Source: Spartobacteria bacterium
GTDB taxonomy: Bacteria; Verrucomicrobiota; Verrucomicrobiia; Chthoniobacterales; UBA10450
Reading direction: 5' to 3'
Assembly: GCA_003134765.1 (NCBI GenBank)
Contig: PLCM01000031.1
Coordinates: 250,601 to 314,600 of the forward strand
DNA: 64,000 nt
Every line of letters starts with the position of its first letter. The stretch's first letter is position 1. This document shows, piece after piece, positions 1 to 64,000 of this stretch. The notes under the pieces were generated by a model. That model did not search any database. It had not been told where the DNA came from and saw only the letters and a list, made by a program, of their open reading frames with translations. Made by a program: the position numbers and the translations under genes.

Positions 1-147
1 CCGCGCAGACGGTGAGGGACCTCCCGGTTACAATTTGCGCTAACGCGAAGGACCACGCGCCCGCTGACGGAACAGGCCCGTTGTCATGCGCAAGCGATTG
101 AGCGCTTGAGAGGTCCCTCGGCGCGCTCCGCCAGCCTCGGGATGACA
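1..147. repeat. Dispersed 157-bp inverted-repeat element, copy A1 (cut by window start)
   Basis: The segment ends in an arm reading CTCGGGATGACA and has an inner GAGGTCCCTCG. The matching left inner arm GAGGGACCTC lies at 14-23, and the outer left arm is beyond the window edge. The interior of about 104 bases aligns without length change to the copies at 4775-4931 and 54078-54234, including a shared GCTGACGGAA-like core. The conserved interior indicates a mobile or formerly mobile element rather than a simple terminator hairpin. Confidence 0.75.
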
Positions 148-156
148 ACGCTTTTT

Positions 157-903
157 TCAGACCAGCAACTCGTAGGAGAGAACGCTCAGGCAATAGATCG
201 ACGCGGTTTCCACCCGCAGGACGATCGGGCCCAGGGTGATCGGCCGGCAACCGTGGCTCCGCGCGAGGGAAAGCTCGGCCGGAGTGAAATCGCCTTCCGG
301 CCCCACCAGCATGAGGACGCTCGCCGGACGGTCGCCGTGCTCCGCACAATACTCCGCCAGAATTTTTTTGAGATGAACGGCGTCGGACTGCAGTGACCCG
401 ATCAGCTGAAGATCGAAGCGTCGAGGTTGCAGGAAGAATTGGGCCAGAGATTGCGGTGCCTGGACCTGCGGCAGCCAGTTCTGGCCGCATTGCTTGGCCG
501 CTTCGATCGCCGCGGTTTGCCATTTCGATAGTTTGGCAACAGCGTTCTCTTCATCGAGGCGGACGACGGTGCGATCAGAAATGATCGGTGCGATTTCGGC
601 CGCGCCGATCTCAACCGCTTTTTGCACGATGAGGTCCATGTTCTTTCCCTTTGGAATCGCCTGACCGAGCGTAATCCGACAGCGCAATGGGGGAGTGTGC
701 GCTTCGTGAAGTTTACGGAGCTGGATTTGCGCGGCGTCTGTCGCAGTGATTTCCGCCGTAAGCTCCCGGCCGCCGCCGTCGAAGAGAACAACCTTATCGC
801 CGGGCTCGAGGCGCAGGACGTTGCGGCAGTGGTGGGCTTCGGAACCGGCCAGGAGGGGCGAGTCTGCCTGCCAATGTTCGGGTGAGATATAGAAGCGGTG
901 CAT
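157..903 (-). CDS. rsmE: 16S rRNA (uracil-1498-N3)-methyltransferase RsmE
   Basis: This 248-residue protein matches RsmE, the SAM-dependent enzyme that methylates U1498 of 16S rRNA in the assembled small subunit. It has the family KGKNMDLIVQKAVEIG segment (85-100), a GPEGDF motif (201-206, usually GPEGGF) and LGPIVLRVETA (224-234), which together form the knotted SAM site of the SPOUT fold. The N-terminal 70 residues match the PUA-like RNA-binding part. Length is normal for the family. It is the last gene of the minus-strand run behind dnaJ, separated by 94 bp that hold a strong hairpin repeat, so it may be partly uncoupled from the chaperone genes. The dnaJ-rsmE order is also seen in other bacteria. 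The Gly-to-Asp change in GPEGGF is the only oddity. Confidence 0.96.
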   Translation of the reverse strand: MHRFYISPEHWQADSPLLAGSEAHHCRNVLRLEPGDKVVLFDGGGRELTAEITATDAAQIQLRKLHEAHTPPLRCRITLGQAIPKGKNMDLIVQKAVEIGAAEIAPIISDRTVVRLDEENAVAKLSKWQTAAIEAAKQCGQNWLPQVQAPQSLAQFFLQPRRFDLQLIGSLQSDAVHLKKILAEYCAEHGDRPASVLMLVGPEGDFTPAELSLARSHGCRPITLGPIVLRVETASIYCLSVLSYELLV

Positions 904-916
904 CGGGGAAGATTAA

Positions 917-991
917 CCGCGGATGACGCGGATTTAAACGGTTGAAGAATCTATCGCTTCCTCCCATCCGTGTTATCCGCGTCATCCGCGG
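917..991. repeat. Palindromic repeat between dnaJ and rsmE
   Basis: Perfect 17-bp arms, CCGCGGATGACGCGGAT at 917-933 and its complement at 975-991, enclose a 41-bp spacer. The hairpin fills most of the dnaJ-rsmE gap and could attenuate or stabilise the transcript. It belongs to a different sequence family from the other repeats in the window. Confidence 0.8.
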
Positions 992-997
992 CTCGAT

Positions 998-2134
998 TTA
1001 CCGGAAAAACTCCTTGGCGCGGTCGAAGAAGCTTTTATGGAGCGGCGTATTCTCCTCTCCGCAGAGAGCGGCAAACTCCTCGAGTTTCTGGCGTTGCTCG
1101 CCGTTGAGACGAGTCGGCACTTCCACAAGGAGTCGCGCGAGAAGATCGCCGCGGTCGCGCGCATTCACGTTCACGACACCCTTGCCTCGAAGCTTGAAGA
1201 CTTGTCCGCTCTGCGTCCCCGCGGGGACCTTTAGATTGGCTTTGCCTTCCAAAGTGGGGACGGCGATTTCACCGCCGAGAGCGGCGAGCGTGAACGAGAT
1301 CGGCACCTCGCAGTAAAGATTGTCCTCCTCGCGCTGGAAGATCGGATGCTCTTTGATGTGGATGACGACATAAAGGTCACCCGCCGCACCTCCGCGAATC
1401 CCGGCCTCGCCATTGCCTGACGAACGGAGGCGAGATCCGTCGGCAATTCCAGCGGGGATCTTCAACTTGATCCGGCTCGTGTTTTCCGCGCGGCCCTCTC
1501 CGGCACACGCGCGGCACGGCTTTTCAATGATCTGGCCGACGCCGCGACAACGAGGACAGGTCTGCGAAACCTGAAAGAATCCGCGAGAACTGATGACCTG
1601 GCCGCGGCCGCCGCAGCTCGGGCAGTTGATCGTCCGCGAGCCTGGCTCGGCTCCTTTACCGCTGCACGTCGCGCAGGTATCGAGCTTTCGGACTTCGATC
1701 TCCTTGTCGACACCGAAGGCCGCTTCTTCGAGCGTGATTTGCATGTCGTAACGCAGATCGGATCCGCGCTGCCGCCCTTCGCGATCGGTCGTGGCGCCCC
1801 CACCAAAAAAGGTTTCGAAAATTCCGCCACCCCCGCCCCCACCAAAAACTTCCCGGAAAATATCGAACGGGTCGTGGAACCCTCCGCCGCGGCCAGGCAT
1901 ACCTTGCGAGAAGGCGGCGTGGCCGAAGCGATCGTAGGCCGAACGTTTATCGACATCCATCAGGACGTCATAGGCTTCGCCGAGTTCCTTGAATTTTTCT
2001 TCAGCGTGCGGGTCGTCGGGATTTTTGTCCGGGTGATATTTGACCGCGAGCTTGCGATAGGAGCGTTTCACTTCCTCTTCGGTCGCCGTGCGGGAGACGG
2101 AGAGGATTTCATAATAATCGCGCTTCTCTGGCAT
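998..2134 (-). CDS. dnaJ: Chaperone protein DnaJ
   Basis: A full-length type I DnaJ (378 residues), the J-protein that delivers unfolded clients to DnaK and stimulates its ATPase. The J domain (1-70) carries HPD at 34-36. A Gly/Phe-rich linker spans about 75-118. The zinc centre has four CxxCxGxG modules with cysteines at 155/158, 172/175, 194/197 and 208/211. A C-terminal substrate-binding region follows. The start is ATG at 2134, 46 bp after the grpE stop, so the two are probably co-transcribed. No dnaK is visible in the window, so the Hsp70 itself is encoded elsewhere. Unusually, the upstream genes encode a partner-switching phosphatase and its likely STAS substrate. Confidence 0.97.
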
Positions 2135-2180
2135 AAAAATTTAGAGATTCCTTCTCGCAGTCGCGGGACTCGGAATGACT

Positions 2181-2741
2181 TTAAACGGGGCCACTCGAGA
2201 CCACCACGCTCGAAGGCCGGAGCAAACGATCCCTCATTCGATAACCGCGGCGGGTTTGCCGAATCACGATCCCCTCGGGGAGTTTTTCGCTCGGTTCGCG
2301 GGCGATCGCTTCATGCAGATTCGGATCGAATTTCTGGCCGGTCGCATCGATTGGCTGAAGCCCGCTGTCGGCCAGGAAATCCATCAACTGCTTCAAGACC
2401 ATGCTCATGCCGGAAAAAACCGGCGACTTCTCGCCCTCGGCGCGGGCGGCGCCCAAGCCAAGCTCGAAGTTGTCGACAATGGCGATGAGCTTCTCGAGGA
2501 GCGAACTGTTGGCGTACTTGATCGCTTCCTCTTTCTCGCGCGCCGAACGCTTTTTGTAATTCTCGAAATCGGCCTGGCTCCGTAAGGCGAGATCACGGAA
2601 CCGATCCAGATCCGCCTGCAAACCCTCGCAATCGTCCTCGGTCGGCGCCACCCCCGTGGAGGGCACGGACGCATCGTTCGCCGCCTTGGGCGCGGAGTCT
2701 CTTTTTTCCTCGTCTGGTTCAGTTACCGGGATTTTTTTCAT
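2181..2741 (-). CDS. grpE: Nucleotide exchange factor GrpE
   Basis: GrpE releases ADP from DnaK. The 186-residue product has an acidic, disordered N-terminus (1-40), a long helix (about 40-95) with the QADFENYKKR segment, and the C-terminal beta domain with FDPNLHEAI and the GYRMRDRLLRPSSVVVS ending typical of the family. I place the start at ATG 2741 rather than at upstream in-frame codons, because it gives a normal length and makes an ATGA overlap (2738-2741) with the stop of the preceding SpoIIE-type phosphatase gene. That overlap implies translational coupling of a signalling phosphatase to a chaperone cofactor. dnaJ follows 46 bp downstream. Confidence 0.95.
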   Translation of the reverse strand: MKKIPVTEPDEEKRDSAPKAANDASVPSTGVAPTEDDCEGLQADLDRFRDLALRSQADFENYKKRSAREKEEAIKYANSSLLEKLIAIVDNFELGLGAARAEGEKSPVFSGMSMVLKQLMDFLADSGLQPIDATGQKFDPNLHEAIAREPSEKLPEGIVIRQTRRGYRMRDRLLRPSSVVVSSGPV

Positions 2742-4174
2742 GTCTTGCGAATGGCAATTAAAGTTATGTCGTCGTTTTGCGGCTGCGCTCCGACGAAACT
2801 TCGCAGCTCGTCGATCAGTCCCGTGATGATAGCCGGCGCTCCCTCGGGCGCGCTGGCGCGAACGCATTCAATCATCCGCTCGGGCCCAAATTCGTCTCCA
2901 TTCCCGTCGAGCGCTTCGGTGACGCCGTCCGTGTAGAGGAGCAGGCAATCGTTCGGTTTGAGCGAAAGGGAGAAGTCGCCCGTAATCCTATCGAACACGC
3001 TTCCACTGTCAATTCCGAGGACCATGCCCGGCGGCTTCACCGGCACCGCCGTGCCGGCGATGTGATCGAAAAGAATCGGGGCGTCGTGACCCGCGCGCGA
3101 GAGTGTCACGGCGCCGTGGACGTGATCGAGAATCACGTAGGCCATGCTAATAAACATGTCCTCTTTGATATCGGGATAAAGCTGGCGGTTCACCTTTTGC
3201 AATACATCCGCCGGGGAAGGATTTCCCGCCGCCTGGCTGCGCAAAACACTTCGGCAGATCGCCATGATGATTGACGCGGGCACGCCCTTGCCGGAAACAT
3301 CGGCGATGGCGACGCCGAGTTTGTCGTTATCGACTGTGAGGTAGTCGAAATAATCGCCGCTGACGTGGCGCGCGGGAATGTTGATGCCGCTGATCTCAAA
3401 TCCCGGGATGACGGGCGCCTCGCTCGGCAAGAGGATGCGCTGGATGTCGCGCGCGATTTCGAGATCGTGGTCGAGACGTTTCTTCTCATTCGCTTCCGAA
3501 TAAATGATCGCGTTGTAAAGCGCGAAGGCCGACTGCTCTGCGATCGACTTGAAAACGACGAAATCGCTCGGTGTAAACGACGGGCTGGAGGGACCGTTCC
3601 CGAGGGCCAGCACGCCCATGTTTTGTTTGCCGTAAAGCAGCGGCGTCACCATGACCGAGGCCGCCCCCAGCGAAGTGCCGCGCAGGCCCGCCAGCTCCGG
3701 CGCATTCGCCAGGTCCGTGAGCAGGACCGGTTCGCGCGTTTGCCAGACCCGTCCGATGATTCCTTCCCCTGGCGGAATGGCGTGCAAGCGCAGATAGCTT
3801 TCGAGGGCGGCGGAATTGGAGGCCGCCTGCTGCAGGATGTGGGTCGGCACGTCGATGAACGGCGGACAACCTTTCGAGATGAAGGAGGGCGCAAGTTTGC
3901 CCCCCGCTCGTTCCATCATGTAAAGGGCGCCGCCCTGCGCATCGAGCACCCGCGACGCGCCTTCGACGATGAGCCGATGCAAATCGGCGGCGCGGATCGT
4001 TTCGGTAAACGCTTCACCCAGGCCATGAAGAAAATCGAAGACCAGCGTTTCTTCGATCTGGATTTCCTCCTTCGAGCGTTCGAGCTGGCGGATGCGAATC
4101 CGCTGCCGCCACCAGGTGAAGAGCCAGCCTGCGAGCGACGCGATGAACAGGCCGAAAAAAACGATTGGCCACAT
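2738..4174 (-). CDS. Membrane-anchored GAF-SpoIIE (PP2C-type) serine phosphatase
   Basis: The 478-residue protein starts with one transmembrane helix (about 3-21) and a charged coiled segment, followed by a GAF sensory domain (about 45-225) and a C-terminal SpoIIE/RsbU-type PP2C phosphatase domain (about 250-475). Metal-binding motifs are visible: SGDYFDY, ADVSGKGVPAS, YTDGVTEA and QNDDITLIAI. Such enzymes dephosphorylate STAS-domain anti-sigma antagonists and so release a sigma factor or other output. The gene directly upstream (15 bp gap) encodes a STAS protein with the phosphorylatable Ser, a likely substrate. The downstream grpE overlaps by 4 bp. No anti-sigma kinase or sigma factor is encoded nearby, so the target output is unknown. 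The GAF ligand cannot be inferred. Confidence 0.9.
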   Translation of the reverse strand: MWPIVFFGLFIASLAGWLFTWWRQRIRIRQLERSKEEIQIEETLVFDFLHGLGEAFTETIRAADLHRLIVEGASRVLDAQGGALYMMERAGGKLAPSFISKGCPPFIDVPTHILQQAASNSAALESYLRLHAIPPGEGIIGRVWQTREPVLLTDLANAPELAGLRGTSLGAASVMVTPLLYGKQNMGVLALGNGPSSPSFTPSDFVVFKSIAEQSAFALYNAIIYSEANEKKRLDHDLEIARDIQRILLPSEAPVIPGFEISGINIPARHVSGDYFDYLTVDNDKLGVAIADVSGKGVPASIIMAICRSVLRSQAAGNPSPADVLQKVNRQLYPDIKEDMFISMAYVILDHVHGAVTLSRAGHDAPILFDHIAGTAVPVKPPGMVLGIDSGSVFDRITGDFSLSLKPNDCLLLYTDGVTEALDGNGDEFGPERMIECVRASAPEGAPAIITGLIDELRSFVGAQPQNDDITLIAIRKT

Positions 4175-4189
4175 GCGCCGCGTGCTAAA

Positions 4190-4705
4190 TCAGTTCGACG
4201 GCGTCTCGTGGTGGAGATCTTGTTTTAGATAATCGAGGACGTCCTTGAATCGCGAAAAGTTTTGCGGCACGGCCTGACAAAGCGCCTCGTGGGCATCGAG
4301 CATGTCGGCGTTAACCTGCTTTTTTTGCTCCGTCGCGAAGCCGTTAGTTTTTTCGCCCTGGAGCAGTTCGCATTGCGGCGCGGCGGCGCCGTTCGAATGA
4401 ATGTCGAAAATCTGATCGAGGCCCAGCCCCATGAGCAGATTGCGACTGCGTTCGCCGCAATGGACCACATGCAGATGTCCGTGCCCGAGTTCCTTCAAGC
4501 GCAAGGCCACGCCCGCCATCGTTCCCATGAAGGTGGAATCCATCATGGCGCAATTCTCCAAGTCCACCACGAACTCGCGGTAGCCACGGTTGACCATCTC
4601 CCGGGTAAATTCCTTCAGGTTGCCGCTGTTAAGGAAGTTTCCTTTGCCCTCGACTTTCACCCAAACGGCATCGCCGTTTACCCCGACTTGAATTGACGAC
4701 TGCAC
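4190..4705 (-). CDS. STAS-domain protein, probable anti-sigma factor antagonist (RsbV/SpoIIAA-like)
   Basis: A STAS fold occupies residues 1 to about 110, with a MMDSTFMG motif. The Ser, residue 57 from the chosen start, aligns with the regulatory phospho-serine of RsbV/SpoIIAA. A C-terminal extension of about 60 residues (roughly 112-171) is predicted helical and is not part of the standard STAS domain. The frame stays open upstream to 4837, but that stretch runs into a dispersed repeat (4775-4931) and has no family similarity. I therefore prefer the GTG at 4705, although no clear Shine-Dalgarno precedes it. The phosphatase gene 15 bp downstream is its expected partner. The matching anti-sigma/kinase is not in this window. 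First gene of the run leading to grpE-dnaJ. Confidence 0.85.
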   Translation of the reverse strand: MQSSIQVGVNGDAVWVKVEGKGNFLNSGNLKEFTREMVNRGYREFVVDLENCAMMDSTFMGTMAGVALRLKELGHGHLHVVHCGERSRNLLMGLGLDQIFDIHSNGAAAPQCELLQGEKTNGFATEQKKQVNADMLDAHEALCQAVPQNFSRFKDVLDYLKQDLHHETPSN

Positions 4706-4774
4706 TGCTAATGAAAAATACAGGCTCGCAGGGGGGACTGTCAACCTAAGGGGCACCTGCGCTTTAATAAGGGT

Positions 4775-4931
4775 GTCATCCCGAGGCTGGCGCAGCGCGC
4801 CGAGGGACCTCGCGACTGCAAACCAAGCTGGCGCCAAACATCACGCCTTCGCTGACGGAATCGACGCGGTGGTGCGCGGAAGCGGTTCGACCGCTCGTGG
4901 TGTCCCTCGCCGTCTTCGGGCTCGGGATGAC
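4775..4931. repeat. Dispersed 157-bp inverted-repeat element, copy A2
   Basis: Outer arms TGTCATCCCGAG and CTCGGGATGAC and inner arms GAGGGACCTCG and GTCCCTCG enclose an interior that aligns with copies A1 and A3. The total of 157 bp is identical in length to the copy at 54078-54234. It lies between the STAS gene start and the stop of the secreted-protein gene. Confidence 0.85.
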
Positions 4932-4935
4932 CGCC

Positions 4936-5499
4936 TTACTCCCACAGGTAGGAGCGGTTTTCGGCCACGATGTGCCCGTTCTCGATCAATAAACAACGCC
5001 AGGCGATGACCCGGCCATCCTGGAAGTAATCGTCGCCGATAATGTTGAACTCCGATTTGTAATTCCCCTTCGCGTTCGCGTAGGAAATTTCGCGCGCCTG
5101 CACGAAAGCACGGAGCTTCTCCTGCCGGTACTCGAGGCGGATGGTCACGTTCGCCGGACGTTTCACGCGCCAGAAGAAATCCATATAATTGCCGTAGCGC
5201 TGAACCCGGTCGGTATTTGAAATCGCTCCGTACATTCGATAGGTGCGCTCGAATCCAAGCGATGCTTCCGCGATTCCTGCCGTTGGACTGTTCGGATTGT
5301 TCGAGAGCGAGGAGGAAAGGGATTTCTTCGATTTGGGTGGGTTTTCGTTCAGGTAGAAAAGCTTGGTCTTACGGAACTGAAAATCGTTGCTCAGGGCAAC
5401 CGGGAGCGGCTCGACCTTCGACAGAATTTTCACCTGGTCCGCGGCCCAGCTATTACCGAGCGACATCGACGCCAGAAGAAACATTACCGCTAACCTCAT
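4936..5499 (-). CDS. Secreted protein of unknown function
   Basis: The product has 187 residues from the ATG at 5499, which gives a clean signal peptide (MRLAVMFLLASMSLGNSWA, cleavage near 19). The mature part begins with a region rich in Lys/Ser/Asn (about 50-75), followed by a beta-rich stretch with NVTIRLEYRQEK, YKSEFNIIGDDYFQDGRV and WRCLLIENG. A single Cys is present. I recognise no domain; it resembles periplasmic proteins of undefined role reported from Verrucomicrobia. It stands alone on the minus strand between two palindromic elements (4775-4931 and 5547-5629), so it is probably monocistronic. An in-frame ATG at 5541 would place 14 extra residues before the signal peptide and is less likely. 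Confidence 0.75.
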   Translation of the reverse strand: MRLAVMFLLASMSLGNSWAADQVKILSKVEPLPVALSNDFQFRKTKLFYLNENPPKSKKSLSSSLSNNPNSPTAGIAEASLGFERTYRMYGAISNTDRVQRYGNYMDFFWRVKRPANVTIRLEYRQEKLRAFVQAREISYANAKGNYKSEFNIIGDDYFQDGRVIAWRCLLIENGHIVAENRSYLWE

Positions 5500-5546
5500 C
5501 GGCGTTATGAAAAGGGAATCAGGGGAGCGTGTCAACGGCATGCCTC

Positions 5547-5629
5547 GTCATCCCGAGCGCAGTCGAGGGATCCAGCGGAGTTGCCTTAAAGCTTGCAACC
5601 CGGGATCCCTCGACTGCGCTCGGGATGAC
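5547..5629. repeat. Palindromic repeat with perfect 27-bp arms
   Basis: Arms at 5547-5573 and 5603-5629 are exact inverted copies, beginning GTCATCCCGAGCGCAGTCGA. The outer sequence GTCATCCCGAG is shared with the 157-bp A elements, but the interior is short (29 bp) and unrelated. It lies in the divergent gap upstream of both the secreted-protein gene and the nuclease-ligase gene, so it is not simply a terminator. Confidence 0.85.
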
Positions 5630-5703
5630 AGATGCTGCGAGGCGCCGCGATATCCAGATCGAATCCTGGTTTCGCAGGCCGCAGTTCCCGGGTAAAATTT
5701 TGC

Positions 5704-8469
5704 GTGATTGAAGTGCGATACGAACGCGGCGTTTATCTGCCCAACGAAGATATCTGGCTCGATCCGTCCGAGGCAAAACCGTTCGCCTTTGTTTCGCACG
5801 CGCACAGCGACCACATCGCGCCGCACGACGAGATCATCGTTTCGGAACGGACAGCGCGGTTGATGCAGGCGCGATTGCCGGGCGAACGGAACGAGCATGT
5901 CCTGAACTTCGGCGAAAAGACCGCGATCCGCGGGCTTGATGTCACCCTGATTCCCGCTGGCCACATTTTTGGCTCGGCCCAGTTTTTCCTGGAAACGGAG
6001 AGCGGTTCGCTGCTTTACACGGGCGATTTCAAATTGCGGCCGGGCCGCTCGGCGGAGCCGGCTGAATGGCGACAGGCCGAAACGCTCATCATGGAAACCA
6101 CCTTCGGCATGCCGCGCTACCGTTTTCCTCCCACCGAGGAAGTGGTCGGCCAGATCGTGGCGTTCTGCCGCGACGCCCTGGAGATGGGCGCGGTGCCGGT
6201 CCTGCTCGGCTACTCGTTAGGCAAGGCGCAGGAAATTCTTTGCGCGCTCGCAGGCGCGGGGCTCAAGCCCATGTTGCACGGCACGGTCCATCGGATGACG
6301 AGGATTTACGAACAGTTCGGCCAGTCATTTTGCGATTATGAGCGCTACAATGCGAACGAGGTCGCGGGCAAAGTCCTGATCTGTCCGCCGAGTGTAAACC
6401 GCTCGCGCATGCTGGAAAAGATTCGCGAAAAACGGGTGGCCATGATCAGCGGATGGGCGGTCGACCCGAGCGCGGTCTATCGCTACCAGGTGGATGCCGC
6501 GTTCCCGCTCTCGGACCACGCTGATTACACCGATCTCATTCGTTATGTGGACCTGGTAAAGCCAGAGCGAGTGTTAACCCTGCATGGCTTCGCGGCGGAG
6601 TTCGCGCGCGATCTGCGCGAACGAGGAATCGAAGCGTGGGCGCTGAGCGAGGAAAACCAGATGGAGCTGAAGCTCGACCGCCTGGGGAGCGCGCGCGTCT
6701 CGCGTGTTGGTTGCGACGTCTCGCCGCAACAGGCTTTTCCGGCAGCGACCGCTGATGGGAAAGTTCGCGATGGCGAGGACGCCATCGCCAGCACGCGAGA
6801 AACGTGCGCTCCCCAATCAGAATTTGCCGCATTCGCCGCAGTCGGGGAAACGATCGCGGCAACTCCCGCGAAGCTGGAGAAGGTCCGTTTGCTCGCGGAA
6901 TACTTTCGAACACTGAATCCGGCGCAGCTCGCGATCGCTACCATTTATTTTACCGGCAAGCCGTTTCCACAAAACGACCTGCGCACGGTCCAGGCGGGAT
7001 GGGCTGTCATTCATCGCGCCCTGATAAGCGCGGCGAAACTGACGGAACCGGAATTCCGCCGGATCGCGAGTTCGCACGGAGATGCTGGCAAGACGGCGCT
7101 CGAAGCATTGGAGGCACGGACGATTCCCGAACCATTCGCACTCGCCGAATCGCGCCAGCTTTTCGATGCGTTGCACAAGACCCGGGGACCGCTGGCCAAG
7201 ACGGAGCTTCTGCAAAAGCGTCTCGCGAGATTGTCGGCACGTGAGGGCCAGTACCTGGTCAAGATCCTGACGGGCGACCTGCGGATTGGTTTGCGCGAGG
7301 GGCTGGTGGAAGAAGCGATTGCCGCCGCCTTTTCCACCCCGCTCGATGAAGTCAAAGAAGCAAACATGCTTCTGGGCGATATCGGCAACGCCGCCCTCCT
7401 CGCCTCCAAAGGTGAACTGCAAAGCGCGGAGCTGTCGTTGTTTCGCCCGATCAAATGCATGCTGGCCAGTCCCGAGCCGACGGCGGAGGCAATTTGGGCC
7501 CGGTTCGCGGCTCCAGAAGAAAGCAAAGCGGTTTACGTCGAGGACAAGTTCGACGGAATCCGTGCGCAGATTCATCGCGGAGCTGGCCGCGTGGAAATCT
7601 TTTCGCGCGATCTGCGCCGCATGACGGACCAGTTTCCCGAGCTTCGAGATCAGGCGGGCCAGTTCAGGGACGAGGTCATTCTCGACGGTGAGATCATGGC
7701 GTTCGAGCACGGGAAGAAGCTGACCTTTTTCGACCTGCAAAAGCGGCTCGGCCGAAAGAATGACGGAGCCGACTTATTTGCAACCGCCTCGGCGGACGTC
7801 CCGGTCGTGTTCGTCGGGTTCGACCTGCTCTGGAGGAACGGCGAACCGTTCCTGCGGCGTCCTTTGCGCGAACGACGGGAGGCATTGCGAACTCTAAGAC
7901 TGCCAGCCGGTTTTCAGATCGCGGAAGTTTATCCCGCTCACTCGGCAGAGGAGATCGAGACCGCGTTCCAACAGGCGCGACGCCGCTTCAACGAAGGCCT
8001 GATGGTGAAAGACCCCGAGAGTCTGTATTCGCCCGGCCGGCGCGGACTGTTCTGGTTCAAGCTAAAGAAGGAACTCGCCACCCTGGACGTGGTCGTAGTG
8101 GCGGCGGAGCTGGGGCACGGAAAACGCAATCACGTCTTGAGCGATTACACGTTTGCCGTGCGCGATGAAATTAGCGGCCAGCTGCTCACGATCGGTAAAG
8201 CGTATAGCGGACTAACCGACGTCGAGATCGCAGAACTGACCGAGCATTTCAAGAAGCAGACGATCTCTAACCGCGGACGCTACCGCGAAGTGAAACCGGA
8301 CACGGTTCTCGAGATCGCCTTCGACTCCATCCAGCCGAGCAACCGGCACGAGAGCGGTCTGGCGCTACGCTTTCCGCGCATCAAGGCCATTCGGCGCGAC
8401 AAAACCGTCGATGCCATCGACACCCTCGCCTACGCGTGCTCGCTTATGAACGAGCGCGCGGCCAAATAA
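5704..8469 (+). CDS. Fusion of beta-CASP/metallo-beta-lactamase exonuclease and ATP-dependent DNA ligase
   Basis: About 921 residues. Residues 1 to about 325 match the ligase-associated exonuclease, with the metal-binding HAHSDH (32-37), GHIFGSAQF, YTGDF and a late DHADY motif. After a linker comes an ATP-dependent ligase: an N-terminal domain from about 375, an adenylation domain with the nucleotidylated Lys in EDKFDGIR (K615), LDGEIMAF and the LMVKDP/WFKLKKE segment, then an OB domain. The two activities are usually encoded by adjacent separate genes with an Lhr-like helicase and a phosphoesterase; neither is found here. The linker (327-370) is encoded by a palindromic element. I chose the GTG at 5704 because upstream codons run into the palindrome at 5547-5629. 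Role: nick or double-strand-break repair (inference). The gene ends exactly where a convergent gene ends. Confidence 0.92.
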   Translation: MIEVRYERGVYLPNEDIWLDPSEAKPFAFVSHAHSDHIAPHDEIIVSERTARLMQARLPGERNEHVLNFGEKTAIRGLDVTLIPAGHIFGSAQFFLETESGSLLYTGDFKLRPGRSAEPAEWRQAETLIMETTFGMPRYRFPPTEEVVGQIVAFCRDALEMGAVPVLLGYSLGKAQEILCALAGAGLKPMLHGTVHRMTRIYEQFGQSFCDYERYNANEVAGKVLICPPSVNRSRMLEKIREKRVAMISGWAVDPSAVYRYQVDAAFPLSDHADYTDLIRYVDLVKPERVLTLHGFAAEFARDLRERGIEAWALSEENQMELKLDRLGSARVSRVGCDVSPQQAFPAATADGKVRDGEDAIASTRETCAPQSEFAAFAAVGETIAATPAKLEKVRLLAEYFRTLNPAQLAIATIYFTGKPFPQNDLRTVQAGWAVIHRALISAAKLTEPEFRRIASSHGDAGKTALEALEARTIPEPFALAESRQLFDALHKTRGPLAKTELLQKRLARLSAREGQYLVKILTGDLRIGLREGLVEEAIAAAFSTPLDEVKEANMLLGDIGNAALLASKGELQSAELSLFRPIKCMLASPEPTAEAIWARFAAPEESKAVYVEDKFDGIRAQIHRGAGRVEIFSRDLRRMTDQFPELRDQAGQFRDEVILDGEIMAFEHGKKLTFFDLQKRLGRKNDGADLFATASADVPVVFVGFDLLWRNGEPFLRRPLRERREALRTLRLPAGFQIAEVYPAHSAEEIETAFQQARRRFNEGLMVKDPESLYSPGRRGLFWFKLKKELATLDVVVVAAELGHGKRNHVLSDYTFAVRDEISGQLLTIGKAYSGLTDVEIAELTEHFKKQTISNRGRYREVKPDTVLEIAFDSIQPSNRHESGLALRFPRIKAIRRDKTVDAIDTLAYACSLMNERAAK
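6684..6814. repeat. Palindromic element inserted in frame inside the nuclease-ligase gene
   Basis: The ends GGGGAGCGCGCGCGTCTCGCGTG and, inverted, CACGCGAGAAACGTGCGCTCCCC pair with few mismatches. The interior holds two further hairpins: GCGATGGCG/CGCCATCGC, and an imperfect one around TTGCGACGTCTCGCCGCAA. About 44 codons are read through without a stop, exactly between the exonuclease and ligase domains. Multi-hairpin elements like this are normally intergenic. Confidence 0.8.
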
Positions 8470-10578
8470 CTAATTTGGCGGAGTCGAGGGAGCTGGCGTC
8501 GGCGTTCCCGTTTCAGTTTGGCCAGGGACAGGACGTTTCGATCTGAGATTTTTCGCCTTGTCGGCATTCGCGTTGGGTGATGAACCGGGCGCCGCGCTCG
8601 GATTCACTTCTGAGGACGGGGTTGGAGTAAGAACGGGCGCCGGCCGCGGCACCAAGCGCCGGGGAACATTCGGCGGCGGTGTTGGCGTGGCCGGGGTGCT
8701 TTCGGATGGTGTGGGCAAAACTGCACGTGGTGGCGCGGTCGGGCGCCTCACCGGAGGAAGCGTTGGTGATGGTTTCGAAGCCGGTTCCGTAGCGGCTGAG
8801 GGAGCCGTTGGCGCGGGCGTGTTGATCACGGGCGGCGTAATTCTTCGCTGAACCTGGGGAGTAGTCGGCGCCGGTGATGGCTTTTCGACCGGCGTGGGAC
8901 TGGCGCGCGGCGGAATCGCGGGCGAAGGACGGGTTCGAATTACAGGTGAAACCGCCACAGCGGGCGTTGCCGTCGCCGCGGGCGCGCTTGCCGAGACGGC
9001 CGGGGTTGCAGTTGCTGCTGGAGCAACGGAGGCAGCTATGGACGGACTCGGTATCGGCCTGGGAGTGGGTGACGGACGCATTCTAACCGAAGCGGATGCG
9101 GCTGGTGTAGGTGTCGCAGCTGTTATTGCGGTGGCTGCGGGAGTTGGAATTGCCACGCTGGCGGCCGGTGTCGCGCTCGGCGTAGGTCTTGGACGTGTTC
9201 GCGGCGTGGCGGCGGGCGTCGCACTCGGAGTCGCTGCCGGTGCGGCCGGGGTCGGAGTCGTCGCACTCCTGGCAGGCGTCGCACTGGTCGCCGGCGTCGG
9301 TGAAGGACTCGGATTCTTCCTGGGCGTAGCCGCTGGCGTAACGCTCGCGACGGCCGTGGCTGACGGAGCGGGCGAAGTTGCCGCGGTGGCCGCCGGTGTT
9401 GGTGAAGTTGCCGAAGTGTCGTCCGGCTTTACGAATTTCTTCGAAGGCGCATTGGGTGGAGGCGTCGCCTCCGTTCTGATTCTCGTCCGCGCGCGTTCAG
9501 CCGCGGAACGGTCCGCGATCGTCCAGCCATTATCGATGCTCAGTTCAATGACACGCTCCTTTACCCGGCGAGGACGCGGCATATCACGGACCTCCGTGAT
9601 CACGGGGGCGGAAATCTCCAGCTCGTCGCCGCGCACGGTGGCGGCAGTCTCGGTGTTCTGTCGGCGCAACCGATAGCGCTCGATCGGCCGCGGGCCGCGC
9701 GACCGCAATTCGTCGTAGTTCGGTCCTTCATTTCTGATCGTCGTATTCGCAAAGGTGATGTTCGTCACGTTGGTCGTCTCGATGACAATGGTCGTGTTCC
9801 GCTCCGCCGGGACCACCGCTCGCCGAATCTTTTGGGCGCCAAATTCGTTGCTCGGAACGAACGAATACTGGTCGGGGCCGATATCGTAATAGCTGTCGGC
9901 CCAGTTCTGAATGCCGCTTCGATGATCGAAGCGCGCTTCCGGCGGCAATGGCGCCCAGCCGACATAATCCTTGCTCGTCCGCCACGACACCCAGGCCGGC
10001 GCCCATTCGTCGCCCGGCACCCAAACCCAGCCAACGCGGCGCAGACGCAGCCACCTGCCGTAATGGTAGGTCGCCCAACCGAACGGCTCCTCGGAAACCC
10101 AGGTCCAGCCCGCGTCGCTGTAAACCCAGCGCCCCTCGGTGTACGGCCGCCAATCGCGCGATTGTTCCGCCTCGCGTGGTTGCCAGACGTAGCCGTAATC
10201 GCCCGTTTCGCGCCACTCGCCGTAGGGATCGAGCTTTTCATAAAACATTCCGTAAGCGGCCGTGGAGCGTTTTTCCGTGGGCGTTTCGGCTCGCTCGCTG
10301 ATCACGGGCGTAGTCGGCGCGACCGCCGGCTCTTCGGCCGGGGTGGCCGTTGTTGCTGCCGCCGCCGCCTCCCGGTCCGCGAGCGCTTTTTCACGTGCCT
10401 CGAGATTGGCCTGCTCCTGCGCGAGACGCTGTTTTTCCGCATCTACTCGTTCGGCGGCGAGACGGTCCTGGACCTGGCGCTCCACCTCGGCCTTTCGTTC
10501 TTCTTCGGTCTGCTGTTTCTGGCAGGAAACAAAAAAAGCCAGGGCTGCGATCAATGGGAAAACGGAGAACTTCTTCAT
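8470..10578 (-). CDS. DUF6600-like lipoprotein with long Pro/Thr/Ala tail
   Basis: The 702-residue product has a lipoprotein signal (FVSC, lipidated Cys 19), a charged coiled-coil (about 21-75) and then a Trp/Tyr/Gly-rich domain (about 105-270) with repeats of the type GRWVYSDAGWTWVSEEPFGWATYHYGRW split over several copies, including VGWAPLPPEA. This resembles the DUF6600/FecR-associated domain of unknown function. A basic stretch follows, and from about 390 to the end the chain is low-complexity Pro/Ala/Thr/Ser. Probably envelope-anchored, with the tail spanning periplasm or cell wall (inference). Its stop codon abuts the stop of the convergent ligase gene with no spacer; CCAAAT/ATTTGG arms at 8462-8478 form a small hairpin across both stops. 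Codon use in the tail is repetitive, so assembly errors are possible. Confidence 0.85.
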   Translation of the reverse strand: MKKFSVFPLIAALAFFVSCQKQQTEEERKAEVERQVQDRLAAERVDAEKQRLAQEQANLEAREKALADREAAAAATTATPAEEPAVAPTTPVISERAETPTEKRSTAAYGMFYEKLDPYGEWRETGDYGYVWQPREAEQSRDWRPYTEGRWVYSDAGWTWVSEEPFGWATYHYGRWLRLRRVGWVWVPGDEWAPAWVSWRTSKDYVGWAPLPPEARFDHRSGIQNWADSYYDIGPDQYSFVPSNEFGAQKIRRAVVPAERNTTIVIETTNVTNITFANTTIRNEGPNYDELRSRGPRPIERYRLRRQNTETAATVRGDELEISAPVITEVRDMPRPRRVKERVIELSIDNGWTIADRSAAERARTRIRTEATPPPNAPSKKFVKPDDTSATSPTPAATAATSPAPSATAVASVTPAATPRKNPSPSPTPATSATPARSATTPTPAAPAATPSATPAATPRTRPRPTPSATPAASVAIPTPAATAITAATPTPAASASVRMRPSPTPRPIPSPSIAASVAPAATATPAVSASAPAATATPAVAVSPVIRTRPSPAIPPRASPTPVEKPSPAPTTPQVQRRITPPVINTPAPTAPSAATEPASKPSPTLPPVRRPTAPPRAVLPTPSESTPATPTPPPNVPRRLVPRPAPVLTPTPSSEVNPSAAPGSSPNANADKAKNLRSKRPVPGQTETGTPTPAPSTPPN

Positions 10579-10653
10579 GGTGTAGTTAGACAGGCGGACG
10601 GTTTGCTTATTCGAATGAAACTGCTCGCGAACGGAAATGACGGCACCGGTGAA

Positions 10654-10860
10654 TCAGTCTCTCGGGGAGGGCGATGCAGACGGCGCCGACGAAACGGGAA
10701 TGATCGTGATTTTCTCGATCTTATCGCGCCGTGTTCTCTGCACATTCGCATAGACCGCGAGCAGCGCCAGCGCGACAACGATAATGATCATGAGCTTGAG
10801 GCCGGCGCGCGGCGCACGGGATGACTTGGCGGTCTGCGGTTGGTCGCTGCCCGGTGGCAC
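10654..10860 (-). CDS. Small single-span membrane protein
   Basis: A 68-residue product with a cytoplasmic-looking basic N-terminus (1-21), one strong transmembrane helix (LKLMIIIVVALALLAVYA, about 22-39), and a short C-terminal tail with a Pro/Ser-rich end. It lies 39 bp downstream of the acyltransferase gene and 75 bp upstream of the DUF6600-like lipoprotein gene, all on the minus strand, so it probably shares their transcript. No family is recognised. The clean hydrophobic segment and operon position argue for a real gene, but comparative support is lacking. Confidence 0.6.
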   Translation of the reverse strand: MPPGSDQPQTAKSSRAPRAGLKLMIIIVVALALLAVYANVQRTRRDKIEKITIIPVSSAPSASPSPRD

Positions 10861-10899
10861 GGCGCACCGTCCCCCGCGCGCGAGAAGTGCGCAAGCTGG

Positions 10900-11517
10900 T
10901 CAATCGATCGAGAGGGCGGCAATCGCATCCATGACGCGCTGACTCAATCGCAAATAAAGATCCTTCCCCGACGGCTCCAGATCCTCCTCCGTGAAATAAA
11001 TCGGCTCGCCCACGACGATTGTGACCTGGCCAAGACGCGGCCATTTTTCGTGCACCGGCCACGCATTGAAGGCTCCGAAAATTCGCATCGGCACCACCGG
11101 CGCCAGTGTCTTCGCGATAACCAGACCCACTCCCGGCAAAGCGGGCTGCAGCTTGCCGTCGGGCGTTCGCTGGCCTTCCGGAAACACCAGCGTCCCCTCG
11201 CCCGATCTCAGGATCCGAATCAATGCCTTGAGCGCCGTGCGATCTTTTCCGCCCTCGGAATCGACCGGCACCACATTCAATTTCGGCAGGAGCCAGCCAA
11301 AGAAGAGCCCGTCCAGAAGAGTCCTGCGAGCGAGAAAATAAATGGCGCGATCAGACACGCTCCCCGCCAGAGGCGGATCGAGATAGCTTTGATGATTCGC
11401 CGCGAGAATCACTGGCCCGTGATTTATCATGCGCTCGCGATGCACGACCCTCAGCCGGAAAAGAATCCGGCCAAGCAACTTGATGATATGATAGCAAATC
11501 CAGTAGTACGGATTCAA
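10900..11517 (-). CDS. plsC: 1-acyl-sn-glycerol-3-phosphate acyltransferase (PlsC family)
   Basis: The 205-residue protein belongs to the LPLAT/PlsC family, which acylates lysophosphatidic acid to phosphatidic acid at the inner membrane. The catalytic NHQSYLD box (NHx4D, 41-47) and the glycerophosphate-binding FPEGQR (112-117) are both intact, and a hydrophobic N-terminal helix (about 5-20) anchors it. A third conserved block, VVPMRIFGAF, follows. It starts 4 bp after the cmk stop, in the order aroA-cmk-plsC, a linkage found in several bacterial phyla. The length is somewhat short for PlsC but complete. Substrate specificity among lysophospholipids cannot be read from sequence. Confidence 0.92.
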   Translation of the reverse strand: MNPYYWICYHIIKLLGRILFRLRVVHRERMINHGPVILAANHQSYLDPPLAGSVSDRAIYFLARRTLLDGLFFGWLLPKLNVVPVDSEGGKDRTALKALIRILRSGEGTLVFPEGQRTPDGKLQPALPGVGLVIAKTLAPVVPMRIFGAFNAWPVHEKWPRLGQVTIVVGEPIYFTEEDLEPSGKDLYLRLSQRVMDAIAALSID

Positions 11518-11521
11518 AGCC

Positions 11522-12184
11522 CTAGCGGATTTCCATCCCTTTCATTTTCAATCGGCCCACGATTTCACCCACCACGCCTTCAATCGTCAGGTTCGAGCTG
11601 TCGATGACGTGCGCGTCTTCAGCGATGATGAGCGGCGAAGCACGCCGCGAGGAATCGGCGCGGTCGCGGGCGGCGATCTGATCGCGCTGGCCCTGGGCCT
11701 GCCGGCGCCGCAGGCGCACTTCCGGCGACGCATCGATGTAGAATTTGTAGGGGGTTTCGGGGAAAACGACCGAGCCGATATCGCGTCCTTCCATGACGAT
11801 GTCGTGAGCGCGCGCAAAGCCACGCATTTTTTCGACAAGGATCTCGCGAACCCGCGGCACGCTGCTAACGAGCGAGACTTCTTCGTTCACCCGGTCGTCG
11901 CGGAGATGCAAGGTCGGGTCGACGCCATCGATGAGGATCCGGGAGCCATCGCCATCGAGAGTACAGTCGATCCGGGCGGCATCCAGCAATTGCGCAATCG
12001 CGACGCCGTCCCCAGGAGGCACTTTTTTTTCAAGGACGTGCCAGGTTACCGCGCGGTACATCGCGCCGGAATTGACGTACTCGAAACCGATCTGCCGCGC
12101 GAGGGCGCGGGCCACGCTGCTTTTTCCGGATGCGGCTGGCCCGTCGATGGCGACAACCCGATGAGCGCTTTCGCGCACGCTCAT
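11522..12184 (-). CDS. cmk: Cytidylate kinase
   Basis: This 220-residue protein phosphorylates CMP and dCMP to the diphosphates. The Walker A loop GPAASGKSS is at 15-23, and YVNSGAMYRAVTW, the substrate-binding EGRDIGSVVFP and the LID-like RRRQAQGQRD region follow in family order. The gene overlaps the aroA stop by 4 bp (ATGA at 12181-12184) and is followed after 4 bp by plsC, indicating one transcript with translational coupling. The length matches bacterial Cmk. No rpsA follows, unlike the common aroA-cmk-rpsA order. Confidence 0.96.
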   Translation of the reverse strand: MSVRESAHRVVAIDGPAASGKSSVARALARQIGFEYVNSGAMYRAVTWHVLEKKVPPGDGVAIAQLLDAARIDCTLDGDGSRILIDGVDPTLHLRDDRVNEEVSLVSSVPRVREILVEKMRGFARAHDIVMEGRDIGSVVFPETPYKFYIDASPEVRLRRRQAQGQRDQIAARDRADSSRRASPLIIAEDAHVIDSSNLTIEGVVGEIVGRLKMKGMEIR

Positions 12185-13533
12185 TCTTCTTCGACTTTGG
12201 CCGGCGTCAGCGAACTGATGACCGGAGTGGTAACGCGGACCCGCTTCGAACTTACGAATTCATCCAGCGTCTTTTCGAAACCGGGATAGGATTCGCGGAC
12301 GCACTCGACGTCCTGCACGACTGTCTCGCCGTCCGCGAACATGCCGGCGATCGCAAATGCCATCGCGATGCGATGATCGCCAAAGCTGGCGACCCGAGCC
12401 CCGCGCAACTCCCCGCGGCCGTGAATTTCGAGGCCGTCCTGCTGTTCGATGACTTCCACTCCCATGGCCCGCAAATTGTGCGCGATCGCGGCGATCCGGT
12501 CAGTTTCCTTAACCCGCAGCTCCTGGGCCTGGCGAATAATCGTTGTCCCGCTGGCCAGCGCACCGGCCACCGCGAGGATGGGCAGCTCATCGATCAGCTG
12601 CGGGATTTCCTTCCCTTGAATCACCGTGCCCTTCAGCGGCGCCCCCGTCACCTCAACGGTTCCGCTGGGCTCCATCTGGTCGACATCATCGACAGCTTCA
12701 CGGACCTGCGCCCCCATTCGAACGAGCACACCCAGAACGGCGGTGCGCGTATCGTTCAACCCCACATCACGCACCAGAAGATGACCGCCGGGCTGTGCCG
12801 CCGCGGCCACCAGCCAAAAAGCGGCGGAAGAAATATCGCCCGGAATCCTAAAGTCGCGGGATTCGGGAACCTGATCGCCAAAAATATTGATGGCGCCGTC
12901 TTCGTCACGGACGGTCCGGACGAGAAAGTAATTCAACATTAATTCCGTGTGATTCCGGCTGATGGAGGGTTCGCGCACCGTCGTCTTGCCTTTTGCGAAA
13001 AGCCCGGCCAGGAGCAGAGCGCTCTTCACTTGCGCGCTCGCAATCGGAAGATCATGCCGCGCCGCGCGCAGCTTCACGCCGTGAATCTTGACGGGGGCGG
13101 TTTCGTTCGGCCCTTGGGCGACAATGTTCGCCCCCATCTTGCGGAGCGGAAGGATCACGCGATCCATCGGACGCGCGGACAGGGTGGCGCCGCCCACCAG
13201 CACGCTATCAAAGCTTTGCCCGGCGAGGAGCCCGGCGAGCAACCGCATCGTGGTAGCGGAATTTCCGCAATCGATTTCTCCGGCCGGCGCCGTGAGCAGC
13301 CGTTTCTTCCCGTGCACGATGAGCATATCGGGCTCGGGATGCTCGATCTTGATCCCAAGCGCGCGCAGCGCCTGGACGGTGCGCAAACAATCGTCGCTCG
13401 GCAGGAAACCGCGCAACACGCAAACGCCATTGGTCAAGGCCCCAAGAATCACCGCCCGATGGGAGATGCTCTTGTCGCCGGGCACCGTGATTTCAGCCTC
13501 GATGCGGGGGGCACGTTTTATGCGGAATTCCAT
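12181..13533 (-). CDS. aroA: 3-phosphoshikimate 1-carboxyvinyltransferase (EPSP synthase)
   Basis: A 450-residue EPSP synthase, the sixth step of the shikimate pathway, joining shikimate-3-phosphate and PEP. Conserved blocks include PGDKSISHRAVIL (18-30, catalytic Lys 21), CGNSATTMRLLAG, GDISSAAFW, ELRVKETDRI and the late DHRIAMAF. The GNSATT block differs from the GNAGTAMRP form of enterobacterial class I enzymes. It heads the minus-strand aroA-cmk-plsC group and overlaps cmk by 4 bp. The upstream gap (13534-13709) has no gene. A second aromatic-pathway gene, aroF, lies at 53060-54076. Confidence 0.96.
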   Translation of the reverse strand: MEFRIKRAPRIEAEITVPGDKSISHRAVILGALTNGVCVLRGFLPSDDCLRTVQALRALGIKIEHPEPDMLIVHGKKRLLTAPAGEIDCGNSATTMRLLAGLLAGQSFDSVLVGGATLSARPMDRVILPLRKMGANIVAQGPNETAPVKIHGVKLRAARHDLPIASAQVKSALLLAGLFAKGKTTVREPSISRNHTELMLNYFLVRTVRDEDGAINIFGDQVPESRDFRIPGDISSAAFWLVAAAAQPGGHLLVRDVGLNDTRTAVLGVLVRMGAQVREAVDDVDQMEPSGTVEVTGAPLKGTVIQGKEIPQLIDELPILAVAGALASGTTIIRQAQELRVKETDRIAAIAHNLRAMGVEVIEQQDGLEIHGRGELRGARVASFGDHRIAMAFAIAGMFADGETVVQDVECVRESYPGFEKTLDEFVSSKRVRVTTPVISSLTPAKVEEE

Positions 13534-13709
13534 GTGACTCTAATTATTCGATTCGCGCCCAACCTTCGCGCTCGCGTTAAAGGGGCGACGGGCGACGCTC
13601 AGCATCGAGACAATTCGGAGGCTTGTCCAGCGTGGCGCTCTTCCTCTTCCGCTTCCTCTCCTTCTTCTCCCTTAGCCTCGCCAACAGAGGGAAAGCAGAG
13701 GAAGATTAA

Positions 13710-14099
13710 TCAGGGAACGAGGAATATCTTTTGCGTGTACGGGTCCTTGACCTCGGTTCCCGGTGGGAAACCGCGCACATCCACGTAACCGGAATTCGGC
13801 GCGTACGGGCTCGTGACAAAACCGGGCTTGTTCGGAACGGGAATTCCGTATGGAAGATCGCCTTTGGTTGGCTTGTTCACGGTAGCGGCTGTCGGCTGCG
13901 GCGCCGGCTCGGGCGTATTGTTCACCGGAGGTGGCGGGCCGGCATTCGTGTCATAGGGCTGCTGCGGAGGCGGATAGGGTGACGGGGTCGCCGATGGATA
14001 TCTCGAGGGATGCCGTGTCGGGCGCACGGGCGGTTCGTCCTCGCAGGCGGTAAACAATCCAAAAGCACCGAACACGAGGAGCGAGAGCGAAAGTTTCAT
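13710..14099 (-). CDS. Small lipoprotein with conserved C-terminal GYVDV...KIFLVP motif (paralogue 1)
   Basis: A 129-residue product from the ATG at 14099. The lipobox LFTAC gives a lipidated Cys at about 19. The middle (20-90) is Pro-rich and disordered. The last 40 residues are ordered and end in [18 protein letters not shown] then TQKIFLVP. The same C-terminal block closes a second lipoprotein at 47207-47716 (PGKPGYVFSPFDP, GYVDVTGYASGQKVKDPY, SGKIFLVP), so this is a small paralogous family. The function is unknown. The fixed extreme C-terminus suggests a binding or anchoring role in the envelope (inference). It faces the REC-phosphatase gene divergently, with no obvious operon partner. 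Confidence 0.82.
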
Positions 14100-14247
14100 A
14101 AGTGGTTTCGACGACATTGTATGCGTTGTAATTCATTGTCGGGCCGCTGACAATCGCTAAATACGGAAAGAGGCAGCAAACTTGGAACAAACCTCTGGAG
14201 AAAAATACAGTTCCGCCGCCGGTTCATTTCGAATCAAAGTAAAAACC

Positions 14248-15414
14248 ATGGCGAAAAATTCCGGTGAGCGAATCCTGGTAGCGGATGATGACGCGACGAG
14301 CCGCAAGTTGCTCATCCGCATCCTCACCCGCGCGGGTTTCGCCTGCACCGAGGCGCGGGACGGGATCGAAGCCCTCAAACTGCTCCGCGTCAATCCGCCC
14401 TCGTTGCTTCTTTTGGACTTCGACATGCCGGGAATGGACGGCGCGGAAGTGCTCAAGCAATTGCGGCAGGATAGCAACGCGATGATCGCTCAAATCCCGG
14501 CCATCATGCTGACGGGTCACGGGGGGGAGGAAAGCGAAGTCTTGTGCCTCGAAGCGGGCGCGGACGATTTCGTGACGAAACCGATCAACGACGCGGTGCT
14601 CCGGGCGCGGATCGATACGCAATTGCGCCTGCGCTCGATGCGGAGTCAGTTGCAGAAACAGAACGATGAACTCGAGGCGTGGCGGCACAATCTGGAACGC
14701 GACCTGGAAGCAGCGCGCCTCACCCAACAGTCGCTCATTCCGCAAAAACCGCCTGTCCTGCCGGGATGGGACATTGCGGCCTGTTATCGGCCCGTCATTC
14801 AGGTGGGAGGCGATATCTACGGCTGGCTGCGCATGCTGGATGGCCGCACTCTCTTCTGGATCGCGGACGCAACCGGCCACGGAGCATCGGCGGCGTTGCT
14901 GACGACCCTGGCGAAACTCCTGTTTCACCACGGAACCACCGAGAACAATCAGCCGGCGGAAATCATGGAAGCGGTGAACAACGATTTCCGCAGCATCTTC
15001 GGCGCGCGCTCGTTCATGACCGCGATGTGCGTGGCACTCGATCCCACAACGGGCCGGGCGACCGTGGTCGGTGCCGGTCATCCACCCTTGCTCGTGGCCC
15101 GCACCGGTGGCCGAACCGAATCAATCCGTTCCTCGGCTCCGCCGCTCGGATTGCTGGAGCGCTCCGAATTTATCGAGACAAGCGTCGAGCTCGAACCGGG
15201 CGATGCATTTTTTCTCTACACCGATGGCATTTACGGGCCGGACCATGAGGAAAACCCGCGGGTCTCCTCGACGCGGCTGGCGGAAATGCTGCAACCTCTC
15301 GCGGAGAATGCGCAGACTTTGCTGGACCGAGTGGTAGACCAGGCGGGGCTGAACGATCCGGGCAAAATGCCGCCCGACGACGTGGCGGCAATCGCCGTCC
15401 GGCGTTCAGAGTGA
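14248..15414 (+). CDS. Response regulator with SpoIIE-type phosphatase output (REC-PP2C)
   Basis: 388 residues from ATG 14248, chosen because the receiver domain begins within six residues of it. REC (about 6-125) has the acidic pocket ADDD, phospho-acceptor D57 in LLLLDFDMPGMDG and the conserved Lys 111 in FVTKP. A short coiled linker leads to a PP2C/SpoIIE domain (about 185-385) with GGDIYGW, ADATGHGAS, GAGHPPLL, YTDGIYGPD and PPDDVAAIAV. Phosphorylation of REC probably controls dephosphorylation of a STAS antagonist, as in RsbU/RssB-like systems. No STAS or kinase gene adjoins it; the STAS protein at 4190-4705 is one candidate. The hybrid kinase at 16625-18520 is a possible phosphodonor (inference). 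Confidence 0.92.
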   Translation: MAKNSGERILVADDDATSRKLLIRILTRAGFACTEARDGIEALKLLRVNPPSLLLLDFDMPGMDGAEVLKQLRQDSNAMIAQIPAIMLTGHGGEESEVLCLEAGADDFVTKPINDAVLRARIDTQLRLRSMRSQLQKQNDELEAWRHNLERDLEAARLTQQSLIPQKPPVLPGWDIAACYRPVIQVGGDIYGWLRMLDGRTLFWIADATGHGASAALLTTLAKLLFHHGTTENNQPAEIMEAVNNDFRSIFGARSFMTAMCVALDPTTGRATVVGAGHPPLLVARTGGRTESIRSSAPPLGLLERSEFIETSVELEPGDAFFLYTDGIYGPDHEENPRVSSTRLAEMLQPLAENAQTLLDRVVDQAGLNDPGKMPPDDVAAIAVRRSE

Positions 15415-15483
15415 GGCGGAGAATCTTTTCGAATCGCTAAATTTATTATTGCCCTCTCACGAGTGAAGGATTAATCAGCCTCT

Positions 15484-15771
15484 ATGCCGAAAACCAAAGC
15501 CAAGAAGACTCCTTCAAAACGTAAACCGAACGCCGCCTTCATGAGACCGGTGCAGCCCGACGAAAAACTCTCCGCAATCGTCGGTTCGAAACCGCTTCCA
15601 CGTTCCGAGCTCACCAAGAAACTCTGGGACTACATCAAGAAGAACGGATGCCAGGATAAGAAAAAGCGGACCATGATCAATGCGGACGATTCGCTCAAGC
15701 CCGTCTTCAACGGGAAGAGCCAGGTCAGCATGTTCGAGATGACCAAACTCGTCTCCGGACATCTTAAATAA
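15484..15771 (+). CDS. SWIB/MDM2-domain protein
   Basis: A 95-residue basic protein. After a Lys-rich N-terminus (1-17) a single SWIB domain fills the rest: ELTKKLWDYIKKNGCQDKK, then the MINADDSLKPVF segment and MFEMTKLVSGHLK at the end. Stand-alone SWIB proteins are typical of Chlamydiae and related Verrucomicrobia and may act as DNA-associated or chromatin-like factors; their biochemical role in bacteria is not established. It starts 69 bp after the REC-phosphatase gene and is followed by a strong hairpin at 15791-15816, so it may have its own transcript. Confidence 0.93.
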   Translation: MPKTKAKKTPSKRKPNAAFMRPVQPDEKLSAIVGSKPLPRSELTKKLWDYIKKNGCQDKKKRTMINADDSLKPVFNGKSQVSMFEMTKLVSGHLK

Positions 15772-15790
15772 ATCTTTCGGTTAAGTTTTT

Positions 15791-15816
15791 TAGCCCGGCG
15801 TGAATGCGCCGGGCTA
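15791..15816 (+). terminator. Hairpin after the SWIB gene
   Basis: A perfect 10-bp stem TAGCCCGGCG / CGCCGGGCTA with a 6-base loop TGAATG begins 19 bases after the SWIB stop. It is followed by GCTTTGT, a weak T-tract, so it is a plausible but not ideal intrinsic terminator. Confidence 0.6.
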
Positions 15817-15875
15817 GCTTTGTACTGGAACCACGACGGCTTGCGGAAAAACCCAAGCTGCCGGAAGCTAGGCGC

Positions 15876-16364
15876 GTGAAAAATTGGGGACTCTTCCTCC
15901 TGGCGATCGCGCTCCTGGCGGTTTCGTGCTCAAAAAAAGAGAGCGCCGTTACCACGACGCAGACCCAAACCCAATCGCTGTCAGCGAAGCCGGGCTGGCT
16001 GACCAGTTATGAGGAGGCGCAGAAGGAAGCGCAAGCGAAGCACAAATTGCTTCTGATGGATTTCACCGGCTCGGATTGGTGCGGCTGGTGCATCATGCTC
16101 GATAAGGAGGTTTTTTCGAAACCCGAGTTCAGGGATTACGCGGACAAAAATCTCGTTCTGCTCGAGCTCGATTTCCCGCGCATGAAAAAGATGCCGCCGG
16201 AAACCGCGGCGCAAAATGAACGGCTCGCGGTCCGTTACCAGATTTCCGGATTCCCAACCGTGCTGGTTTTCGACAGCGCCGGCAAACCGGTCGGCGCGCT
16301 CGGCTATACCCCGGGTGGGCCGCAGGCTTTCATCGCGCAGTTGGAGCGCCTGCCCAAAGGTTAG
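15876..16364 (+). CDS. Thioredoxin-like lipoprotein
   Basis: 162 residues from the GTG at 15876, which gives a typical lipoprotein signal with LAVSC and a lipidated Cys 18. An ATG at 15804 would lie close behind the SWIB-gene hairpin and spoil the signal peptide. A thioredoxin fold (about 45-160) contains SDWCGWC with redox cysteines 69 and 72, FTGSDW in place of the usual FWAxW, and a cis-Pro segment SGFPTVLVF. It probably acts as a periplasmic disulfide reductase or isomerase tethered to a membrane. It could be one recipient of electrons from the DsbD at 42380-44518 (inference). Members of this Thioredoxin_7-like group are common in Planctomycetes and Verrucomicrobia. Confidence 0.88.
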   Translation: MKNWGLFLLAIALLAVSCSKKESAVTTTQTQTQSLSAKPGWLTSYEEAQKEAQAKHKLLLMDFTGSDWCGWCIMLDKEVFSKPEFRDYADKNLVLLELDFPRMKKMPPETAAQNERLAVRYQISGFPTVLVFDSAGKPVGALGYTPGGPQAFIAQLERLPKG

Positions 16365-16424
16365 TGGTTTCGAGGCGCGCCGCGGACATCCACGCGCGAC
16401 CGCGAAATCAGGTTAATCCACTTT

Positions 16425-16605
16425 CCCTCATCCTAAGCTCCCTCGGGGAGAAGGAACTCGCTCCAACGATAGGGTGAACTTTGGGAGGGCGAGACTCTGT
16501 CGATTCGAAACGAACTCGTCTAGAACCGCCCGGCTCGACAGAGTCTCGCCCTACCAAGAGACCTCCCTCTCCCCGTCGGAGAGGGATGGGGTGAGGGTGC
16601 TGCGG
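16425..16605. repeat. Nested palindromic repeats (copy B1 inside a CCCTCATCC...GGTGAGGG element)
   Basis: The inner pair AGGGCGAGACTCTGTCGA (16486-16503) and its exact complement (16535-16552) form an 18-bp palindrome. Outside it, CCTCATCC...CTCGGGGAGAAGG on the left and CCTCTCCCCGTCGGAGAGGG plus GGGGTGAGGG on the right form a second inverted pair. The same inner/outer combination recurs near 39214-39397 and 58486-58562. The region separates two convergent genes. Confidence 0.8.
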
Positions 16606-16624
16606 GGGACGCGCCGGGTTCCGG

Positions 16625-18520
16625 TCAGTTCGCGTTCGTGGTTTCGAAAGTGCGCTGGAGCGCATCCGCGAGTTCCGAGCGCGTAAAAGGCTTGGGCAGC
16701 GCGCCGCGAAACCCGAAGGCGAGAAACTCCGAGAGCGCGGCTTCGTCGGAATAACCGCTGCAAATGATCGCGTTCACTTTCGGGTCCATCGAGCGAAGAC
16801 GCTCGATGGTGGCCACCCCGCCCATTCCCCCGCGGACGGTGGCGTCGAGAATGACCGCCTGGAAATGTTCGCCGCGGCGCAGGGCGCGCTCGTAAAGACG
16901 AACAGCTTCGAGCCCGTCTGGCACCGCCGTGACTTCGTAACCCAGAGTCCCGAGAAGTTGCGAGGTGAGCTCGCGGATCGCTTCTTCATCGTCCATGACG
17001 AGAATCCGTTGGTGATTGTAATGAAAGGGACGGCCGGAGCCGCGCGTTTCAGAACCGCCATTCCCCGCTTTTTCGCTCGCGCGCAGATAAAACGCAAAGA
17101 CGGAACCTTCCGCGGATGAACTTTCGAGGAGAAGCAATCCGCCGTGCTTTTTGACAACGGAATAGCTGATGGCGAGACCGAGGCCGGTCCCCGTCGGTTT
17201 GGTGGTGAAATACGGATCGAAAATCTTTGCGCGCAGCTCATCCGGGATGCCCGGGCCGCCGTCGGAAATCGCAATCTTGAGGTAACGACCGGAGGGCAAC
17301 GGCGCAGTCATGTTTTCCTCGAAGACGACGTTGCGCGCGCGAACGCGAACGGTGCCGCCCTGCGGCATGGCTTCCCGCGCGTTGAGCATCAAGGCATTGA
17401 CCACCTGCTCGATCTGCCCCGCGTCGACTTCCGCTTTCCACAGGTCAACTGCGATGTCGAAGTCTGCGCGCAAGTTAGATCCGTAAAGCGAGAACTCGGC
17501 GGAATGCTCGATGAGTTCACCCATCGACACGATCTTCTTCAAGGGCGCGCCACCTTTGGAAAAGGTGAGCAGTTGACTGGAAAGATGCGCGGCGTGTTGC
17601 GCCGCCTGGCCCGCCTTGGAGAGGAAGCCGAGCAGGCTGCCTGAGTCGGCCGGCGCCTCGATTTGGGCAAGCCCGATGTTGCCGGAAATGACCGTCAGAA
17701 TGTTGTTCAAATCATGCGCAATCCCCCCGGCCAGGGTGCCGAGCGATTCGAGCTTGCTCGTCGTGAGCCGCTCCGTTTCGGATTTCTTCCGCTCGCTGAT
17801 GTCACGAAAGAAAACCGAGACGCCGCCGTTGCTCGGATAGGCGTGCACGTCGTACCAAATCTTGCCGGTAGAATCGATCGCCTCGAATTCCAGGGCGATC
17901 TGTTCGGCCATGACTCGTTCATAGTTGGCCTGAAACACGGACCCGACCAGAGCCGGAAATCTTTCCCACAGCAAACCACCCAGCAATTCGTCCCGCTCCC
18001 GCCCGAACATCACCTCGGCTTCGGCGTTGATGTAGGTCAGTTTCCATTCGGCATCGACCGCGAAGAATCCGTCGGTGGTTTTCTCCAGGATGTTGGTCAT
18101 CGTCCGCGCGGATTCCTGCAAGGCTGTTCGCGCCTGGTTGCGCTCCATCAGCTCGCGGATCTGGCGTTCGGCGACCGAGATCCGAACATTCAGCAAACCA
18201 ACATCGAGGGGCTTGGTCAGGTAATCGTTTGCGCCTGCTTCGAGCGCCTGCTCGAGGTCCTCTGTGTCCGCCTTGGCCGTCACCAGCAAAATAAACATTT
18301 CGTCGCCATTCGGCCGGGCGCGCAGTTCGCGGCAAAGGTCGACGCCACTTTTCCCGGGCAACATCCAATCCAGGATAAGGAACGAGAAATTATCGCCAGC
18401 CAGCGCGGCTTCGGCTTCTTCGGCGCTGCCGACAGCGGTGACCTCGTGCCCGCGCTTGGCAATAAGCCGCTGCAAATTGCGGCGACTGCCGGGATGATCT
18501 TCGACGAGCAAAATTTTCAT
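16625..18520 (-). CDS. Hybrid sensor histidine kinase: REC-PAS-HisKA-HATPase-REC
   Basis: 631 residues, no membrane segment. An N-terminal receiver (1-120, phospho-acceptor D51 in [10 protein letters not shown]) is followed by a PAS domain (about 138-245), a HisKA helix with GGIAHDLNN (H268), and an HATPase domain with N-box [23 protein letters not shown] and [14 protein letters not shown] second receiver (about 505-630) has candidate acceptor D558 in [13 protein letters not shown]. The pairing of two receivers around a cytoplasmic kinase suggests a phosphorelay node that integrates an upstream kinase with its own PAS signal. No partner kinase or HPt gene is adjacent. The REC-phosphatase at 14248 is a possible output. 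It is convergent with the thioredoxin-like gene across the nested repeats. Confidence 0.95.
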
Positions 18521-18775
18521 TCAGGAGAAGCCAGACCAACGTGGTTGCCGGGCCTCACCACGCACCCGGGCGCCACTTCGCTCAGGCGGAGTGAGTCATG
18601 CACCTAGTTTGAGCAAGATAACTGCCAAAACTGCGGATTATGTCGGGAAATGTGCCTTGGTTACTATTCGTTTGGGCGGCGGCTTTCGGCCCCCCGGACG
18701 GGATCGGCAGGGCTGGCTTGCGTTGCAGGTCCGGTCTGCTAGATAGACGCAGTTTCCGCAGTCGCGTTTCACACC

Positions 18776-19630
18776 ATGCTTTTTCCAAGGTTCATCGTTT
18801 TCTGCGCCGCAGGCTTTTTGGTCGGGCAGGCGGCATATGCTCAGGATCCAAAACCTGCAGTCCCAGCAGAGAAGCCGAGCCTGGCTCCGGTCAAACCAAA
18901 GGCATCACCGACCCCCGCGGAACCTCCCATCACCTTCAATTCCGTTCACGTCGACGGGCCCTTCATCGCTCTGACTTTCGATGACGGGCCGAATGCCACC
19001 CTGACGCCGAAACTGCTCGATCTCCTGGCGGCGCGGCATCTCAAGGCCACGTTTTTCGTGGTTGGACAAAATGCCGCGGACCATCCCGAGATTCTGAAGC
19101 GCGCGGTCCGCGAAGGCCACGAGATCGCGAACCATTCGTGGTCGCACCCGAACCTGGCCAAGATGTCGGATGAAGCGGTGCGGCGGGAGCTTCAAAAAAC
19201 GGACGACGCGATTACGGCGGCGATTGGCAAACGCCCGACGTTATTGCGGCCGCCGTACGGATCGATCACGGCGCGCCAAAAAAAGTGGATCCACGACGAA
19301 TTCGGGTATCGCATTATCATTTGGGACGTCGATCCGCTCGATTGGAAGCGGCCCGGACCGAGTGTGGTAACCGCTCGAATTTTGAAAGAAACGAAGGCGG
19401 GCTCGATCGTTCTGTCTCACGACATTCATCCGCCAACGATCGAGGCGATGCCGGCGACCTTCGATCAACTGATGAAGAAAGGATTCAAGTCGGTCACAGT
19501 CACAGAATTGCTCGCGATGGCGACGCCGGTCCCGCCCAGACCGACGCCCTCACCTTCGGCGCCGCGGGCGCTGCCCGTCGCCAGCCCAACGCCGAGCACC
19601 TCTCCGCCCATCCCTGCGCCTACGCCCTGA
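18776..19630 (+). CDS. Secreted polysaccharide deacetylase (NodB-type)
   Basis: 284 residues. An N-terminal signal peptide (cleavage near AYA-QD, 22/23) and a Pro-rich spacer precede a NodB domain (about 60-235) with TFDDGP (catalytic D69, metal D70), HSWSHP (H120, H124), RPPYG, DVDPLDW and LSHD, so all five catalytic motifs are intact. It removes N-acetyl groups from a GlcNAc- or MurNAc-containing polymer such as peptidoglycan in the periplasm. A Pro/Ser/Thr tail (about 245-284) ends the protein, similar in style to the DUF6600-like lipoprotein. The dynamin-like gene starts 15 bp after the stop, suggesting co-transcription. Confidence 0.93.
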   Translation: MLFPRFIVFCAAGFLVGQAAYAQDPKPAVPAEKPSLAPVKPKASPTPAEPPITFNSVHVDGPFIALTFDDGPNATLTPKLLDLLAARHLKATFFVVGQNAADHPEILKRAVREGHEIANHSWSHPNLAKMSDEAVRRELQKTDDAITAAIGKRPTLLRPPYGSITARQKKWIHDEFGYRIIIWDVDPLDWKRPGPSVVTARILKETKAGSIVLSHDIHPPTIEAMPATFDQLMKKGFKSVTVTELLAMATPVPPRPTPSPSAPRALPVASPTPSTSPPIPAPTP

Positions 19631-19645
19631 AGTCTGGCGACCGGC

Positions 19646-21373
19646 ATGATCGCCGATAATTACTTGCAGCTCCGAACCGAACTCGAGACTGCGCTCGGCA
19701 AGCTGCTCCGCCTGAGTTCTGAGATGAGGCGCGATCTGGCGACGCTGGACACACTGCATGGCTTGTTGAGGGATATTCGCGAGCCGTTGCTGTTTGTCGT
19801 CGTCGGCGAGGTGAAGGCGGGAAAATCGTCGCTCTTAAACGCGCTTTTCGGCCAGGAATTCGCGAAGGTAGACGTCCTCCCGGCGACCGACCGCGTCTAC
19901 ATTTTCCGCCACGGGGCGGCGGAAAAGTCCGTCGAGGTTTCAGCGCAGCTCACGGAACGCTACCTCCCGATTCCGTTCTTGCAGGACTTCAACGTCGTCG
20001 ACACGCCGGGAACCAACACGATGGTGCCGGAGCATCAAACCATCGCCGAAAGCTTCATCCCGCGCGCGGACGTCGTTCTTTTTGTTTTTTCCGTCACAAA
20101 TCCATGGTCGCAATCGGGCTGGCAGTTGCTCGATCTCGTGCAGAAAAAATGGCTCAAGAACATCGTGTTCGTGCTGCAACAGGCCGATCTTCGGGACTGC
20201 TCCGAGATCGAAGTGATCCACCGCCATCTTCAAGACACAGCGATGCGAAAGCTCGGCTTCGCTCCGCCGGTCTTTTCGGTGTCGGCGCGCAAGGCCCTGC
20301 GGGCGCGAACGACGGGCGTCGACAAGGAAGAGCTCTGGCGCGAAAGCGGGTTCGGACCGCTCGAAGAACAGATCAATCGGATGGTGACCGAGTCGGGCGT
20401 GCGTTTCGTAAAGCTGCAATCGACCGCCAGCACCGCGGGCGTGATCCTGAACGAGGTGGCCGATGAAATTCACGGCTCGACGGAAACAATCGCGCGCGAC
20501 GAAAAGCATCTCGGCCGGGTGAACGAGTTTTTGCAGGTCCGAAAAGACCAGACCCTGCGGCAGGTGGCCGGATTTTTGCGTGGGGTGGAGCAGGCCTGCC
20601 GTGAATGCGCGCGGCAGGGGACCCGCCTCCTCGAAGAGAAGCTTAGCTTCTGGAAAACGTGGCGCCTGGTTTGGAGCCGCGAGCAATGGCAACACGACTT
20701 CCAAACGGAGGTGGAAGCGAAGCTCCGGCAGACGGTCGAGCCGCAGGTGGAGAACGCGGTGCAGTTGCTCGAGACGGACCTGCGCGGCCTCTGGCCGCAG
20801 CTCCAGGATGCCATCGAGGCCCAGTTTGCATCGGAAGGCAAAACCCAAATGCGCAAAACGATCCCGGACTTCGCGCGTCAGCGGCGAGATCTTTTGCAAT
20901 TGATCGAGCTAACATTGGTTGAGCGGGTGGCGGGAAAGGCGGTCGAAGAACAGCTGGCGCGGATGTTCCGGGAAACGGCGGCCTGGCTGCGCCTCCCCGC
21001 GGGCATCGCGGCAGCGGGAGGACTCATCACGGTGATTGTGGCCATGAGCAGCGCCTCGGTGGCCGATGTGACTGGCACCCTGGCGATCTCCGCGGCTGTG
21101 ATCGGGACGATCGTGGCCTTCACTCAGCGACGGAAAATTCTCGCGGCCTACGAAAGGGAGATGGAAAAGAAACGCGACGAGCTGGTCAACGCGATCGAAC
21201 AACAAATGAGGCACGCGATTGACGTGTTCTACAAAGAGATCGCGATCGCATTCGAGCCGCTGGCAGCGTTTTGTATCGCAGAACGGAAACGCTATGAGCC
21301 GCTCGTGGAGCAGGCGGATGCGCTGAGGGAATTACTCGGCGGAATTAGTCGACGGCTTGGCGTAGCGGCATAG
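19646..21373 (+). CDS. Bacterial dynamin-like GTPase
   Basis: 575 residues. The GTPase domain has G1 GEVKAGKS (54-61), a G2 Thr in LPATDRV, G3 DTPGTN (119-124) and a weak G4 QQADL. Helical stalk regions follow (about 240-440). Near 448-490 a hydrophobic paired segment (LPAGIAAAGGLITVIVAM and LAISAAVIGTIVAFT) matches the membrane paddle seen in this family. Bacterial dynamins remodel or protect membranes, and some act in phage or stress tolerance, but single genes like this have no assigned substrate. It follows the deacetylase gene by 15 bp, which suggests envelope maintenance (inference). A GGACGGCGC/GCGCCGTCC hairpin lies at 21387-21407. Confidence 0.88.
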   Translation: MIADNYLQLRTELETALGKLLRLSSEMRRDLATLDTLHGLLRDIREPLLFVVVGEVKAGKSSLLNALFGQEFAKVDVLPATDRVYIFRHGAAEKSVEVSAQLTERYLPIPFLQDFNVVDTPGTNTMVPEHQTIAESFIPRADVVLFVFSVTNPWSQSGWQLLDLVQKKWLKNIVFVLQQADLRDCSEIEVIHRHLQDTAMRKLGFAPPVFSVSARKALRARTTGVDKEELWRESGFGPLEEQINRMVTESGVRFVKLQSTASTAGVILNEVADEIHGSTETIARDEKHLGRVNEFLQVRKDQTLRQVAGFLRGVEQACRECARQGTRLLEEKLSFWKTWRLVWSREQWQHDFQTEVEAKLRQTVEPQVENAVQLLETDLRGLWPQLQDAIEAQFASEGKTQMRKTIPDFARQRRDLLQLIELTLVERVAGKAVEEQLARMFRETAAWLRLPAGIAAAGGLITVIVAMSSASVADVTGTLAISAAVIGTIVAFTQRRKILAAYEREMEKKRDELVNAIEQQMRHAIDVFYKEIAIAFEPLAAFCIAERKRYEPLVEQADALRELLGGISRRLGVAA

Positions 21374-21386
21374 AGCGCACAACAGC

Positions 21387-21407
21387 GGACGGCGCAGCGC
21401 GCCGTCC
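21387..21407. terminator. Perfect hairpin after the dynamin-like gene
   Basis: GGACGGCGC and GCGCCGTCC form a 9-bp stem with a 3-base loop, starting 14 bases after the stop codon. No T-tract follows, so it may stabilise the 3' end or act with the adjacent repeat rather than being a classic intrinsic terminator. Confidence 0.5.
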
Positions 21408-21417
21408 CTAGCCGGTT

Positions 21418-21530
21418 GTCATCCTGAGTGGAGCGACAAAGGAGTCCAAGGATCCCGGGGCTTCTGCGGGCAACGCTGAAAGGTAGCAACCCGGGATCCT
21501 TCGACTGCGCTGCGCTCCGCTCAGGATGAC
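21418..21530. repeat. Palindromic repeat of the TCATCC(C/T)GAG group
   Basis: Outer arms GTCATCCTGAG (21418-21428) and CTCAGGATGAC (21520-21530) with inner GGATCCCGG and CCGGGATCC pairing. The ends resemble those of the element at 5547-5629 with a C-to-T change. It lies between the convergent dynamin-like and secreted-protein genes. Confidence 0.75.
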
Positions 21531-21553
21531 GGAAGAGGCGATACGCCCCAAGA

Positions 21554-22381
21554 TTACTCTTTCTTCTTCTTGTCCGTCGCTTCCTGGACGAGGCGTTGCT
21601 CGGCCTGGCGCTTGGCGATGACGAAATGATTGTTGTCGCCAAAATTCCGCCACGGTCCCGGTGGCACATCGCGCACCTCGACGAACTGCCAGTCCGTCAC
21701 ATCCGTGGGCGACAGCCCGAGATAATCACGCACCGCCGGAGAAACATCGAGGCCGGCGCCGCGGTTCAGGTTCGGCTTGGGCCGTTCGTTCTGGAAAACA
21801 TATTGGAAATGATCGGTCCGAAACGGGCCGCAATCCTCCCATTGCGCGTAGCACGTCCGGTTGCCCTTGCGAATGGCGAGCCAGCGGTCCTTGCAAACGG
21901 AACGGCCCGGTTCGCTGTAGGCCTGCTTGAACCACGGAATCACGAGGGCGGCTTCCGGCTTGAATTGGCCATGGGTCACGTCGTTATAGGGAAGTGCGCA
22001 GTAAAATGGATTCTGCCGCGGCACAAACGAGACTGGGATGTAGTTTTTCCGCGACCCTGCGTCCGGCGTATCAAAGCCGCCGTAGTTCGAGGTCCAGTTC
22101 GCGTCCCAGGAGCTCTTCACATTCGGCACCGGATTGTTCCCGCCGGCGGCTTCGCCGATCCAGAAAACGGTGGTCACGATGCTGGTCTTCCACGGGAACC
22201 GAGTCATGCTCGCCCGCGACGTCGTGGGGACGAAAACCTGAGGCTCCACTTTCAAGAGCGCCTGCTCCCTCAGCCTCATCGCGTATTTCGCAAAGTCCGC
22301 GCTGCTTTCGTAAGGCGACTGGGCGCAAACCGGCCACGCGGTCAGCACGACCAGGGGCAGGAGAGCGAAAAACCTTCTCAT
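21554..22381 (-). CDS. Secreted Cys-containing protein, possibly double-psi beta-barrel (RlpA/expansin-like)
   Basis: 275 residues from ATG 22381, giving a signal peptide MRRFFALLPLVVLTAWPVCA. The mature part has an RKGNRTCYAQWEDCGPF segment followed by GLDVSPAVRDYLGL and WQFVEVRD. This order (conserved DxGPF-like motif, then a DVSxxxxxxLG motif) recalls the double-psi barrel of RlpA and barwin-like proteins, which bind or cleave cell-wall glycans. The match is my inference from motif order, not a firm assignment. Four Cys are present in the mature chain (FYCALP, VCKDR, TCYAQ, DCGPF) and could form disulfides. It ends in a Lys-rich tail (KKKKE). Upstream is nadB, in the same direction but 175 bp away. 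Confidence 0.72.
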   Translation of the reverse strand: MRRFFALLPLVVLTAWPVCAQSPYESSADFAKYAMRLREQALLKVEPQVFVPTTSRASMTRFPWKTSIVTTVFWIGEAAGGNNPVPNVKSSWDANWTSNYGGFDTPDAGSRKNYIPVSFVPRQNPFYCALPYNDVTHGQFKPEAALVIPWFKQAYSEPGRSVCKDRWLAIRKGNRTCYAQWEDCGPFRTDHFQYVFQNERPKPNLNRGAGLDVSPAVRDYLGLSPTDVTDWQFVEVRDVPPGPWRNFGDNNHFVIAKRQAEQRLVQEATDKKKKE

Positions 22382-22556
22382 TGAGACAATTGGCGCAGGA
22401 GTTTTATGCGAAAAGTCGCTGTTCGGCAAGCCCTTTCCCCCGCGCGGGCCAACCGGCTCTTTCCGGCACCTGTTCTTTTAGCACTAACCATTCCAGCCTT
22501 CGCTCGGGTCGAGCCGCTTTAGCGCCTCGCCAGGACTGCCGCTTGGCAGGCCGGCA

Positions 22557-24155
22557 TCAAGTGCGGCTAATCAGGGTATCGCGCCTGAATCGCTCGTCGG
22601 AAAGCGCCGGATAATCCAGGGTAAAATGCAGGCCGCGGCTTTCCTTCCGGCTGAGAGCCGAATCGACAATCAGCGCCGCGACCGTCGCGAGATTGCGCAG
22701 TTCCAGGAGGTCGACCGAGACTTTGAAATTCCAATAAAATTCCCGGATCTCGCGCTGGAGATTCCGGAGCCGGGCGCTGGCCCGCTGGAGGCGTTTCTCC
22801 GTCCGGACGATGCCCACGTAATCCCACATCAGGCGGCGGATTTCGTCCCAATTGTGATAAATCACCACCAACTCGTCGACGATCTGGACGTCGCCCGATT
22901 CCCATTCGGGCAGCGCGATTGCACGCGCCGCGTGGGATGTGGGCTGCTCGCGCAACGAAGCGTCGCAGGCCCGGTGCGCCATGACCAAACCTTCGAGGAG
23001 CGAATTGCTTGCGAGCCTGTTCGCGCCATGCAATCCGGTCGAGGCGACTTCGCCGATGGCATACAGCCCTGGCAACGACGTCGCGCCATTCACGTCGGTT
23101 TTGACTCCACCGCATTGATAGTGGGCCGCCGGCACCACCGGGATCGGTTGCTTCGCCATGTCGACGCCAAACCGCAGGCAGGTCTCGTAAATGTGGGGGA
23201 AGCGCTCCTTCAGAAATTCCGGCGAACGGTGGGTGATATCGAGAAAAACGCATTTCGACCCGGAGCGTTTCATCTCGGCATCGATCGCGCGCGCGACGAT
23301 ATCGCGGGGCGCGAGGGAACGCTGCGGATGATATTGCTCCATGAAATCTTCGCCGCGATCGTTCCGCAAAATCCCGCCCTCGCCGCGGATCGCCTCCGAA
23401 ATCAGGAATGATTTTGCGAGCGGATGGAAAAGACAGGTGGGGTGAAACTGGATGAATTCCATGTTCGCGATAACGGCGCCGGCCCGCCAGGCCATCGCCA
23501 CGCCGTCGCCTGTCGCGATGTCGGGATTCGTCGTGTAAAGATAAACCTTGCCGCAGCCGCCCGTCGCGAGGACGAGCCGATCGGTCCGGATTGTTTCCAC
23601 TTCGCCGGTGCGTTCGTTCAGGATGTAAACACCAAGACAGCGATCTTCCGTGGCGAAGCCGAGTTTGCCCGCCGTGATCAGATCGACGGCCATATGGTGC
23701 TCCAGCAGCTCGACTTGCCGAGCGCGTTCCAGTTCCCGGAGCAGTGTCTTTTCGATCTCCAGACCCGTCACGTCCTGCACATGCAAAACGCGCCGCTTCG
23801 AGTGCCCACCCTCGCGGCCCAAGTCGGGCTCGCGATGGCCCCCGATCTCGCGGTCGTCGAAATGCAAACCGATCTCGACCAATTCGCTCACCCGCGTGGG
23901 CCCTTCCATTACGATCGTGCGCACGGCCGCTTCGTCGCAAAGGCCGGCGCCCGCTTCCAAGGTGTCGGCGACATGAAGCTCAAAGGAATCTTCGTCGCTC
24001 GTCACGCACGCAATGCCACCCTGCGCCCAAGCTGTGTTCGAATCGGCCCCCTTCCGTTTCGTAATCACGGCGACAGAACCGTGCTTCGCCGCCTTTAAGG
24101 CAAACGTGAGCCCGGCGATGCCGCTACCGATGACGACGAAATCGTATGGCTTCAT
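22557..24155 (-). CDS. nadB: L-aspartate oxidase
   Basis: 532 residues of the succinate dehydrogenase/fumarate reductase flavoprotein family. NadB oxidises aspartate to iminoaspartate with FAD, the first step of de novo NAD synthesis. The FAD-binding VIGSGIAGLTFALKAA is at 8-23, SNTAWAQGGIA follows, and the active-site HPT and GEVASTGLHGANRLASNS stretches are intact. The C-terminal helical domain is complete. The partners nadA and nadC are not in the window. panC lies 91 bp upstream on the same strand, with a palindromic repeat (24159-24228) between them, so cofactor genes cluster here. Confidence 0.95.
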   Translation of the reverse strand: MKPYDFVVIGSGIAGLTFALKAAKHGSVAVITKRKGADSNTAWAQGGIACVTSDEDSFELHVADTLEAGAGLCDEAAVRTIVMEGPTRVSELVEIGLHFDDREIGGHREPDLGREGGHSKRRVLHVQDVTGLEIEKTLLRELERARQVELLEHHMAVDLITAGKLGFATEDRCLGVYILNERTGEVETIRTDRLVLATGGCGKVYLYTTNPDIATGDGVAMAWRAGAVIANMEFIQFHPTCLFHPLAKSFLISEAIRGEGGILRNDRGEDFMEQYHPQRSLAPRDIVARAIDAEMKRSGSKCVFLDITHRSPEFLKERFPHIYETCLRFGVDMAKQPIPVVPAAHYQCGGVKTDVNGATSLPGLYAIGEVASTGLHGANRLASNSLLEGLVMAHRACDASLREQPTSHAARAIALPEWESGDVQIVDELVVIYHNWDEIRRLMWDYVGIVRTEKRLQRASARLRNLQREIREFYWNFKVSVDLLELRNLATVAALIVDSALSRKESRGLHFTLDYPALSDERFRRDTLISRT

Positions 24156-24158
24156 TTC

Positions 24159-24228
24159 CTGTAGCCGCGGCGCTCTGCCACCGCGTCCGGTCCGACTCCG
24201 ACGCCAAGACGGAGCGGGGCGGCTACAG
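24159..24228. repeat. Palindromic repeat of the CTGTAGCCGC group, copy D1
   Basis: Arms CTGTAGCCGC (24159-24168) and GCGGCTACAG (24219-24228) are exact inverted copies around a GC-rich interior. Related, larger copies occur at 35312-35425 and 41576-41746. Located between panC and nadB. Confidence 0.75.
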
Positions 24229-24246
24229 CGACGAAATCGGATTGTT

Positions 24247-25086
24247 TCAAGAGAGCCTGAGGTTATCGATCAGCCGAGTTTGCCCGAAAAATGCCGCCAC
24301 GGCGATGAGCGAATCCGGGCTCGCTTCTGCAACCGGATGGAGGGTTTCGGAATTGACGATTTCGAGGTAATCGATCCGGGCCAGGGGCGCCGCCTCGATC
24401 ATCCTGCGCGCCGCGTTGAGGATGGCCGCTGTCGACCGATTGCCCTCCATGGCCAGGCGCTGCGCCTCCTGCAGAGCACGCTGCAACACCGGCGCCTGCT
24501 GCCGTTCCATGGGGCTCAAATATTGATTGCGCGAACTACACGCGAGTCCATCCGCCTCCCGGACCGTCGGCGCGCCGATGATCTCGATCGGAAAATTGAG
24601 GTCGCGCACCATTCGGCGAATGATGGCGAGCTGTTGGAAATCCTTCTCGCCGAAGACAGCCGCATCAGGCGCGAGAATATTAAAGAGCTTCGCCACGACC
24701 GTGCAGACCCCGCGAAAATGTCCGGGCCGGGACTTGCCTTCCAGTGTGTTCGCGAGCGAGTCTTCCTCCACCGAAACGGAAAAGTCGGAACGGTACATTT
24801 CCTCTACCGACGGCCGAAATAAGATGTCCACGCCGGCGTTCCCGCAAAACTCATCGTCGGCCTGCTCCGGGCGCGGATACTTCTCATAGTCGGCGCCCGG
24901 CGCGAACTGGAGCGGATTCACAAAAATACTGACTACGACTTCGCCATCCGGTCCGGCCGCTTCGCGCGCGATCCGGATCAAGTCGCCATGGCCCCGATGC
25001 AACGCGCCCATGGTCGGAACAAGCACCCGCCGTCCGCTCCTCGGTCGAATCGCCGTCGCGCTGGTCGCGCTCCTCAGGATTTTCAT
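24247..25086 (-). CDS. panC: Pantoate-beta-alanine ligase (pantothenate synthetase)
   Basis: 279 residues. It joins pantoate and beta-alanine with ATP to make pantothenate, the precursor of CoA. The class I nucleotidyltransferase signature VPTMGALHRGH is at 23-33 (HxGH: H30, H33), followed by VVSIFVNPLQF, GEKDFQQLAIIRRM, and the SSRNQYLSPMER motif near the adenylate site. Length and motif order are normal. It overlaps the upstream methyltransferase gene by 4 bp (25083-25086), showing tight coupling. panB and panD are not in the window. Confidence 0.96.
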   Translation of the reverse strand: MKILRSATSATAIRPRSGRRVLVPTMGALHRGHGDLIRIAREAAGPDGEVVVSIFVNPLQFAPGADYEKYPRPEQADDEFCGNAGVDILFRPSVEEMYRSDFSVSVEEDSLANTLEGKSRPGHFRGVCTVVAKLFNILAPDAAVFGEKDFQQLAIIRRMVRDLNFPIEIIGAPTVREADGLACSSRNQYLSPMERQQAPVLQRALQEAQRLAMEGNRSTAAILNAARRMIEAAPLARIDYLEIVNSETLHPVAEASPDSLIAVAAFFGQTRLIDNLRLS

Positions 25087-25787
25087 AAGTCGTTAACTGC
25101 GGGCTCCAGCCAGAGCGCCTGGCGGGCGAAGGCGAACCTGGCGTGGCCGAAATTTTTCCAGCCGGCGCGCTCCGCGAGCGAACTGAATTCGCGGAAGGAA
25201 AAAGCGCGTTCCGCCGAAAGCCGTGCATCGACGCGGGTCATGGGTTCGCGGAACACGAAAGTTGTCAGCAAATAAACGCCCACCGTGGCGAGAAGGCCGC
25301 GCCGAAGGTCGGAGACGAGAACATATTTGTTCGAAAGCTGACGGCAGCGCTTCAGAAGTGTGACCGCCCCTTCTTCCTGAAAATGATGGAGAGCGAGCGA
25401 ACAGAGCACGAGGTCATAGGGCTCCTCGCCGAAGGAGAGGACATCGCCTTCGAGAAAATCGATCTCCGGATAATTCTCACTCAAACTTCGCGCGATTTCC
25501 AGAGTGGAGGGCTGTTGATCGACGGCATCCACGGCAACCCCCGCGCCGACGCTTCGAGCATAATCAACGACCAGCCGCGGAATATCGCCGGACCCCGTCG
25601 CCAGATCGAGGATCCGCAGCCGGCTCCGCGGCCGGAGCCAGCGTCGCAGGAAATGGTCGATCAGCCGGTAACTGCCGAAATGGCGATTGAGTTGGCGTAG
25701 ATTCCGGAGATCGCTTGCTAACTCCGCCGTGACCGGCTGCGGCCGATCCATCAATTCCGGTTCCGCCGGATCAAAGTTTCTCTTCAA
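25083..25787 (-). CDS. SAM-dependent methyltransferase
   Basis: 234 residues with a class I Rossmann methyltransferase core. Motif I is ILDLATGSGDIPRLV, the acidic end of strand 2 is VDAVDQQP, motif II is FLEGDVLSFGEEPYDLVLCSLALHHF, and a later LVSDLRRG occurs where post-motif II is expected. A short hydrophobic stretch (VGVYLLTTFVF) near 165-175 is unusual for a soluble enzyme. It resembles methyltransferases that sit beside type III polyketide synthases or in quinone pathways, but no such partner is present, so the substrate is unknown. The 4-bp overlap with panC shows co-translation. Confidence 0.85.
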   Translation of the reverse strand: MKRNFDPAEPELMDRPQPVTAELASDLRNLRQLNRHFGSYRLIDHFLRRWLRPRSRLRILDLATGSGDIPRLVVDYARSVGAGVAVDAVDQQPSTLEIARSLSENYPEIDFLEGDVLSFGEEPYDLVLCSLALHHFQEEGAVTLLKRCRQLSNKYVLVSDLRRGLLATVGVYLLTTFVFREPMTRVDARLSAERAFSFREFSSLAERAGWKNFGHARFAFARQALWLEPAVNDL

Positions 25788-25789
25788 GG

Positions 25790-25897
25790 TGGGAGGGGCC
25801 TTGGAAAGCCCGGCCTCGCCGACTCTGTCGGCTGCGTTACGGGTGCCGCGACTTTATGCATCCTGTCGTTCCGGTCGGGGCGCAAAGGCCCCTTCCA
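25790..25897. repeat. Palindromic repeat TGGGAGGGGCCTT / AAGGCCCCTTCCA
   Basis: The arms at 25790-25802 and 25885-25897 are inverted with one mismatch. The interior holds further short GC-rich pairs. It lies between the methyltransferase gene and the stop of the cupin gene. Confidence 0.65.
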
Positions 25898-25900
25898 CAT

Positions 25901-26647
25901 TTATTTCGCCAGAAAGTGCGCCCACGATTCCGGCAGCGCAGCCGTCTCCACTTCACTGGCGATCCGGCCTTCAAACTCGGGGTGAAACGACGTGCTCGTA
26001 CCGTAAACCATGATGACGTCTTCGGAACCTTCGACACGAATGGCGTGGGCGACGCCCGGCGGCACCACAATTCCAACATTATTCGCGCCGGGATGGTTAT
26101 CGCCATCCACGAAAAAGCGCATGGTCCGTCTCGGTAATCCAGCCCGCACATCGCACAGGATCATTTCGGCAACGCCCTGAACGAAAAACATCACGTCCCA
26201 TTGCTCCTCGGCATAACGGCGCAATCCGTAATGATCGGCCTCCTCAACAAACAAGCGGCGGATCCACTCTTCCGGCCTGGTCCCTTCCGGGATGCTTGGC
26301 GGATGAACGTGAAAGCCTTTCGCGGTCTGCGCGAACATTCGGGCGTTCGCCCATTGGCCCGGCCAAAACCCGATTCGTTGCAGCACGCCTTCATCGCAGC
26401 GAACGAACTCGCCAAAGACGCCGCGATACCGCTGGTGATGGATTTTTCTTGGGAAAACCTCGACACCGGGAATCCATATCGCGCGAGTCTCTTGGGCCGC
26501 ACGATCGGCGGACGCGAGCGTGCCGGCTTCAACTCCGGTAGCGGCCAAGCGGTCGGCGAAAGATTGTGGCGTGTAATCGCGCATGACCAGCGCCTTTTGC
26601 GCCTCCGCTGTGAGTCCCTGCCAAAGTTGTTCGTCGGGCGTCGCCAT
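25901..26647 (-). CDS. RmlC-like cupin protein
   Basis: 248 residues with a cupin core. KGFHVHPPSIPEG, WDVMFFVQGVAEMILCDVR and IVVPPGVAHAIR resemble the dTDP-4-dehydrorhamnose 3,5-epimerase / WxcM-like group, where such proteins modify nucleotide sugars. The HVHP and VAHA histidines could bind metal. The first 90 residues are additional. It starts 20 bp after the tandem glycosyltransferase stop, in the same transcript, supporting a role in surface polysaccharide assembly (inference). A catalytic His-Asp pair as in true RmlC is not clear, so epimerase activity is uncertain. Confidence 0.75.
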   Translation of the reverse strand: MATPDEQLWQGLTAEAQKALVMRDYTPQSFADRLAATGVEAGTLASADRAAQETRAIWIPGVEVFPRKIHHQRYRGVFGEFVRCDEGVLQRIGFWPGQWANARMFAQTAKGFHVHPPSIPEGTRPEEWIRRLFVEEADHYGLRRYAEEQWDVMFFVQGVAEMILCDVRAGLPRRTMRFFVDGDNHPGANNVGIVVPPGVAHAIRVEGSEDVIMVYGTSTSFHPEFEGRIASEVETAALPESWAHFLAK

Positions 26648-26667
26648 AATAAAAAAATCCTACCCCG

Positions 26668-29097
26668 TTATTTGCCTAACGAGAAATCGGCCCGCTCGCG
26701 AGAAAGATTTGGGTTGTAATACGGATCGCAGTCGAGCACCGCGGGCCAGCGTTCGCGCATCACTCCAGTCTCCATCGGTTCAACGGTGCGCCGGCGGGTG
26801 CCCGATTCGTGGTGATAAAGCCGGGCGAACGGAGTGTAAACAACTAGATAACCAGCCCGCCGGATTTTCAGGCAAAGATCGACGTCGCTAAAGGTCACCG
26901 GTAACCGTTCCTCGTCGAAGCCGTGCACCTTGTTGAAAACGTCGCGTCGCGTCAGGAGGCACGCGCCCGTGACGGCGCTGTAATTGCGCGTCACTTGAAG
27001 CTGCCGGCAAACGCCCGGCGCTTCGGCAGGAAAACCGCGAAAGGCGTGTTCCGCGATCCCGCCCACGCCGACAACAATGCCGCCATGTTGCACGGTGTCG
27101 TCGGGGAAAAGCAGCCGCGGCCCGACTGCGCCCACTTCCGGCCGCTGAATATGTTCAGCCATGATCGTGAGCCAGTTCCCGTCGATCACTTCCGTGTCAT
27201 TATTCAAAAAGAGGAGCCACGGGCTGTCGGTTTGCTCGACCGCAAAATTGTTGATTGCCGAAAAATTGAAAGGGCCGCTGTAGCTGAGGACGCGATGTCT
27301 TAGTCCCGACAAAAAGCTGCGCGCCTCATCGGTCTGACTGTCATTATCGACGATGACGATCTCATAAGGGCTGTAGATCGTTTCGCGCGTGATGCTCTCC
27401 AGGCAGCGCGCCAGGAGTTCGATCCGGTCGCGCACCGGAATGATGATTGAGATCGGCCTCGCTTCCGCCAGGTCCCGCTTGATCCAGTAGGCGTGCGTCC
27501 GCCAGTCCACCGTCACATGTCCGTTCGCGCCCTGCCGCTCAAGATGCGCCTCGAGCGCGAGCCGTCCGGTTTCGAGCGAACCGGGCTTGCGCCGGATGTT
27601 ATCGGCCGTTGAAGCCCGGCTTCGGCGCCAGTGATAAAGGATGCGCGGAATGTGATCGATCCGCGTGGTTCGCTCGGTCACTCGCAGAAAGAGATCGTAA
27701 TCCTGGGCGCCATCGAATTCCGACCGAAAGCCTCCGACTCGTCCCACTACCTCGGCCCGGATCAGGGTGAAGTGGCAAATATAGTTGCAGGAGAGAAAAT
27801 AATCGGGCGACCAATCGGGTTTGAAAATCGGCGCGTCAAGCCCCTCCTCGGTAAGCTTGTCTTCGTCGGAATAAATCAAGTCGGCGTCGCGATGGTCCTG
27901 GAGCCACTTAACGTATTGAAACAAGGCGTCCGGTTCGAGCAGGTCGTCGTGATCGAGAAAGCCAATCCATTCGCCTTGCGCCAATTCCAGGCCCCGGTTT
28001 GACGCGGCGGAAATACCTCCCCTCTTCTCGTTCTTCGCCAGGATAATTCTCGGATCACGGGCTGCCAGCTCCGGCAGGAATTTCAATAATTCGGGATCGT
28101 CGGACTTGTCGTCAATCAGGAGCAGTTCCCATTTTTCGTAAACTTGGTTAAGGACAGACTGCACGCACTCTTCCAGCCACGGCAACGGCGTGTTGAAAAC
28201 CGGCGTAATGATGCTGACACACGGCTGGTAATTGAGGGCGCGTCCCTCGGCCCGCAGGCGTGCCTGGTCCGAGGCTTTCACCCGGTGCGCGTCGAACCAG
28301 GTTTCATATTCGCTGGGCGTTTTCGAGCTGCGGGAAGACCTGGCCCCTTTTGGAAATCGTTTTCGAATCCCACGCACCAATTTTTTGGGCAACAAATACG
28401 GCGCGAGAATAACCTGCCCGACTTTGCGTTCGGGCGATTTGCGGAGTGCCTGTTTCTCGGCCTTCAACAGCTTGAGCTGCTGCCGGGCTTCCTTCAATTT
28501 GAGGAGCTTCTCCTCCAGCTTCGAAATATGGAGGTCGGCCGCCTCCAGTTCCGACATCCGCGTCCGCAAGCTTCGCTCCAATCCGCGCACCTGTCGCTGG
28601 AGCCGGGCCACGGCGGCTTCCACCGTCGGCACGAGCGCCTGGATCGACTCCGGGATCGTGCGGACGAGGTGAAGCGCCCCCGGCTCGAGAGCGCCGAGGT
28701 CGCAGCCGTAATCAGGGAGCAGGCCCGCTTCGCCAAAACGATCCACCAGTTCCGAACGGCGGACCGCGGCATCGACCCCAGGCTCGGGAACGAGCAGAAT
28801 GCTTTCCGCCGCCGCCGTGAGCGCCCGGACAGCGCGTTCATCGCCCGCGTTGTCGCGCGGATAAAACCAAATTGCGAGACCGGCGCGCGAGCCCGAGCCA
28901 TTTTGCAAAAGGGTGGGCTCCAGTTCGGTGATCGAAGCGGCTAGGGTGGCGCGGATTCCGGCCGCTTCAAACTGTGGTTCCAATTCTTCCCTCTGCGAGG
29001 CGACAATCAGAAATGGACCGCGCCCGAATTTTTGCGCAACCCATTGCGCAAAACCGGGTGGAAGGGAATGAGAACGCGGCCGCAGCACAGACGACAT
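26668..29097 (-). CDS. Tandem two-domain family 2 glycosyltransferase with N-terminal coiled-coil
   Basis: 809 residues. An N-terminal sensor-like or tether region (1-150) is followed by a coiled-coil (about 150-225) with repeated Leu/Lys/Glu. Two GT2 modules come next. The first (about 285-490) has SIITPVFNT, LLLIDDKSDD and WIGFLDHDDLLEP. The second (about 525-770) has SIIIPVRDR, IVIVDNDSQT, LLFLNNDTEV and the acceptor-site YLVVYTPFARLYHHE. Both carry DxD-like motifs (DHDD, NNDT), so both may be active. Similar proteins make repeating sugar units of O-antigen, capsule or rhamnan. It is co-transcribed with the RmlC-like cupin, and a fused acyltransferase-heptosyltransferase gene starts divergently 75 bp away. 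Confidence 0.92.
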   Translation of the reverse strand: MSSVLRPRSHSLPPGFAQWVAQKFGRGPFLIVASQREELEPQFEAAGIRATLAASITELEPTLLQNGSGSRAGLAIWFYPRDNAGDERAVRALTAAAESILLVPEPGVDAAVRRSELVDRFGEAGLLPDYGCDLGALEPGALHLVRTIPESIQALVPTVEAAVARLQRQVRGLERSLRTRMSELEAADLHISKLEEKLLKLKEARQQLKLLKAEKQALRKSPERKVGQVILAPYLLPKKLVRGIRKRFPKGARSSRSSKTPSEYETWFDAHRVKASDQARLRAEGRALNYQPCVSIITPVFNTPLPWLEECVQSVLNQVYEKWELLLIDDKSDDPELLKFLPELAARDPRIILAKNEKRGGISAASNRGLELAQGEWIGFLDHDDLLEPDALFQYVKWLQDHRDADLIYSDEDKLTEEGLDAPIFKPDWSPDYFLSCNYICHFTLIRAEVVGRVGGFRSEFDGAQDYDLFLRVTERTTRIDHIPRILYHWRRSRASTADNIRRKPGSLETGRLALEAHLERQGANGHVTVDWRTHAYWIKRDLAEARPISIIIPVRDRIELLARCLESITRETIYSPYEIVIVDNDSQTDEARSFLSGLRHRVLSYSGPFNFSAINNFAVEQTDSPWLLFLNNDTEVIDGNWLTIMAEHIQRPEVGAVGPRLLFPDDTVQHGGIVVGVGGIAEHAFRGFPAEAPGVCRQLQVTRNYSAVTGACLLTRRDVFNKVHGFDEERLPVTFSDVDLCLKIRRAGYLVVYTPFARLYHHESGTRRRTVEPMETGVMRERWPAVLDCDPYYNPNLSRERADFSLGK

Positions 29098-29172
29098 TAT
29101 ATTGATTGAAGCGTCGCGCAGGCAAATTTACCCTTCGGCGCGAATCGGCCGAACCCGGATCGCTGCTCCCGC

Positions 29173-31074
29173 ATGTTCGATTTCTGCATTTATCTTTTGT
29201 ATCGCGCGGGCACGGCCATCGCGAGCGTTCTGCCGGTGCGGGTCTTGTTCGCACTGGGAAACTTTTTCGGCCTCGGTGCCTGGCTGCTCTTACCGCAATA
29301 CCGCCGCCTTGCGCAACGCAATCTCGAGATTGCCTTTGCCAGCGAAAAATCTTCCCGGGAATTGCGCATCATCGCCCGCCGGAATTTCCAATGCCTCAGC
29401 GCCAATATGTTGTGCAACCTGAAGATGATTTCTATGCCGGCGGAGAAACTGACGCGGTATGTCGAATCAGAAAACCTCGACGCCGTGCATCAGGAACTGC
29501 GTGCCGGGCGGCCCGTGGTTCTCGTTCTGAGCCACATTGGGAGCTGGGAATTGGCGGCCCAGCTTGTGCCGCATTACGCGCCTTACCGACGGATTGGATC
29601 GCCCTACCAAAGCCTGAGAAACCGTTATATCGACCGCGATGTCAGCCGGAGACGGGCTCGCACCGGCGCGGAGCTGTTCGATCGAAGCGAAGGATTTCAG
29701 AAGCCAATTGAGTTGCTTCGTTCCGGCGGGCTCCTGGGGATTTTAGCGGACCAACACGCAGGAGATCATGGAGTATGGACACCCTTATTCGGCCGGCTGG
29801 CGTCGACCTCGGCGCTCCCCGGACTGCTCGCGAAACGAACCGGCGCCACGGTTATGGCCGCGGCGGTCCACACCGAGGGACCGGCACGCTGGCGGATGAT
29901 CTTCACACCGCGCCTTGATTCCGCGGGCGATTCCGTGAACTCCATTACCTGGAAAGCGAACGCGACGATCGAGCAGCAGATTCGCAAGGCGCCCGAGGAT
30001 TGGCTTTGGGTCCACAATCGCTGGAAAACGCCGAAGCCGAATTTTCTCCTCACCCATTATAAGCGCGGCGTTTACCTGCCGCCGGAAATGTCCGTGGAGA
30101 ACTTGAAGCCGTTCCGAGTTTTGATCCGCGCTTCGAATTGGCTCGGCGATAGCGTCATCAGCATGCCCGCCGTGCGCGCGATCAAAGCGGGTCGACCCGA
30201 TGCTCACATCACCGTCGCGGCTCCGGAAAAGATCGCCTCCGTCTGGAATCTTGTCCCCGAGGTCGACGAAGTCCTGCCGCTGACAACGCATTCATTATTT
30301 TCGGCCGTGCGGGCGATTCGGCGCCAGGCTTTTTTCGACGTTGCAATTCTTTTTCCAAATTCGCTGCGCTCGGCGCTCGAGGTTTGGTTCGCGGGCATTC
30401 CACGCCGTGTCGGTTTTCCGGGGCATCACCGTCGCTGGCTCCTAAACCAGGTCGTCGCCGAGAAAATGCCCGGCCCGATCCAGCATCAGGTTCACCGGTA
30501 TCTGCGAATGGCCCACGAGTTGGGTGGACCGAGGGCCGCGCCCGAACTCAGGAAGCTCGGGCATCGGATCAAATCAAAAGGCGCACCGGTGAAGCTGGGC
30601 CTTTGCCCCGGGGCGGAATACGGGCCCGCGAAACGGTGGCTCCTCGAGCGCTTCGCGGAAGTTGCTTTCACTATCGCGGAGCAGCGCTCCGTCCAATGGG
30701 TTCTCTTCGGCACCCCGGCAGACCACGAAAGAGGAGCAACGATCGAAGCGGCCCTGGGCGCACATTGTTTGAATCGCATCGGCCAAACCACCCTCGAACA
30801 ACTCGTCGCTGAACTGGGCGAATGCGCGCTCTTGCTGACGAACGACACCGGCACAATGCATCTCGCCACGCTCGTCGGGGTTCCGGTCGTTGCCGTTTTC
30901 GGATCGACGGAGCCGCGTCTCACCGGCCCGCTCGGCGCCGGCCACAAAATCATTCGCCACCAGGTCGAATGCAGCCCCTGTTTCCTGAGGGAATGCCCGA
31001 TCGATTTCCGGTGTATGAATGCCGTCACCGTCGACGAAGTCGTCGCGGCGATTTCGGCGCAGCTCGATCAATAG
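29173..31074 (+). CDS. Fusion of lipid A acyltransferase (LpxL/HtrB-like) and GT9 heptosyltransferase
   Basis: 633 residues. Residues 1 to about 295 match the LpxL/LpxM late acyltransferases of lipid A: a membrane anchor at the N-terminus, the catalytic HIGSWE (H121, E126, HxxxxE form), and DQHAGDHGVWTPLFGR. From about 313 a complete GT9 ADP-heptose:LPS heptosyltransferase follows (VLIRASNWLGDSVISMPAVR, LLTNDTGTMHLA and the terminal CMNAVTVDEVVAAI). The two activities act on the same lipid A-core molecule at the inner membrane but are normally separate proteins; fusion would couple late acylation to core assembly (inference). It heads a plus-strand run with a YbgC-type thioesterase and an ArnT-like glycosyltransferase. 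Confidence 0.92.
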   Translation: MFDFCIYLLYRAGTAIASVLPVRVLFALGNFFGLGAWLLLPQYRRLAQRNLEIAFASEKSSRELRIIARRNFQCLSANMLCNLKMISMPAEKLTRYVESENLDAVHQELRAGRPVVLVLSHIGSWELAAQLVPHYAPYRRIGSPYQSLRNRYIDRDVSRRRARTGAELFDRSEGFQKPIELLRSGGLLGILADQHAGDHGVWTPLFGRLASTSALPGLLAKRTGATVMAAAVHTEGPARWRMIFTPRLDSAGDSVNSITWKANATIEQQIRKAPEDWLWVHNRWKTPKPNFLLTHYKRGVYLPPEMSVENLKPFRVLIRASNWLGDSVISMPAVRAIKAGRPDAHITVAAPEKIASVWNLVPEVDEVLPLTTHSLFSAVRAIRRQAFFDVAILFPNSLRSALEVWFAGIPRRVGFPGHHRRWLLNQVVAEKMPGPIQHQVHRYLRMAHELGGPRAAPELRKLGHRIKSKGAPVKLGLCPGAEYGPAKRWLLERFAEVAFTIAEQRSVQWVLFGTPADHERGATIEAALGAHCLNRIGQTTLEQLVAELGECALLLTNDTGTMHLATLVGVPVVAVFGSTEPRLTGPLGAGHKIIRHQVECSPCFLRECPIDFRCMNAVTVDEVVAAISAQLDQ

Positions 31075-31122
31075 CGGCCCCCTCGCCCGCGAACATCCCG
31101 GGACACCTTGAAACTGATGAGG

Positions 31123-31199
31123 GAGGAACGCCGCGCTGCGGCGTCCGCCCAGCGGCACGATGCCATGGGGTTCCCGAACGCCAGCGCGGCGTCCCTACC
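31123..31199. repeat. Palindromic repeat ACGCCGCGCTG type
   Basis: GGAACGCCGCGCTGCGGCG near 31126-31144 pairs with the inverted CGCCAGCGCGGCGTCCC near 31179-31195. It fills the gap between the fused LPS gene and the thioesterase gene. The extended in-frame start for the thioesterase falls inside it and is rejected for that reason. Confidence 0.6.
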
Positions 31200-31231
31200 A
31201 CAATTCCGTTGCGTTAGCGGGCCATTCGGAA

Positions 31232-31666
31232 ATGCTCCTTCCGATGCTCAACGAGGACGCGCCCCGCATTCGCACGGAAGTGCAGGTCATGTTCTTCGAT
31301 ACGGACTGCGCCGCCGTCGTCCATAATATCGCTTACCTGCGCTTCATCGAGATCGCGCGCACCCAGCTCGCGGAAAAGCTCGGCCTTGGCCTCGCCGCCA
31401 TGGCGGAAACGCAAAAATATCCCGTCGTCGTGCGGACTGAGATCGATTACCGGCGCGCGGCAAAGTTGGGCGACAAACTCGTGGTCGAAGGCTGGCTCGA
31501 CCGTCTCGAACGCGTGCGATTCTGGTGCGCCTTCAAGGTAATTCGCCCCGCGGACGAGACCCTCATCGCCGAGTGTCGCCAGATGCTCGCGATCATTCAA
31601 ATGCCGGAAGCGAAATTGCTGCGGGTGCCGGATGATTGGGACCGATATCGTATCGGCCCGGCCTGA
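31232..31666 (+). CDS. YbgC-type acyl-CoA thioesterase (4HBT hotdog fold)
   Basis: 144 residues from ATG 31232; an ATG at 31244 is also possible. The hotdog signature VMFFDTDCAAVVHNIAYLRFIE carries the catalytic Asp and the following His-Tyr of the YbgC/4-hydroxybenzoyl-CoA thioesterase family. VRTEIDYRRAAKLGDKLVVEGWLDRL continues the central helix and sheet. It probably hydrolyses short or medium acyl-CoA or ACP thioesters. The first ATG of the longer frame (31160) lies in a palindromic repeat and is unlikely. It ends 5 bp before the ArnT-like start, so the two are surely co-transcribed. Confidence 0.88.
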   Translation: MLLPMLNEDAPRIRTEVQVMFFDTDCAAVVHNIAYLRFIEIARTQLAEKLGLGLAAMAETQKYPVVVRTEIDYRRAAKLGDKLVVEGWLDRLERVRFWCAFKVIRPADETLIAECRQMLAIIQMPEAKLLRVPDDWDRYRIGPA

Positions 31667-31671
31667 CGAAC

Positions 31672-33372
31672 ATGGTTGCCGTCACTCGCACGTTTGCGCT
31701 CGACGATACTTTTCTCTCCCCACAAGTTCTCCACCCGCCGCCCACCCGGCACGCGCTTCTTGCCTTTCTCCTGGCGCTCGCGGCCGTGCTCCACATCGGC
31801 ACCGCTAGCTGGGGCGACCTTTACGACGGCCCGGAAAGCCAGCTCGCAGGTGGCGCGAAAGAAATGCTGGAATCCGGCCAGTTCCTCGTCCCGACCAACA
31901 ACGGCGTCCCGCTTTTGCAAACGCCTCCGCTGGCTTATTGGGCGGTCGCGCTATCCAACAAAGTTTTCGGACGGAGTCCGACGGCCGCCCGCCTGCCGAT
32001 CGGACTCGCGATGATCGGGTCGGTCGCGCTCATCTTTCTCATCGGCGAACGGCTGACCGACTACTGGCGCGGGTTCGCAGCCGGGCTCATTCACCTATGT
32101 TCCGCGGGCGCGTTTTTGTCGGGGAGACTGGTCGCGCCGGAGCCCATCTTCGCGCTATTTGTTACCGGCGCGATGTACTGCGCGGTCCGCGGTTATCAGA
32201 ATCGGAGATTCCGCAAGGCGTGGTTCGCAGGCTTTTGGGGTTGCGCCAGCCTCGCCACTCTCACAAACGGACCCGGCGCCATTCTTCTGCTTGCTGGAAT
32301 CCTGGCCGTTGCGGCACTTCTGTTTCGGGAAGCCCGGATCCGTTTCCGACCCTTGCTTCACTGGACGAATCTCGTGCTTTTCCTCCTTGTCGTGGCGCCC
32401 TGGTTTGTCTGGGCTCACCTTCACTTTCCAGCGTTATTTTCGAGATTTTGGATCAAAGGCATCGTCGGTTTGCCACGTCTCTCGGATTTGCTTTTTCATC
32501 TCGCCTGGGGATTTCCCGCGTTTCTGCTTGTCCTGCCCGGCCTGATCTTCGCGCCGCGAAAAATCCTGCGGCCCGACGAATTCTCGTTTGGTGATGCCCT
32601 CCCGCTGGGTTGGATCGCGAGCGGCCTGATCGCGGCCTTGCTCATCGGGGAACCGCATGCCTTTTCTTCGATGGCCGCGGCGCCCGCCTTCGCACTCTTC
32701 GCTGCCGGCGCCTGGAAACGGATCGTTCGACCACTTCGCCGCGCCGGGATATTACTGATGCTGGTGATTGGATTCAGTGGCGCCGGGTTCGTCTGTTTCC
32801 GGCCGGCAATTGTCGCCACCTTTCTCGATCACCCCCTTACCGACAGCACCTGGTCTTCCCTGCGTCTTCTCGCGCAAATCTCGATGGGCTCGTTATTCCT
32901 GTTCGGTCTCGGAGCGATCTTCTTCCTGAAACAGCGCGCAGAAACTACCCTCGTCCTCGCTCTCGCGGCAATGGTGCCGATCGGCTTTTGCCTGGTCGAA
33001 GGCCGCTCGCTCGCGGCCCCGTTCTTTTCCCTGGCCGAGGCCGCCCAATACCTAAACCAGCGCCTCGGCGGAAACGGCCAGGTCCTCTATGAAGGATCGT
33101 TGTGGAGCGGTAACAGTCTGAGTTTCTATCTCGAGAAGAAATTTTTCCTCGTGAATCAGTCGCCAGATTTTTTCGAACAGGACATCGCCGCTCGGAACAA
33201 ATATCTCGACGAGAATTTCGTCCTTGAAGCGTGGGACCGATCGGATCCCATCTATCTCATCGTCGACGAGAGTCGCGTTTCGCATTGGCAGCAATTGATC
33301 ACCAACCGCGTCCACATTTACCACCAGGTGACCACCTGTGGCTCGCGCGTCGTTCTGAGCAATCAATTGTAA
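31672..33372 (+). CDS. ArnT-like/PMT_2-type integral membrane glycosyltransferase
   Basis: 566 residues from ATG 31672. About 10-12 transmembrane helices are visible, with the first periplasmic loop GDLYDGPESQLAGGAKEM carrying the acidic residues expected of the catalytic Asp/Glu in the PMT/ArnT (GT39/GT83) superfamily. The C-terminal about 100 residues are a soluble periplasmic domain (LNQRLGGNGQVLYEGSLWSG). Such enzymes transfer a sugar from a polyprenyl phosphate donor to lipid A or a glycan at the periplasmic face. The location after the acyltransferase-heptosyltransferase fusion suggests lipid A or core modification (inference). The last residues, RVVLSNQL, are duplicated as non-coding DNA 134 bp downstream. 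Confidence 0.88.
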   Translation: MVAVTRTFALDDTFLSPQVLHPPPTRHALLAFLLALAAVLHIGTASWGDLYDGPESQLAGGAKEMLESGQFLVPTNNGVPLLQTPPLAYWAVALSNKVFGRSPTAARLPIGLAMIGSVALIFLIGERLTDYWRGFAAGLIHLCSAGAFLSGRLVAPEPIFALFVTGAMYCAVRGYQNRRFRKAWFAGFWGCASLATLTNGPGAILLLAGILAVAALLFREARIRFRPLLHWTNLVLFLLVVAPWFVWAHLHFPALFSRFWIKGIVGLPRLSDLLFHLAWGFPAFLLVLPGLIFAPRKILRPDEFSFGDALPLGWIASGLIAALLIGEPHAFSSMAAAPAFALFAAGAWKRIVRPLRRAGILLMLVIGFSGAGFVCFRPAIVATFLDHPLTDSTWSSLRLLAQISMGSLFLFGLGAIFFLKQRAETTLVLALAAMVPIGFCLVEGRSLAAPFFSLAEAAQYLNQRLGGNGQVLYEGSLWSGNSLSFYLEKKFFLVNQSPDFFEQDIAARNKYLDENFVLEAWDRSDPIYLIVDESRVSHWQQLITNRVHIYHQVTTCGSRVVLSNQL

Positions 33373-33609
33373 ATCGGAGGGGATATGCTTCTGCATGTCC
33401 CATTTTTTCCCATCGCGTTTCCGGGATTCGAAGTCGGACGTGCGGAAGCACGTCCCTCCGATCATTTCACCACCGCTCGCGCGTTGTTCTGAGCAATCAA
33501 TTGTAAATCGGAGGGATATGCTTTTGCATGTCCCACTCTTTCCCATCGCGTTTTCCGAAAGCGGAAATCGGACGTACGGAAGCGCGTCCCTCCGATCATT
33601 TCACCGCCG
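33341..33609. repeat. 134-bp tandem duplication of a palindrome with flanking gene ends
   Basis: Unit 1 (33341-33474) and unit 2 (33475 to about 33609) are near-identical. Each contains the last codons and stop of the ArnT-like gene (GTTCTGAGCAATCAATTG), then AATCGGAGGG...ATATGCTT(C/T)TGCATGTCCCA, a second hairpin GGACGT(G/A)CGGAAGC(A/G)CGTCC, and GATCATTTCACC, which resembles the end of the rhodanese gene. Differences are scattered substitutions and one indel. Confidence 0.9.
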
Positions 33610-34156
33610 CCCGCACGTCATCGTTCAGCAACCGGCCCCAAAAGGGATTGTAAGGATGAACGGTGCCGACTCGCTCGTCCTCGCGCACCAGCGGACGATG
33701 TTCATTAGCCCACTGAAAAATCGAGCCCTCCAGATTGCGAACATTGGTGAACCCGGCAGCGCGCAGCCGCTCCGCCAGCTCGCCGGACCGATAGCCAACC
33801 GCGCAGTACGTCACGATCGGAGTCTCTTTCGACAGGCCGGCCGCGACATTTTCGGCCGCGGCGTTCGGATCGACCCGACGCGCCCCGGGCAGGTGGCTGA
33901 CATTCCATTCATCCGGCGTTCTCACGTCGAGAAGCACGGGCGTGGGTCGGCGCTTATTCGCGAGCCAGTCCGCGAGTTCGTTCGTGGAAATCCATTCGAT
34001 TTTCGTGAACTTGTGCCGAAGCGATTTCTTGAGCAAAAACCAATCGACGCTTCTCATTCCGAGCAAGGCCACGGCGGCGATGATGAAGCCGGTGATCACC
34101 AGGCCGAGCCGGACATTCGGAAACCGCGATTTTCGAGTTGGATTGACAATTTCCAT
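33596..34156 (-). CDS. Membrane-anchored single-domain rhodanese
   Basis: 186 residues from ATG 34156. One N-terminal transmembrane helix (about 18-36, LGLVITGFIIAAVALLGM) precedes a rhodanese domain (about 55-155) with LLDVRTPDEWNVSHLPGARRV and an active-site loop TYCAVGYRSGELA, whose Cys could carry a persulfide. Such proteins move sulfane sulfur or act as redox/sulfur sensors. The frame is open further upstream to 34522, but that part overlaps the divergent mtnA gene and has no family similarity. Its 3' end matches the palindrome duplicated in the tandem unit. No sulfur-metabolism partners adjoin it. Confidence 0.85.
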   Translation of the reverse strand: MEIVNPTRKSRFPNVRLGLVITGFIIAAVALLGMRSVDWFLLKKSLRHKFTKIEWISTNELADWLANKRRPTPVLLDVRTPDEWNVSHLPGARRVDPNAAAENVAAGLSKETPIVTYCAVGYRSGELAERLRAAGFTNVRNLEGSIFQWANEHRPLVREDERVGTVHPYNPFWGRLLNDDVRAAVK

Positions 34157-34219
34157 CGGTAAACAGCGTCGGATTTCCGATCTAGCTTTACACGAATCTT
34201 GATCGCATCCTAACGGCTC

Positions 34220-35311
34220 ATGAACGTGCGGGGACAACATTATCGGACGATCTGGCCCAAGCCGGGAGACGAAAGAGTCATCCAACTGATCGATCAACGG
34301 TTCCTGCCGCATCAGTTCGTGATCGAAGAAGCAAGGACGGTCGCGGAGATGGCCGCGGCGATTCGCGAGATGCACGTCCGCGGCGCGGGATTGATCGGAG
34401 CCGCGGCGGGATACGGAATGTATCTGGCGACCTTCGAGTCGGACGATCTCAGGGCCGCGGCGGAGCAATTGAAGGCGACGCGGCCGACCGCGGTGAACCT
34501 TTCCTGGGCGATCGAAAGGCAATTGAGAAATAACAGTGCGGCCAAATCAGCGGAGGAACGACAACGCGTCGCCTTTCAAACGGCGGGCGAAATTGCGGAC
34601 GAAGATGCGGAATACTGCCGGCGCATCGGCGAGCATGGCGTCGAATTGATCCGAAGCTTGAGCGAGAAAAAAGCAGGCGCGCCAGTCAACATTCTCACGC
34701 ACTGCAACGCCGGCTGGCTTGCCTTTGTCGACTACGGATCGGCGACGTCGCCGATCTACGCGGCGCACGACGCCGGAATTCCGGTGCACGTCTGGGTGGA
34801 CGAAACCCGGCCGCGCAGCCAGGGGTCAAAGCTCACGGCCTGGGAGCTCGGCCAGCACGGCGTGCCCCACACTGTCATCGCCGACAACGCCGGCGGCCAT
34901 TTAATGCAGCGGGGAAAAGTAGATGCGGTGATGGTCGGCACCGATCGCACCACCTACACCGGCGACGTTGCGAACAAGATCGGCACCTACCTCAAGGCGC
35001 TCGCCGCGAAGGACAACGCCGTCCCTTTTTACGTCGCGCTGCCGTCGTCCTCCTTCGATTGGAACATCTGCGACGGCGTGAAAGAAATCCCGATTGAGGA
35101 GCGCGGCTCCGAGGAGGTAAACTACGCGGATGGCTGGCACGAGGGCGAGCAGATCGAAGTGCGCGTCACTCCGGCGAGCAGTCCCGCGGCAAATTTTGGA
35201 TTCGATGTGACGCCGCGGCAGCTGGTGACCGGCCTTATTACCGAGCGGGGAATATGCGAAGCCAACGAGGAGAGCATTCTCCGATTGTTTCCCGAGCGCC
35301 GGGGTAGATAA
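34220..35311 (+). CDS. mtnA: Methylthioribose-1-phosphate isomerase
   Basis: 363 residues of the eIF2B-alpha-like family. MtnA isomerises 5-methylthioribose-1-phosphate to methylthioribulose-1-phosphate in the methionine salvage pathway. The motifs MHVRGAGLIGAAAGYG, ILTHCNAGWLAFVDYGSA (catalytic Cys) and DRTTYTGDVANKIGTY (with the catalytic Asp), and ALPSSSFDW, are intact. Length is normal. The rest of the salvage pathway (mtnB, mtnC, mtnD, mtnK/N) is not visible, so it may be dispersed. It is divergent from the rhodanese gene (63 bp apart). Confidence 0.95.
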   Translation: MNVRGQHYRTIWPKPGDERVIQLIDQRFLPHQFVIEEARTVAEMAAAIREMHVRGAGLIGAAAGYGMYLATFESDDLRAAAEQLKATRPTAVNLSWAIERQLRNNSAAKSAEERQRVAFQTAGEIADEDAEYCRRIGEHGVELIRSLSEKKAGAPVNILTHCNAGWLAFVDYGSATSPIYAAHDAGIPVHVWVDETRPRSQGSKLTAWELGQHGVPHTVIADNAGGHLMQRGKVDAVMVGTDRTTYTGDVANKIGTYLKALAAKDNAVPFYVALPSSSFDWNICDGVKEIPIEERGSEEVNYADGWHEGEQIEVRVTPASSPAANFGFDVTPRQLVTGLITERGICEANEESILRLFPERRGR

Positions 35312-35425
35312 TTCTTCTGTAGCCGCCGCCCTGCCTGCCACGCCGAAGCCCCGAGAAGGCGGGTGGGAGGCGCGGGAGCGGCACGCGCGGTCCGCACTTG
35401 GCACAGCGAAACGGCTGCAGAAGAA
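35312..35425. repeat. Palindromic repeat of the CTGTAGCCGC group, copy D2
   Basis: Outer arms TTCTTCTGTAGCCG (35312-35325) and CGGCTGCAGAAGAA (35412-35425) pair with one mismatch. It begins immediately after the mtnA stop and ends immediately before an 18-bp palindrome upstream of the small basic protein gene. D1 and D3 share the CTGTAGCCGC and GCGGCTACAG ends. Confidence 0.75.
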
Positions 35426-35443
35426 CGGTTGAAAATTCAACCG
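35426..35443. promoter_or_regulatory. 18-bp perfect palindrome upstream of the small basic protein gene
   Basis: CGGTTGAA-AA-TTCAACCG is perfectly symmetric. It overlaps a possible -35 element TTGAAA, followed after 16 bases by TAACGT as a weak -10 candidate. It lies 49 bp before the start codon and could be an operator or a 5'-leader hairpin. Confidence 0.4.
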
Positions 35444-35492
35444 ACCGTTGTAACGTGCCCGCTCTCAATTTCCCGGAGGAACAGGAGCATTT

Positions 35493-35648
35493 ATGTCGCA
35501 ACATCGCAGTCTCAAAGGAGCCAGCACCATCACCGCGAAGCGGAACGTTTTGAAACGTTTCGAGCGCGTCGAGCTTTTGAAAAAGCGTGGCCAGTTTAAG
35601 GAAGGCACGAAAGTCATCGGCCTTCCGAAGACGAAGCCGGACGTTTAG
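35493..35648 (+). CDS. Chlamydia/Verrucomicrobia-type small basic protein
   Basis: A 51-residue, highly basic protein beginning MSQHRSLKGASTITAKRNVL and ending GTKVIGLPKTKPDV. This matches the small basic protein family restricted largely to Chlamydiae and Verrucomicrobia, thought to associate with ribosomes or nucleic acid, though its function is not proven. The start is well supported: GGAGGAACAGGAG lies 5 to 17 bases before the ATG. It is preceded by an 18-bp palindrome (35426-35443) and followed within two bases by a palindromic repeat (35651-35726). Confidence 0.93.
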   Translation: MSQHRSLKGASTITAKRNVLKRFERVELLKKRGQFKEGTKVIGLPKTKPDV

Positions 35649-35650
35649 CC

Positions 35651-35726
35651 TGTAGCCGGGATCGCTGATCCCGGCCTGGTGGCGCGGCCCCCCTGCTTCT
35701 CGCCGGGATCAACGATCCCGGCTACA
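35651..35726. repeat. Palindromic repeat TGTAGCCGGGATCG / CGATCCCGGCTACA
   Basis: Exact 14-bp arms at 35651-35664 and 35713-35726 with inner GATCCCGGC/GCCGGGATC pairing. It lies between the small basic protein gene and the pseudouridine synthase gene, whose start codon is only 8 bases after the right arm. The hairpin could therefore affect initiation of that gene. Confidence 0.8.
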
Positions 35727-35734
35727 ATTCGACC

Positions 35735-36433
35735 ATGCGCCTGAACCGTTTTCTCGCCGCCGCCGGGCTCGGGTCGCGGCGCCATTGCGATGAATTGATT
35801 GCCACCGGCCGAGTGACGATCAACGGCCGCGTTTGCACCGATTTCAGCACGCAGCCGGCGGAACGCGATCACGTCAAGGTGAATGGCAAACTCATCCATG
35901 GTGAGCGCCGGCTCGACATCATGCTGCATAAGCCGGCCGGTTTCGTTTCGACCCGGAGCGACCCGAATGCTCGCGACACCATCTTCGATCTTCTGCCGCC
36001 CCATTTGCCGCGCCTGTTCAATATCGGACGACTCGACGCCCAGACGGAAGGTCTCCTCTTGCTCACCAACGACGGCGACCTCGCCCAGCGACTCACTCAC
36101 CCTCGTTACAAGATCGAAAAGGAATACGAAATCACCCTCGATCATCCGTGGGATCCAGCGCTCGCACTGAAATTACAGAAGGGCTTAATGCTCGACGGCC
36201 AGCGCGCCCGAATCGATCTGGTCCATTCCGTCAAACCGACGCGTCTGCGTGTTGTCCTGCGGCAGGGCATCAACCGCCAGATTCGCCGGATGTTTTTTGC
36301 AGTCGGCTACGAAGTCAAAAAACTCGTCCGCACTCGCATTGGCGGGCTGCGTCTCGGCGATCTCCCACGCGCCCACTGGCGACCGCTGAGCAAGGCCGAA
36401 CTGAAGTCGCTCAAGCCGCGTAGATCCGAGTAG
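35735..36433 (+). CDS. RsuA/RluB-family rRNA pseudouridine synthase
   Basis: 232 residues. An S4 RNA-binding domain (1-48, MRLNRFLAAAGLGSRRHCDELIATG split at the usual places) is followed by the RsuA-like catalytic domain with GRLDAQTEGLLLLTNDG, catalytic D101. The order LHKPAGF, GRLDAQTEGLLLL, YEITLDHP and GINRQIRRMF is standard. It isomerises a specific uridine in rRNA; RluB (23S), RluE and RsuA (16S) cannot be separated from sequence alone. The upstream palindromic repeat abuts its start. It is followed by a nested repeat region, then the convergent ybbP gene. Confidence 0.92.
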   Translation: MRLNRFLAAAGLGSRRHCDELIATGRVTINGRVCTDFSTQPAERDHVKVNGKLIHGERRLDIMLHKPAGFVSTRSDPNARDTIFDLLPPHLPRLFNIGRLDAQTEGLLLLTNDGDLAQRLTHPRYKIEKEYEITLDHPWDPALALKLQKGLMLDGQRARIDLVHSVKPTRLRVVLRQGINRQIRRMFFAVGYEVKKLVRTRIGGLRLGDLPRAHWRPLSKAELKSLKPRRSE

Positions 36434-36442
36434 CGCGCGGCC

Positions 36443-36642
36443 TGTCATCCCGAGGCTGGCGAAAGCGCGCCGAGGGACCTCGCGATGAATGACGAAGATC
36501 GAATGACGAATGCCGAAGATCGGACAGCGACGCTTGGCGCTTTGCTTTCCGCATTCGTGTTTTGTCATTCTTTCGACATTCGGAATTCGGAATTCGTCAT
36601 CTGGTGCGGGGTCCCTCGGCGTCTGCGCGGCTCGGCATGACA
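36443..36642. repeat. Dispersed A-type element carrying a nested second repeat (copy A4)
   Basis: Outer arms TGTCATCCCGAGGCTGGCG (36443-36461) plus GAGGGACCTCG on the left and GGTCCCTCGG...CTCGGCATGACA on the right match the A family. The interior, instead of the usual core of about 100 bases, contains a different imperfect palindrome built on AATGACGAA...TTCGTCAT, running to about 36600. So one repeat appears inserted into another. It sits between the convergent pseudouridine synthase and ybbP genes. Confidence 0.75.
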
Positions 36643-36648
36643 CGAGTC

Positions 36649-39189
36649 CTACTCCGCTTCCGCGCGGAGAATTTCCAGCGGGGGCGCGCTGCCGACGCCT
36701 CGACTCGCGATTAACCCCACGGCAACGGTCAACAACGAAACGGCGCCGGCCGCCACGAAAAGTGGCCACAATGATGGCGCGTAACCGAGTTTGAAAACAA
36801 ACTTCGCCAGGCCCCAGCTCGCTCCAACCGCCAGAACAATTCCTGTCAGACTGGCAAACAGTCCGAGAAGGAAATATTCCGCACAGAGAATCTTCCAGAT
36901 TTGCAACCGCGACGCGCCCAGCGTCCGGAGCAAAATGCTTTCCTGGAGACGCTGATACCGCCCGCTCCATATCGTGCTCGCGAGCACAATCAGGCCGGCG
37001 CCCACAGTGAAGAGCGACATCACTCGGATCACCAGGGCCACCTTGCCCAGGATCGAATCGACGGTCTGGATGACGGAAGTGAGATCGATCGCCGAAACAT
37101 TCGGAAACCGGGCAACGATCGCGTTTTGCAGTTTCGCCGAGTCGGCCGGCGTCTCGACCCGGCTCACCAGGACATGAAAAGTCGGGGCGTTCTCTAAAAC
37201 TCCCGCGGGAAAGAGGACGAAGAAGTTCGTCTGGAAACGTTTCCAATCGACGGTCCGCGTGCTGGCCACCGTCGTTTTGATGGGAACCCCCTGGACGTCA
37301 AAGATCAGTTCGTCGCCGATTTTCGTGCCCAGATCCTTGGCAATGTCGGCATCCAGGGAAATTGGCACCTTGTCGTCGGGATGATAATCGACCCGGCCGA
37401 TCCAGTGGCCCGCACTGATTTTCTCGGTGTCGGTGAGTTGCTCTCGATAAGTCGTTCGATATTCGCGTTCAAGTTCCCATTCCGGGGTTTTTCGCTGCGA
37501 ATCCAGGAGAATCTCCGTCGTTCGCCGGCCCTTCACCTCCGCCAGCCGCATGGTCACGATGGGTGCTTCCTGGATCACCGGCATCCCTGAGGCCCGAACC
37601 AGTTCAGCGACGCCCGCTTTCTGGTCCGGCTGGATGTCGAAGAAGAAAATGTTCGGCTGATTTTTTGTGCCGACTGAACTGAACTGTGCGAGCAACACCT
37701 CGCGGGTGAGATAAAGATTCAGGAGGAGGAAGGTTCCGAGACCCAGCGAAAGCGTAAGCAACAAAGTGCGGTTATTCGGGCGGTAGAGATTCGCCAGGCC
37801 CTGCCGCAAAACAAAGCTCCGGCCATGCGGGAAAAATTTCCGGATGCCGATGATCAGGAGCTTGGCCACCCCGGCAAAAATCCCGACGGCTAGAAAGAGG
37901 GCTGCAGCAAACGCCAAACCGTGCTTCAGCGTGTCGGTCTGTGAAATCGAAAAGCCGGTGATACCGGCAACGATCAAGGCATAGACGGCCCAAAGAACTG
38001 GGTCGCGCCCGCGCGGGGCCGACTCGACTTCCATGGCTGCGCGAAAAACTCGCAGCGGTGAGAGCCGTCGGAAGCGCAGGAGCGGCGGCAGGGCAAACAG
38101 AATGCAGATGGAGAAGCCCGTGAAAATGCCGGCAACGATCGGCCGCCAGGCGATCGAGGTGGAGATCGCCAGCGGCAGGAAGGACATCAGGATGCGTGGA
38201 AAGACTCGCTGCATCGCCACTCCGAGCACGGCACCGAAGCCGGCCCCGAAAAGCCCCATGGCCGCCGTTTGCACGAGATAGACGAGGACCGTGCCGGCAG
38301 CCGACATTCCCAGGCAGCGGAGGATCGCGCCGGTGCGGGTCTTCTGTTGCAGGTGCGCCTGGATCGCGCTGGCCACGCCGACTGCGCCGAGCAGCAGCGA
38401 GATGAAGCCAATCAGGTTCAGAAACCGATAGAGATTCTCCAACGACGTGCCGAGGTCGCGCTTTCGTTTGGCGACGGTATCGAATTCCAGGCCCAGTCGT
38501 TTGATTTGCGGTCCGAGCATCTCGATCCGCGATTCCACGTCAGTGTTCTCTGGGAATTTCACATAGGCGCGGTAACGCGCGATGCTCCCGATCTTGAGCA
38601 AATTGGTGGCCGCCAGGTCCTGGAGCGGAATGTAAACGCGCGGCGCGAACGAGCCGGCCGCGGACGCTTCGCCTGGCATTTTTTTGAGAGCGCCCGCAAT
38701 CGTGAACTGAGACTCGCCGATCTTGATCGGATCGCCGACCTCGGCGTGGAACTGCAACAACAGACTTTCCTCGACGATGGCCTGGGCGCCTTGACGGAAT
38801 TCCCGCGCGGCCGCTGCCGGAACTGTTTCCATCGGGCCGTAAAAAGGGAATCCGCCACCGAGCGCGCGGACGGAAGTGAGCCGGGTCCCGTTACTTTTCG
38901 GAAAGGAGGCCATCGTCGCAAACCGGATCTCTCGCGCCTGTGGTTCGCCTAACGAGTGCAGCAGTTCTTCATCTTCCGGGCGAAATGGGCGGGTCGATTC
39001 GATCACCAGATCGGCGCCAATCAAACCGCGGGCCTGATCGTCAATCGCCCGGGAAAGACTGTGACGAAACGAGCTAATGCTGACGAGGGCCGCAATGCCG
39101 AGCGTGATCGAGATCGAGAAGAGGAGTAAACGCCGCCGGCTCGACCGGCTATCGCGCCAAGCCATTTTCCAGATGAAGGAAGAGCTCAT
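36649..39189 (-). CDS. ybbP: FtsX-like ABC transporter permease (YbbP type)
   Basis: 846 residues from ATG 39189. An N-terminal transmembrane segment (about 20-40), two large extracytoplasmic MacB/FtsX-like domains and about ten transmembrane helices fit the YbbP/FtsX permease family. The C-terminal FtsX block around LRTLGASRLQIWKILCAEYFLLGLFASLTG is clear. In E. coli the ybbA-ybbP pair lies divergent from tesA, and the same gene order is found here. The transported substrate is unknown; roles in lipid or lipoprotein transfer are suggested for the family. The ATPase gene lies upstream, 237 bp away, separated by a repeat. Confidence 0.88.
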   Translation of the reverse strand: MSSSFIWKMAWRDSRSSRRRLLLFSISITLGIAALVSISSFRHSLSRAIDDQARGLIGADLVIESTRPFRPEDEELLHSLGEPQAREIRFATMASFPKSNGTRLTSVRALGGGFPFYGPMETVPAAAAREFRQGAQAIVEESLLLQFHAEVGDPIKIGESQFTIAGALKKMPGEASAAGSFAPRVYIPLQDLAATNLLKIGSIARYRAYVKFPENTDVESRIEMLGPQIKRLGLEFDTVAKRKRDLGTSLENLYRFLNLIGFISLLLGAVGVASAIQAHLQQKTRTGAILRCLGMSAAGTVLVYLVQTAAMGLFGAGFGAVLGVAMQRVFPRILMSFLPLAISTSIAWRPIVAGIFTGFSICILFALPPLLRFRRLSPLRVFRAAMEVESAPRGRDPVLWAVYALIVAGITGFSISQTDTLKHGLAFAAALFLAVGIFAGVAKLLIIGIRKFFPHGRSFVLRQGLANLYRPNNRTLLLTLSLGLGTFLLLNLYLTREVLLAQFSSVGTKNQPNIFFFDIQPDQKAGVAELVRASGMPVIQEAPIVTMRLAEVKGRRTTEILLDSQRKTPEWELEREYRTTYREQLTDTEKISAGHWIGRVDYHPDDKVPISLDADIAKDLGTKIGDELIFDVQGVPIKTTVASTRTVDWKRFQTNFFVLFPAGVLENAPTFHVLVSRVETPADSAKLQNAIVARFPNVSAIDLTSVIQTVDSILGKVALVIRVMSLFTVGAGLIVLASTIWSGRYQRLQESILLRTLGASRLQIWKILCAEYFLLGLFASLTGIVLAVGASWGLAKFVFKLGYAPSLWPLFVAAGAVSLLTVAVGLIASRGVGSAPPLEILRAEAE

Positions 39190-39213
39190 GCTTGTAACCA
39201 AATCATCGCCACT

Positions 39214-39397
39214 GGTGACCCTCACCCCAGCCCTCTCCCTCAGGGCGAGGGAATTCTCTGTCGCGAGCCGCCTGGAAGAATGAGATTCCGTCGATCTGTA
39301 TCATGGCGCCTTCGGCTCGACAGCGTCTCGCCCTACCAGAAGTCCATCGGCAGCAAGTTCCTTCTCCATGAGGGAGAAGGTTACGATGAGGGTCACC
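39214..39397. repeat. Nested palindromic repeats (copy B2)
   Basis: The outer pair GGTGACCCTCACCCC (39214-39228) and GATGAGGGTCACC (39385-39397), with CCCTCTCCCT and AGGGAGAAGG inside, encloses a degenerate class B repeat: CTGTCGCGAGCCG on the left and CGGCTCGACAGCGTCTCGCCC (about 39313-39333) on the right. Compare 16425-16605 and 58486-58562. It lies between ybbA and ybbP. Confidence 0.7.
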
Positions 39398-39426
39398 ATG
39401 GGACGGCCGATTGCTTCACGCGCGCG

Positions 39427-40098
39427 CTAAACCATCTCTCCGTTTCGGAGCCGGACCGTCCGTTCCGTGAGGTTCGCCACGTCCGAATCGTGGGTGACGA
39501 GGACGAGCGCAGTTCCAGCGCTGCGATTCAGTTCGAGCATGATCTCAATAACGGAGCTGCTCGTCTCCGCGTCGAGATTTCCGGTCGGCTCGTCGGCGAA
39601 GAGGACTTTGGGGCGATTAATAAAAGCGCGAGCGAGCGCAACTCGCTGTTGTTCGCCGCCTGAGAGCTGCGCGGGATAATGGTCCACGCGCTCGGCAAGG
39701 CCCACGCGACGCAACAAATCCAACCCGAGCTGCCGCGCGCCGCGATCGCCTCGCAGTTCCATCGGCACCGTGACATTTTCGAGGGCCGTCAGGGTCGGGA
39801 TCAGCTGAAAGTTTTGAAAAACAAAACCGACATGCTCGTTGCGGATGCGCGCCCGCTCGTCTTCGCCCTCTTCACCGAGCGTGATGCCATTCAACAAAAC
39901 CGAGCCGGACGTCGGCCGGTCGAGGCCAGCACAGAGGCCGAGTAACGTCGTTTTGCCGCTGCCAGATGGACCGAGGATCGAGCAGGTGCTGCCGGCGGGA
40001 AGAGTGAACGAAATGTCCTTGAGGACGGTCAACTTGCCGGCGCCCGTGTCGTACGTTTTCGTGAGATGCTGGACGTCGAGGATCGATAGGGTGCTCAT
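39427..40098 (-). CDS. ybbA: ABC transporter ATP-binding protein (YbbA type)
   Basis: 223 residues from ATG 40098; codons further upstream overlap the divergent esterase gene. Walker A GPSGSGKTT is at 43-51, followed by VFQNFQLIPTLTALENV, signature LSGGEQQRVALARAF, Walker B LFADEPTGNLD and a switch His in LVTHD. The QNFQLIPTLTALENV stretch is characteristic of YbbA/LolD-type exporters. It energises the downstream FtsX-like permease. The start lies only a few bases to about 33 bp from the divergent esterase gene start, so both are probably driven from within each other's leader. Confidence 0.94.
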   Translation of the reverse strand: MSTLSILDVQHLTKTYDTGAGKLTVLKDISFTLPAGSTCSILGPSGSGKTTLLGLCAGLDRPTSGSVLLNGITLGEEGEDERARIRNEHVGFVFQNFQLIPTLTALENVTVPMELRGDRGARQLGLDLLRRVGLAERVDHYPAQLSGGEQQRVALARAFINRPKVLFADEPTGNLDAETSSSVIEIMLELNRSAGTALVLVTHDSDVANLTERTVRLRNGEMV

Positions 40099-40130
40099 TA
40101 ACGATGAAATCAGCTTTTGCTTACGGAAAC

Positions 40131-40790
40131 ATGAAGAGCGGAAGGATAATGCCAGCAATTTACGCAATTGCTCTCGGCGTTTACGTTTTTTTGCCGGCGA
40201 TTTTCGCCCAGACGCCGGCACCAACGCCTTCCACCCGGACCGTTGTCTTTCTCGGCGACAGCCTCACGGCTGGCCTTGGCGTGCAACCCACGGAAGCCTT
40301 TCCCGCCCTGGTCGCAGAGAAAATTCGCGCGGCTGGATTGCCCTTCGCGGTTGAGAACGCCGGCCTGAGCGGCGATACGAGCGCAGGCGGTTTGCGCCGG
40401 ATCGACTGGTTGTTACAGCGTCCGATCGACCTGCTCGTAATCGAGCTCGGCGCCAATGACGGATTGCGCGGCCTGGATTTGAAATCGATGAAGGAAAACC
40501 TGCAAGCGATCATCGACAAGACGAGGGCCAGGAACCCGCAGGTGAAAATCGTGCTCGCCGGAATGCAGGTGCCGCCAAATCTTGGCGTGGAATACGCCAC
40601 CGGCTTCGAGCGGGTATTCAACGAACTGGCCCGCGAAAACAAAGCGACGCTGATTCCGTTCCTCCTTGAAGGCGTGGGTGGTCATCGGGAATTGAACCAG
40701 CAGGACTTGATTCACCCAACCCCCGCAGGACACCGGGTCATCGCGGAGCTGGTCTGGCGCACGCTCGAACCTATCCTGCGCCAGGCATGA
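40131..40790 (+). CDS. tesA: SGNH/GDSL esterase, TesA-like (acyl-CoA thioesterase I / arylesterase)
   Basis: 219 residues from ATG 40131. This start gives a signal peptide with a basic n-region (MKSGR) before a hydrophobic core ending near IFA-QT; starts at 40104 and 40149 are possible. The SGNH hydrolase motifs are GDSLTAGLG (Ser), a Gly in DTSAGG, GANDG (Asn) and DLIHPTPAGH (catalytic Asp and His). TesA acts in the periplasm as a broad esterase, thioesterase or lysophospholipase L1. It is divergent from ybbA and overlaps the next gene, an SDR, by 4 bp (40787-40790). Confidence 0.93.
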   Translation: MKSGRIMPAIYAIALGVYVFLPAIFAQTPAPTPSTRTVVFLGDSLTAGLGVQPTEAFPALVAEKIRAAGLPFAVENAGLSGDTSAGGLRRIDWLLQRPIDLLVIELGANDGLRGLDLKSMKENLQAIIDKTRARNPQVKIVLAGMQVPPNLGVEYATGFERVFNELARENKATLIPFLLEGVGGHRELNQQDLIHPTPAGHRVIAELVWRTLEPILRQA

Positions 40791-41575
40791 GCGGATTCAA
40801 TGTGGCAGGTTGTTGCGCGTTGATCACCGGTGCGTCCGCCGGAATTGGCCGCGAATTTGCGCGGCAACTCGCCGGTCGCGCGGGGTCGCTCATCCTGGTC
40901 GCGCGCCGCGGCGATCGACTCGAAGAACTGCGCGACGAACTGACGAAGAAAAATCCGACCCTGCAGGTTTATTGCCGCGCCGTTGATCTTTCCCAGGCCA
41001 CTGAAGTCGAGGAATTGTGCGCGTGGCTGGAACGCGAAAAAATCTCTATCGATTTCCTGATCAACAATGCGGGACTTGGTGATCACGGCTCGTTCGCCAC
41101 TGCTGAGCCGCTACGTGTGAATGAGATGATGGCGGTGAACATCGTTGCGTTAACGCTCCTCACGCGAGCGCTGCTCCCGGCCATGCTTCAGAAAAAGCGA
41201 GGCGCCATCCTCAACGTCAGTTCGTCCGCCGGATTTTTGCCGATAAAAAAAATGGCGGCTTACGCGGCGAGCAAGGCTTACGTGACCAGTTTTTCCGAAG
41301 GAATCCGCGCGGAAGTCCGGCGGAGCGGAATTACGGTGACCGCACTTTGTCCTGGTCCGGTCGCAACGGAATTCAGTGAGGTTGCCGAGCGCAAGCCTGG
41401 TAAACGACCCAGCCCAAGCCCAGGATTTATGCACGTTTCAGTCGAGCGTGTCGCCCGCGCCGGACTTGAGGCGATTGCACGCAACCAGCCGCTCGTGATT
41501 CCCGGTCTGGTGATGAAGATCGCGATGCTGCTCGTCAGGCTGACGCCGATGTCGATCTTGCGGCGCGTGTCTTAG
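40787..41575 (+). CDS. Short-chain dehydrogenase/reductase
   Basis: 262 residues, classical SDR. The cofactor motif TGASAGIG is near the N-terminus, DLS and NNAGLG follow, and the active site consists of NVSSSAGF and YAASK (Tyr-x3-Lys). PGPVATEF is also conserved. A C-terminal hydrophobic segment (PGLVMKIAMLLVRLTPMSI) resembles membrane-associated SDRs of the DltE/YqjQ type that act on lipid or fatty substrates. The 4-bp overlap with the esterase gene suggests that the two products act on related lipids (inference). Confidence 0.92.
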   Translation: MSGFNVAGCCALITGASAGIGREFARQLAGRAGSLILVARRGDRLEELRDELTKKNPTLQVYCRAVDLSQATEVEELCAWLEREKISIDFLINNAGLGDHGSFATAEPLRVNEMMAVNIVALTLLTRALLPAMLQKKRGAILNVSSSAGFLPIKKMAAYAASKAYVTSFSEGIRAEVRRSGITVTALCPGPVATEFSEVAERKPGKRPSPSPGFMHVSVERVARAGLEAIARNQPLVIPGLVMKIAMLLVRLTPMSILRRVS

Positions 41576-41746
41576 CCTGGAGCCGCCGCCCTGGCTGCCA
41601 CGCCGGGGCCGCGAGGAGACCGGTGGGCGACGTTGGTGATGGAGCCGGCACGCCCTCGTGCCGGTGAGAGCGACATTGCCATTCCCTAACGGCCTGAGGG
41701 CAGGCCGTCTCCAACAGCGCTTCGCACAGCGAAGCGGCTACAGAAG
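41576..41746. repeat. Palindromic repeat of the CTGTAGCCGC group with nested insert, copy D3
   Basis: The left end GCCGCCGCCCTGGCTGCCACGCC resembles D2, and the right end GAAGCGGCTACAG resembles D1. Between them lies another inverted pair, GGAGCCGGCACGCCCTCGTGCCGG split around 41640-41665 and GGCCTGAGGGCAGGCCGTCTCC around 41691-41712. This is a second case of a repeat inside a repeat. It fills the gap between the SDR gene and the convergent redoxin gene. Confidence 0.7.
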
Positions 41747-41767
41747 AGGCGGAGCGCGAGGCGCCGC

Positions 41768-42376
41768 TTATTTATACTTCACCGAGCAACCGTAAGGCTT
41801 CGTGTTGGCGTTCGAGACCGTTTTGCCGGCGAGCGATTCCTCGAGCGCTACCTTCACGTAGTTGGTGGAGTTGGCGATATCGGACGGGTTCGGCGTCGCC
41901 TTGCTGTCGATTGCGCCTTCGTAAACGATCTTGCCTTCGGGATTGATGACAAACATGTGGGGCGTGTTTTTCGCGCCATAACTGCGCCCGGCTTTTCCAT
42001 CCGGATCGAGCACGAACGCGGTTTGCTTCGTTTTCCACTCCGTCATCTTCGCGTTGGCTTGTTCCGCGGTGAGATTGCCCTCAAGTCCGGGCGCGGAAGA
42101 ATCGATGCTGAGCCACACGACGCCCTTGGCGGTAAATTCCTCCTGCAGCTTCTGCATGTTGCCGCTGCCGTAGTGCTTCTTCACGAACGGGCATTCCGGA
42201 TTGAACCATTCGAGCACGACGTACTTGCCTTTGTATTGCGAAACGGTCTGGGTCTTGCCCTTCGAATCGGTCAGCGAAAAATCGGGCGCGGTGGTGCCGA
42301 CGGCCGGGGAATCGGCAGCGATGAGCGCGGTGGAAGCGGCGATGGTGAGAAGCGTGGCGAACAGTTTTGTTTTCAT
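41768..42376 (-). CDS. Secreted redoxin (AhpC/TSA or thioredoxin-like family)
   Basis: 202 residues with a signal peptide (MKTKLFATLLTIAASTALIAA). The redoxin domain (about 25-150) has PDFSLTDSKGK, LEWFNPECPFVKKHYG with Cys 62, and TPHMFVINPEGKIVYEG. A second Cys (198, GCSVKYK) near the end could pair with it. Family members in this phylum are often labelled redoxin-domain or peroxiredoxin-like proteins; single-Cys CPFV chemistry suggests thiol peroxidase or electron acceptor from DsbD. The gene starts 3 bp after the dsbD stop, a close functional link. It is convergent with the SDR gene across a repeat. Confidence 0.92.
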   Translation of the reverse strand: MKTKLFATLLTIAASTALIAADSPAVGTTAPDFSLTDSKGKTQTVSQYKGKYVVLEWFNPECPFVKKHYGSGNMQKLQEEFTAKGVVWLSIDSSAPGLEGNLTAEQANAKMTEWKTKQTAFVLDPDGKAGRSYGAKNTPHMFVINPEGKIVYEGAIDSKATPNPSDIANSTNYVKVALEESLAGKTVSNANTKPYGCSVKYK

Positions 42377-42379
42377 ATT

Positions 42380-44518
42380 TTATTTAACAGCAACGTTTGG
42401 CGAAACGGTTTCGAGTTTCTCCAGAATCAGATTTTGGGTGAGCAATTCGGGGAACAAAATCGGTTCCGCGTGGTTGCCCGGGTAAAGCACATACATTGGG
42501 ACACCGGGCCGGCCAAATTGTTTCAAAATTTTCGTGATCGCGGGATCGGCATTGGTCCAATCGGCCTTGATCTTGGTGATGCCGTGGCGCTCGAAGGCTT
42601 CGCGGACGGCGCCCGCCTCGAGGACATTGGCCTCGTTGAATTTGCAGGTGAGACACCAGGCCGCGGTGAAATCCACAAAAACGGCGTGGCCTTGTTTGAG
42701 TTCGTTTTCGAGAAGCTGCGGCGTGAACGGTTGCCAGCCGCCTTGCGTTTGCGTTTCGGCCGAAACGGTCTTGGCCGCGGCAAATTTTCCGCCGATAAAA
42801 TACCAGGCGCTGCCGAGCACGAGGAGGAGCATGAGCCCAATCGAAACAAAGCGGGAACCTGACGATGCGGTTGGGACGATGAAGGCCCCCTTCATCCAGC
42901 AGGCGACACTGAGCGCGAGGAGGAAGCACGAGGTCCAGACAATCGCTTCGACGCCGCGTTCGGCGCCGAGGACCGCCAGGAGAAAAAGCAATGTCGCCAA
43001 GAGGAGAAAGCCCATCAACTGTTTCACTCGCAGCATCCAGGGGCCTGGTTTGGGCACGAGTCGCAACCAGGCCGGTTGCGCGGAAAGCAACAAATAGGGC
43101 GACGCCATTCCGGCCGCGATGGCGAGAAACATGAGGAGGATCGTCCAGCCCGATTGGGTGAAGGCGAACCCAAGCGCGGTGCCGAGAAACGGGGCGGTGC
43201 AGGGCGTGGCGAGGACGGTCGCGAAAACGCCCTGGAAGAAAGAGCCGGCGTCGCCTTCCTGCGCGGTCCAGCCGAGCACGCCGCGATTGGCAAATTGCGG
43301 CAGCGAAATTTCGAAGACACCAAAGAGGTTGAGCGCGAAAACAAGGACGACGGCGCTCATCAGAACCACGAAGTAAGGATTGGTGAATTGAAACGCCCAG
43401 GTGATCTCGCGGCCGGCTGATTTTAGCGCGATGAGAAGGAGCGCGAGACCAATGAACCACGCGAAGATGCCGGCGACGAAGGCCAGGCCGCTCCGCAAAA
43501 TCCGCCGGCGATCCTGGCCGGCGTGCTGGATGAACCCGAAAATCTTGAGCGAGATCACCGGCAGGACGCACGGCATCAGGTTAAGGATGAAACCGCCGAT
43601 GAAACCGAAGAGCAGGAACCTGGCAAGATTGCCGGGCAAGACTGCCGTCGACGCAATCACCGGCGTCGATTCGAGCGCCCAGGCGTTCCGGCCCGGACCG
43701 TTTGCGTTTTGGCCGAAAACGACAATTCCGTTTAGTGCCGCCAGATTTTTGTCCGCGGTTTCTATTGGGACCTGAAAAATGGTTTGTCCCCCGGCGCCAC
43801 GCTCAACTTTCGGATGGCCAACGACGACATTGGCCTCCGGCACGGGGAAGAAATCGGCGGCGGGATAATTCGCCAGCGCCGCACTTTCAACGGTGAGACG
43901 AAGCTCGGTGGCTTGTCGTTGCCAAGTCGCCCGGGCAATTCCCGCAGCCGGCCAGTCTTGCGGAAGCGACCGGCGATAGCGTGAAAAGATTTCTTCATTC
44001 GAAGCCGTGCTTTGCGCCGCCACCGGCAAATCCAATTTCAAGTTCGCGTTTCCGGGGATGCAGATCTTTTCGCAGACCAGCCAGGACGCTTCAGCGGCCA
44101 GTTGCACGGTAGAATCCTTCAGGGATGCCGGCGGCGTCATTTCCTGGAGGAGCAGGACTTCGTCGTGATACCCGTAGATTTGGATATCGCCCGGCTCGTC
44201 GAGCTTGAGCGGAATGGGCCATTGGATTTCGCCAACTTTCCAACCGTCCGGCAGCTTCCATTTGATCTCGGTAGGGATGCCGGCATCGCCCGGAAACTTC
44301 CAATAGGTGTGCCAGTTCGGGACCATGTGCAGGAGCAAACCGACCGTGAACGGCTTTCCCGGGACGACGGCGGTGACGTCAGCGAGGAGCTTTGCCTGGA
44401 CAAGCTCGCGGCCTTCGTATTTCTGCCCTCGCGCGGGGCAGAGCATCGTGACAAGCAGCGCAGCCACCAGGAAGAGTCGGGACGCAAAGGTCCCTCCCAC
44501 ATTGGCGCGCACGGTCAT
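42380..44518 (-). CDS. dsbD: Thiol:disulfide interchange protein DsbD
   Basis: 712 residues from ATG 44518 (ATG 44533 would add five). A signal peptide leads to an N-terminal DsbD-alpha-like immunoglobulin domain (about 30-280), eight membrane helices (about 295-575) with the redox cysteines in NLMPCVLPVISLK and VLATPCTAPFLG, and a C-terminal thioredoxin domain with VDFTAAWCLTCKFNE. It moves electrons from cytoplasmic thioredoxin to periplasmic substrates. The redoxin gene lies 3 bp downstream and is the obvious acceptor. Other possible acceptors in the window include the thioredoxin-like lipoprotein at 15876-16364 (inference). Confidence 0.95.
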   Translation of the reverse strand: MTVRANVGGTFASRLFLVAALLVTMLCPARGQKYEGRELVQAKLLADVTAVVPGKPFTVGLLLHMVPNWHTYWKFPGDAGIPTEIKWKLPDGWKVGEIQWPIPLKLDEPGDIQIYGYHDEVLLLQEMTPPASLKDSTVQLAAEASWLVCEKICIPGNANLKLDLPVAAQSTASNEEIFSRYRRSLPQDWPAAGIARATWQRQATELRLTVESAALANYPAADFFPVPEANVVVGHPKVERGAGGQTIFQVPIETADKNLAALNGIVVFGQNANGPGRNAWALESTPVIASTAVLPGNLARFLLFGFIGGFILNLMPCVLPVISLKIFGFIQHAGQDRRRILRSGLAFVAGIFAWFIGLALLLIALKSAGREITWAFQFTNPYFVVLMSAVVLVFALNLFGVFEISLPQFANRGVLGWTAQEGDAGSFFQGVFATVLATPCTAPFLGTALGFAFTQSGWTILLMFLAIAAGMASPYLLLSAQPAWLRLVPKPGPWMLRVKQLMGFLLLATLLFLLAVLGAERGVEAIVWTSCFLLALSVACWMKGAFIVPTASSGSRFVSIGLMLLLVLGSAWYFIGGKFAAAKTVSAETQTQGGWQPFTPQLLENELKQGHAVFVDFTAAWCLTCKFNEANVLEAGAVREAFERHGITKIKADWTNADPAITKILKQFGRPGVPMYVLYPGNHAEPILFPELLTQNLILEKLETVSPNVAVK

Positions 44519-44594
44519 GGCCCTATTTACCATTGCGATGGGAGCGCAGCAACGCAGCCTCTCCCATGGCTCGCACCCTGCTCATGTCTCCACC

Positions 44595-44828
44595 ATGCGA
44601 AAGTTCCTCGTGATTGCCATCCTGGCCGGGCTTGCCTGGCTGTTCGTCGTGCAGAAGCGAAGCGAACCTCAGAAAACCGCGCCGGAAAAGACTCTCGCGC
44701 AGGCTAAGACGGCGGCGGTGTCACCGCGTCCCGTGAGTGAACACGATTGGATGAAGCGCTCGCTCGACCGAACCAATGAGGTGAAGCGCCAAGTGGCGCA
44801 ACAGCGCAAGGAAGACGGAACCCGGTAG
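44595..44828 (+). CDS. Small membrane-anchored protein
   Basis: A 77-residue product from ATG 44595. One transmembrane helix (FLVIAILAGLAWLFVV, about 4-19) is followed by a basic, Lys/Ala/Arg-rich tail including SEHDWMKRSLDRTNEVKRQVAQ. It looks like a single-pass protein with a cytoplasmic or periplasmic helical tail. No family is recognised. It is divergent from dsbD (76 bp) and convergent with a secreted-protein gene (5 bp between stops). The compact spacing and hydrophobic start support a real gene. Confidence 0.6.
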   Translation: MRKFLVIAILAGLAWLFVVQKRSEPQKTAPEKTLAQAKTAAVSPRPVSEHDWMKRSLDRTNEVKRQVAQQRKEDGTR

Positions 44829-44833
44829 GGTCG

Positions 44834-45406
44834 CTACTTTGTTGCCTTCTCCGCCATTTTCTGGCGGATCGCGGCCTTAAATTCCGCTTTCGAAAGCGCC
44901 GTGCCGGAAACGGCGGCGTTCTCGTCCTGACCCAGCTTCGACACGTTGGCCACGGGCGCACCATTATCCTTGGCGATCTTTTCGTTCGCGCCGGTCGCAT
45001 CGGACTGAACATGGAAACGCCCGTGCATGATCCCGACCAGGGGGATGAACTGCGTTCCGTTGTGTTCGACGAAAAGGATATCGCGATCGCCCGCCTTGAA
45101 CCGGGGGGCGTCCGTCACTTCCATTGTCTGGCCATCGACGGTACCACCGAACATCCGAATGGTGTACTCGGCGCCGAGTGCGCCTTTGATGGCGTCCTCG
45201 ATCTTGAAAGTTACATAAGTCACGATGTGCCGCTCCGATCCCTGGCCGGTCCATTCCGATCGCATCGTGGTCACTGTGCCCTCGAAAATCATCTCAGCAT
45301 TGGTGACGAGCTGGTCAAAAGTGGGCGGAATGACAGTCGTCGCGCGCGCCGCGGGGAGTGCGAGCGCGAGGCAGGACAGGATAAGAAGAACGCGAAGCAG
45401 TTTCAT
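44834..45406 (-). CDS. Small secreted protein with TTVIPPTFDQLV motif, partner of the matrixin gene
   Basis: 190 residues from ATG 45406. The signal peptide (MKLLRVLLILSCLALALPAARA) is followed at once by TTVIPPTFDQLVTNAEMIFEG, then a beta-rich body with VTYVTFKIEDAIKGALGAEYTIRMFGG and LFVEHNG. This N-terminal motif recurs in secreted proteins next to predicted matrixin metalloproteases in other bacteria, as far as I recall. Here it lies 103 bp downstream of such a protease on the same strand. It could be an inhibitor, substrate or assembly partner of the protease (inference). A tail of charged residues ends the protein. No catalytic motif is apparent. Confidence 0.78.
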   Translation of the reverse strand: MKLLRVLLILSCLALALPAARATTVIPPTFDQLVTNAEMIFEGTVTTMRSEWTGQGSERHIVTYVTFKIEDAIKGALGAEYTIRMFGGTVDGQTMEVTDAPRFKAGDRDILFVEHNGTQFIPLVGIMHGRFHVQSDATGANEKIAKDNGAPVANVSKLGQDENAAVSGTALSKAEFKAAIRQKMAEKATK

Positions 45407-45509
45407 AAAGGGGATATTTAAATATCGATTAGGGGGCGCCGAGTGGCTGCTGACGCCCCGATAAACTCGCATGATTTTCCCGGAAGCTCTACTCGTTCGC
45501 GCATAAATA

Positions 45510-47090
45510 TTACGGGTCGAGATCGAACACTTCCACAAGGGCTACACCCGGTGTCCCGTCCACGCTCCGGACAATCGCGGTGTAATTTCCGGCGCCGAGA
45601 GTCGCAACGATCGCAGACTCCTTCGGGTTCACCGGCGGGATGGTGCTGGCGAGAATTTCGGATACCTGCGAGCTGAGGCCCCAGTCGTCGTTCACGGCGA
45701 GCAAGTTGCCAGAGGCATCGCGCAGTTCCAAAATCGGGTCTGAGAGAGCGCCTGTGATCGCATTAACCCCTGTCCCAAGCGAAGGGCCGAGAGCGCGGAT
45801 GATGACTTTCTTCGCTCCTCCTTGCGCAATCAACCCGCCGATCATCGGCTCATCGGCTGTGCCGATTCGGCCTCGCGTCGAGATGTTGACCAGGCGACTG
45901 GTGGTGGAATCCATTTCGTACGCTTCCACCAGCCCGTTGCCAGCAGAGTCGCCATATCCACTCACAACCGCCGTGTAATTGCCCGGAGCAAGCGTGACCA
46001 GGATCGCGGATTCGAGCGAATCCGTCGGCGCGAGGCCGCTTTGCTGAATCTGCGACGCCTGCGCGCCATCGCGCCAGTCATCGTTGGAAGCGATGACGGC
46101 GCCCGTAGAGTCATGAACTTCGAGGACCGGATCGGCGAGGACGTTTGTAACGCCACTGGCCGTAAGTGATGGCCCGATCGCGCGCAGAACGAGCGTCTTG
46201 GACTGTGAGCCCTGGATGATGAATCCGCCGATGAGCACGTTCTGGCCGGTCCCGACGTTCATGCGCGTAGAAATATTGACGAGGTGACTCGCGCCTGTTC
46301 CGGGTGTTGAGCTCGGTGAAGCTGTCGGTGTCGCCGTTGGGGTTGCAGTTGCCGTCGGAGTCGGGGTCGCTGTCGGAGTCGGAGCCACCGGGGCGCCATA
46401 GAGATATTGGCCACCGGCAATATCATCGGGAGAGAGAACTTCCTGGTTGCTCACAATTGAATTCATCACGGCGGTGACGCTCTGTCCGCCAGTGTCCGGA
46501 TGCCCGAGACCAAGGGTGTGACCCGTCTCATGAAGAAAAACGCGGCGAATATCCGGGATGGCAGGACCGTGCGGAACAAACTGGAGCGGGCCGCGATAAG
46601 AGTCGAAGGTGATGGCACGGTTAAACAGCGTATCAGATTCAACCATCGACCCGCCGGAGCTGGTGTAATACGTCACCGCCAGCGTGCTCGAGCCAAAGGA
46701 CTGTCCGAAAATTGAGTTCGCGAAAAAAACTGAATTGATGTGGTCGCCTGACACGCCGGTGCCGAGCGGCGAGACCACGTTGCTGATGCGCACCCGCTGA
46801 ATTGTCTGGTTCCACATGTCGGCTACCGGGAGAACGGCGGCGTCCCACGAAGTGTTGCCGTCCTGGAGTGTCCGGCCGGCGCTGCCCAGTCCGAGCTGCA
46901 TCACGACCACCGTGCCTGAGGGCCAGCTTTTGCCCTCGAGAACGTAGGCGTCCGCCGTGGCGGAAATACCACAAACGAGCCCCGAGACAACAAACGCCAG
47001 GCGGATGAAAACCCACGAAAAGGGACGTGACTCACTGAGAGAAAACATGGTGCGGGAGAAAGGACTCTGGAAAGGGCCAAATCGGCTCAT
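45510..47090 (-). CDS. Secreted matrixin-type metalloprotease with two C-terminal beta repeats
   Basis: 526 residues with a hydrophobic signal region (about 27-47). The metzincin zinc site HETGHTLGLGHPD has H187, E188, H191 and H197, and the Met-turn is at M209 (AVMNS). A Pro/Thr-rich linker (about 236-265) leads to two tandem domains (about 269-395 and 399-526), each starting LVNISTR and containing IGG(F/L)I and RA(I/L)GPSL motifs and an SNDDW/NDDWG stretch. These repeats are seen on many Verrucomicrobial surface proteins. The mature enzyme is likely secreted or surface-held. A start at 47048 is also possible. The gene for the TTVIPPTF partner follows. Confidence 0.92.
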   Translation of the reverse strand: MSRFGPFQSPFSRTMFSLSESRPFSWVFIRLAFVVSGLVCGISATADAYVLEGKSWPSGTVVVMQLGLGSAGRTLQDGNTSWDAAVLPVADMWNQTIQRVRISNVVSPLGTGVSGDHINSVFFANSIFGQSFGSSTLAVTYYTSSGGSMVESDTLFNRAITFDSYRGPLQFVPHGPAIPDIRRVFLHETGHTLGLGHPDTGGQSVTAVMNSIVSNQEVLSPDDIAGGQYLYGAPVAPTPTATPTPTATATPTATPTASPSSTPGTGASHLVNISTRMNVGTGQNVLIGGFIIQGSQSKTLVLRAIGPSLTASGVTNVLADPVLEVHDSTGAVIASNDDWRDGAQASQIQQSGLAPTDSLESAILVTLAPGNYTAVVSGYGDSAGNGLVEAYEMDSTTSRLVNISTRGRIGTADEPMIGGLIAQGGAKKVIIRALGPSLGTGVNAITGALSDPILELRDASGNLLAVNDDWGLSSQVSEILASTIPPVNPKESAIVATLGAGNYTAIVRSVDGTPGVALVEVFDLDP

Positions 47091-47206
47091 GCTTCCTAGG
47101 AAGCAGGTACCGTACGCGTAGTGCCAGGTTGCGGATTATTTTCGGACTGATCCGTAAAAACACCGCGTCCTTCACCGGATAATACTGTCGGCACAGGGAG
47201 ACCAAA

Positions 47207-47716
47207 TCAGGGGACAAGAAAGATTTTTCCCGAATAAGGGTCCTTCACTTTCTGACCGGACGCATAGCCGGTGACGTCCACATAGCCGCCGCTCGGGTCG
47301 AAGGGACTGAAAACGTAGCCGGGCTTGCCGGGGACCGGCTTGGCGGTCGGCAATTGGGTCTGCGTGGAGGTGTTTCGCGAAGGACCAGGGGGAGGTTTTG
47401 TTTTTTCAGTGACCGTGGCCGGCGAAGATTTCGGGCTTGGGCTGGGCTTTGCGTTCGAGCGCGGCTGATCTTGTGTGGCTGTCGTGCGACGCTGGGTCTC
47501 GGTTTTGGCGGGGGTTACTGTCCGGCCCGGCGACGTCACCGAATCGGAGGCGACGGTCGTTGTCGTCGTGGTGGTCTGGGTCTCTCCATCAATATGGCGG
47601 CGAACATAATTGGCTGGCGTATCCAGGACGTGGAACGAGGTCACGGCAACATCGTGCGCGGTTCGACAACCGCTCAGCACAAAAAGTCCGAGAAGGAGAA
47701 ATCCAGCCGGTTTCAC
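47207..47716 (-). CDS. Lipoprotein with conserved C-terminal GYVDV...KIFLVP motif (paralogue 2)
   Basis: 169 residues. The lipobox is VLSGC (Cys 17). The region from about 35 to 125 is rich in Thr/Pro/Ser and probably disordered, with a run of Thr. The last about 42 residues (PGKPGYVFSPFDP, GYVDVTGYASGQKVKDPY, SGKIFLVP) match the end of the lipoprotein at 13710-14099. The start codon overlaps the stop of the threonine aldolase gene (ATGA, 47713-47716), so it is co-translated with that enzyme, although no functional link is evident. The exact identity of the C-terminal residues in both copies suggests selection on the tail. Confidence 0.85.
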   Translation of the reverse strand: MKPAGFLLLGLFVLSGCRTAHDVAVTSFHVLDTPANYVRRHIDGETQTTTTTTTVASDSVTSPGRTVTPAKTETQRRTTATQDQPRSNAKPSPSPKSSPATVTEKTKPPPGPSRNTSTQTQLPTAKPVPGKPGYVFSPFDPSGGYVDVTGYASGQKVKDPYSGKIFLVP

Positions 47717-48786
47717 GCCGTATACTTAGCCGCCATTCTTTTCGCCGCCAGAGATTTCGTCACGTCGGCGACGAAGTCATCGATCTGCTTTTCCGTCGTG
47801 GACCAGGCGCACATCAACCGGTACACGTCCGGCTCGATGAACTTGTAAAAGCGCCACCCGCGATCGTGCAGTTGCGCGACAAGTTCATCCGCCATCCGCA
47901 CGAAGAGGGCGCTGGCCTCGCAAGGGAAGAGAGGCCCGGTTCCCAGCACGGCGGTCAATTTTTCCGCGAGCAACCGCGCACATTTGTTCGAGTGCCGGGC
48001 GTTCTCAACCCACGCTTCGCCGTGCAGCAAGCCGACCCAGGGCGCCGCCAGGAATCGCATCTTTGACGCAAGCTGCCCCCCTTGCTTCGCGCGGTAATCA
48101 AATTCCCGCGCGAGCTCTTTCTTGAAAAAAACCACGAGCTCGCCGGCCGCGGTTCCATTTTTCGTTCCTCCAAAGCAGAGAACATCGACCCCGGCCTGCC
48201 AGGTGATCGATTTCGGTACGCAGTCGAGGGCCGCCACCGCATTGGCAAACCGGGCCCCGTCCATGTGCACGAAAAGCGAGTGCTCGCGCGCAAACTCGCA
48301 AATCCTTTCGATTTCTTTCGGCTGATAGACGGTTCCCAATTCGGTCGCCTGGGTGATGCTGACGACCCGCGGCTTTGGCGAATGCACATCCTGGTAGCGA
48401 GACAGGGCTGCTCCGATGTTGTCCAGATCCAGCTTCCCATTTGCACCCCGCGTCGGAACAAGCTTCGCACCGCCGGAAAAAAATTCCGGCGCGCCGCACT
48501 CGTCCGTCTGGCTGTGCGCGTTTTCGTGGCAAATTACGCCATGGTACGAGCGGCAGAGGTGGGCCAGCGCGAGCGCGTTCGCGGCGGTCCCGTTGAAAAT
48601 CAGAAAGACCGCGCAATCGATCTCAAAAATCTCGCGGACCCGTTCGATCGCGCGTCGGCTCCACTTATCGTCCCCGTAGGAAACCGCCCTCTCTGCATTT
48701 GCCTCCGCGAGGGCCGCCCAGGCCGGAGGACAAATCGCCGCCGTGTTATCGCTGGCGAAATCGAAACGCTCTTCCGGTGAAGCCAT
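47713..48786 (-). CDS. ltaE: Low-specificity L-threonine aldolase (fold-type I PLP enzyme)
   Basis: 357 residues. It cleaves L-threonine or allo-threonine to glycine and acetaldehyde using PLP. SDNTA, the FNGTAAN phosphate-binding stretch, HENAHSQTDECGAPEFF, the Asp in HMDGARF (D176) and the Schiff-base Lys in CFGGTKNG (K209) are conserved. The length is normal. It overlaps the lipoprotein gene downstream by 4 bp. Upstream, a 38-residue membrane peptide lies 91 bp away on the same strand. Confidence 0.93.
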   Translation of the reverse strand: MASPEERFDFASDNTAAICPPAWAALAEANAERAVSYGDDKWSRRAIERVREIFEIDCAVFLIFNGTAANALALAHLCRSYHGVICHENAHSQTDECGAPEFFSGGAKLVPTRGANGKLDLDNIGAALSRYQDVHSPKPRVVSITQATELGTVYQPKEIERICEFAREHSLFVHMDGARFANAVAALDCVPKSITWQAGVDVLCFGGTKNGTAAGELVVFFKKELAREFDYRAKQGGQLASKMRFLAAPWVGLLHGEAWVENARHSNKCARLLAEKLTAVLGTGPLFPCEASALFVRMADELVAQLHDRGWRFYKFIEPDVYRLMCAWSTTEKQIDDFVADVTKSLAAKRMAAKYTA

Positions 48787-48877
48787 CGGGCTTCTCCCTA
48801 ACCGAGTTCAGGTCACGGAGCAATAAACGACGACGCCTGGACCGGGCGAAAACTTCGCCGGGCGCGTTCCACGGACT

Positions 48878-48994
48878 TTAGGTGCAACCGCGGAGCAGAA
48901 AAAACAACAGCAAGACCGGAATAGGCACCCCGAGAAGCCAAAGCAAAATGTAACCCGTCGCTCCCAGTTGCTCGATTTTCTCTCTTATTTTCAT
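48878..48994 (-). CDS. 38-residue small membrane protein
   Basis: ATG at 48994 to TAA at 48878 gives MKIREKIEQLGATGYILLWL and then LGVPIPVLLLFFLLRGCT. An amphipathic basic N-terminus precedes one strong transmembrane helix that includes GVPIP and ends with LLRGC. Short proteins with an L-GVP-P-LLRGC pattern are, to my recollection, widespread but uncharacterised. An AAGGA Shine-Dalgarno-like sequence precedes the ATG by about 10 bases. It shares orientation with the downstream aldolase gene (91 bp away) but may be independent. Confidence 0.65.
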   Translation of the reverse strand: MKIREKIEQLGATGYILLWLLGVPIPVLLLFFLLRGCT

Positions 48995-49117
48995 ACCCTT
49001 ATTATCCTTTCCTTGTGGTGATAATTTCGTAACCCGCGCCTCGACTGGGTGTCTGCCTGCGGAATTTTTTTTGCTGGCGCAGTTAACCTAACGAATCGGA
49101 GGAGGAACGACGCGCCG

Positions 49118-50413
49118 CTAGTGATCGAATTGTGTCTCGAGCACATCGAGATAAACCGAAATTGGATCGCGTCTCGATTGTTCCGACCGGGCCTCTCGCT
49201 CGGCCGCCTTCATATAATCGGCGAATTTTCCGCTGGGTCGCGCGAGACTGGTCGCCTCGAACCAGTTCAGGTAATCATCGATCTCTTGCATTTGCGCCCC
49301 GACCGCCTGGCGTGAAGTTTCCAGCCGCTCGAGTCGCCGTGCGACTCTGCTGGTTTTCCCCCGCAGCAGGAGGGCTGTGACCTCGGCGTATTCCGCAATG
49401 GTCGGCGCGTAAATCGGGTTGGCCCGAATCGACAGCGCAGTCAGATCATGCACGAGCGACCGCAACACCTTCGTGGTTGATTTGAACTTCAGAAAAACAG
49501 GGAACTCGGTCAGTTCGAAACTTTTTTCGACACAGCGCTCGGAAATTTTGAATCGCAATTTTTCCCGCAGAACCCGTTCCGTCTCCGCACTGCTCATCAA
49601 TTGATAGGGCTGATCGGTTGCCAGACGCGCGACCTGCTTTTGCCAGGTTTCTTCTGCGCGCTCCAAATCAAACAAGCCCGGGAAATGCAGGCGCAAATCC
49701 GCCAGGGGATCATTTGACGAAGCGGGCAGATCCGCAACGAATCGGGCCAGGCGCCCCGGCCCGTCCGCCTCGTGGCTCAGCAAATCGACCAGGGCGAACG
49801 AATACGCGCGATAAAGAACCTGGCCCGGCCCTTCGAGCAGTTGCGGTCGTTGCGCCAGGAATTTCTCCAGCGGTAAGACATTTCTCGCAGCAACCGGCAA
49901 TGCCAGGATTGTCGTCACCCGGTCGCGCGACAGGTCCGAATGTTCCGCGGGCACTCCGTCCAGCAGCCAGTCGGGTGGCGAGGTGTAGGCAGTGCCTGCC
50001 GGAATGGTTGGATGGCCCCGGTACATCATTTCGAGGACCAGAGCACGGAGAAGCTCATGCCGTATTTCCGGCCGGCTCACCTCGGAATCGATCACGAGAT
50101 CGAGCTGAAGCTTTAGCCCAAAACCAGTCTGGCCCAGGGCGACGCTGAGTCGGGGGAGTTCCGGAAGATTCGCCTGCGCAAATTGCGCATTGACGACGAT
50201 GGGGGTGGTCCATCCGTCCCGCTGTCCCAGCAGGGTGAGCAATTCCCGTTTCGTGCGCTCACCAAAGTCGCAAATCGCCCCGCGCACCGTGACGTTTGTC
50301 CCGTAAACAATGAACTGGCGCGACGTACTGATGCTTCGCTCGACGGCCGCAGCCGAGGCCGGCTTCAGCGAGAAAACAACCGCGAGGAACCCCAAAACAA
50401 CGACACGACCCAT
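49118..50413 (-). CDS. Secreted peptidase-MA-like protein lacking HExxH
   Basis: 431 residues with a signal peptide (MGRVVVLGFLAVVFSLKPASA). The first half has RHELLRALVLEMMYRGHP and PPDWLLDGVPAEHSD, which resembles the context of the zinc site and following LxEGxA loop of gluzincin peptidase MA domains. However, the first motif reads HELLRA instead of HELTH, so a zinc-binding His is missing and the protein is probably not an active peptidase. The second half is alpha-helical with a RRLERLETSRQAVGAQM coiled region. The function is unknown, perhaps structural or a binding domain. It is in its own transcript. Confidence 0.72.
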   Translation of the reverse strand: MGRVVVLGFLAVVFSLKPASAAAVERSISTSRQFIVYGTNVTVRGAICDFGERTKRELLTLLGQRDGWTTPIVVNAQFAQANLPELPRLSVALGQTGFGLKLQLDLVIDSEVSRPEIRHELLRALVLEMMYRGHPTIPAGTAYTSPPDWLLDGVPAEHSDLSRDRVTTILALPVAARNVLPLEKFLAQRPQLLEGPGQVLYRAYSFALVDLLSHEADGPGRLARFVADLPASSNDPLADLRLHFPGLFDLERAEETWQKQVARLATDQPYQLMSSAETERVLREKLRFKISERCVEKSFELTEFPVFLKFKSTTKVLRSLVHDLTALSIRANPIYAPTIAEYAEVTALLLRGKTSRVARRLERLETSRQAVGAQMQEIDDYLNWFEATSLARPSGKFADYMKAAEREARSEQSRRDPISVYLDVLETQFDH

Positions 50414-50538
50414 GCGGTCGACCCTTTCAAATCACGGCCGGCAAAGCGAGACGAAAGCGGCCGCAATTTTTCTGTTTTGGCGTAATTAGATTGCAACTTT
50501 TCGCGCCTGGCAGCGTCTAATTAAGAGGAGGGAATGAA

Positions 50539-51054
50539 ATGAAAACAACCAAACTTCTTATTACCGCTCTCGTGTTAGGCGCGATGGCCGCTTCGTCCGC
50601 GATCGCCCAACCTGTTACGAGAACACATGCCCGCACCTCGATCAGCAGGGCGCGGACAATCAGCAGCGCGCGGACAATCAGCAGCCCGCGAACGTTCAGC
50701 AATAGTTGGAGTAATCACAGGCATTTCCGGTCGCGGTCGAACGTCTTCTTCGGCTTCGGCCTGGGTTATCCATATTACGATTACGGTTATGGGTATCCCT
50801 ACTACGGCCCGTATCCCTACGATTATGGATATTATACACCAGATGCTACCTATTATGCGGAACGTGGCATAACGGACGACGCAACGGTGGCGGCGGTGCA
50901 ACGCCGACTCGCCCGCGCTGGTTATTATCACGGCTCGATTGATGGCGTGATGGGGCCCGGAACCCGGACCGCAATCCGAGCCTTCGAGAGCAATAACGGA
51001 TTATCGGTCGATGGCGTAATCGATCGGCAGTTGCTCCGCACAATGGGCCTCTAA
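50539..51054 (+). CDS. Secreted peptidoglycan-binding (PG_binding_1) protein
   Basis: 171 residues. A signal peptide (cleavage near AIA-QP, 23/24) is followed by an Arg/Ser/Thr-rich region and a Gly/Tyr-rich stretch (GFGLGYPYYDYGYGYPYYG, about 72-95). The C-terminal 60 residues are a PG_binding_1 fold with AVQRRLARAGYYHGSIDGVMGPGTRTAIRAFE split at the usual positions. It probably sits in the periplasm and binds peptidoglycan without catalysis. The start at 50539 is fixed by AGAGGAGGG at 50522-50530 and by an out-of-frame ATG-AAA-TGA just before it. The two neighbouring genes (49118 and 51120) are on the minus strand. Confidence 0.9.
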   Translation: MKTTKLLITALVLGAMAASSAIAQPVTRTHARTSISRARTISSARTISSPRTFSNSWSNHRHFRSRSNVFFGFGLGYPYYDYGYGYPYYGPYPYDYGYYTPDATYYAERGITDDATVAAVQRRLARAGYYHGSIDGVMGPGTRTAIRAFESNNGLSVDGVIDRQLLRTMGL

Positions 51055-51119
51055 GGCGACAACACTTGTTGGGTTGGCGTTTGGCCGAGTCGCGAAAAGG
51101 CGGCTCGGCCAGCGTTCTT

Positions 51120-51857
51120 TTAGGGCTTCGGGGTCAGCACCACCGCCTGGGGACGAAATTCGATCGCGCTCATCTTAGCGACCGATTTTCTTTCCCGATC
51201 CAGCGCCGTCCAAAGATCGCCGAAAAGTGGATCGGCATATTTCATCAGGAGCGGATGAATCGGGAGGCGCCCGATGCTACCGCCATTATTTGAAGCGCTG
51301 AGCGTTCCGTTTTGCACAGTCACCTTCGACGATGTCATCGTGAAAATCGAAAAACCGAACAGCGACCTCTCGGCCGTGATGCGGCAGACGTTTTCGTCAA
51401 AGCTAACGATCGCGCGCTCGAACTGGAGCAGTTTGCTGAGCGCGGCCTGCTTGCTCTTGAGCGCGCTGCCAAGATAGGCGTTTACCTGCGCCTCCGTGTA
51501 CTGCAATGGCGCCGCGCCGTGGTTCATGGCCGCGTTCTCGAGATCGAGATTAATCTGCGGCGGAAATTCCCCGGTCTTCGCCCGGGGTGGAAGATCCGGG
51601 GGGAGGAGCATTTGCACAACCGCCGCCGTGGCGAAGGCTCCCAGAATCAACTTGCTCACCTTGAAAAACAGAAGCCGCATCTTCGCGCGCTGCGGATCGA
51701 GCATTGTCCGCAATCGTCGTTGCGTTTCCTTCACGTCTTCGCCCTTCGGCGCATTCTTCGCCAGCGCCGTCCGATCAAGCCGCGCCCCGCAATCGTGACA
51801 ATAGATCCGCTCGGGCTCGTTCTCGCGCCGGCACTCCGGACAAATAAGTTTGATCAT
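51120..51857 (-). CDS. Zinc-ribbon membrane protein of unknown function
   Basis: 245 residues. An N-terminal zinc ribbon CPECRRENEPERIYCHDCG has four Cys (6, 9, 20, 23). One transmembrane helix (about 68-86, LILGAFATAAVVQMLL) and a C-terminal extracytoplasmic domain of about 150 residues follow. The domain has beta-rich stretches (ITAERSLFGFSIFTMTSSK) but no family I recognise. The gene overlaps the upstream fmdB-type gene by 4 bp (51854-51857), so two zinc-ribbon proteins are co-translated. The extracytoplasmic part might bind a ligand sensed with the cytoplasmic ribbon (inference). Confidence 0.75.
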   Translation of the reverse strand: MIKLICPECRRENEPERIYCHDCGARLDRTALAKNAPKGEDVKETQRRLRTMLDPQRAKMRLLFFKVSKLILGAFATAAVVQMLLPPDLPPRAKTGEFPPQINLDLENAAMNHGAAPLQYTEAQVNAYLGSALKSKQAALSKLLQFERAIVSFDENVCRITAERSLFGFSIFTMTSSKVTVQNGTLSASNNGGSIGRLPIHPLLMKYADPLFGDLWTALDRERKSVAKMSAIEFRPQAVVLTPKP

Positions 51858-52207
51858 TCCGCGGCCTGTTTCTTCGGCTTCGGTTCAGCCTTGGCCGGCG
51901 TCGCCGATGCGGCTGGGGCTTTACCTTCCTTGGCGGGCGCGGTCTTATCGGCCGTCGCGGGGACGGCCGGAAGATCTTTTTTCGCCGCTTCGCGATAGGA
52001 ATCGCTGCGATAATCCGTGATGTAGAATCCGGAGCCCTTGAAGATCAGTCCCGCACCGGTGCCGATGTGCCGTTTTACTTTTCCGTGTCCCCATTTTTTC
52101 TGCCGGCACAGATCCTTGGGACATTCCTTCAGGGGCGCGTCGCGCATCGATTGCACGATCTCGAAGGTGCCGTTGCACTTCTCGCATGAATAGTCATAGG
52201 TCGGCAT
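51854..52207 (-). CDS. FmdB-family zinc-ribbon protein
   Basis: 117 residues from ATG 52207. The N-terminal MPTYDYSCEKCNGTFE is the typical FmdB zinc ribbon, with further cysteines in KECPKDLCRQKKWGHGKVKR. The GSGFYITDYRS segment is shared with family members. The C-terminal third is Ala/Lys/Pro-rich and probably disordered. FmdB proteins are putative regulators of unclear targets. It overlaps the membrane zinc-ribbon gene by 4 bp. The frame extends upstream to 52282, but the FmdB start is clear. Confidence 0.88.
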   Translation of the reverse strand: MPTYDYSCEKCNGTFEIVQSMRDAPLKECPKDLCRQKKWGHGKVKRHIGTGAGLIFKGSGFYITDYRSDSYREAAKKDLPAVPATADKTAPAKEGKAPAASATPAKAEPKPKKQAAE

Positions 52208-52360
52208 GGCGGAGTTGCAGGCGGCGAACGGTCGCAATTCTCTCCCAGAAAAAGCAGAATACAAGCCAGGGGAGTCCGTCAAGGTTCGAGGCGCGCATTG
52301 CGGGCGGTCATCTTGACATTAAACTTTGCGCGCCGTACAGGCCTCGTTCTAATTTCGTTT

Positions 52361-52975
52361 ATGTCGCATTTGCTTTTCCGCCGCTCGCCGCTCGTCCTGA
52401 CCGCCTCTCTGGCCCTTTTTCTCATCGGTTGCGACGGAGATGATCCGCGTCTCGCGCAGTCGCAATATCTCGGCGGGGTCTACGGGAACCAGCCGGTCTC
52501 CAGTGCCGCGCCGCAGGACAGCGTTTCCTACTGGGATGGCGATGGCGTCTCGGGCAAGCCTTCAGTCAAGATCAAGCTCGCCGAGCAGAAGGCTTATTTT
52601 TACAAGGGCGGGCAGCTAGTCGGAATCTCGCAGCTTTCCACCGGTCGGGAAGGACTGGTCACCCCAACTGGATCGTTCTCCATTATCCAGAAGGACCAGG
52701 CCCATGTCTCCACCCAATACGGCGATTACGTGGACTCAGCGGATAACGTCGTGGCCGCAAACGTCGACGTGGGCAAGGATCCGAAGCCCCCCGGCACGCA
52801 CTTTAAAGGCGCGCCCATGCCCTACTTCATGCGGATCGTGGGCGGAGTTGGAATGCACGCCGGCTACCTCCCGGGGTATCCCGCTTCGCACGGTTGCATC
52901 CGGATGCCCGAGTTCATGGCGGAGAACTTCTTCCGATCAGTTTCCGTTGGCACCCCTGTCAGCATTAGCCATTGA
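52361..52975 (+). CDS. L,D-transpeptidase (YkuD) lipoprotein
   Basis: 204 residues from ATG 52361. A lipoprotein signal ends LFLIGC (Cys 24). The YkuD catalytic domain (about 65-200) has the active-site motif HAGYLPGYPASHGCIRMP, with Cys in HGCIRMP and the upstream His in MHAGY. It forms or exchanges meso-DAP cross-links in peptidoglycan or attaches proteins to it. An outer-membrane lipoprotein form of this enzyme fits a diderm cell. It is followed at 53060 by aroF on the same strand (84 bp). Confidence 0.94.
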   Translation: MSHLLFRRSPLVLTASLALFLIGCDGDDPRLAQSQYLGGVYGNQPVSSAAPQDSVSYWDGDGVSGKPSVKIKLAEQKAYFYKGGQLVGISQLSTGREGLVTPTGSFSIIQKDQAHVSTQYGDYVDSADNVVAANVDVGKDPKPPGTHFKGAPMPYFMRIVGGVGMHAGYLPGYPASHGCIRMPEFMAENFFRSVSVGTPVSISH

Positions 52976-53059
52976 TGGCGTCCGCGGCCCCGCGGTCGCT
53001 CCTCCCGGCTTGCACTTCGCGGTTCCCGGCGACATCATCGGATTCCGGCCGAGCACGCC

Positions 53060-54076
53060 ATGATCATTATTACTCAACCTAATGCGACCGAAGACCAGAT
53101 TGAACGCGTGGTGGCGCGGGTCCGGGAGTTTGGCCTCGACGCGCAAATCAGCCGCGGCGCATCGCGCGTCATTATCGGCGTGATCGGCGCGGAGGATCGC
53201 ATTCGCGAAAAGCCACTGGCTGCCATGCCAGGAGTGGAAGCTATCGTGCCGGTCGAGAAGCCGTACAAGCTGGCCTCGTATGAATTTCGGGGCGCGGCTT
53301 CGCCCGTGGCGATCGGCGGAGTAAAAATCGGCGGCGATGAAAAAGTCGCGTTGATTTGCGGGCCGTGTTCGGTCGAAAGCCAGGAACAGATTTCCTCCAT
53401 CGCGCGGATCGTCCAGGATTCGGGTGCCGATATTCTTCGCGGTGGCGCTTTCAAACCGCGCACTTCTCCTTACAGCTTCCAGGGTTTGCGGGAAGATGGA
53501 CTGCGTTTCCTGGCCGAAGCACGCCGGGAAACCGGTTTGCCCGTCATCACCGAAATCATGGACGCTCGCGACCTCGCCATGGTCGAGAAGTACGCCGATT
53601 GCCTGCAGATCGGCACGCGCAACATGCAGAATTTTTCATTGCTGAAGGAAGTCGGCCGCAGCCATCTTCCGGTTTTGCTCAAACGCGGCTACAGCGCCCG
53701 GATCAGCGATCTAATCATGAGCGCGGAATACATCTTGAGCGAGGGCAACATGAACGTGCTCCTCTGCGAACGCGGTATTCGCACTTTCGAAAATGCAACG
53801 CGTTACACGCTGGACCTGAACGCCGTTCCGTTATTGAAATCGAAAACGCATTTGCCGGTTGTGGTCGATCCCACTCACGGCATCGGCTTGCGCGACTACG
53901 TTCCCCAAATGGCGCTCGCCGCCGTCGCGGCCGGGGCCGACGCGGTGATGATCGAAGTCCACGATTCTCCACAATTCGCCAAAAGCGACGGCGAACAGGC
54001 CATCCTCCCAGAGGTCTTCGCGGATCTGGTTCCACGTCTGCGCGCGGTCGCGGAAGCCGTCGGGCGTCGGATGTAA
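53060..54076 (+). CDS. aroF: 3-deoxy-7-phosphoheptulonate (DAHP) synthase, type Ib with N-terminal regulatory domain
   Basis: 338 residues. An N-terminal ferredoxin-like domain (1-75) as in the Thermotoga-type enzyme is followed by a (beta/alpha)8 barrel with [44 protein letters not shown] and [12 protein letters not shown]. It condenses PEP and erythrose-4-phosphate as the first step of the shikimate pathway, and the N-terminal domain is likely the allosteric site. It links functionally with aroA at 12181-13533. An A-type repeat lies just after its stop. Confidence 0.95.
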
Positions 54077-54077
54077 C

Positions 54078-54234
54078 TGTCATCCCGAGCCGCGTCAGAC
54101 GGCGAAGGACCTCGCACCTGCAACCCTCGCTACCGCGAAACATCAGGCGTGCGCCGACGGAGTCCGCCAGTTGTGTCGCGACAGCGCTTGACCGCCTGTG
54201 AGGTCCCTCGCCGTCTGCGCGGCTCGGGATGACA
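54078..54234. repeat. Dispersed 157-bp inverted-repeat element, copy A3
   Basis: Outer arms TGTCATCCCGAG (54078-54089) and CTCGGGATGACA, inner arms around GACCTCGC and GAGGTCCCTCG. The interior aligns with A1 and A2, with GCGAAACATCAGGCGTGCG and an AGCGCTTGACCGC stretch. It starts directly after the aroF stop (54076) and ends before the mfd start at 54295. Confidence 0.85.
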
Positions 54235-54294
54235 TGCCCTCTTGCCGCAGAATTACTCGGTGTCGTTTGAAGTTCGCCCCGATCCGGCGAAACA

Positions 54295-57200
54295 TTGAAG
54301 GTGGAAGAATCGTCGGCCGATCACCTTCCCTCCATCGCTGCCCGCGCAGAACCGATCTCGCAGAAATTACGCGAGATCACGGAAGAGGTGCGCCCGGTCG
54401 CCTTTTCCCACGTCGCCGAATCAGCACACGCCTTCCTTGTCGCCGCGCTCGCCCGGAAGATCCCGAAATCGATCTGGGTGTTGTGCCCAAATGTTCGCTC
54501 CCAGGAAATGCTTTACGAAAGCTTGCTGAACTGGGAGCCGGCCGCGCTCTTTCTTCCCGAAGCGGAATTCGCGGCGGTCGAAAATATTCTACCCGATCCG
54601 GAAATCGCTGCGGAACGGCTCGCTCTGCTCAATCGCGTCCAGCGCGAGAAAGGCCCCCACGTGATTGTCGCCACCCGGGCGGCACTGAATCAACCCGCGC
54701 CTGATCCCGCGGCGCTCAAAGCTGCCCTGCTGGTGTTGCGCCGCGGTAAGACGCAGCCGCTCGAACGCACGATGGAAGTGCTGGTCACGACCGGCTATGA
54801 ACGCACTGCCCAGGTCACCACCCGCGGACAGTTTGCGGTCCGCGGCGGCATTCTTGACCTGTTTTCCTGGCAGGCGCCGCGGCCAGTTCGAATCGAATAC
54901 TTCGGCGACGACATCGAATCGCTCCGCGAATTCGACGTCGACACCCAGACCTCCGTGCGCAACCTGCAAAACGTCGAGATCCTGCTCGAGGCCGCGGAAA
55001 CTCAGGCTGCCTCGGTCCGCGATTACGTCGCCCCCAATCATCTCCGGATCGAGATCGAACCGGAGGATGAAAACCGCGACGGGCGGATCCTGATCGGCGA
55101 AGGCTGGCTGGGCGGGAATGAGCCGGAGGATTTTCGGGGCGCATTTGATGAATGCGACATTGGAGACTTCGCGGTAGGCGATTTCATGCTGGTCGAGGCG
55201 AAGCGCTCCCAGTTTACCGCGCGTCTCCGAGATTGGCGCGCCGCCGGGTTCCGGATCGTGATCTATTTCCAGACCGAAGGCGAAATCGAGCGGTTCCGCG
55301 AGATCATGGGCGACGCGATCTCAGGCATCGACCTGCTCGAGGGGACACTTCCTCGTGGTTTCGTTTTTCCCGATGGTCAACTCGTCGTTCTTTCCGGAGC
55401 GGAACTGTTCGGTCGCTACACCACGCACGGGCGCCGCCGCCTGCAACGGGCCGAACGACTGGGCCGCAACCGCGTCCAGATCGACTTCAGCGAACTGAAC
55501 GAGGGGGACTTCGTGGTCCATCTCGAACACGGCGTGGGCCGTTTCCTCCAATTGACTCGCGTCCCCTCGCCTGCCGGCGAGATGCAGGAGGCGCTCGCGC
55601 TGGAGTTCGCGAACGACGCCCGCCTTTATGTCCCGCTCGAGCAGGCCTGGCTCGTTTCGCGCTACATCGGCGTCGGGAAAAAATCGCCGGCCCTCAGTTC
55701 GCTGGCGGACGTGAAATGGGCGCGCGCGAAAAAGAACGCGGCGGCTTCCATCTTCGATTACGCCGGCAAAATGCTTGCCGTCCAGGCCGAGCGCGAGACC
55801 CAACTCGGCCACGCCTTTGGCCCGGATACAAAATGGCAACGAGAATTCGAGCACTCATTTCCCTTTCGCGAAACGCCGGACCAGCTCACCGCGATCGCGG
55901 CCACGAAAAACGATATGGAACGGGCGCGGTCGATGGATCGCCTGATCTGCGGGGATGTCGGCTTTGGCAAAACCGAAGTCGCCATCCGCGCCGCGTTCAA
56001 GGCGGTGATGGAAGGCAAACAGGTCGCGGTCCTCGCGCCGACGACCGTCCTGGCCCAGCAACATTTTGAAACCTTCCGGCAGCGAATGCTCGATTATCCC
56101 GTGCGCGTCGAGATGCTCAGCCGATTCCGCTCGCAGGGCGAGCAACGCAAAGTGCTTCAACTTCTTCGCGAAGGCGGAGTCGACATTGTCATCGGCACCC
56201 ATCGCCTCATCTCGGGCGATGTCGTCTTCAAAGACCTCGGGCTCGTGGTCATCGACGAAGAGCAGCGCTTCGGCGTGCTCCACAAGGAGAAGTTCAAGGA
56301 GCTTTTCAAGCTCGTGGACGTTCTCACTCTTTCGGCGACGCCGATCCCGCGCACGCTTTACCTTTCCCTCGTCGGCGTCAAAGACATGTCCACCATTGAG
56401 ACGCCCCCACTCAACCGGCTGCCCGTCGAAACCGTCGTTTGCGGTTACGACGAGCGCATTATCCGCGATGCGATCAATCGCGAGCTCGACCGGCAGGGCC
56501 AGGTTTATTTCCTGCATAATCGCGTCCAATCGATCGAAAAAATGCGCGAAAAGATCGCCGATCTTTGTCCGCGGGCGCGGGTCGAATTCGGCCACGGCCA
56601 AATGGATGCCGACGAACTCGAATCCGTCATGTCGTGTTTCGTCGCGGGAAAAATCGACGTGCTGGTTTGCACCACGATCATCGAAAGCGGCCTCGATATT
56701 CCGAACGCGAACACGATCGTAATCGACCGCGCCGACCGGTTTGGCCTGGCCGATCTTTACCAGCTGCGCGGGCGCGTCGGCCGGGCCGAGCACAAGGCCT
56801 ACGCGTATCTCATGCTCCCGCGGGAGATGATGACGGTGGGCGCAGCCCGCAAACGGATCAACGCCATCAAACAATACAGCTCGCTCGGCGCCGGGTTTCG
56901 TATCGCCATGCGCGATCTCGAGATTCGCGGGGCGGGCAGCATCCTCGGCACCGCGCAAAGCGGGCATATCATCGCGGTGGGGTTCGATCTCTATTGTCAG
57001 CTCCTGAAACAGGCGGTCGCGCAGTTGAAGGGCGAAAAGGCCCGGATGCGGCTCGAGGTGGAGGTCCGGTTCGATTTTGTCGCGACGAATGAGGCCGAGT
57101 TCGTCAAAGCCGGCCCGGAAACGAGAGTGCCGGCTTTCATTCCCACGAGCTATGTCACGGACCCGACGTTGCGCATCCAGGCCTACCGCCACCTGGCCGA

Positions 57201-57474
57201 AGTGAACACGCGCGAACAGCTGGATCGTCTCCGCAAGGACTGGCGCGATCGCTTCGGGAAGTTTCCGGTCGCGGTTGACAACCTGCTGCTTCTCACCGAA
57301 ATCAAGCTCTCCGCGGCCCGGGCCGGCCTCAGCCGGGTCGAGGTCCGGGAAGCGAAATTAATGCTCACCCGGCGCGGGGATTTTATACTTGTGGGAGGCA
57401 AATTCCCTCGCATAAGTACAGATAGAATCGAGCGTCAACTCGCGGAGGTTTTGGAATTAATCAGGAAGCTTTAG
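54295..57474 (+). CDS. mfd: Transcription-repair coupling factor Mfd
   Basis: 1059 residues from a TTG start at 54295. Mfd displaces stalled RNA polymerase and recruits UvrA. An N-terminal UvrB-homology region (1-390), the RNA polymerase interaction/CarD-like domain (FVVHLEHGVGRF), then a RecG-like motor with Walker A GDVGFGKTEVA, the DEEQ box in IDEEQRFGVLHKE, LSATPIPRTLY, motifs VCTTIIESGLDIPNANT and QLRGRVGR, and a C-terminal TRCF domain. The start is uncertain; ATG/GTG options downstream exist, but the N-terminus is near normal length. It is transcribed toward surA and pdxA (5 bp gap to surA). Confidence 0.95.
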   Translation: MKVEESSADHLPSIAARAEPISQKLREITEEVRPVAFSHVAESAHAFLVAALARKIPKSIWVLCPNVRSQEMLYESLLNWEPAALFLPEAEFAAVENILPDPEIAAERLALLNRVQREKGPHVIVATRAALNQPAPDPAALKAALLVLRRGKTQPLERTMEVLVTTGYERTAQVTTRGQFAVRGGILDLFSWQAPRPVRIEYFGDDIESLREFDVDTQTSVRNLQNVEILLEAAETQAASVRDYVAPNHLRIEIEPEDENRDGRILIGEGWLGGNEPEDFRGAFDECDIGDFAVGDFMLVEAKRSQFTARLRDWRAAGFRIVIYFQTEGEIERFREIMGDAISGIDLLEGTLPRGFVFPDGQLVVLSGAELFGRYTTHGRRRLQRAERLGRNRVQIDFSELNEGDFVVHLEHGVGRFLQLTRVPSPAGEMQEALALEFANDARLYVPLEQAWLVSRYIGVGKKSPALSSLADVKWARAKKNAAASIFDYAGKMLAVQAERETQLGHAFGPDTKWQREFEHSFPFRETPDQLTAIAATKNDMERARSMDRLICGDVGFGKTEVAIRAAFKAVMEGKQVAVLAPTTVLAQQHFETFRQRMLDYPVRVEMLSRFRSQGEQRKVLQLLREGGVDIVIGTHRLISGDVVFKDLGLVVIDEEQRFGVLHKEKFKELFKLVDVLTLSATPIPRTLYLSLVGVKDMSTIETPPLNRLPVETVVCGYDERIIRDAINRELDRQGQVYFLHNRVQSIEKMREKIADLCPRARVEFGHGQMDADELESVMSCFVAGKIDVLVCTTIIESGLDIPNANTIVIDRADRFGLADLYQLRGRVGRAEHKAYAYLMLPREMMTVGAARKRINAIKQYSSLGAGFRIAMRDLEIRGAGSILGTAQSGHIIAVGFDLYCQLLKQAVAQLKGEKARMRLEVEVRFDFVATNEAEFVKAGPETRVPAFIPTSYVTDPTLRIQAYRHLAEVNTREQLDRLRKDWRDRFGKFPVAVDNLLLLTEIKLSAARAGLSRVEVREAKLMLTRRGDFILVGGKFPRISTDRIERQLAEVLELIRKL

Positions 57475-57479
57475 ATCGC

Positions 57480-58460
57480 ATGATTCGACCTTTATTTGCG
57501 GCAGTTTTGGCTGGGGCGATCCTCGTGGTTTCGCCGCTTTGTCACGGTGCGCTCGCGGAGGAACCGCGGATTATCGATGGCATCGCCGCCATCGTGAATG
57601 GCGACATCATTACCTACTCTCAGGTTCGGGGGCTTTCAGGACCTCGCGAACGGTTGCTCCGGACGCAGTATCACGGCGAAGAACTGGACAAACAGATCCA
57701 GGTGGCCCGCAGTGCCGCCCTCCAGGACCTGATCGATCGACAACTCATCGTCCAATCCTTCCACAAGGAAAAATACGAACTCCCCGAGCATTTCGTCGAT
57801 GAGCGGGTCAACGACATCATTCGCGAGGATTTCGGCGGCGATCGCAATACCTTCATCAAGACGTTGCAGGCCCAGAATTATTCGCTGACCGAATTCAAAA
57901 AACTGGAGCTGGAGAAGATCATCGTCTCGGCCATGCGCAGCAAGAATGTGAAACCAGTCACGATGATTTCGCCGACGAAGGTGACGGAATATTACCAGAA
58001 GCACAGGGCGGAATTCACCGCGAAAGAGGAGGTCAAACTGCGGCTCATCATGATTCCGACCCGCGCCGCGGAAGGGAACCAAGCCGCGCAAAAGGCGATC
58101 GCCGAGGAAATTCTTGGGAAGCTCGCCGATGGCGCGCCATTCGATCGCATGGCCCAGATGTATTCGGAGGATGCGACGCGCGATGCCGGGGGCGACTGGG
58201 GTTGGGTCGAGCGCAAAACGCTGGCACCGCCGCTGGAGAAAGTCGCTTTCAATCTGCCGCCCGGCCGCGTGAGCCACGTCATCGAGCTGGGAACCAATTT
58301 CTATATTTTGAAGGTGGAAGAAAAACGCGGAGGCGATACCCCTTCGTTTGCCAAGCTGCGGCCGGAGATCGAGAAGAAACTAATGCAGGAAGAAACGCAG
58401 CGGCAACAGGAGATGTGGCTCGCCGGTCTCCGGCAAAAAGCCTTCATCCAGAAGTTTTAG
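57480..58460 (+). CDS. SurA-like periplasmic chaperone/peptidyl-prolyl isomerase
   Basis: 326 residues with a signal peptide (MIRPLFAAVLAGAILVVSPLCHGALA). A SurA_N domain (about 35-165, RIIDGIAAIVNGDIITYSQVRG) is followed by one parvulin domain (about 170-270, LRLIMIPTRAAEGNQAAQKAIAE) with GGDWGWVERKTLAPPLEKVAF. Such proteins help fold outer-membrane beta-barrels. SurA of E. coli has two parvulin domains and one here, so it is a shorter relative. It starts 5 bp after mfd and lies upstream of pdxA, preserving part of the surA-pdxA neighbourhood of other bacteria. Confidence 0.92.
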   Translation: MIRPLFAAVLAGAILVVSPLCHGALAEEPRIIDGIAAIVNGDIITYSQVRGLSGPRERLLRTQYHGEELDKQIQVARSAALQDLIDRQLIVQSFHKEKYELPEHFVDERVNDIIREDFGGDRNTFIKTLQAQNYSLTEFKKLELEKIIVSAMRSKNVKPVTMISPTKVTEYYQKHRAEFTAKEEVKLRLIMIPTRAAEGNQAAQKAIAEEILGKLADGAPFDRMAQMYSEDATRDAGGDWGWVERKTLAPPLEKVAFNLPPGRVSHVIELGTNFYILKVEEKRGGDTPSFAKLRPEIEKKLMQEETQRQQEMWLAGLRQKAFIQKF

Positions 58461-58485
58461 TTCTTCCGCTTTTCTGACTCTCACC

Positions 58486-58562
58486 TGGAGGGCGAGACGC
58501 TGTCGAGCCGAAACGAACGTTCTCACAACACCCGCGGCTCGACGGAGTCTCGCCCTACCAAA
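58486..58562. repeat. Palindromic repeat of class B, copy B3
   Basis: GGAGGGCGAGACGCTGTCGAGCCG near 58487-58510 and CGGCTCGACGGAGTCTCGCCCTACCA near 58535-58560 form an inverted pair. Compare B1 and B2. It lies between the SurA-like and pdxA genes, followed by CTCCTGAGAGAGGGGGCTGG, a remnant of the outer CCCTCACC element. Confidence 0.7.
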
Positions 58563-58650
58563 GACCTGCATCTCCTGAGAGAGGGGGCTGGAGTGAGGTG
58601 ATCGCCGCAATCCACCTTGCGGCCCCCAGCGCCGTTTGTGAGAATGCGCG

Positions 58651-59535
58651 ATGAGTTGTCGCGTCGGCATCACTCTTGGCGACCAGGCCGGCATCGGGCC
58701 TGAGATTGTTCGCGCGGCTCTCTCCTCCGGCCGCCTGCCGGCTGACGCCCAATATTCCATAGTTGGCCCGACAATCGACTGCTCGTTAGGCGAACCGAAC
58801 AAGGAAACCGCCCGCGCCGCCTGGGATGCTCTCGAGCAGGCGGCCCAACTCGCGTTGCGCGGTGAAATTGACGCGGTCGTGACCGCGCCGATCCACAAAG
58901 CCCGCATGTATGAGATCGGCTTCAACTTCCCGGGCCAGACAGAATTCTTCGCCGAACGCTGCGGCATTAAAGACTTCGCGATGCTTTTAACCGGCGGAAA
59001 ACTGACCGTGGCGCTCGTCACCGTTCACCTGCCACTGAGTGATGTTTCCGGTGCGCTCCGATCCGCGGAAATCGTTCGCGTCGGCCTGCTCCTGGAAGAT
59101 TTTCTTCACCGCCGTGGAATCAACGAACCACGGATTGCCGTCGCCGGTTTGAATCCGCACGCGGGCGAATCCGGCGCGCTTGGCCGCGAGGAAGCCGAGC
59201 AAATCGTGCCGGCCGTGCGGAAATTGCAATCCGTTGTCCGCCTGTCGAAGCCCGCAATTTTTCGCGGCCCATTTTCGCCGGATACCATTTTTTATCATGC
59301 TGCAAATGGCGACTGGGATGGCGTCCTTTGCATGTATCACGACCAGGGCCTGATCCCGCTGAAACTTCATGCCTTTCACGAAGGGGTAAATGTCACGCTC
59401 GGTCTGCCCTTCCCCCGTACGAGTCCGGACCATGGCACGGCTTTCGATATCGCTGGAAAAGGTATCGCCCGGCCCGACAGCATGATCGCCGCGATCAATC
59501 TCGCCGTGGAACTCGCACGAAAACCGGGAGCCTGA
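58651..59535 (+). CDS. pdxA: 4-hydroxythreonine-4-phosphate dehydrogenase
   Basis: 294 residues. PdxA makes the aminoacetone precursor in DXP-dependent vitamin B6 synthesis. The zinc-binding and active-site motifs GITLGDQAGIGPEI, GLNPHAGESGALGREE and YHDQGLIPLKL are intact, and HKARMYEIGFNFPGQTEFFAERCG is near the substrate site. The protein is about 35 residues shorter than E. coli PdxA, with the loss in the first 100 residues, where the segment between the first strand and AVVTAPIHK is compact. The enzyme is probably active. It follows surA, as in many bacteria. Confidence 0.92.
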   Translation: MSCRVGITLGDQAGIGPEIVRAALSSGRLPADAQYSIVGPTIDCSLGEPNKETARAAWDALEQAAQLALRGEIDAVVTAPIHKARMYEIGFNFPGQTEFFAERCGIKDFAMLLTGGKLTVALVTVHLPLSDVSGALRSAEIVRVGLLLEDFLHRRGINEPRIAVAGLNPHAGESGALGREEAEQIVPAVRKLQSVVRLSKPAIFRGPFSPDTIFYHAANGDWDGVLCMYHDQGLIPLKLHAFHEGVNVTLGLPFPRTSPDHGTAFDIAGKGIARPDSMIAAINLAVELARKPGA

Positions 59536-59539
59536 CAAC

Positions 59540-59851
59540 ATGAAGAACGTCTCACGGCTGCACCTCGCCCTTCTGGCAACCGTCGGTGCTGTCGTTCTCT
59601 GGTCGGGGTGGCACCCATACGATCGTTTTACCTGGTGGCTCGAAGTCACACCCGGCCTGGTCGGAATCGCCCTCCTTCTCGCGACCTATCGACGGTTCCG
59701 CTTCTCCACTCTGTGCTATACCCTTATCGTGTTGCACATTTGCGGGTTCTGCGTCGGCGGACATTACACCTACGCGCGGGTGCCACTCTTCCACTGGCTG
59801 CGCCCCATCTTCGAGCGGGAGACAGTGACCATGACTGATAGCGTCGCGTGA
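59540..59851 (+). pseudogene. Truncated YjdF/DUF2238-like membrane protein
   Basis: 103 residues matching the N-terminal half of YjdF-type proteins: SGWHPYDRFTWWLEVTPGLVG and RFRFSTLCYTLIVLH, then VGGHYTYARVPLFHWLR. Family members continue for about another 100 residues with GHFAQGFVPA and more membrane helices. Here the frame ends at once with ERETVTMTDSVA and a TGA. The break is abrupt and the flanking sequence (59852-60166) comes from an unrelated gene on the other strand. It is therefore most likely a deletion product rather than a short functional protein. It lies 4 bp after pdxA. Confidence 0.7.
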
Positions 59852-59884
59852 TTCCGGCGCCCCGAAAGGCCGGCCGTCTTGCCA

Positions 59885-60166
59885 TCAGCGCGGTGTGCGA
59901 CCCATTCTCCCGAGCAGGAGATCCGTCAGAGTGGCCAACGCGCAGCGTCGTCGCCTGATCAAGCATATCGCGGTTGCATTATCTCGCGTAGCCACTGCTC
60001 GACCTTCGCGATCAAGCACGTCGCCAACCGCCTTCCCGACGGACGGGGCGAATGTCACTTTGGCGGCGGTGCGCACCAAGGCGGTGACTTGATGTCCCTG
60101 TGACAAAGCCTGGTTGACAATTTTTTTGCCTGTCGCGCCGGTTGCACCGATAACGAGTAGTTTCAT
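59885..60166 (-). pseudogene. N-terminal fragment of an NAD(P)-binding (NmrA/SDR-like) protein
   Basis: MKLLVIGATGATGKKIVNQA and LSQGHQVTALVRTAAKV match the Rossmann start of NmrA-like/atypical SDR proteins. After VGDVLDREGRAV the sequence loses similarity and ends in Arg-rich residues typical of a wrong frame. The family normally continues to about 200-290 residues. The loss begins close to the end of the truncated YjdF-like frame on the opposite strand, so one deletion could have removed both 3' ends. Confidence 0.6.
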
Positions 60167-60203
60167 GTTAGGAAATGGTTCGTGCGATGACGTAGCTTAG
60201 ATT

Positions 60204-60626
60204 CTAGTCCCATTTCCTTGGGTTGACGTTCGCAATGGGAAAGAACCTCCGGGCCAAACCAACGCTCGTTAGGCAAAGGATCGTTGCGGCCAAATGAATG
60301 GAAGTTGCCGCAGGGTTTGGAGCGTGCAATCCGAGCAACGGCCAAGGTAGCCACCATCCGCCGTAGTAACACACCGCCGTCACGCACATCACGATCCACA
60401 GGGGCCGCATGCGCTGCGCTGAAGGCCGGAACATCACATAGAGCAGAACCGCCGCCGCACCTACGTTAAGTGTAAACTCCCGGAAAGCGTGGTAGTTCGT
60501 GTGCCTCGGCCCCTGGGGCAACACCGGAGCCTGAAAAGCCGGATCCCAGGAGTGGGCGAGGGTATCCCACATACTAAGGCTTCCCACGGCCAATCCGAGG
60601 CAGAGAAGAACGCGGTTGAGTTTCAA
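60204..60626 (-). CDS. Small integral membrane protein of unknown function
   Basis: 140 residues with four predicted transmembrane segments: about 5-20 (LCLGLAVGSLSMW), 50-67, 75-97 (WIVMCVTAVCYYGGWWLPWP) and 105-125. A PRHTNYHAFREF stretch between the first two helices is hydrophilic. It has no domain that I recognise. Its gene is followed by the broken NmrA-like fragment and lies 13 bp after the cupin gene of the MarR cluster, all on the minus strand, so it may belong to that transcript. The short product could be complete. Confidence 0.65.
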   Translation of the reverse strand: MKLNRVLLCLGLAVGSLSMWDTLAHSWDPAFQAPVLPQGPRHTNYHAFREFTLNVGAAAVLLYVMFRPSAQRMRPLWIVMCVTAVCYYGGWWLPWPLLGLHAPNPAATSIHLAATILCLTSVGLARRFFPIANVNPRKWD

Positions 60627-60639
60627 TCGGGGGTTACAA

Positions 60640-61185
60640 TTATGGCTTCAAAAGCTCCGACCGATATTTAGCGGCTAGCATTTGGGCTTTCTTCATCATC
60701 TCCGCCTGCTTTTCCTTGCCGAGCTTGGGGGGCGGCGTTGTTCGAGTCGCCACGGACACTCCGACCTGCGCGAAGAACTCCTCCTGCCCGGCTGGCGCGC
60801 AGATGCAGAGCAGCCGCACGGTCTGTTTGGAAGCGTTGGTGAAGGAGTGCGGGGCGTTGGCCGGGATGCTGAGGGTTTCACCGGCTCGGACGACCGACTT
60901 TTCGCCGCGAAAGGTGGCTTCAATCTCACCTTCGAGCAGGGTGAAGGACTCCTCAAAGTCGTGCCGATGGGGAGGCGGGCCACCGCCGGGAGGGATGTGC
61001 ATATCGATTAAGCAATAGCGGCCATTGGTATCGTCGCCCGAGAGCAGGATGGTATAGGTATCTCCCACGAGTCCGATGTGGGGCAGGCTCTGGTCGGTGT
61101 CGGGGCGCGCAACCTTGAGGCTGCGCTTAAGGCTATCGGGCGGAATTGGCGAGATAGGCTGGGCGGTGATTGCGTGCTTGTTCAT
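60640..61185 (-). CDS. Cupin-domain protein
   Basis: 181 residues from ATG 61185; ATG 61221 would overlap the marR stop by 4 bp (ATGA) and is also possible. A single cupin domain has GGGPPPHRHDFEESFTLLEGEIE (two His and Glu of motif 1) and PANAPHSFTNAS (His of motif 2), so a metal site is likely. It resembles small dioxygenase-like or sensor cupins. A C-terminal Lys-rich helix ends it. It lies directly downstream of a marR gene, with an oxidoreductase and DoxX-like protein encoded divergently; a stress or xenobiotic role is likely (inference). Confidence 0.88.
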   Translation of the reverse strand: MNKHAITAQPISPIPPDSLKRSLKVARPDTDQSLPHIGLVGDTYTILLSGDDTNGRYCLIDMHIPPGGGPPPHRHDFEESFTLLEGEIEATFRGEKSVVRAGETLSIPANAPHSFTNASKQTVRLLCICAPAGQEEFFAQVGVSVATRTTPPPKLGKEKQAEMMKKAQMLAAKYRSELLKP

Positions 61186-61217
61186 AAGTCGATTCGTTTG
61201 GTTACTCGTCGTACGCC

Positions 61218-61703
61218 TCATTTCTTCTGGCCATTCGCGTTTTTCTTCCCAGTTTCGGCCGCGTGTTTGCCCAATTTTTTCAAAAGCCGCAGCAATATCA
61301 GCCGGTCGTTTTTTGAAAGGACGTCGGCCACATCTTCCATTGCGGCTGCGTGCTCGCCAAACCCCCGGGTGATCAGCGCCCGTCCTTTGGGTGTCAGTTC
61401 AACCCGGCGCACGCGGCGGTCGTCCGGGTGATCCTTGCGCGAAACGAGTCCTTTTTTAACGAGCCGATCGACAGCCACGCTGATCGATCCGGGAGTGAGC
61501 CAAACTTTCGGGCCGATGGTATTCACCGGGAGCGGGCCCTTATGCAGGAGAACTTCCAGGACGCGGAAATCGGAGTCGCCCAGTTCTGTCCGCTTGATGC
61601 TCCCTGCCGCGTGGGGGATCAGCGCTTGAAAGGCTTTCATAAAAATGAGCCAGACATGCACGCCGGCAGAGTCTTGTCTTTTGGTGGGGCGTTTCCGTTT
61701 CAT
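61218..61703 (-). CDS. MarR-family transcriptional regulator
   Basis: 161 residues. The winged-helix domain (about 45-115) has SDFRVLEVLLHKGPLPVNTIG, the recognition helix LTPGSISVAVDRLVKKGLV and the wing RKDHPDDRRVRRVELT. Basic tails flank it. It is divergent from a DoxX-like gene, and an 18-bp inverted repeat at 61727-61744 in the gap is a likely operator. It probably represses both its own transcript (with the cupin) and the divergent genes, released by phenolic or quinone-like ligands as for other MarR proteins (inference). Confidence 0.93.
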   Translation of the reverse strand: MKRKRPTKRQDSAGVHVWLIFMKAFQALIPHAAGSIKRTELGDSDFRVLEVLLHKGPLPVNTIGPKVWLTPGSISVAVDRLVKKGLVSRKDHPDDRRVRRVELTPKGRALITRGFGEHAAAMEDVADVLSKNDRLILLRLLKKLGKHAAETGKKNANGQKK

Positions 61704-61726
61704 CGAGATTACGACTTGACGATAAT

Positions 61727-61744
61727 TATATTGATGTCAATATA
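61727..61744. promoter_or_regulatory. Probable MarR operator and divergent promoter
   Basis: TATATTGA-TG-TCAATATA is a perfect 8+8 inverted repeat in an AT-rich gap between marR and the DoxX-like gene. It overlaps a candidate plus-strand promoter (TTGACG at 61716-61721 and TATACT at 61741-61746, spacing 19). Binding would block transcription, in keeping with a local repressor. Confidence 0.7.
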
Positions 61745-61771
61745 CTTTAACTCAAGTAAACCAATCTTAAC

Positions 61772-62155
61772 ATGAAAATCACTATTGTCATCGCCCGTTT
61801 CCTTCTCGGCCTGGTCTTTCTCACGTTTGGACTGAACGGCTTCCTCCACTTCATTCCCGCAACTCTTCCTTCCGGAACTGCCGGTCAGTTTGTGGGGGCG
61901 CTCTTTGTTTCAAACTATCTGGTCGTGGTATTTCTCCTTCAACTCGTCGGCGCTATCCTGCTCCTGACCAATCGCTACGTCCCGCTCGCGCTCACTCTGC
62001 TCGCTCCGATCATCGTCAATATTCTGCTCTTTCACGTATTGATGGCTCTGAACGGTCTGGCTCTGGCCCTCGTCGTGACCGTGCTGTGGATTGTGGTGTT
62101 TCTGAGCGTCCGCTCCGCGTTCGCCGGTCTTTTCCAACAGCGCATTGCAGCTTGA
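61772..62155 (+). CDS. DoxX-like membrane protein
   Basis: 127 residues with four transmembrane helices (about 4-22, 42-64, 70-90 and 95-115). The pattern of LLGLVFLTFGLNGFLHFIP in helix 1 resembles DoxX/DoxD-type proteins, which are often paired with flavin or quinone oxidoreductases. It starts 27 bp after the probable operator. The next gene, a flavin-dependent oxidoreductase, begins 17 bp after the stop, so both share the transcript. Confidence 0.85.
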   Translation: MKITIVIARFLLGLVFLTFGLNGFLHFIPATLPSGTAGQFVGALFVSNYLVVVFLLQLVGAILLLTNRYVPLALTLLAPIIVNILLFHVLMALNGLALALVVTVLWIVVFLSVRSAFAGLFQQRIAA

Positions 62156-62172
62156 ACAAGAATCACCAGCCC

Positions 62173-63252
62173 ATGGAGATCGGCGTAGACAGTTTCGTAG
62201 CGGCAACCGTTGACGCGGCGGGTCGGGCTGTCGATCCGGCACGACATCTCAGCGAGTTACTCGAAGCAATCACGCTCGCTGACGATGTAGGCCTCGATGT
62301 GTTTGGCATCGGCGAACATCACCGGCGCGAGTTCCTCGATTCCGCGCCAACGATGATTCTCGCCGCCGCCGCCGCCCGAACCCGTCGTATCCGCCTAACG
62401 AGCGCCGTCACGGTACTGAGCGCAGCCGACCCGGTGCGCGTGTTCCAGGAGTTCGCGACGCTTGACCTACTTTCGAACGGAAGGGCGGAGATCGTCGCCG
62501 GGCGCGGCTCATTCATCGAAGCATTCCCGCTCTTCGGCTTGGAGCTCGAGGACTACGATTCGCTCTTTGCCGAGAAGCTCGATCTGCTTCTGAACATCCG
62601 CGAGAACACGCATGTTCACTGGTCGGGCAAACACCGCGCGGCACTTACCGGGCAGGGAGTTTACCCGCGCCCACTCCAAAATCCGCTCCCGGTCTGGCTC
62701 GGTGTCGGAGGCACACCGGGCTCGTTCGTTCGCGCTGGCGTGCTCGGGCTCCCACTGATGGTCGCGATCATTGGCGGCGAACCGCACCGTTTTCGACCAT
62801 TGATCGACCGCTACCGCGAGGCGGGGTTGCGCGCTGGACACTCTCCCGATCAGCTCAAGGTGGGCATCCATTCGTTAGGGTATGTCGCCGACAGTGCATC
62901 GAAGGCAGCAAACGATTTCTTTCCCGGTTATGCACGAAGTTTCTCTGAGATCGGGAAGGAACGCGGCTGGCCGCCAGTCACTCGCGCACAGTTCGACGCG
63001 CTGCTCGGACCGACCGGAGCGCTCATTGTCGGCGACCCGGAGACCGTCGTGGAAAAAATCCTGCACATAAACGATTCGTTAGGCGGAATTTCCCGTCTCA
63101 CGTTTCAGATGAGCGTGGCGGACCTGCCGCACGCGAAACTGATGCAAGCGATCGAGCTGCTTGGGACGCGCGTTGCTCCTCTGGTCCGAACCGCGCTCGC
63201 GTCTGAGACAGCGGCATCGCCCTTGCTAACGAACTCACATGCAGCCGCCTGA
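62173..63252 (+). CDS. LLM-class (bacterial luciferase-like) flavin-dependent oxidoreductase
   Basis: 359 residues from ATG 62173. A TIM-barrel of the LLM family: FGIGEHHRREFLDSAP, SAVTVLSAADPVRVFQEFATLDLLS, and the late LGVGGTPGSFVRAGVLG. It uses reduced FMN or F420 to oxidise or reduce small organic molecules; the substrate is unknown. It contains two copies of the decamer-like sequence TCGTTAGG(C/G) and one CTCGTTAGGC on the other strand. Its partner is the DoxX-like gene, with MarR-type control of the pair likely. Confidence 0.9.
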   Translation: MEIGVDSFVAATVDAAGRAVDPARHLSELLEAITLADDVGLDVFGIGEHHRREFLDSAPTMILAAAAARTRRIRLTSAVTVLSAADPVRVFQEFATLDLLSNGRAEIVAGRGSFIEAFPLFGLELEDYDSLFAEKLDLLLNIRENTHVHWSGKHRAALTGQGVYPRPLQNPLPVWLGVGGTPGSFVRAGVLGLPLMVAIIGGEPHRFRPLIDRYREAGLRAGHSPDQLKVGIHSLGYVADSASKAANDFFPGYARSFSEIGKERGWPPVTRAQFDALLGPTGALIVGDPETVVEKILHINDSLGGISRLTFQMSVADLPHAKLMQAIELLGTRVAPLVRTALASETAASPLLTNSHAAA

Positions 63253-63422
63253 CTGAGGCTCCGAAATTGGACGATTGGCAACTCGCGCTGCTGGAGCCGC
63301 TGGGTCACCGTCGGATGTGCCTCCGTGTCCCGGTAAAACCGCTCGTCTTTGTCGTCTTCAGCCGGGGTGATCGCGAAGGCCATGAGTATGAGACTGGCCA
63401 CGTCCTCAGGCTCAATCAACAA

Positions 63423-63800
63423 ATGCGAGTCAAGAAACTGCCCGACAAAGCGGACGACAATTTCTCCGGTAACACCGATAGCCGATTGACGGAAACTCGA
63501 CGGTTAAATCGCTCGTCTGAAGCAGAATATGACGGTCAAATTGGAGGCACACAAGCGGTCTTCCGCTTGAAGATTGAAGGTGCGGAAGTTACCGGCACCT
63601 ATTCTCAGGGAAACAACACCTACAGAATTCAGGGGAAGTTGAAAAAGGGGCGACTGTTATTAGATGAATACACGGGAGAGCGATTGACAGCCCACATCAA
63701 GTTGGATCCCGACGCTGGAGAAGACAGTTGGAAAGGAACCATGTACAACGTTTACCCGGACAAGAAACAATTCCCCGTTACGTTTTCACGAGTAAGATAA
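63423..63800 (+). CDS. Hypothetical beta-rich protein, N-terminus uncertain
   Basis: 125 residues from ATG 63423; the frame is open back to about 63267. The supported part is the C-terminal about 90 residues: YDGQIGGTQAVFRLKIEG, VTGTYSQGNNTYRIQGKL, and LLLDEYTGERLTAHI, with GTMYNVYPDKKQFPVTFSR at the end. This repeats a beta-strand pattern seen in periplasmic DUF-type proteins that bind small molecules. The first 30 residues look non-native (Arg/Asn-rich, no signal peptide), so the true N-terminus may have been lost. No catalytic motif is seen. Confidence 0.5.
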   Translation: MRVKKLPDKADDNFSGNTDSRLTETRRLNRSSEAEYDGQIGGTQAVFRLKIEGAEVTGTYSQGNNTYRIQGKLKKGRLLLDEYTGERLTAHIKLDPDAGEDSWKGTMYNVYPDKKQFPVTFSRVR

Positions 63801-63806
63801 CATCAA

Positions 63807-64000
63807 ATGACATCCTTATTCTTGCGACTCATGCTGGCCATATCGTTCGCGACCTTCATCTCACAGGCACCGGGAAATAATGCTGCCAAGACACCCGAGG
63901 AAACCATTCGCAGTTTCTATCATTGGTACATAGGCAGCCTCATCGATGGCGGGTCACCGATGCAGACGAAACGCAGCGAGATGAAGCAGTTCGTAACCGA
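63807..64000 (+). CDS. Secreted DUF3828-like protein, 3' end beyond window
   Basis: The visible 64 codons encode a signal peptide (MTSLFLRLMLAISFATFISQ) followed by TPEETIRSFYHWYIGSLIDG and MQTKRSEMKQFVT, a pattern typical of DUF3828-type proteins. Function unknown. It starts six bases after the preceding stop, so the two could be co-transcribed. Confidence 0.65.
   Translation, partial: MTSLFLRLMLAISFATFISQAPGNNAAKTPEETIRSFYHWYIGSLIDGGSPMQTKRSEMKQFVT

Follow-up and report, generated by a model that had tools for sequence, protein, structure and literature searches.

The window analysed here (the whole stretch of 64,000 nucleotides from a Spartobacteria bacterium, genome G000) contains a gene in which an exonuclease is fused to an ATP-dependent DNA ligase, with a short hairpin-forming element lying between the two. 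The features of the region are as follows.

5547–5629, no strand assigned: unrelated intergenic repeat just ahead of the fusion gene, a near-perfect inverted pair (GTCATCCCGAGCG...CGCTCGGGATGAC)
5632–8469, plus strand: exonuclease–ATP-dependent DNA ligase fusion ORF, 945 aa; an alternative start at ~5707 is possible
5722–6651, plus strand: ligase-associated MBL/beta-CASP exonuclease domain, aa 31–340 (TIGR04122, E = 2e-71; RMMBL)
6684–6814, plus strand: REPIN-like element of 131 bp, of which frame offset 1 is translated (GGG AGC GCG = G-S-A)
6684–6709, plus strand: left REP or terminal arm, GGGGAGCGCGCGCGTCTCGCGTG(TTG), forming the outer stem by pairing with 6789–6814
6710–6730, plus strand: inner hairpin 1 of the fold
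6733–6764, plus strand: inner hairpin 2 of the fold
6767–6788, plus strand: inner hairpin 3 of the fold (GCGATGGCGAGGACGCCATCGC)
6789–6814, minus strand: right REP or terminal arm, an inverted copy of the left arm
6820–8433, plus strand: ATP-dependent DNA ligase part, aa 397–934 (PF04675, PF01068, PF04679; TIGR04120; K639)

The enzyme domains of the fusion gene are under purifying selection, with dN/dS of 0.05–0.09 between relatives. The nuclease and ligase motifs are invariant across relatives, as is the catalytic Lys639 of the ligase part among those compared. The exonuclease domain ends at aa 340 and DNA_ligase_A_N (PF04675) begins the ligase at aa 397, and nearly all of the linker between them is element, with ~4 non-element codons left. 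In an AlphaFold model of the fusion protein aa 343–392 are disordered (pLDDT < 50), and the two parts on either side are well folded (mean pLDDT 83). The REPIN-encoded stretch is thus predicted by the model to be a floppy, disordered linker that joins both halves of a DNA-repair enzyme.

Structure and copies of the element

The first-pass annotation had described a palindromic, multi-hairpin element of 131 bp in frame between the two domains. The element and its reading are confirmed, the ORF crossing it with ~44 stop-free codons (peptide GSARVSRVGCDVSPQQAFPAATADGKVRDGEDAIASTRETCAP), as is the strong multi-hairpin character; yet the element is not one palindrome but an inverted pair of repeats. 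It runs from GGGGAGCGCGCGCGTCTCGCGTG at 6684 to CACGCGAGAAACGTGCGCTCCCC at 6814, its two termini being inverted complements of each other (CACGCGAGA...GCGCTCCCC). Folded with DNA parameters it has an energy of −53.2 kcal/mol; two helices (24 pairs, the pairing of the arms spanning 26 nt) make up the outer stem, which encloses the three inner hairpins. For dinucleotide-shuffled sequences the energy is −31.2 ± 3.0 kcal/mol (z = −7.4), and none of 300 is as low. Rfam gave just two sub-threshold microRNA matches, both on the upstream hairpin and neither on the element.

A BLAST search of the organism's own genome with the element returned 43 matches at ~32 distinct places, the segment with inner hairpin 3 (element positions 77–131) being the commonest among the copies. 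The family is present in 23 of 39 genomes searched, the own genome counted. Essentially all copies have the head GGGGAGCGC (GGGGAG) in place of the tetranucleotide GTAG; GGGTAGC heads were seen in related elements of G010 and G016. TCT usually precedes both ends of the copies. The coding status of each copy was judged from codon usage on both flanks in all six frames, in place of genome-wide gene calls, a copy being in frame if one frame was coding on both sides and the element open. By this measure two of the ~32 places in the own genome are in frame, in the fusion gene and in hrpB, and the remaining ~30 are outside coding frames, many of them between convergent genes. The family is thus extragenic as a rule, with in-frame copies as rare exceptions, as the first-pass annotation had anticipated for such elements.

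The REPIN copies have more open frames (4.2 of six) than shuffled sequences do (3.3). In 67 of 76 REPIN strands no stop interrupts the offset-1 frame (G-S-A-R). It is the frame used by the inserts in the window gene, in hrpB and in metH, and it matches the frame of the metH transposon described below at the left end of that transposon.

The age of the fusion and recurrent insertion in its linker

The nuclease–ligase junction lies in one intact, stop-free frame in all 48 genomes compared (that of the window and 47 relatives in Verrucomicrobiota), with linkers of 51–141 nt, and most of these fused genes have no window element. Named Verrucomicrobiota are also fused, including Chthoniobacterales, Opitutaceae, Akkermansiaceae, Pedosphaera and others. 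The nuclease and ligase are two separate genes in the Bacteroidota and Acidobacteriota checked. Since fused homologues mostly lack the element, the fusion predates it. The suggestion that the element had itself made the fusion, by deleting the stop codon between adjacent genes, has in its favour that the element sits exactly at the domain junction and that Bacteroidota hold the two genes as separate neighbours. It is nevertheless very improbable given fused genes of several orders, mostly without the element, and given that the nearest relative in the tree (G006) is fused through an ordinary 72-nt linker. The element as creator of the fusion was therefore rejected, whereas the second possibility raised in the first-pass annotation, a tolerated in-frame linker like those of Rickettsia, is supported.

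The linker has received other repeats. In G004 the fusion linker contains the window family in frame, and at least five other repeat families are in frame there in other species. These include a GGGTAGCGCACGCG-type repeat (G026), CTGTAGAGGCC-type repeats (G010, G012, G017, G024 and G032), a GTAGCGGCGGGTG repeat (G022) and a CATCCCGAGCG repeat of non-REP type (G016 and G031). Searched against their own genomes, the linkers find from a few to dozens of extra copies; segments taken as controls from the ligase portion of these genes match little beyond themselves and their orthologues. The folding z-score of the linker is below −3 in 12 of 36 genomes, compared with none of 144 control segments. 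On a tree of the enzyme domains (a quick version, with element labels and family assignment made by inspection) the well-supported branches require that the label 'no element' was gained or lost at least 11 times. The weaker cases are a linker hairpin in G036 and G030 that has no other copies in their genomes, one in G033 whose copies are found in G016 alone, and the linker of G020. Taken together, the sequences indicate that the fusion linker is a recurrent landing pad for unrelated repeats.

The CATCCCGAGCG repeat type is that of the intergenic pair at 5547–5629, and also occurs in frame in metH of the own genome. G010 has two different repeats in its fusion linker and another in a ligase loop near aa 628. 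This second permissive loop, ahead of the ligase active site and numbered as in the window protein (L050, G010), is filled by REP-like sequences in G010 and G012; its inserts in G028, G030 and G034 are unclassified.

Other genes show the same pattern. The hrpB copy of the window family (G000:C34, L199:2001–2118) lies in a gene identified as HrpB by NCBIfam, between its two matched stretches. The hrpB loop is 135 nt in G000, with the window family, and 159 nt in G016, with a GGGTAGCGC type; in the remaining relatives it is 18–48 nt. In the hrpB of G003 (L205) the loop peptide NPGSARETHALLG resembles a REPIN reduced to both ends, possibly by internal deletion. The uvrA gene of G022 (L077:2–2986, minus strand) contains the window REPIN family in frame. 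The own genome has at least five in-frame repeats, in the fusion gene, in hrpB, in recG (a whole RAYT) and two in metH. The latter gene (L285:179–4153) carries in frame two unrelated repeats, a CATTCCGAGCG inverted pair at aa ~365 and a GGGGAGCGCAGGCTGCC REPIN at aa ~994.

As far as named, the genomes compared are all metagenome assemblies, and misassembly or decay to a pseudogene might be suspected. Neither is at all credible: different elements occupy one site in independent assemblies and all are in frame, dN/dS is 0.05–0.09, and the nuclease and ligase motifs are invariant. The recurrence could also reflect target specificity of the transposase, the linker sites being chosen rather than having survived selection. 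The TCT before the element ends in most copies and the repeated use of several sites would fit this, but TCT is found at both ends and may be part of the element, and unrelated families, including the non-REP CATCCCGAGCG type, share linkers; we consider this explanation unlikely. That the element is retained for useful hairpins or a useful peptide, for example by slowing translation between the domains or by setting linker length, is in our view decidedly unlikely. Strong hairpins do recur in the same linker and the fold is strong, but many close relatives have an ordinary linker and no element, families, lengths and frames vary, and most copies are intergenic. The element is thus probably tolerated rather than beneficial.

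RAYT transposons within housekeeping genes

A scan for RAYT transposases (PF01797) found many of them inside open frames of 900–1513 aa, and with Pfam and NCBIfam host domains were identified on both sides of the embedded Y1_Tnp. In metH of G003 and G006 the Y1_Tnp lies between the S-methyltransferase and pterin-binding domains, and in that of G011 and G018 between the B12-binding and activation domains. It is located between the helicase motifs of recG, in the middle of carB, and between the two domains of sua5. RecG, MetH, CarB and Sua5 bearing the insert still score above the curated NCBIfam cut-offs, and may be working chimaeric enzymes. A Pfam scan of 16 interrupted proteins found no Hint domain, and listed Y1_Tnp in all but one.

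The RAYT elements in metH of G003 and G006 are each 577 nt, running from GGGGAGCGCACGCG, preceded by TCT/TCC, to CGCGTGCGCTCCCC, and are open from end to end. They terminate in perfect inverted repeats of 23–24 bp that correspond to the window REP consensus; in the G003 element the terminal inverted repeat is perfect and equals the 23-bp consensus GGGGAGCGCACGCGCCTCGCGTG of the left REP. As a result of this identity of the ends, the window element is best read as a miniature derivative of this 577-nt transposon. In the own genome no Y1 gene other than that within recG has a window REP within ~1.5 kb, and the ends of the RAYT in recG share the GGGGAGCGCA head with the window REP but differ in the stem. 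Alignment shows that the embedded RAYTs have their HUH and Tyr motifs intact. Their pN is well below pS, with synonymous sites near saturation, a comparison that hints that the embedded RAYTs might still be functional.

In a census of recG, carB and metH in 16 genomes each gene was found once per genome at E ≤ 1e-25; other RecG-like matches (35–38% identity) look like Mfd. The recG gene is interrupted in ten genomes (G000, G001, G003, G006, G007, G010, G011, G016, G017 and G038) and uninterrupted in five (G002, G004, G005, G018 and G022), while carB is interrupted in five (G005, G006, G010, G011 and G016) and uninterrupted in nine. A RAYT occupies metH site 1 in G003, G006 and G011, and site 2 in G011 and G018. 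Genes with and without an insert alternate inside a single genus, and at one RecG site the RAYT of G000 is of another type than that of its sister species G006; turnover of the RAYTs has therefore been repeated. Site 2 of metH provides a series, being empty in G005, filled by the window REPIN family in G003, G006 and G016, by another REPIN in G000 and G007, and by a full RAYT in G011 and G018.

Individual loci add to this description. The own genome's only recG (L262:2783–5482, G000:C41) has a whole RAYT in frame at aa ~395–524, in the first helicase domain. In-frame RAYTs at the two different metH sites are found in L263, L264, L265 and L266. The carB inserts of G005, G006, G010, G011 and G016 (L267, L268, L269, L270 and L283) are a second RAYT type, with a core of ~185 aa and other terminal repeats. 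In sua5 of G003 (L277:3527–5275, minus strand) the RAYT is flanked by in-frame GFQP-type repeats.

Our preferred interpretation, to which we give a probability of about 0.85, is that the window element is a REPIN-like miniature of a RAYT (Y1 HUH) transposon, tolerated in the linker of an older fusion. A non-autonomous derivative with two REPs, presumably mobilized by a RAYT, would have entered the interdomain linker of the already fused gene. The insertion would have been tolerated because the frame in use has no stop within the element, being the frame that the RAYT gene takes through both ends of the metH element, and because the linker entered is disordered and at the protein surface. The ~44 residues translated from the element DNA would now stand in place of most of the earlier linker. 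Not every element has a length divisible by three (131, 118, 575, 577 and 614 nt), so that insertion must have been followed by compensating changes; for the window element the comparison gave no clean empty-site pair. A single filter, a stop-poor element combined with a permissive loop, could account for the in-frame recurrence of unrelated REP families and whole RAYTs in the fusion gene, hrpB, metH, recG, carB, sua5 and uvrA.

Relation to known systems

REPs are defined as extragenic. The Rickettsia palindromic elements (RPEs) are the classical precedent for repeats that are translated in frame in unrelated proteins and tolerated there, and the window family resembles them in being in frame in unrelated genes (the fusion gene, hrpB and uvrA of G022). 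RPE-4 and RPE-6 carry a CGTC tag. The window ends have GGGGAGCGC and no such tag, setting them apart from RPEs as described. Moreover, we know of no dedicated transposase for RPEs, whereas a RAYT with the same ends was found for the window family.

A close relationship is also seen to the REP/REPIN and RAYT systems (Bertels & Rainey 2011, PMC3116915; Nunvar 2010, PMC2817692; Di Nocera 2013, PMC3733652). The shared features are short palindromes arranged as an inverted pair, dozens of copies that are mainly intergenic and, in the metH of relatives G003 and G006, RAYT genes flanked by repeats of the window family. The differences are the head GGGGAGCGC in place of the classical GTAG, and the location of the window element in frame in a coding gene, with the RAYT unit too inside host genes. 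Intragenic, in-frame REPs are described for several bacteria and above all for Opitutus terrae, many in DNA repair genes (PMC3733652, section 15); those named for O. terrae are in uvrA, RNA helicases and a DNA ligase, and two Xanthomonas recB genes have REPs at about one site. The likeness extends to in-frame REPs in a Verrucomicrobium with uvrA among the hosts, as in G022 here. The inserts reported there are short REPs and dimers of 20–30 aa, with clusters up to 82 aa, and that section makes no mention of whole in-frame RAYTs. The nuclease–ligase fusion gene has itself been noted in O. terrae and in Dry Valley metagenomes (PMC10140301, citing Ejaz & Shuman 2018), with a domain order identical to that of the window gene. 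In contrast to the REPIN-like linker found here, the part of that paper dealing with the fusion does not mention a linker repeat.

The TIRYT/TIRtron tyrosine transposases have long terminal inverted repeats, some overlapping gene ends, and the motif GGGGWSAS (PMC3733652, section 16). The GGGGAGCG of the window family fits this at seven of eight positions and differs at one; in-frame residence in host genes is not reported in that section. Short intragenic REPs are thus known from Rickettsia and Opitutus, but in the open-access literature searched we found no report of complete RAYTs whose reading frame passes at both ends into that of a single-copy housekeeping gene. A survey of the TnpA-Y1 family set aside proteins longer than expected, taking them for fusions or annotation errors (PMC6006769, section 5), and in-frame RAYTs may therefore have been filtered out earlier.

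A REP family and its complete transposon are thus read in frame in genes that the cell should not lose without harm, and from the sequences RAYT and REPIN elements appear able to live in genes without breaking them. RecG, MetH, CarB, HrpB and UvrA provide a natural catalogue of permissive loops. Such insertion is a possible route to new protein segments, and hiding in essential reading frames offers a testable answer to how RAYTs persist. As with inteins and homing elements, a mobile coding insert is kept in frame inside essential enzymes; unlike them, the RAYT inserts have no Hint or splicing domain, occupy variable loops and encode a Y1 transposase. We put at even odds the broader proposal that stop-free RAYTs and REPINs live in the frames of single-copy housekeeping genes of soil Verrucomicrobiota, with the transposase contained within chimaeric, working RecG, MetH, CarB and Sua5. 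The element would gain expression and protection from loss while its host remained undisrupted, an intein-like lifestyle without splicing.
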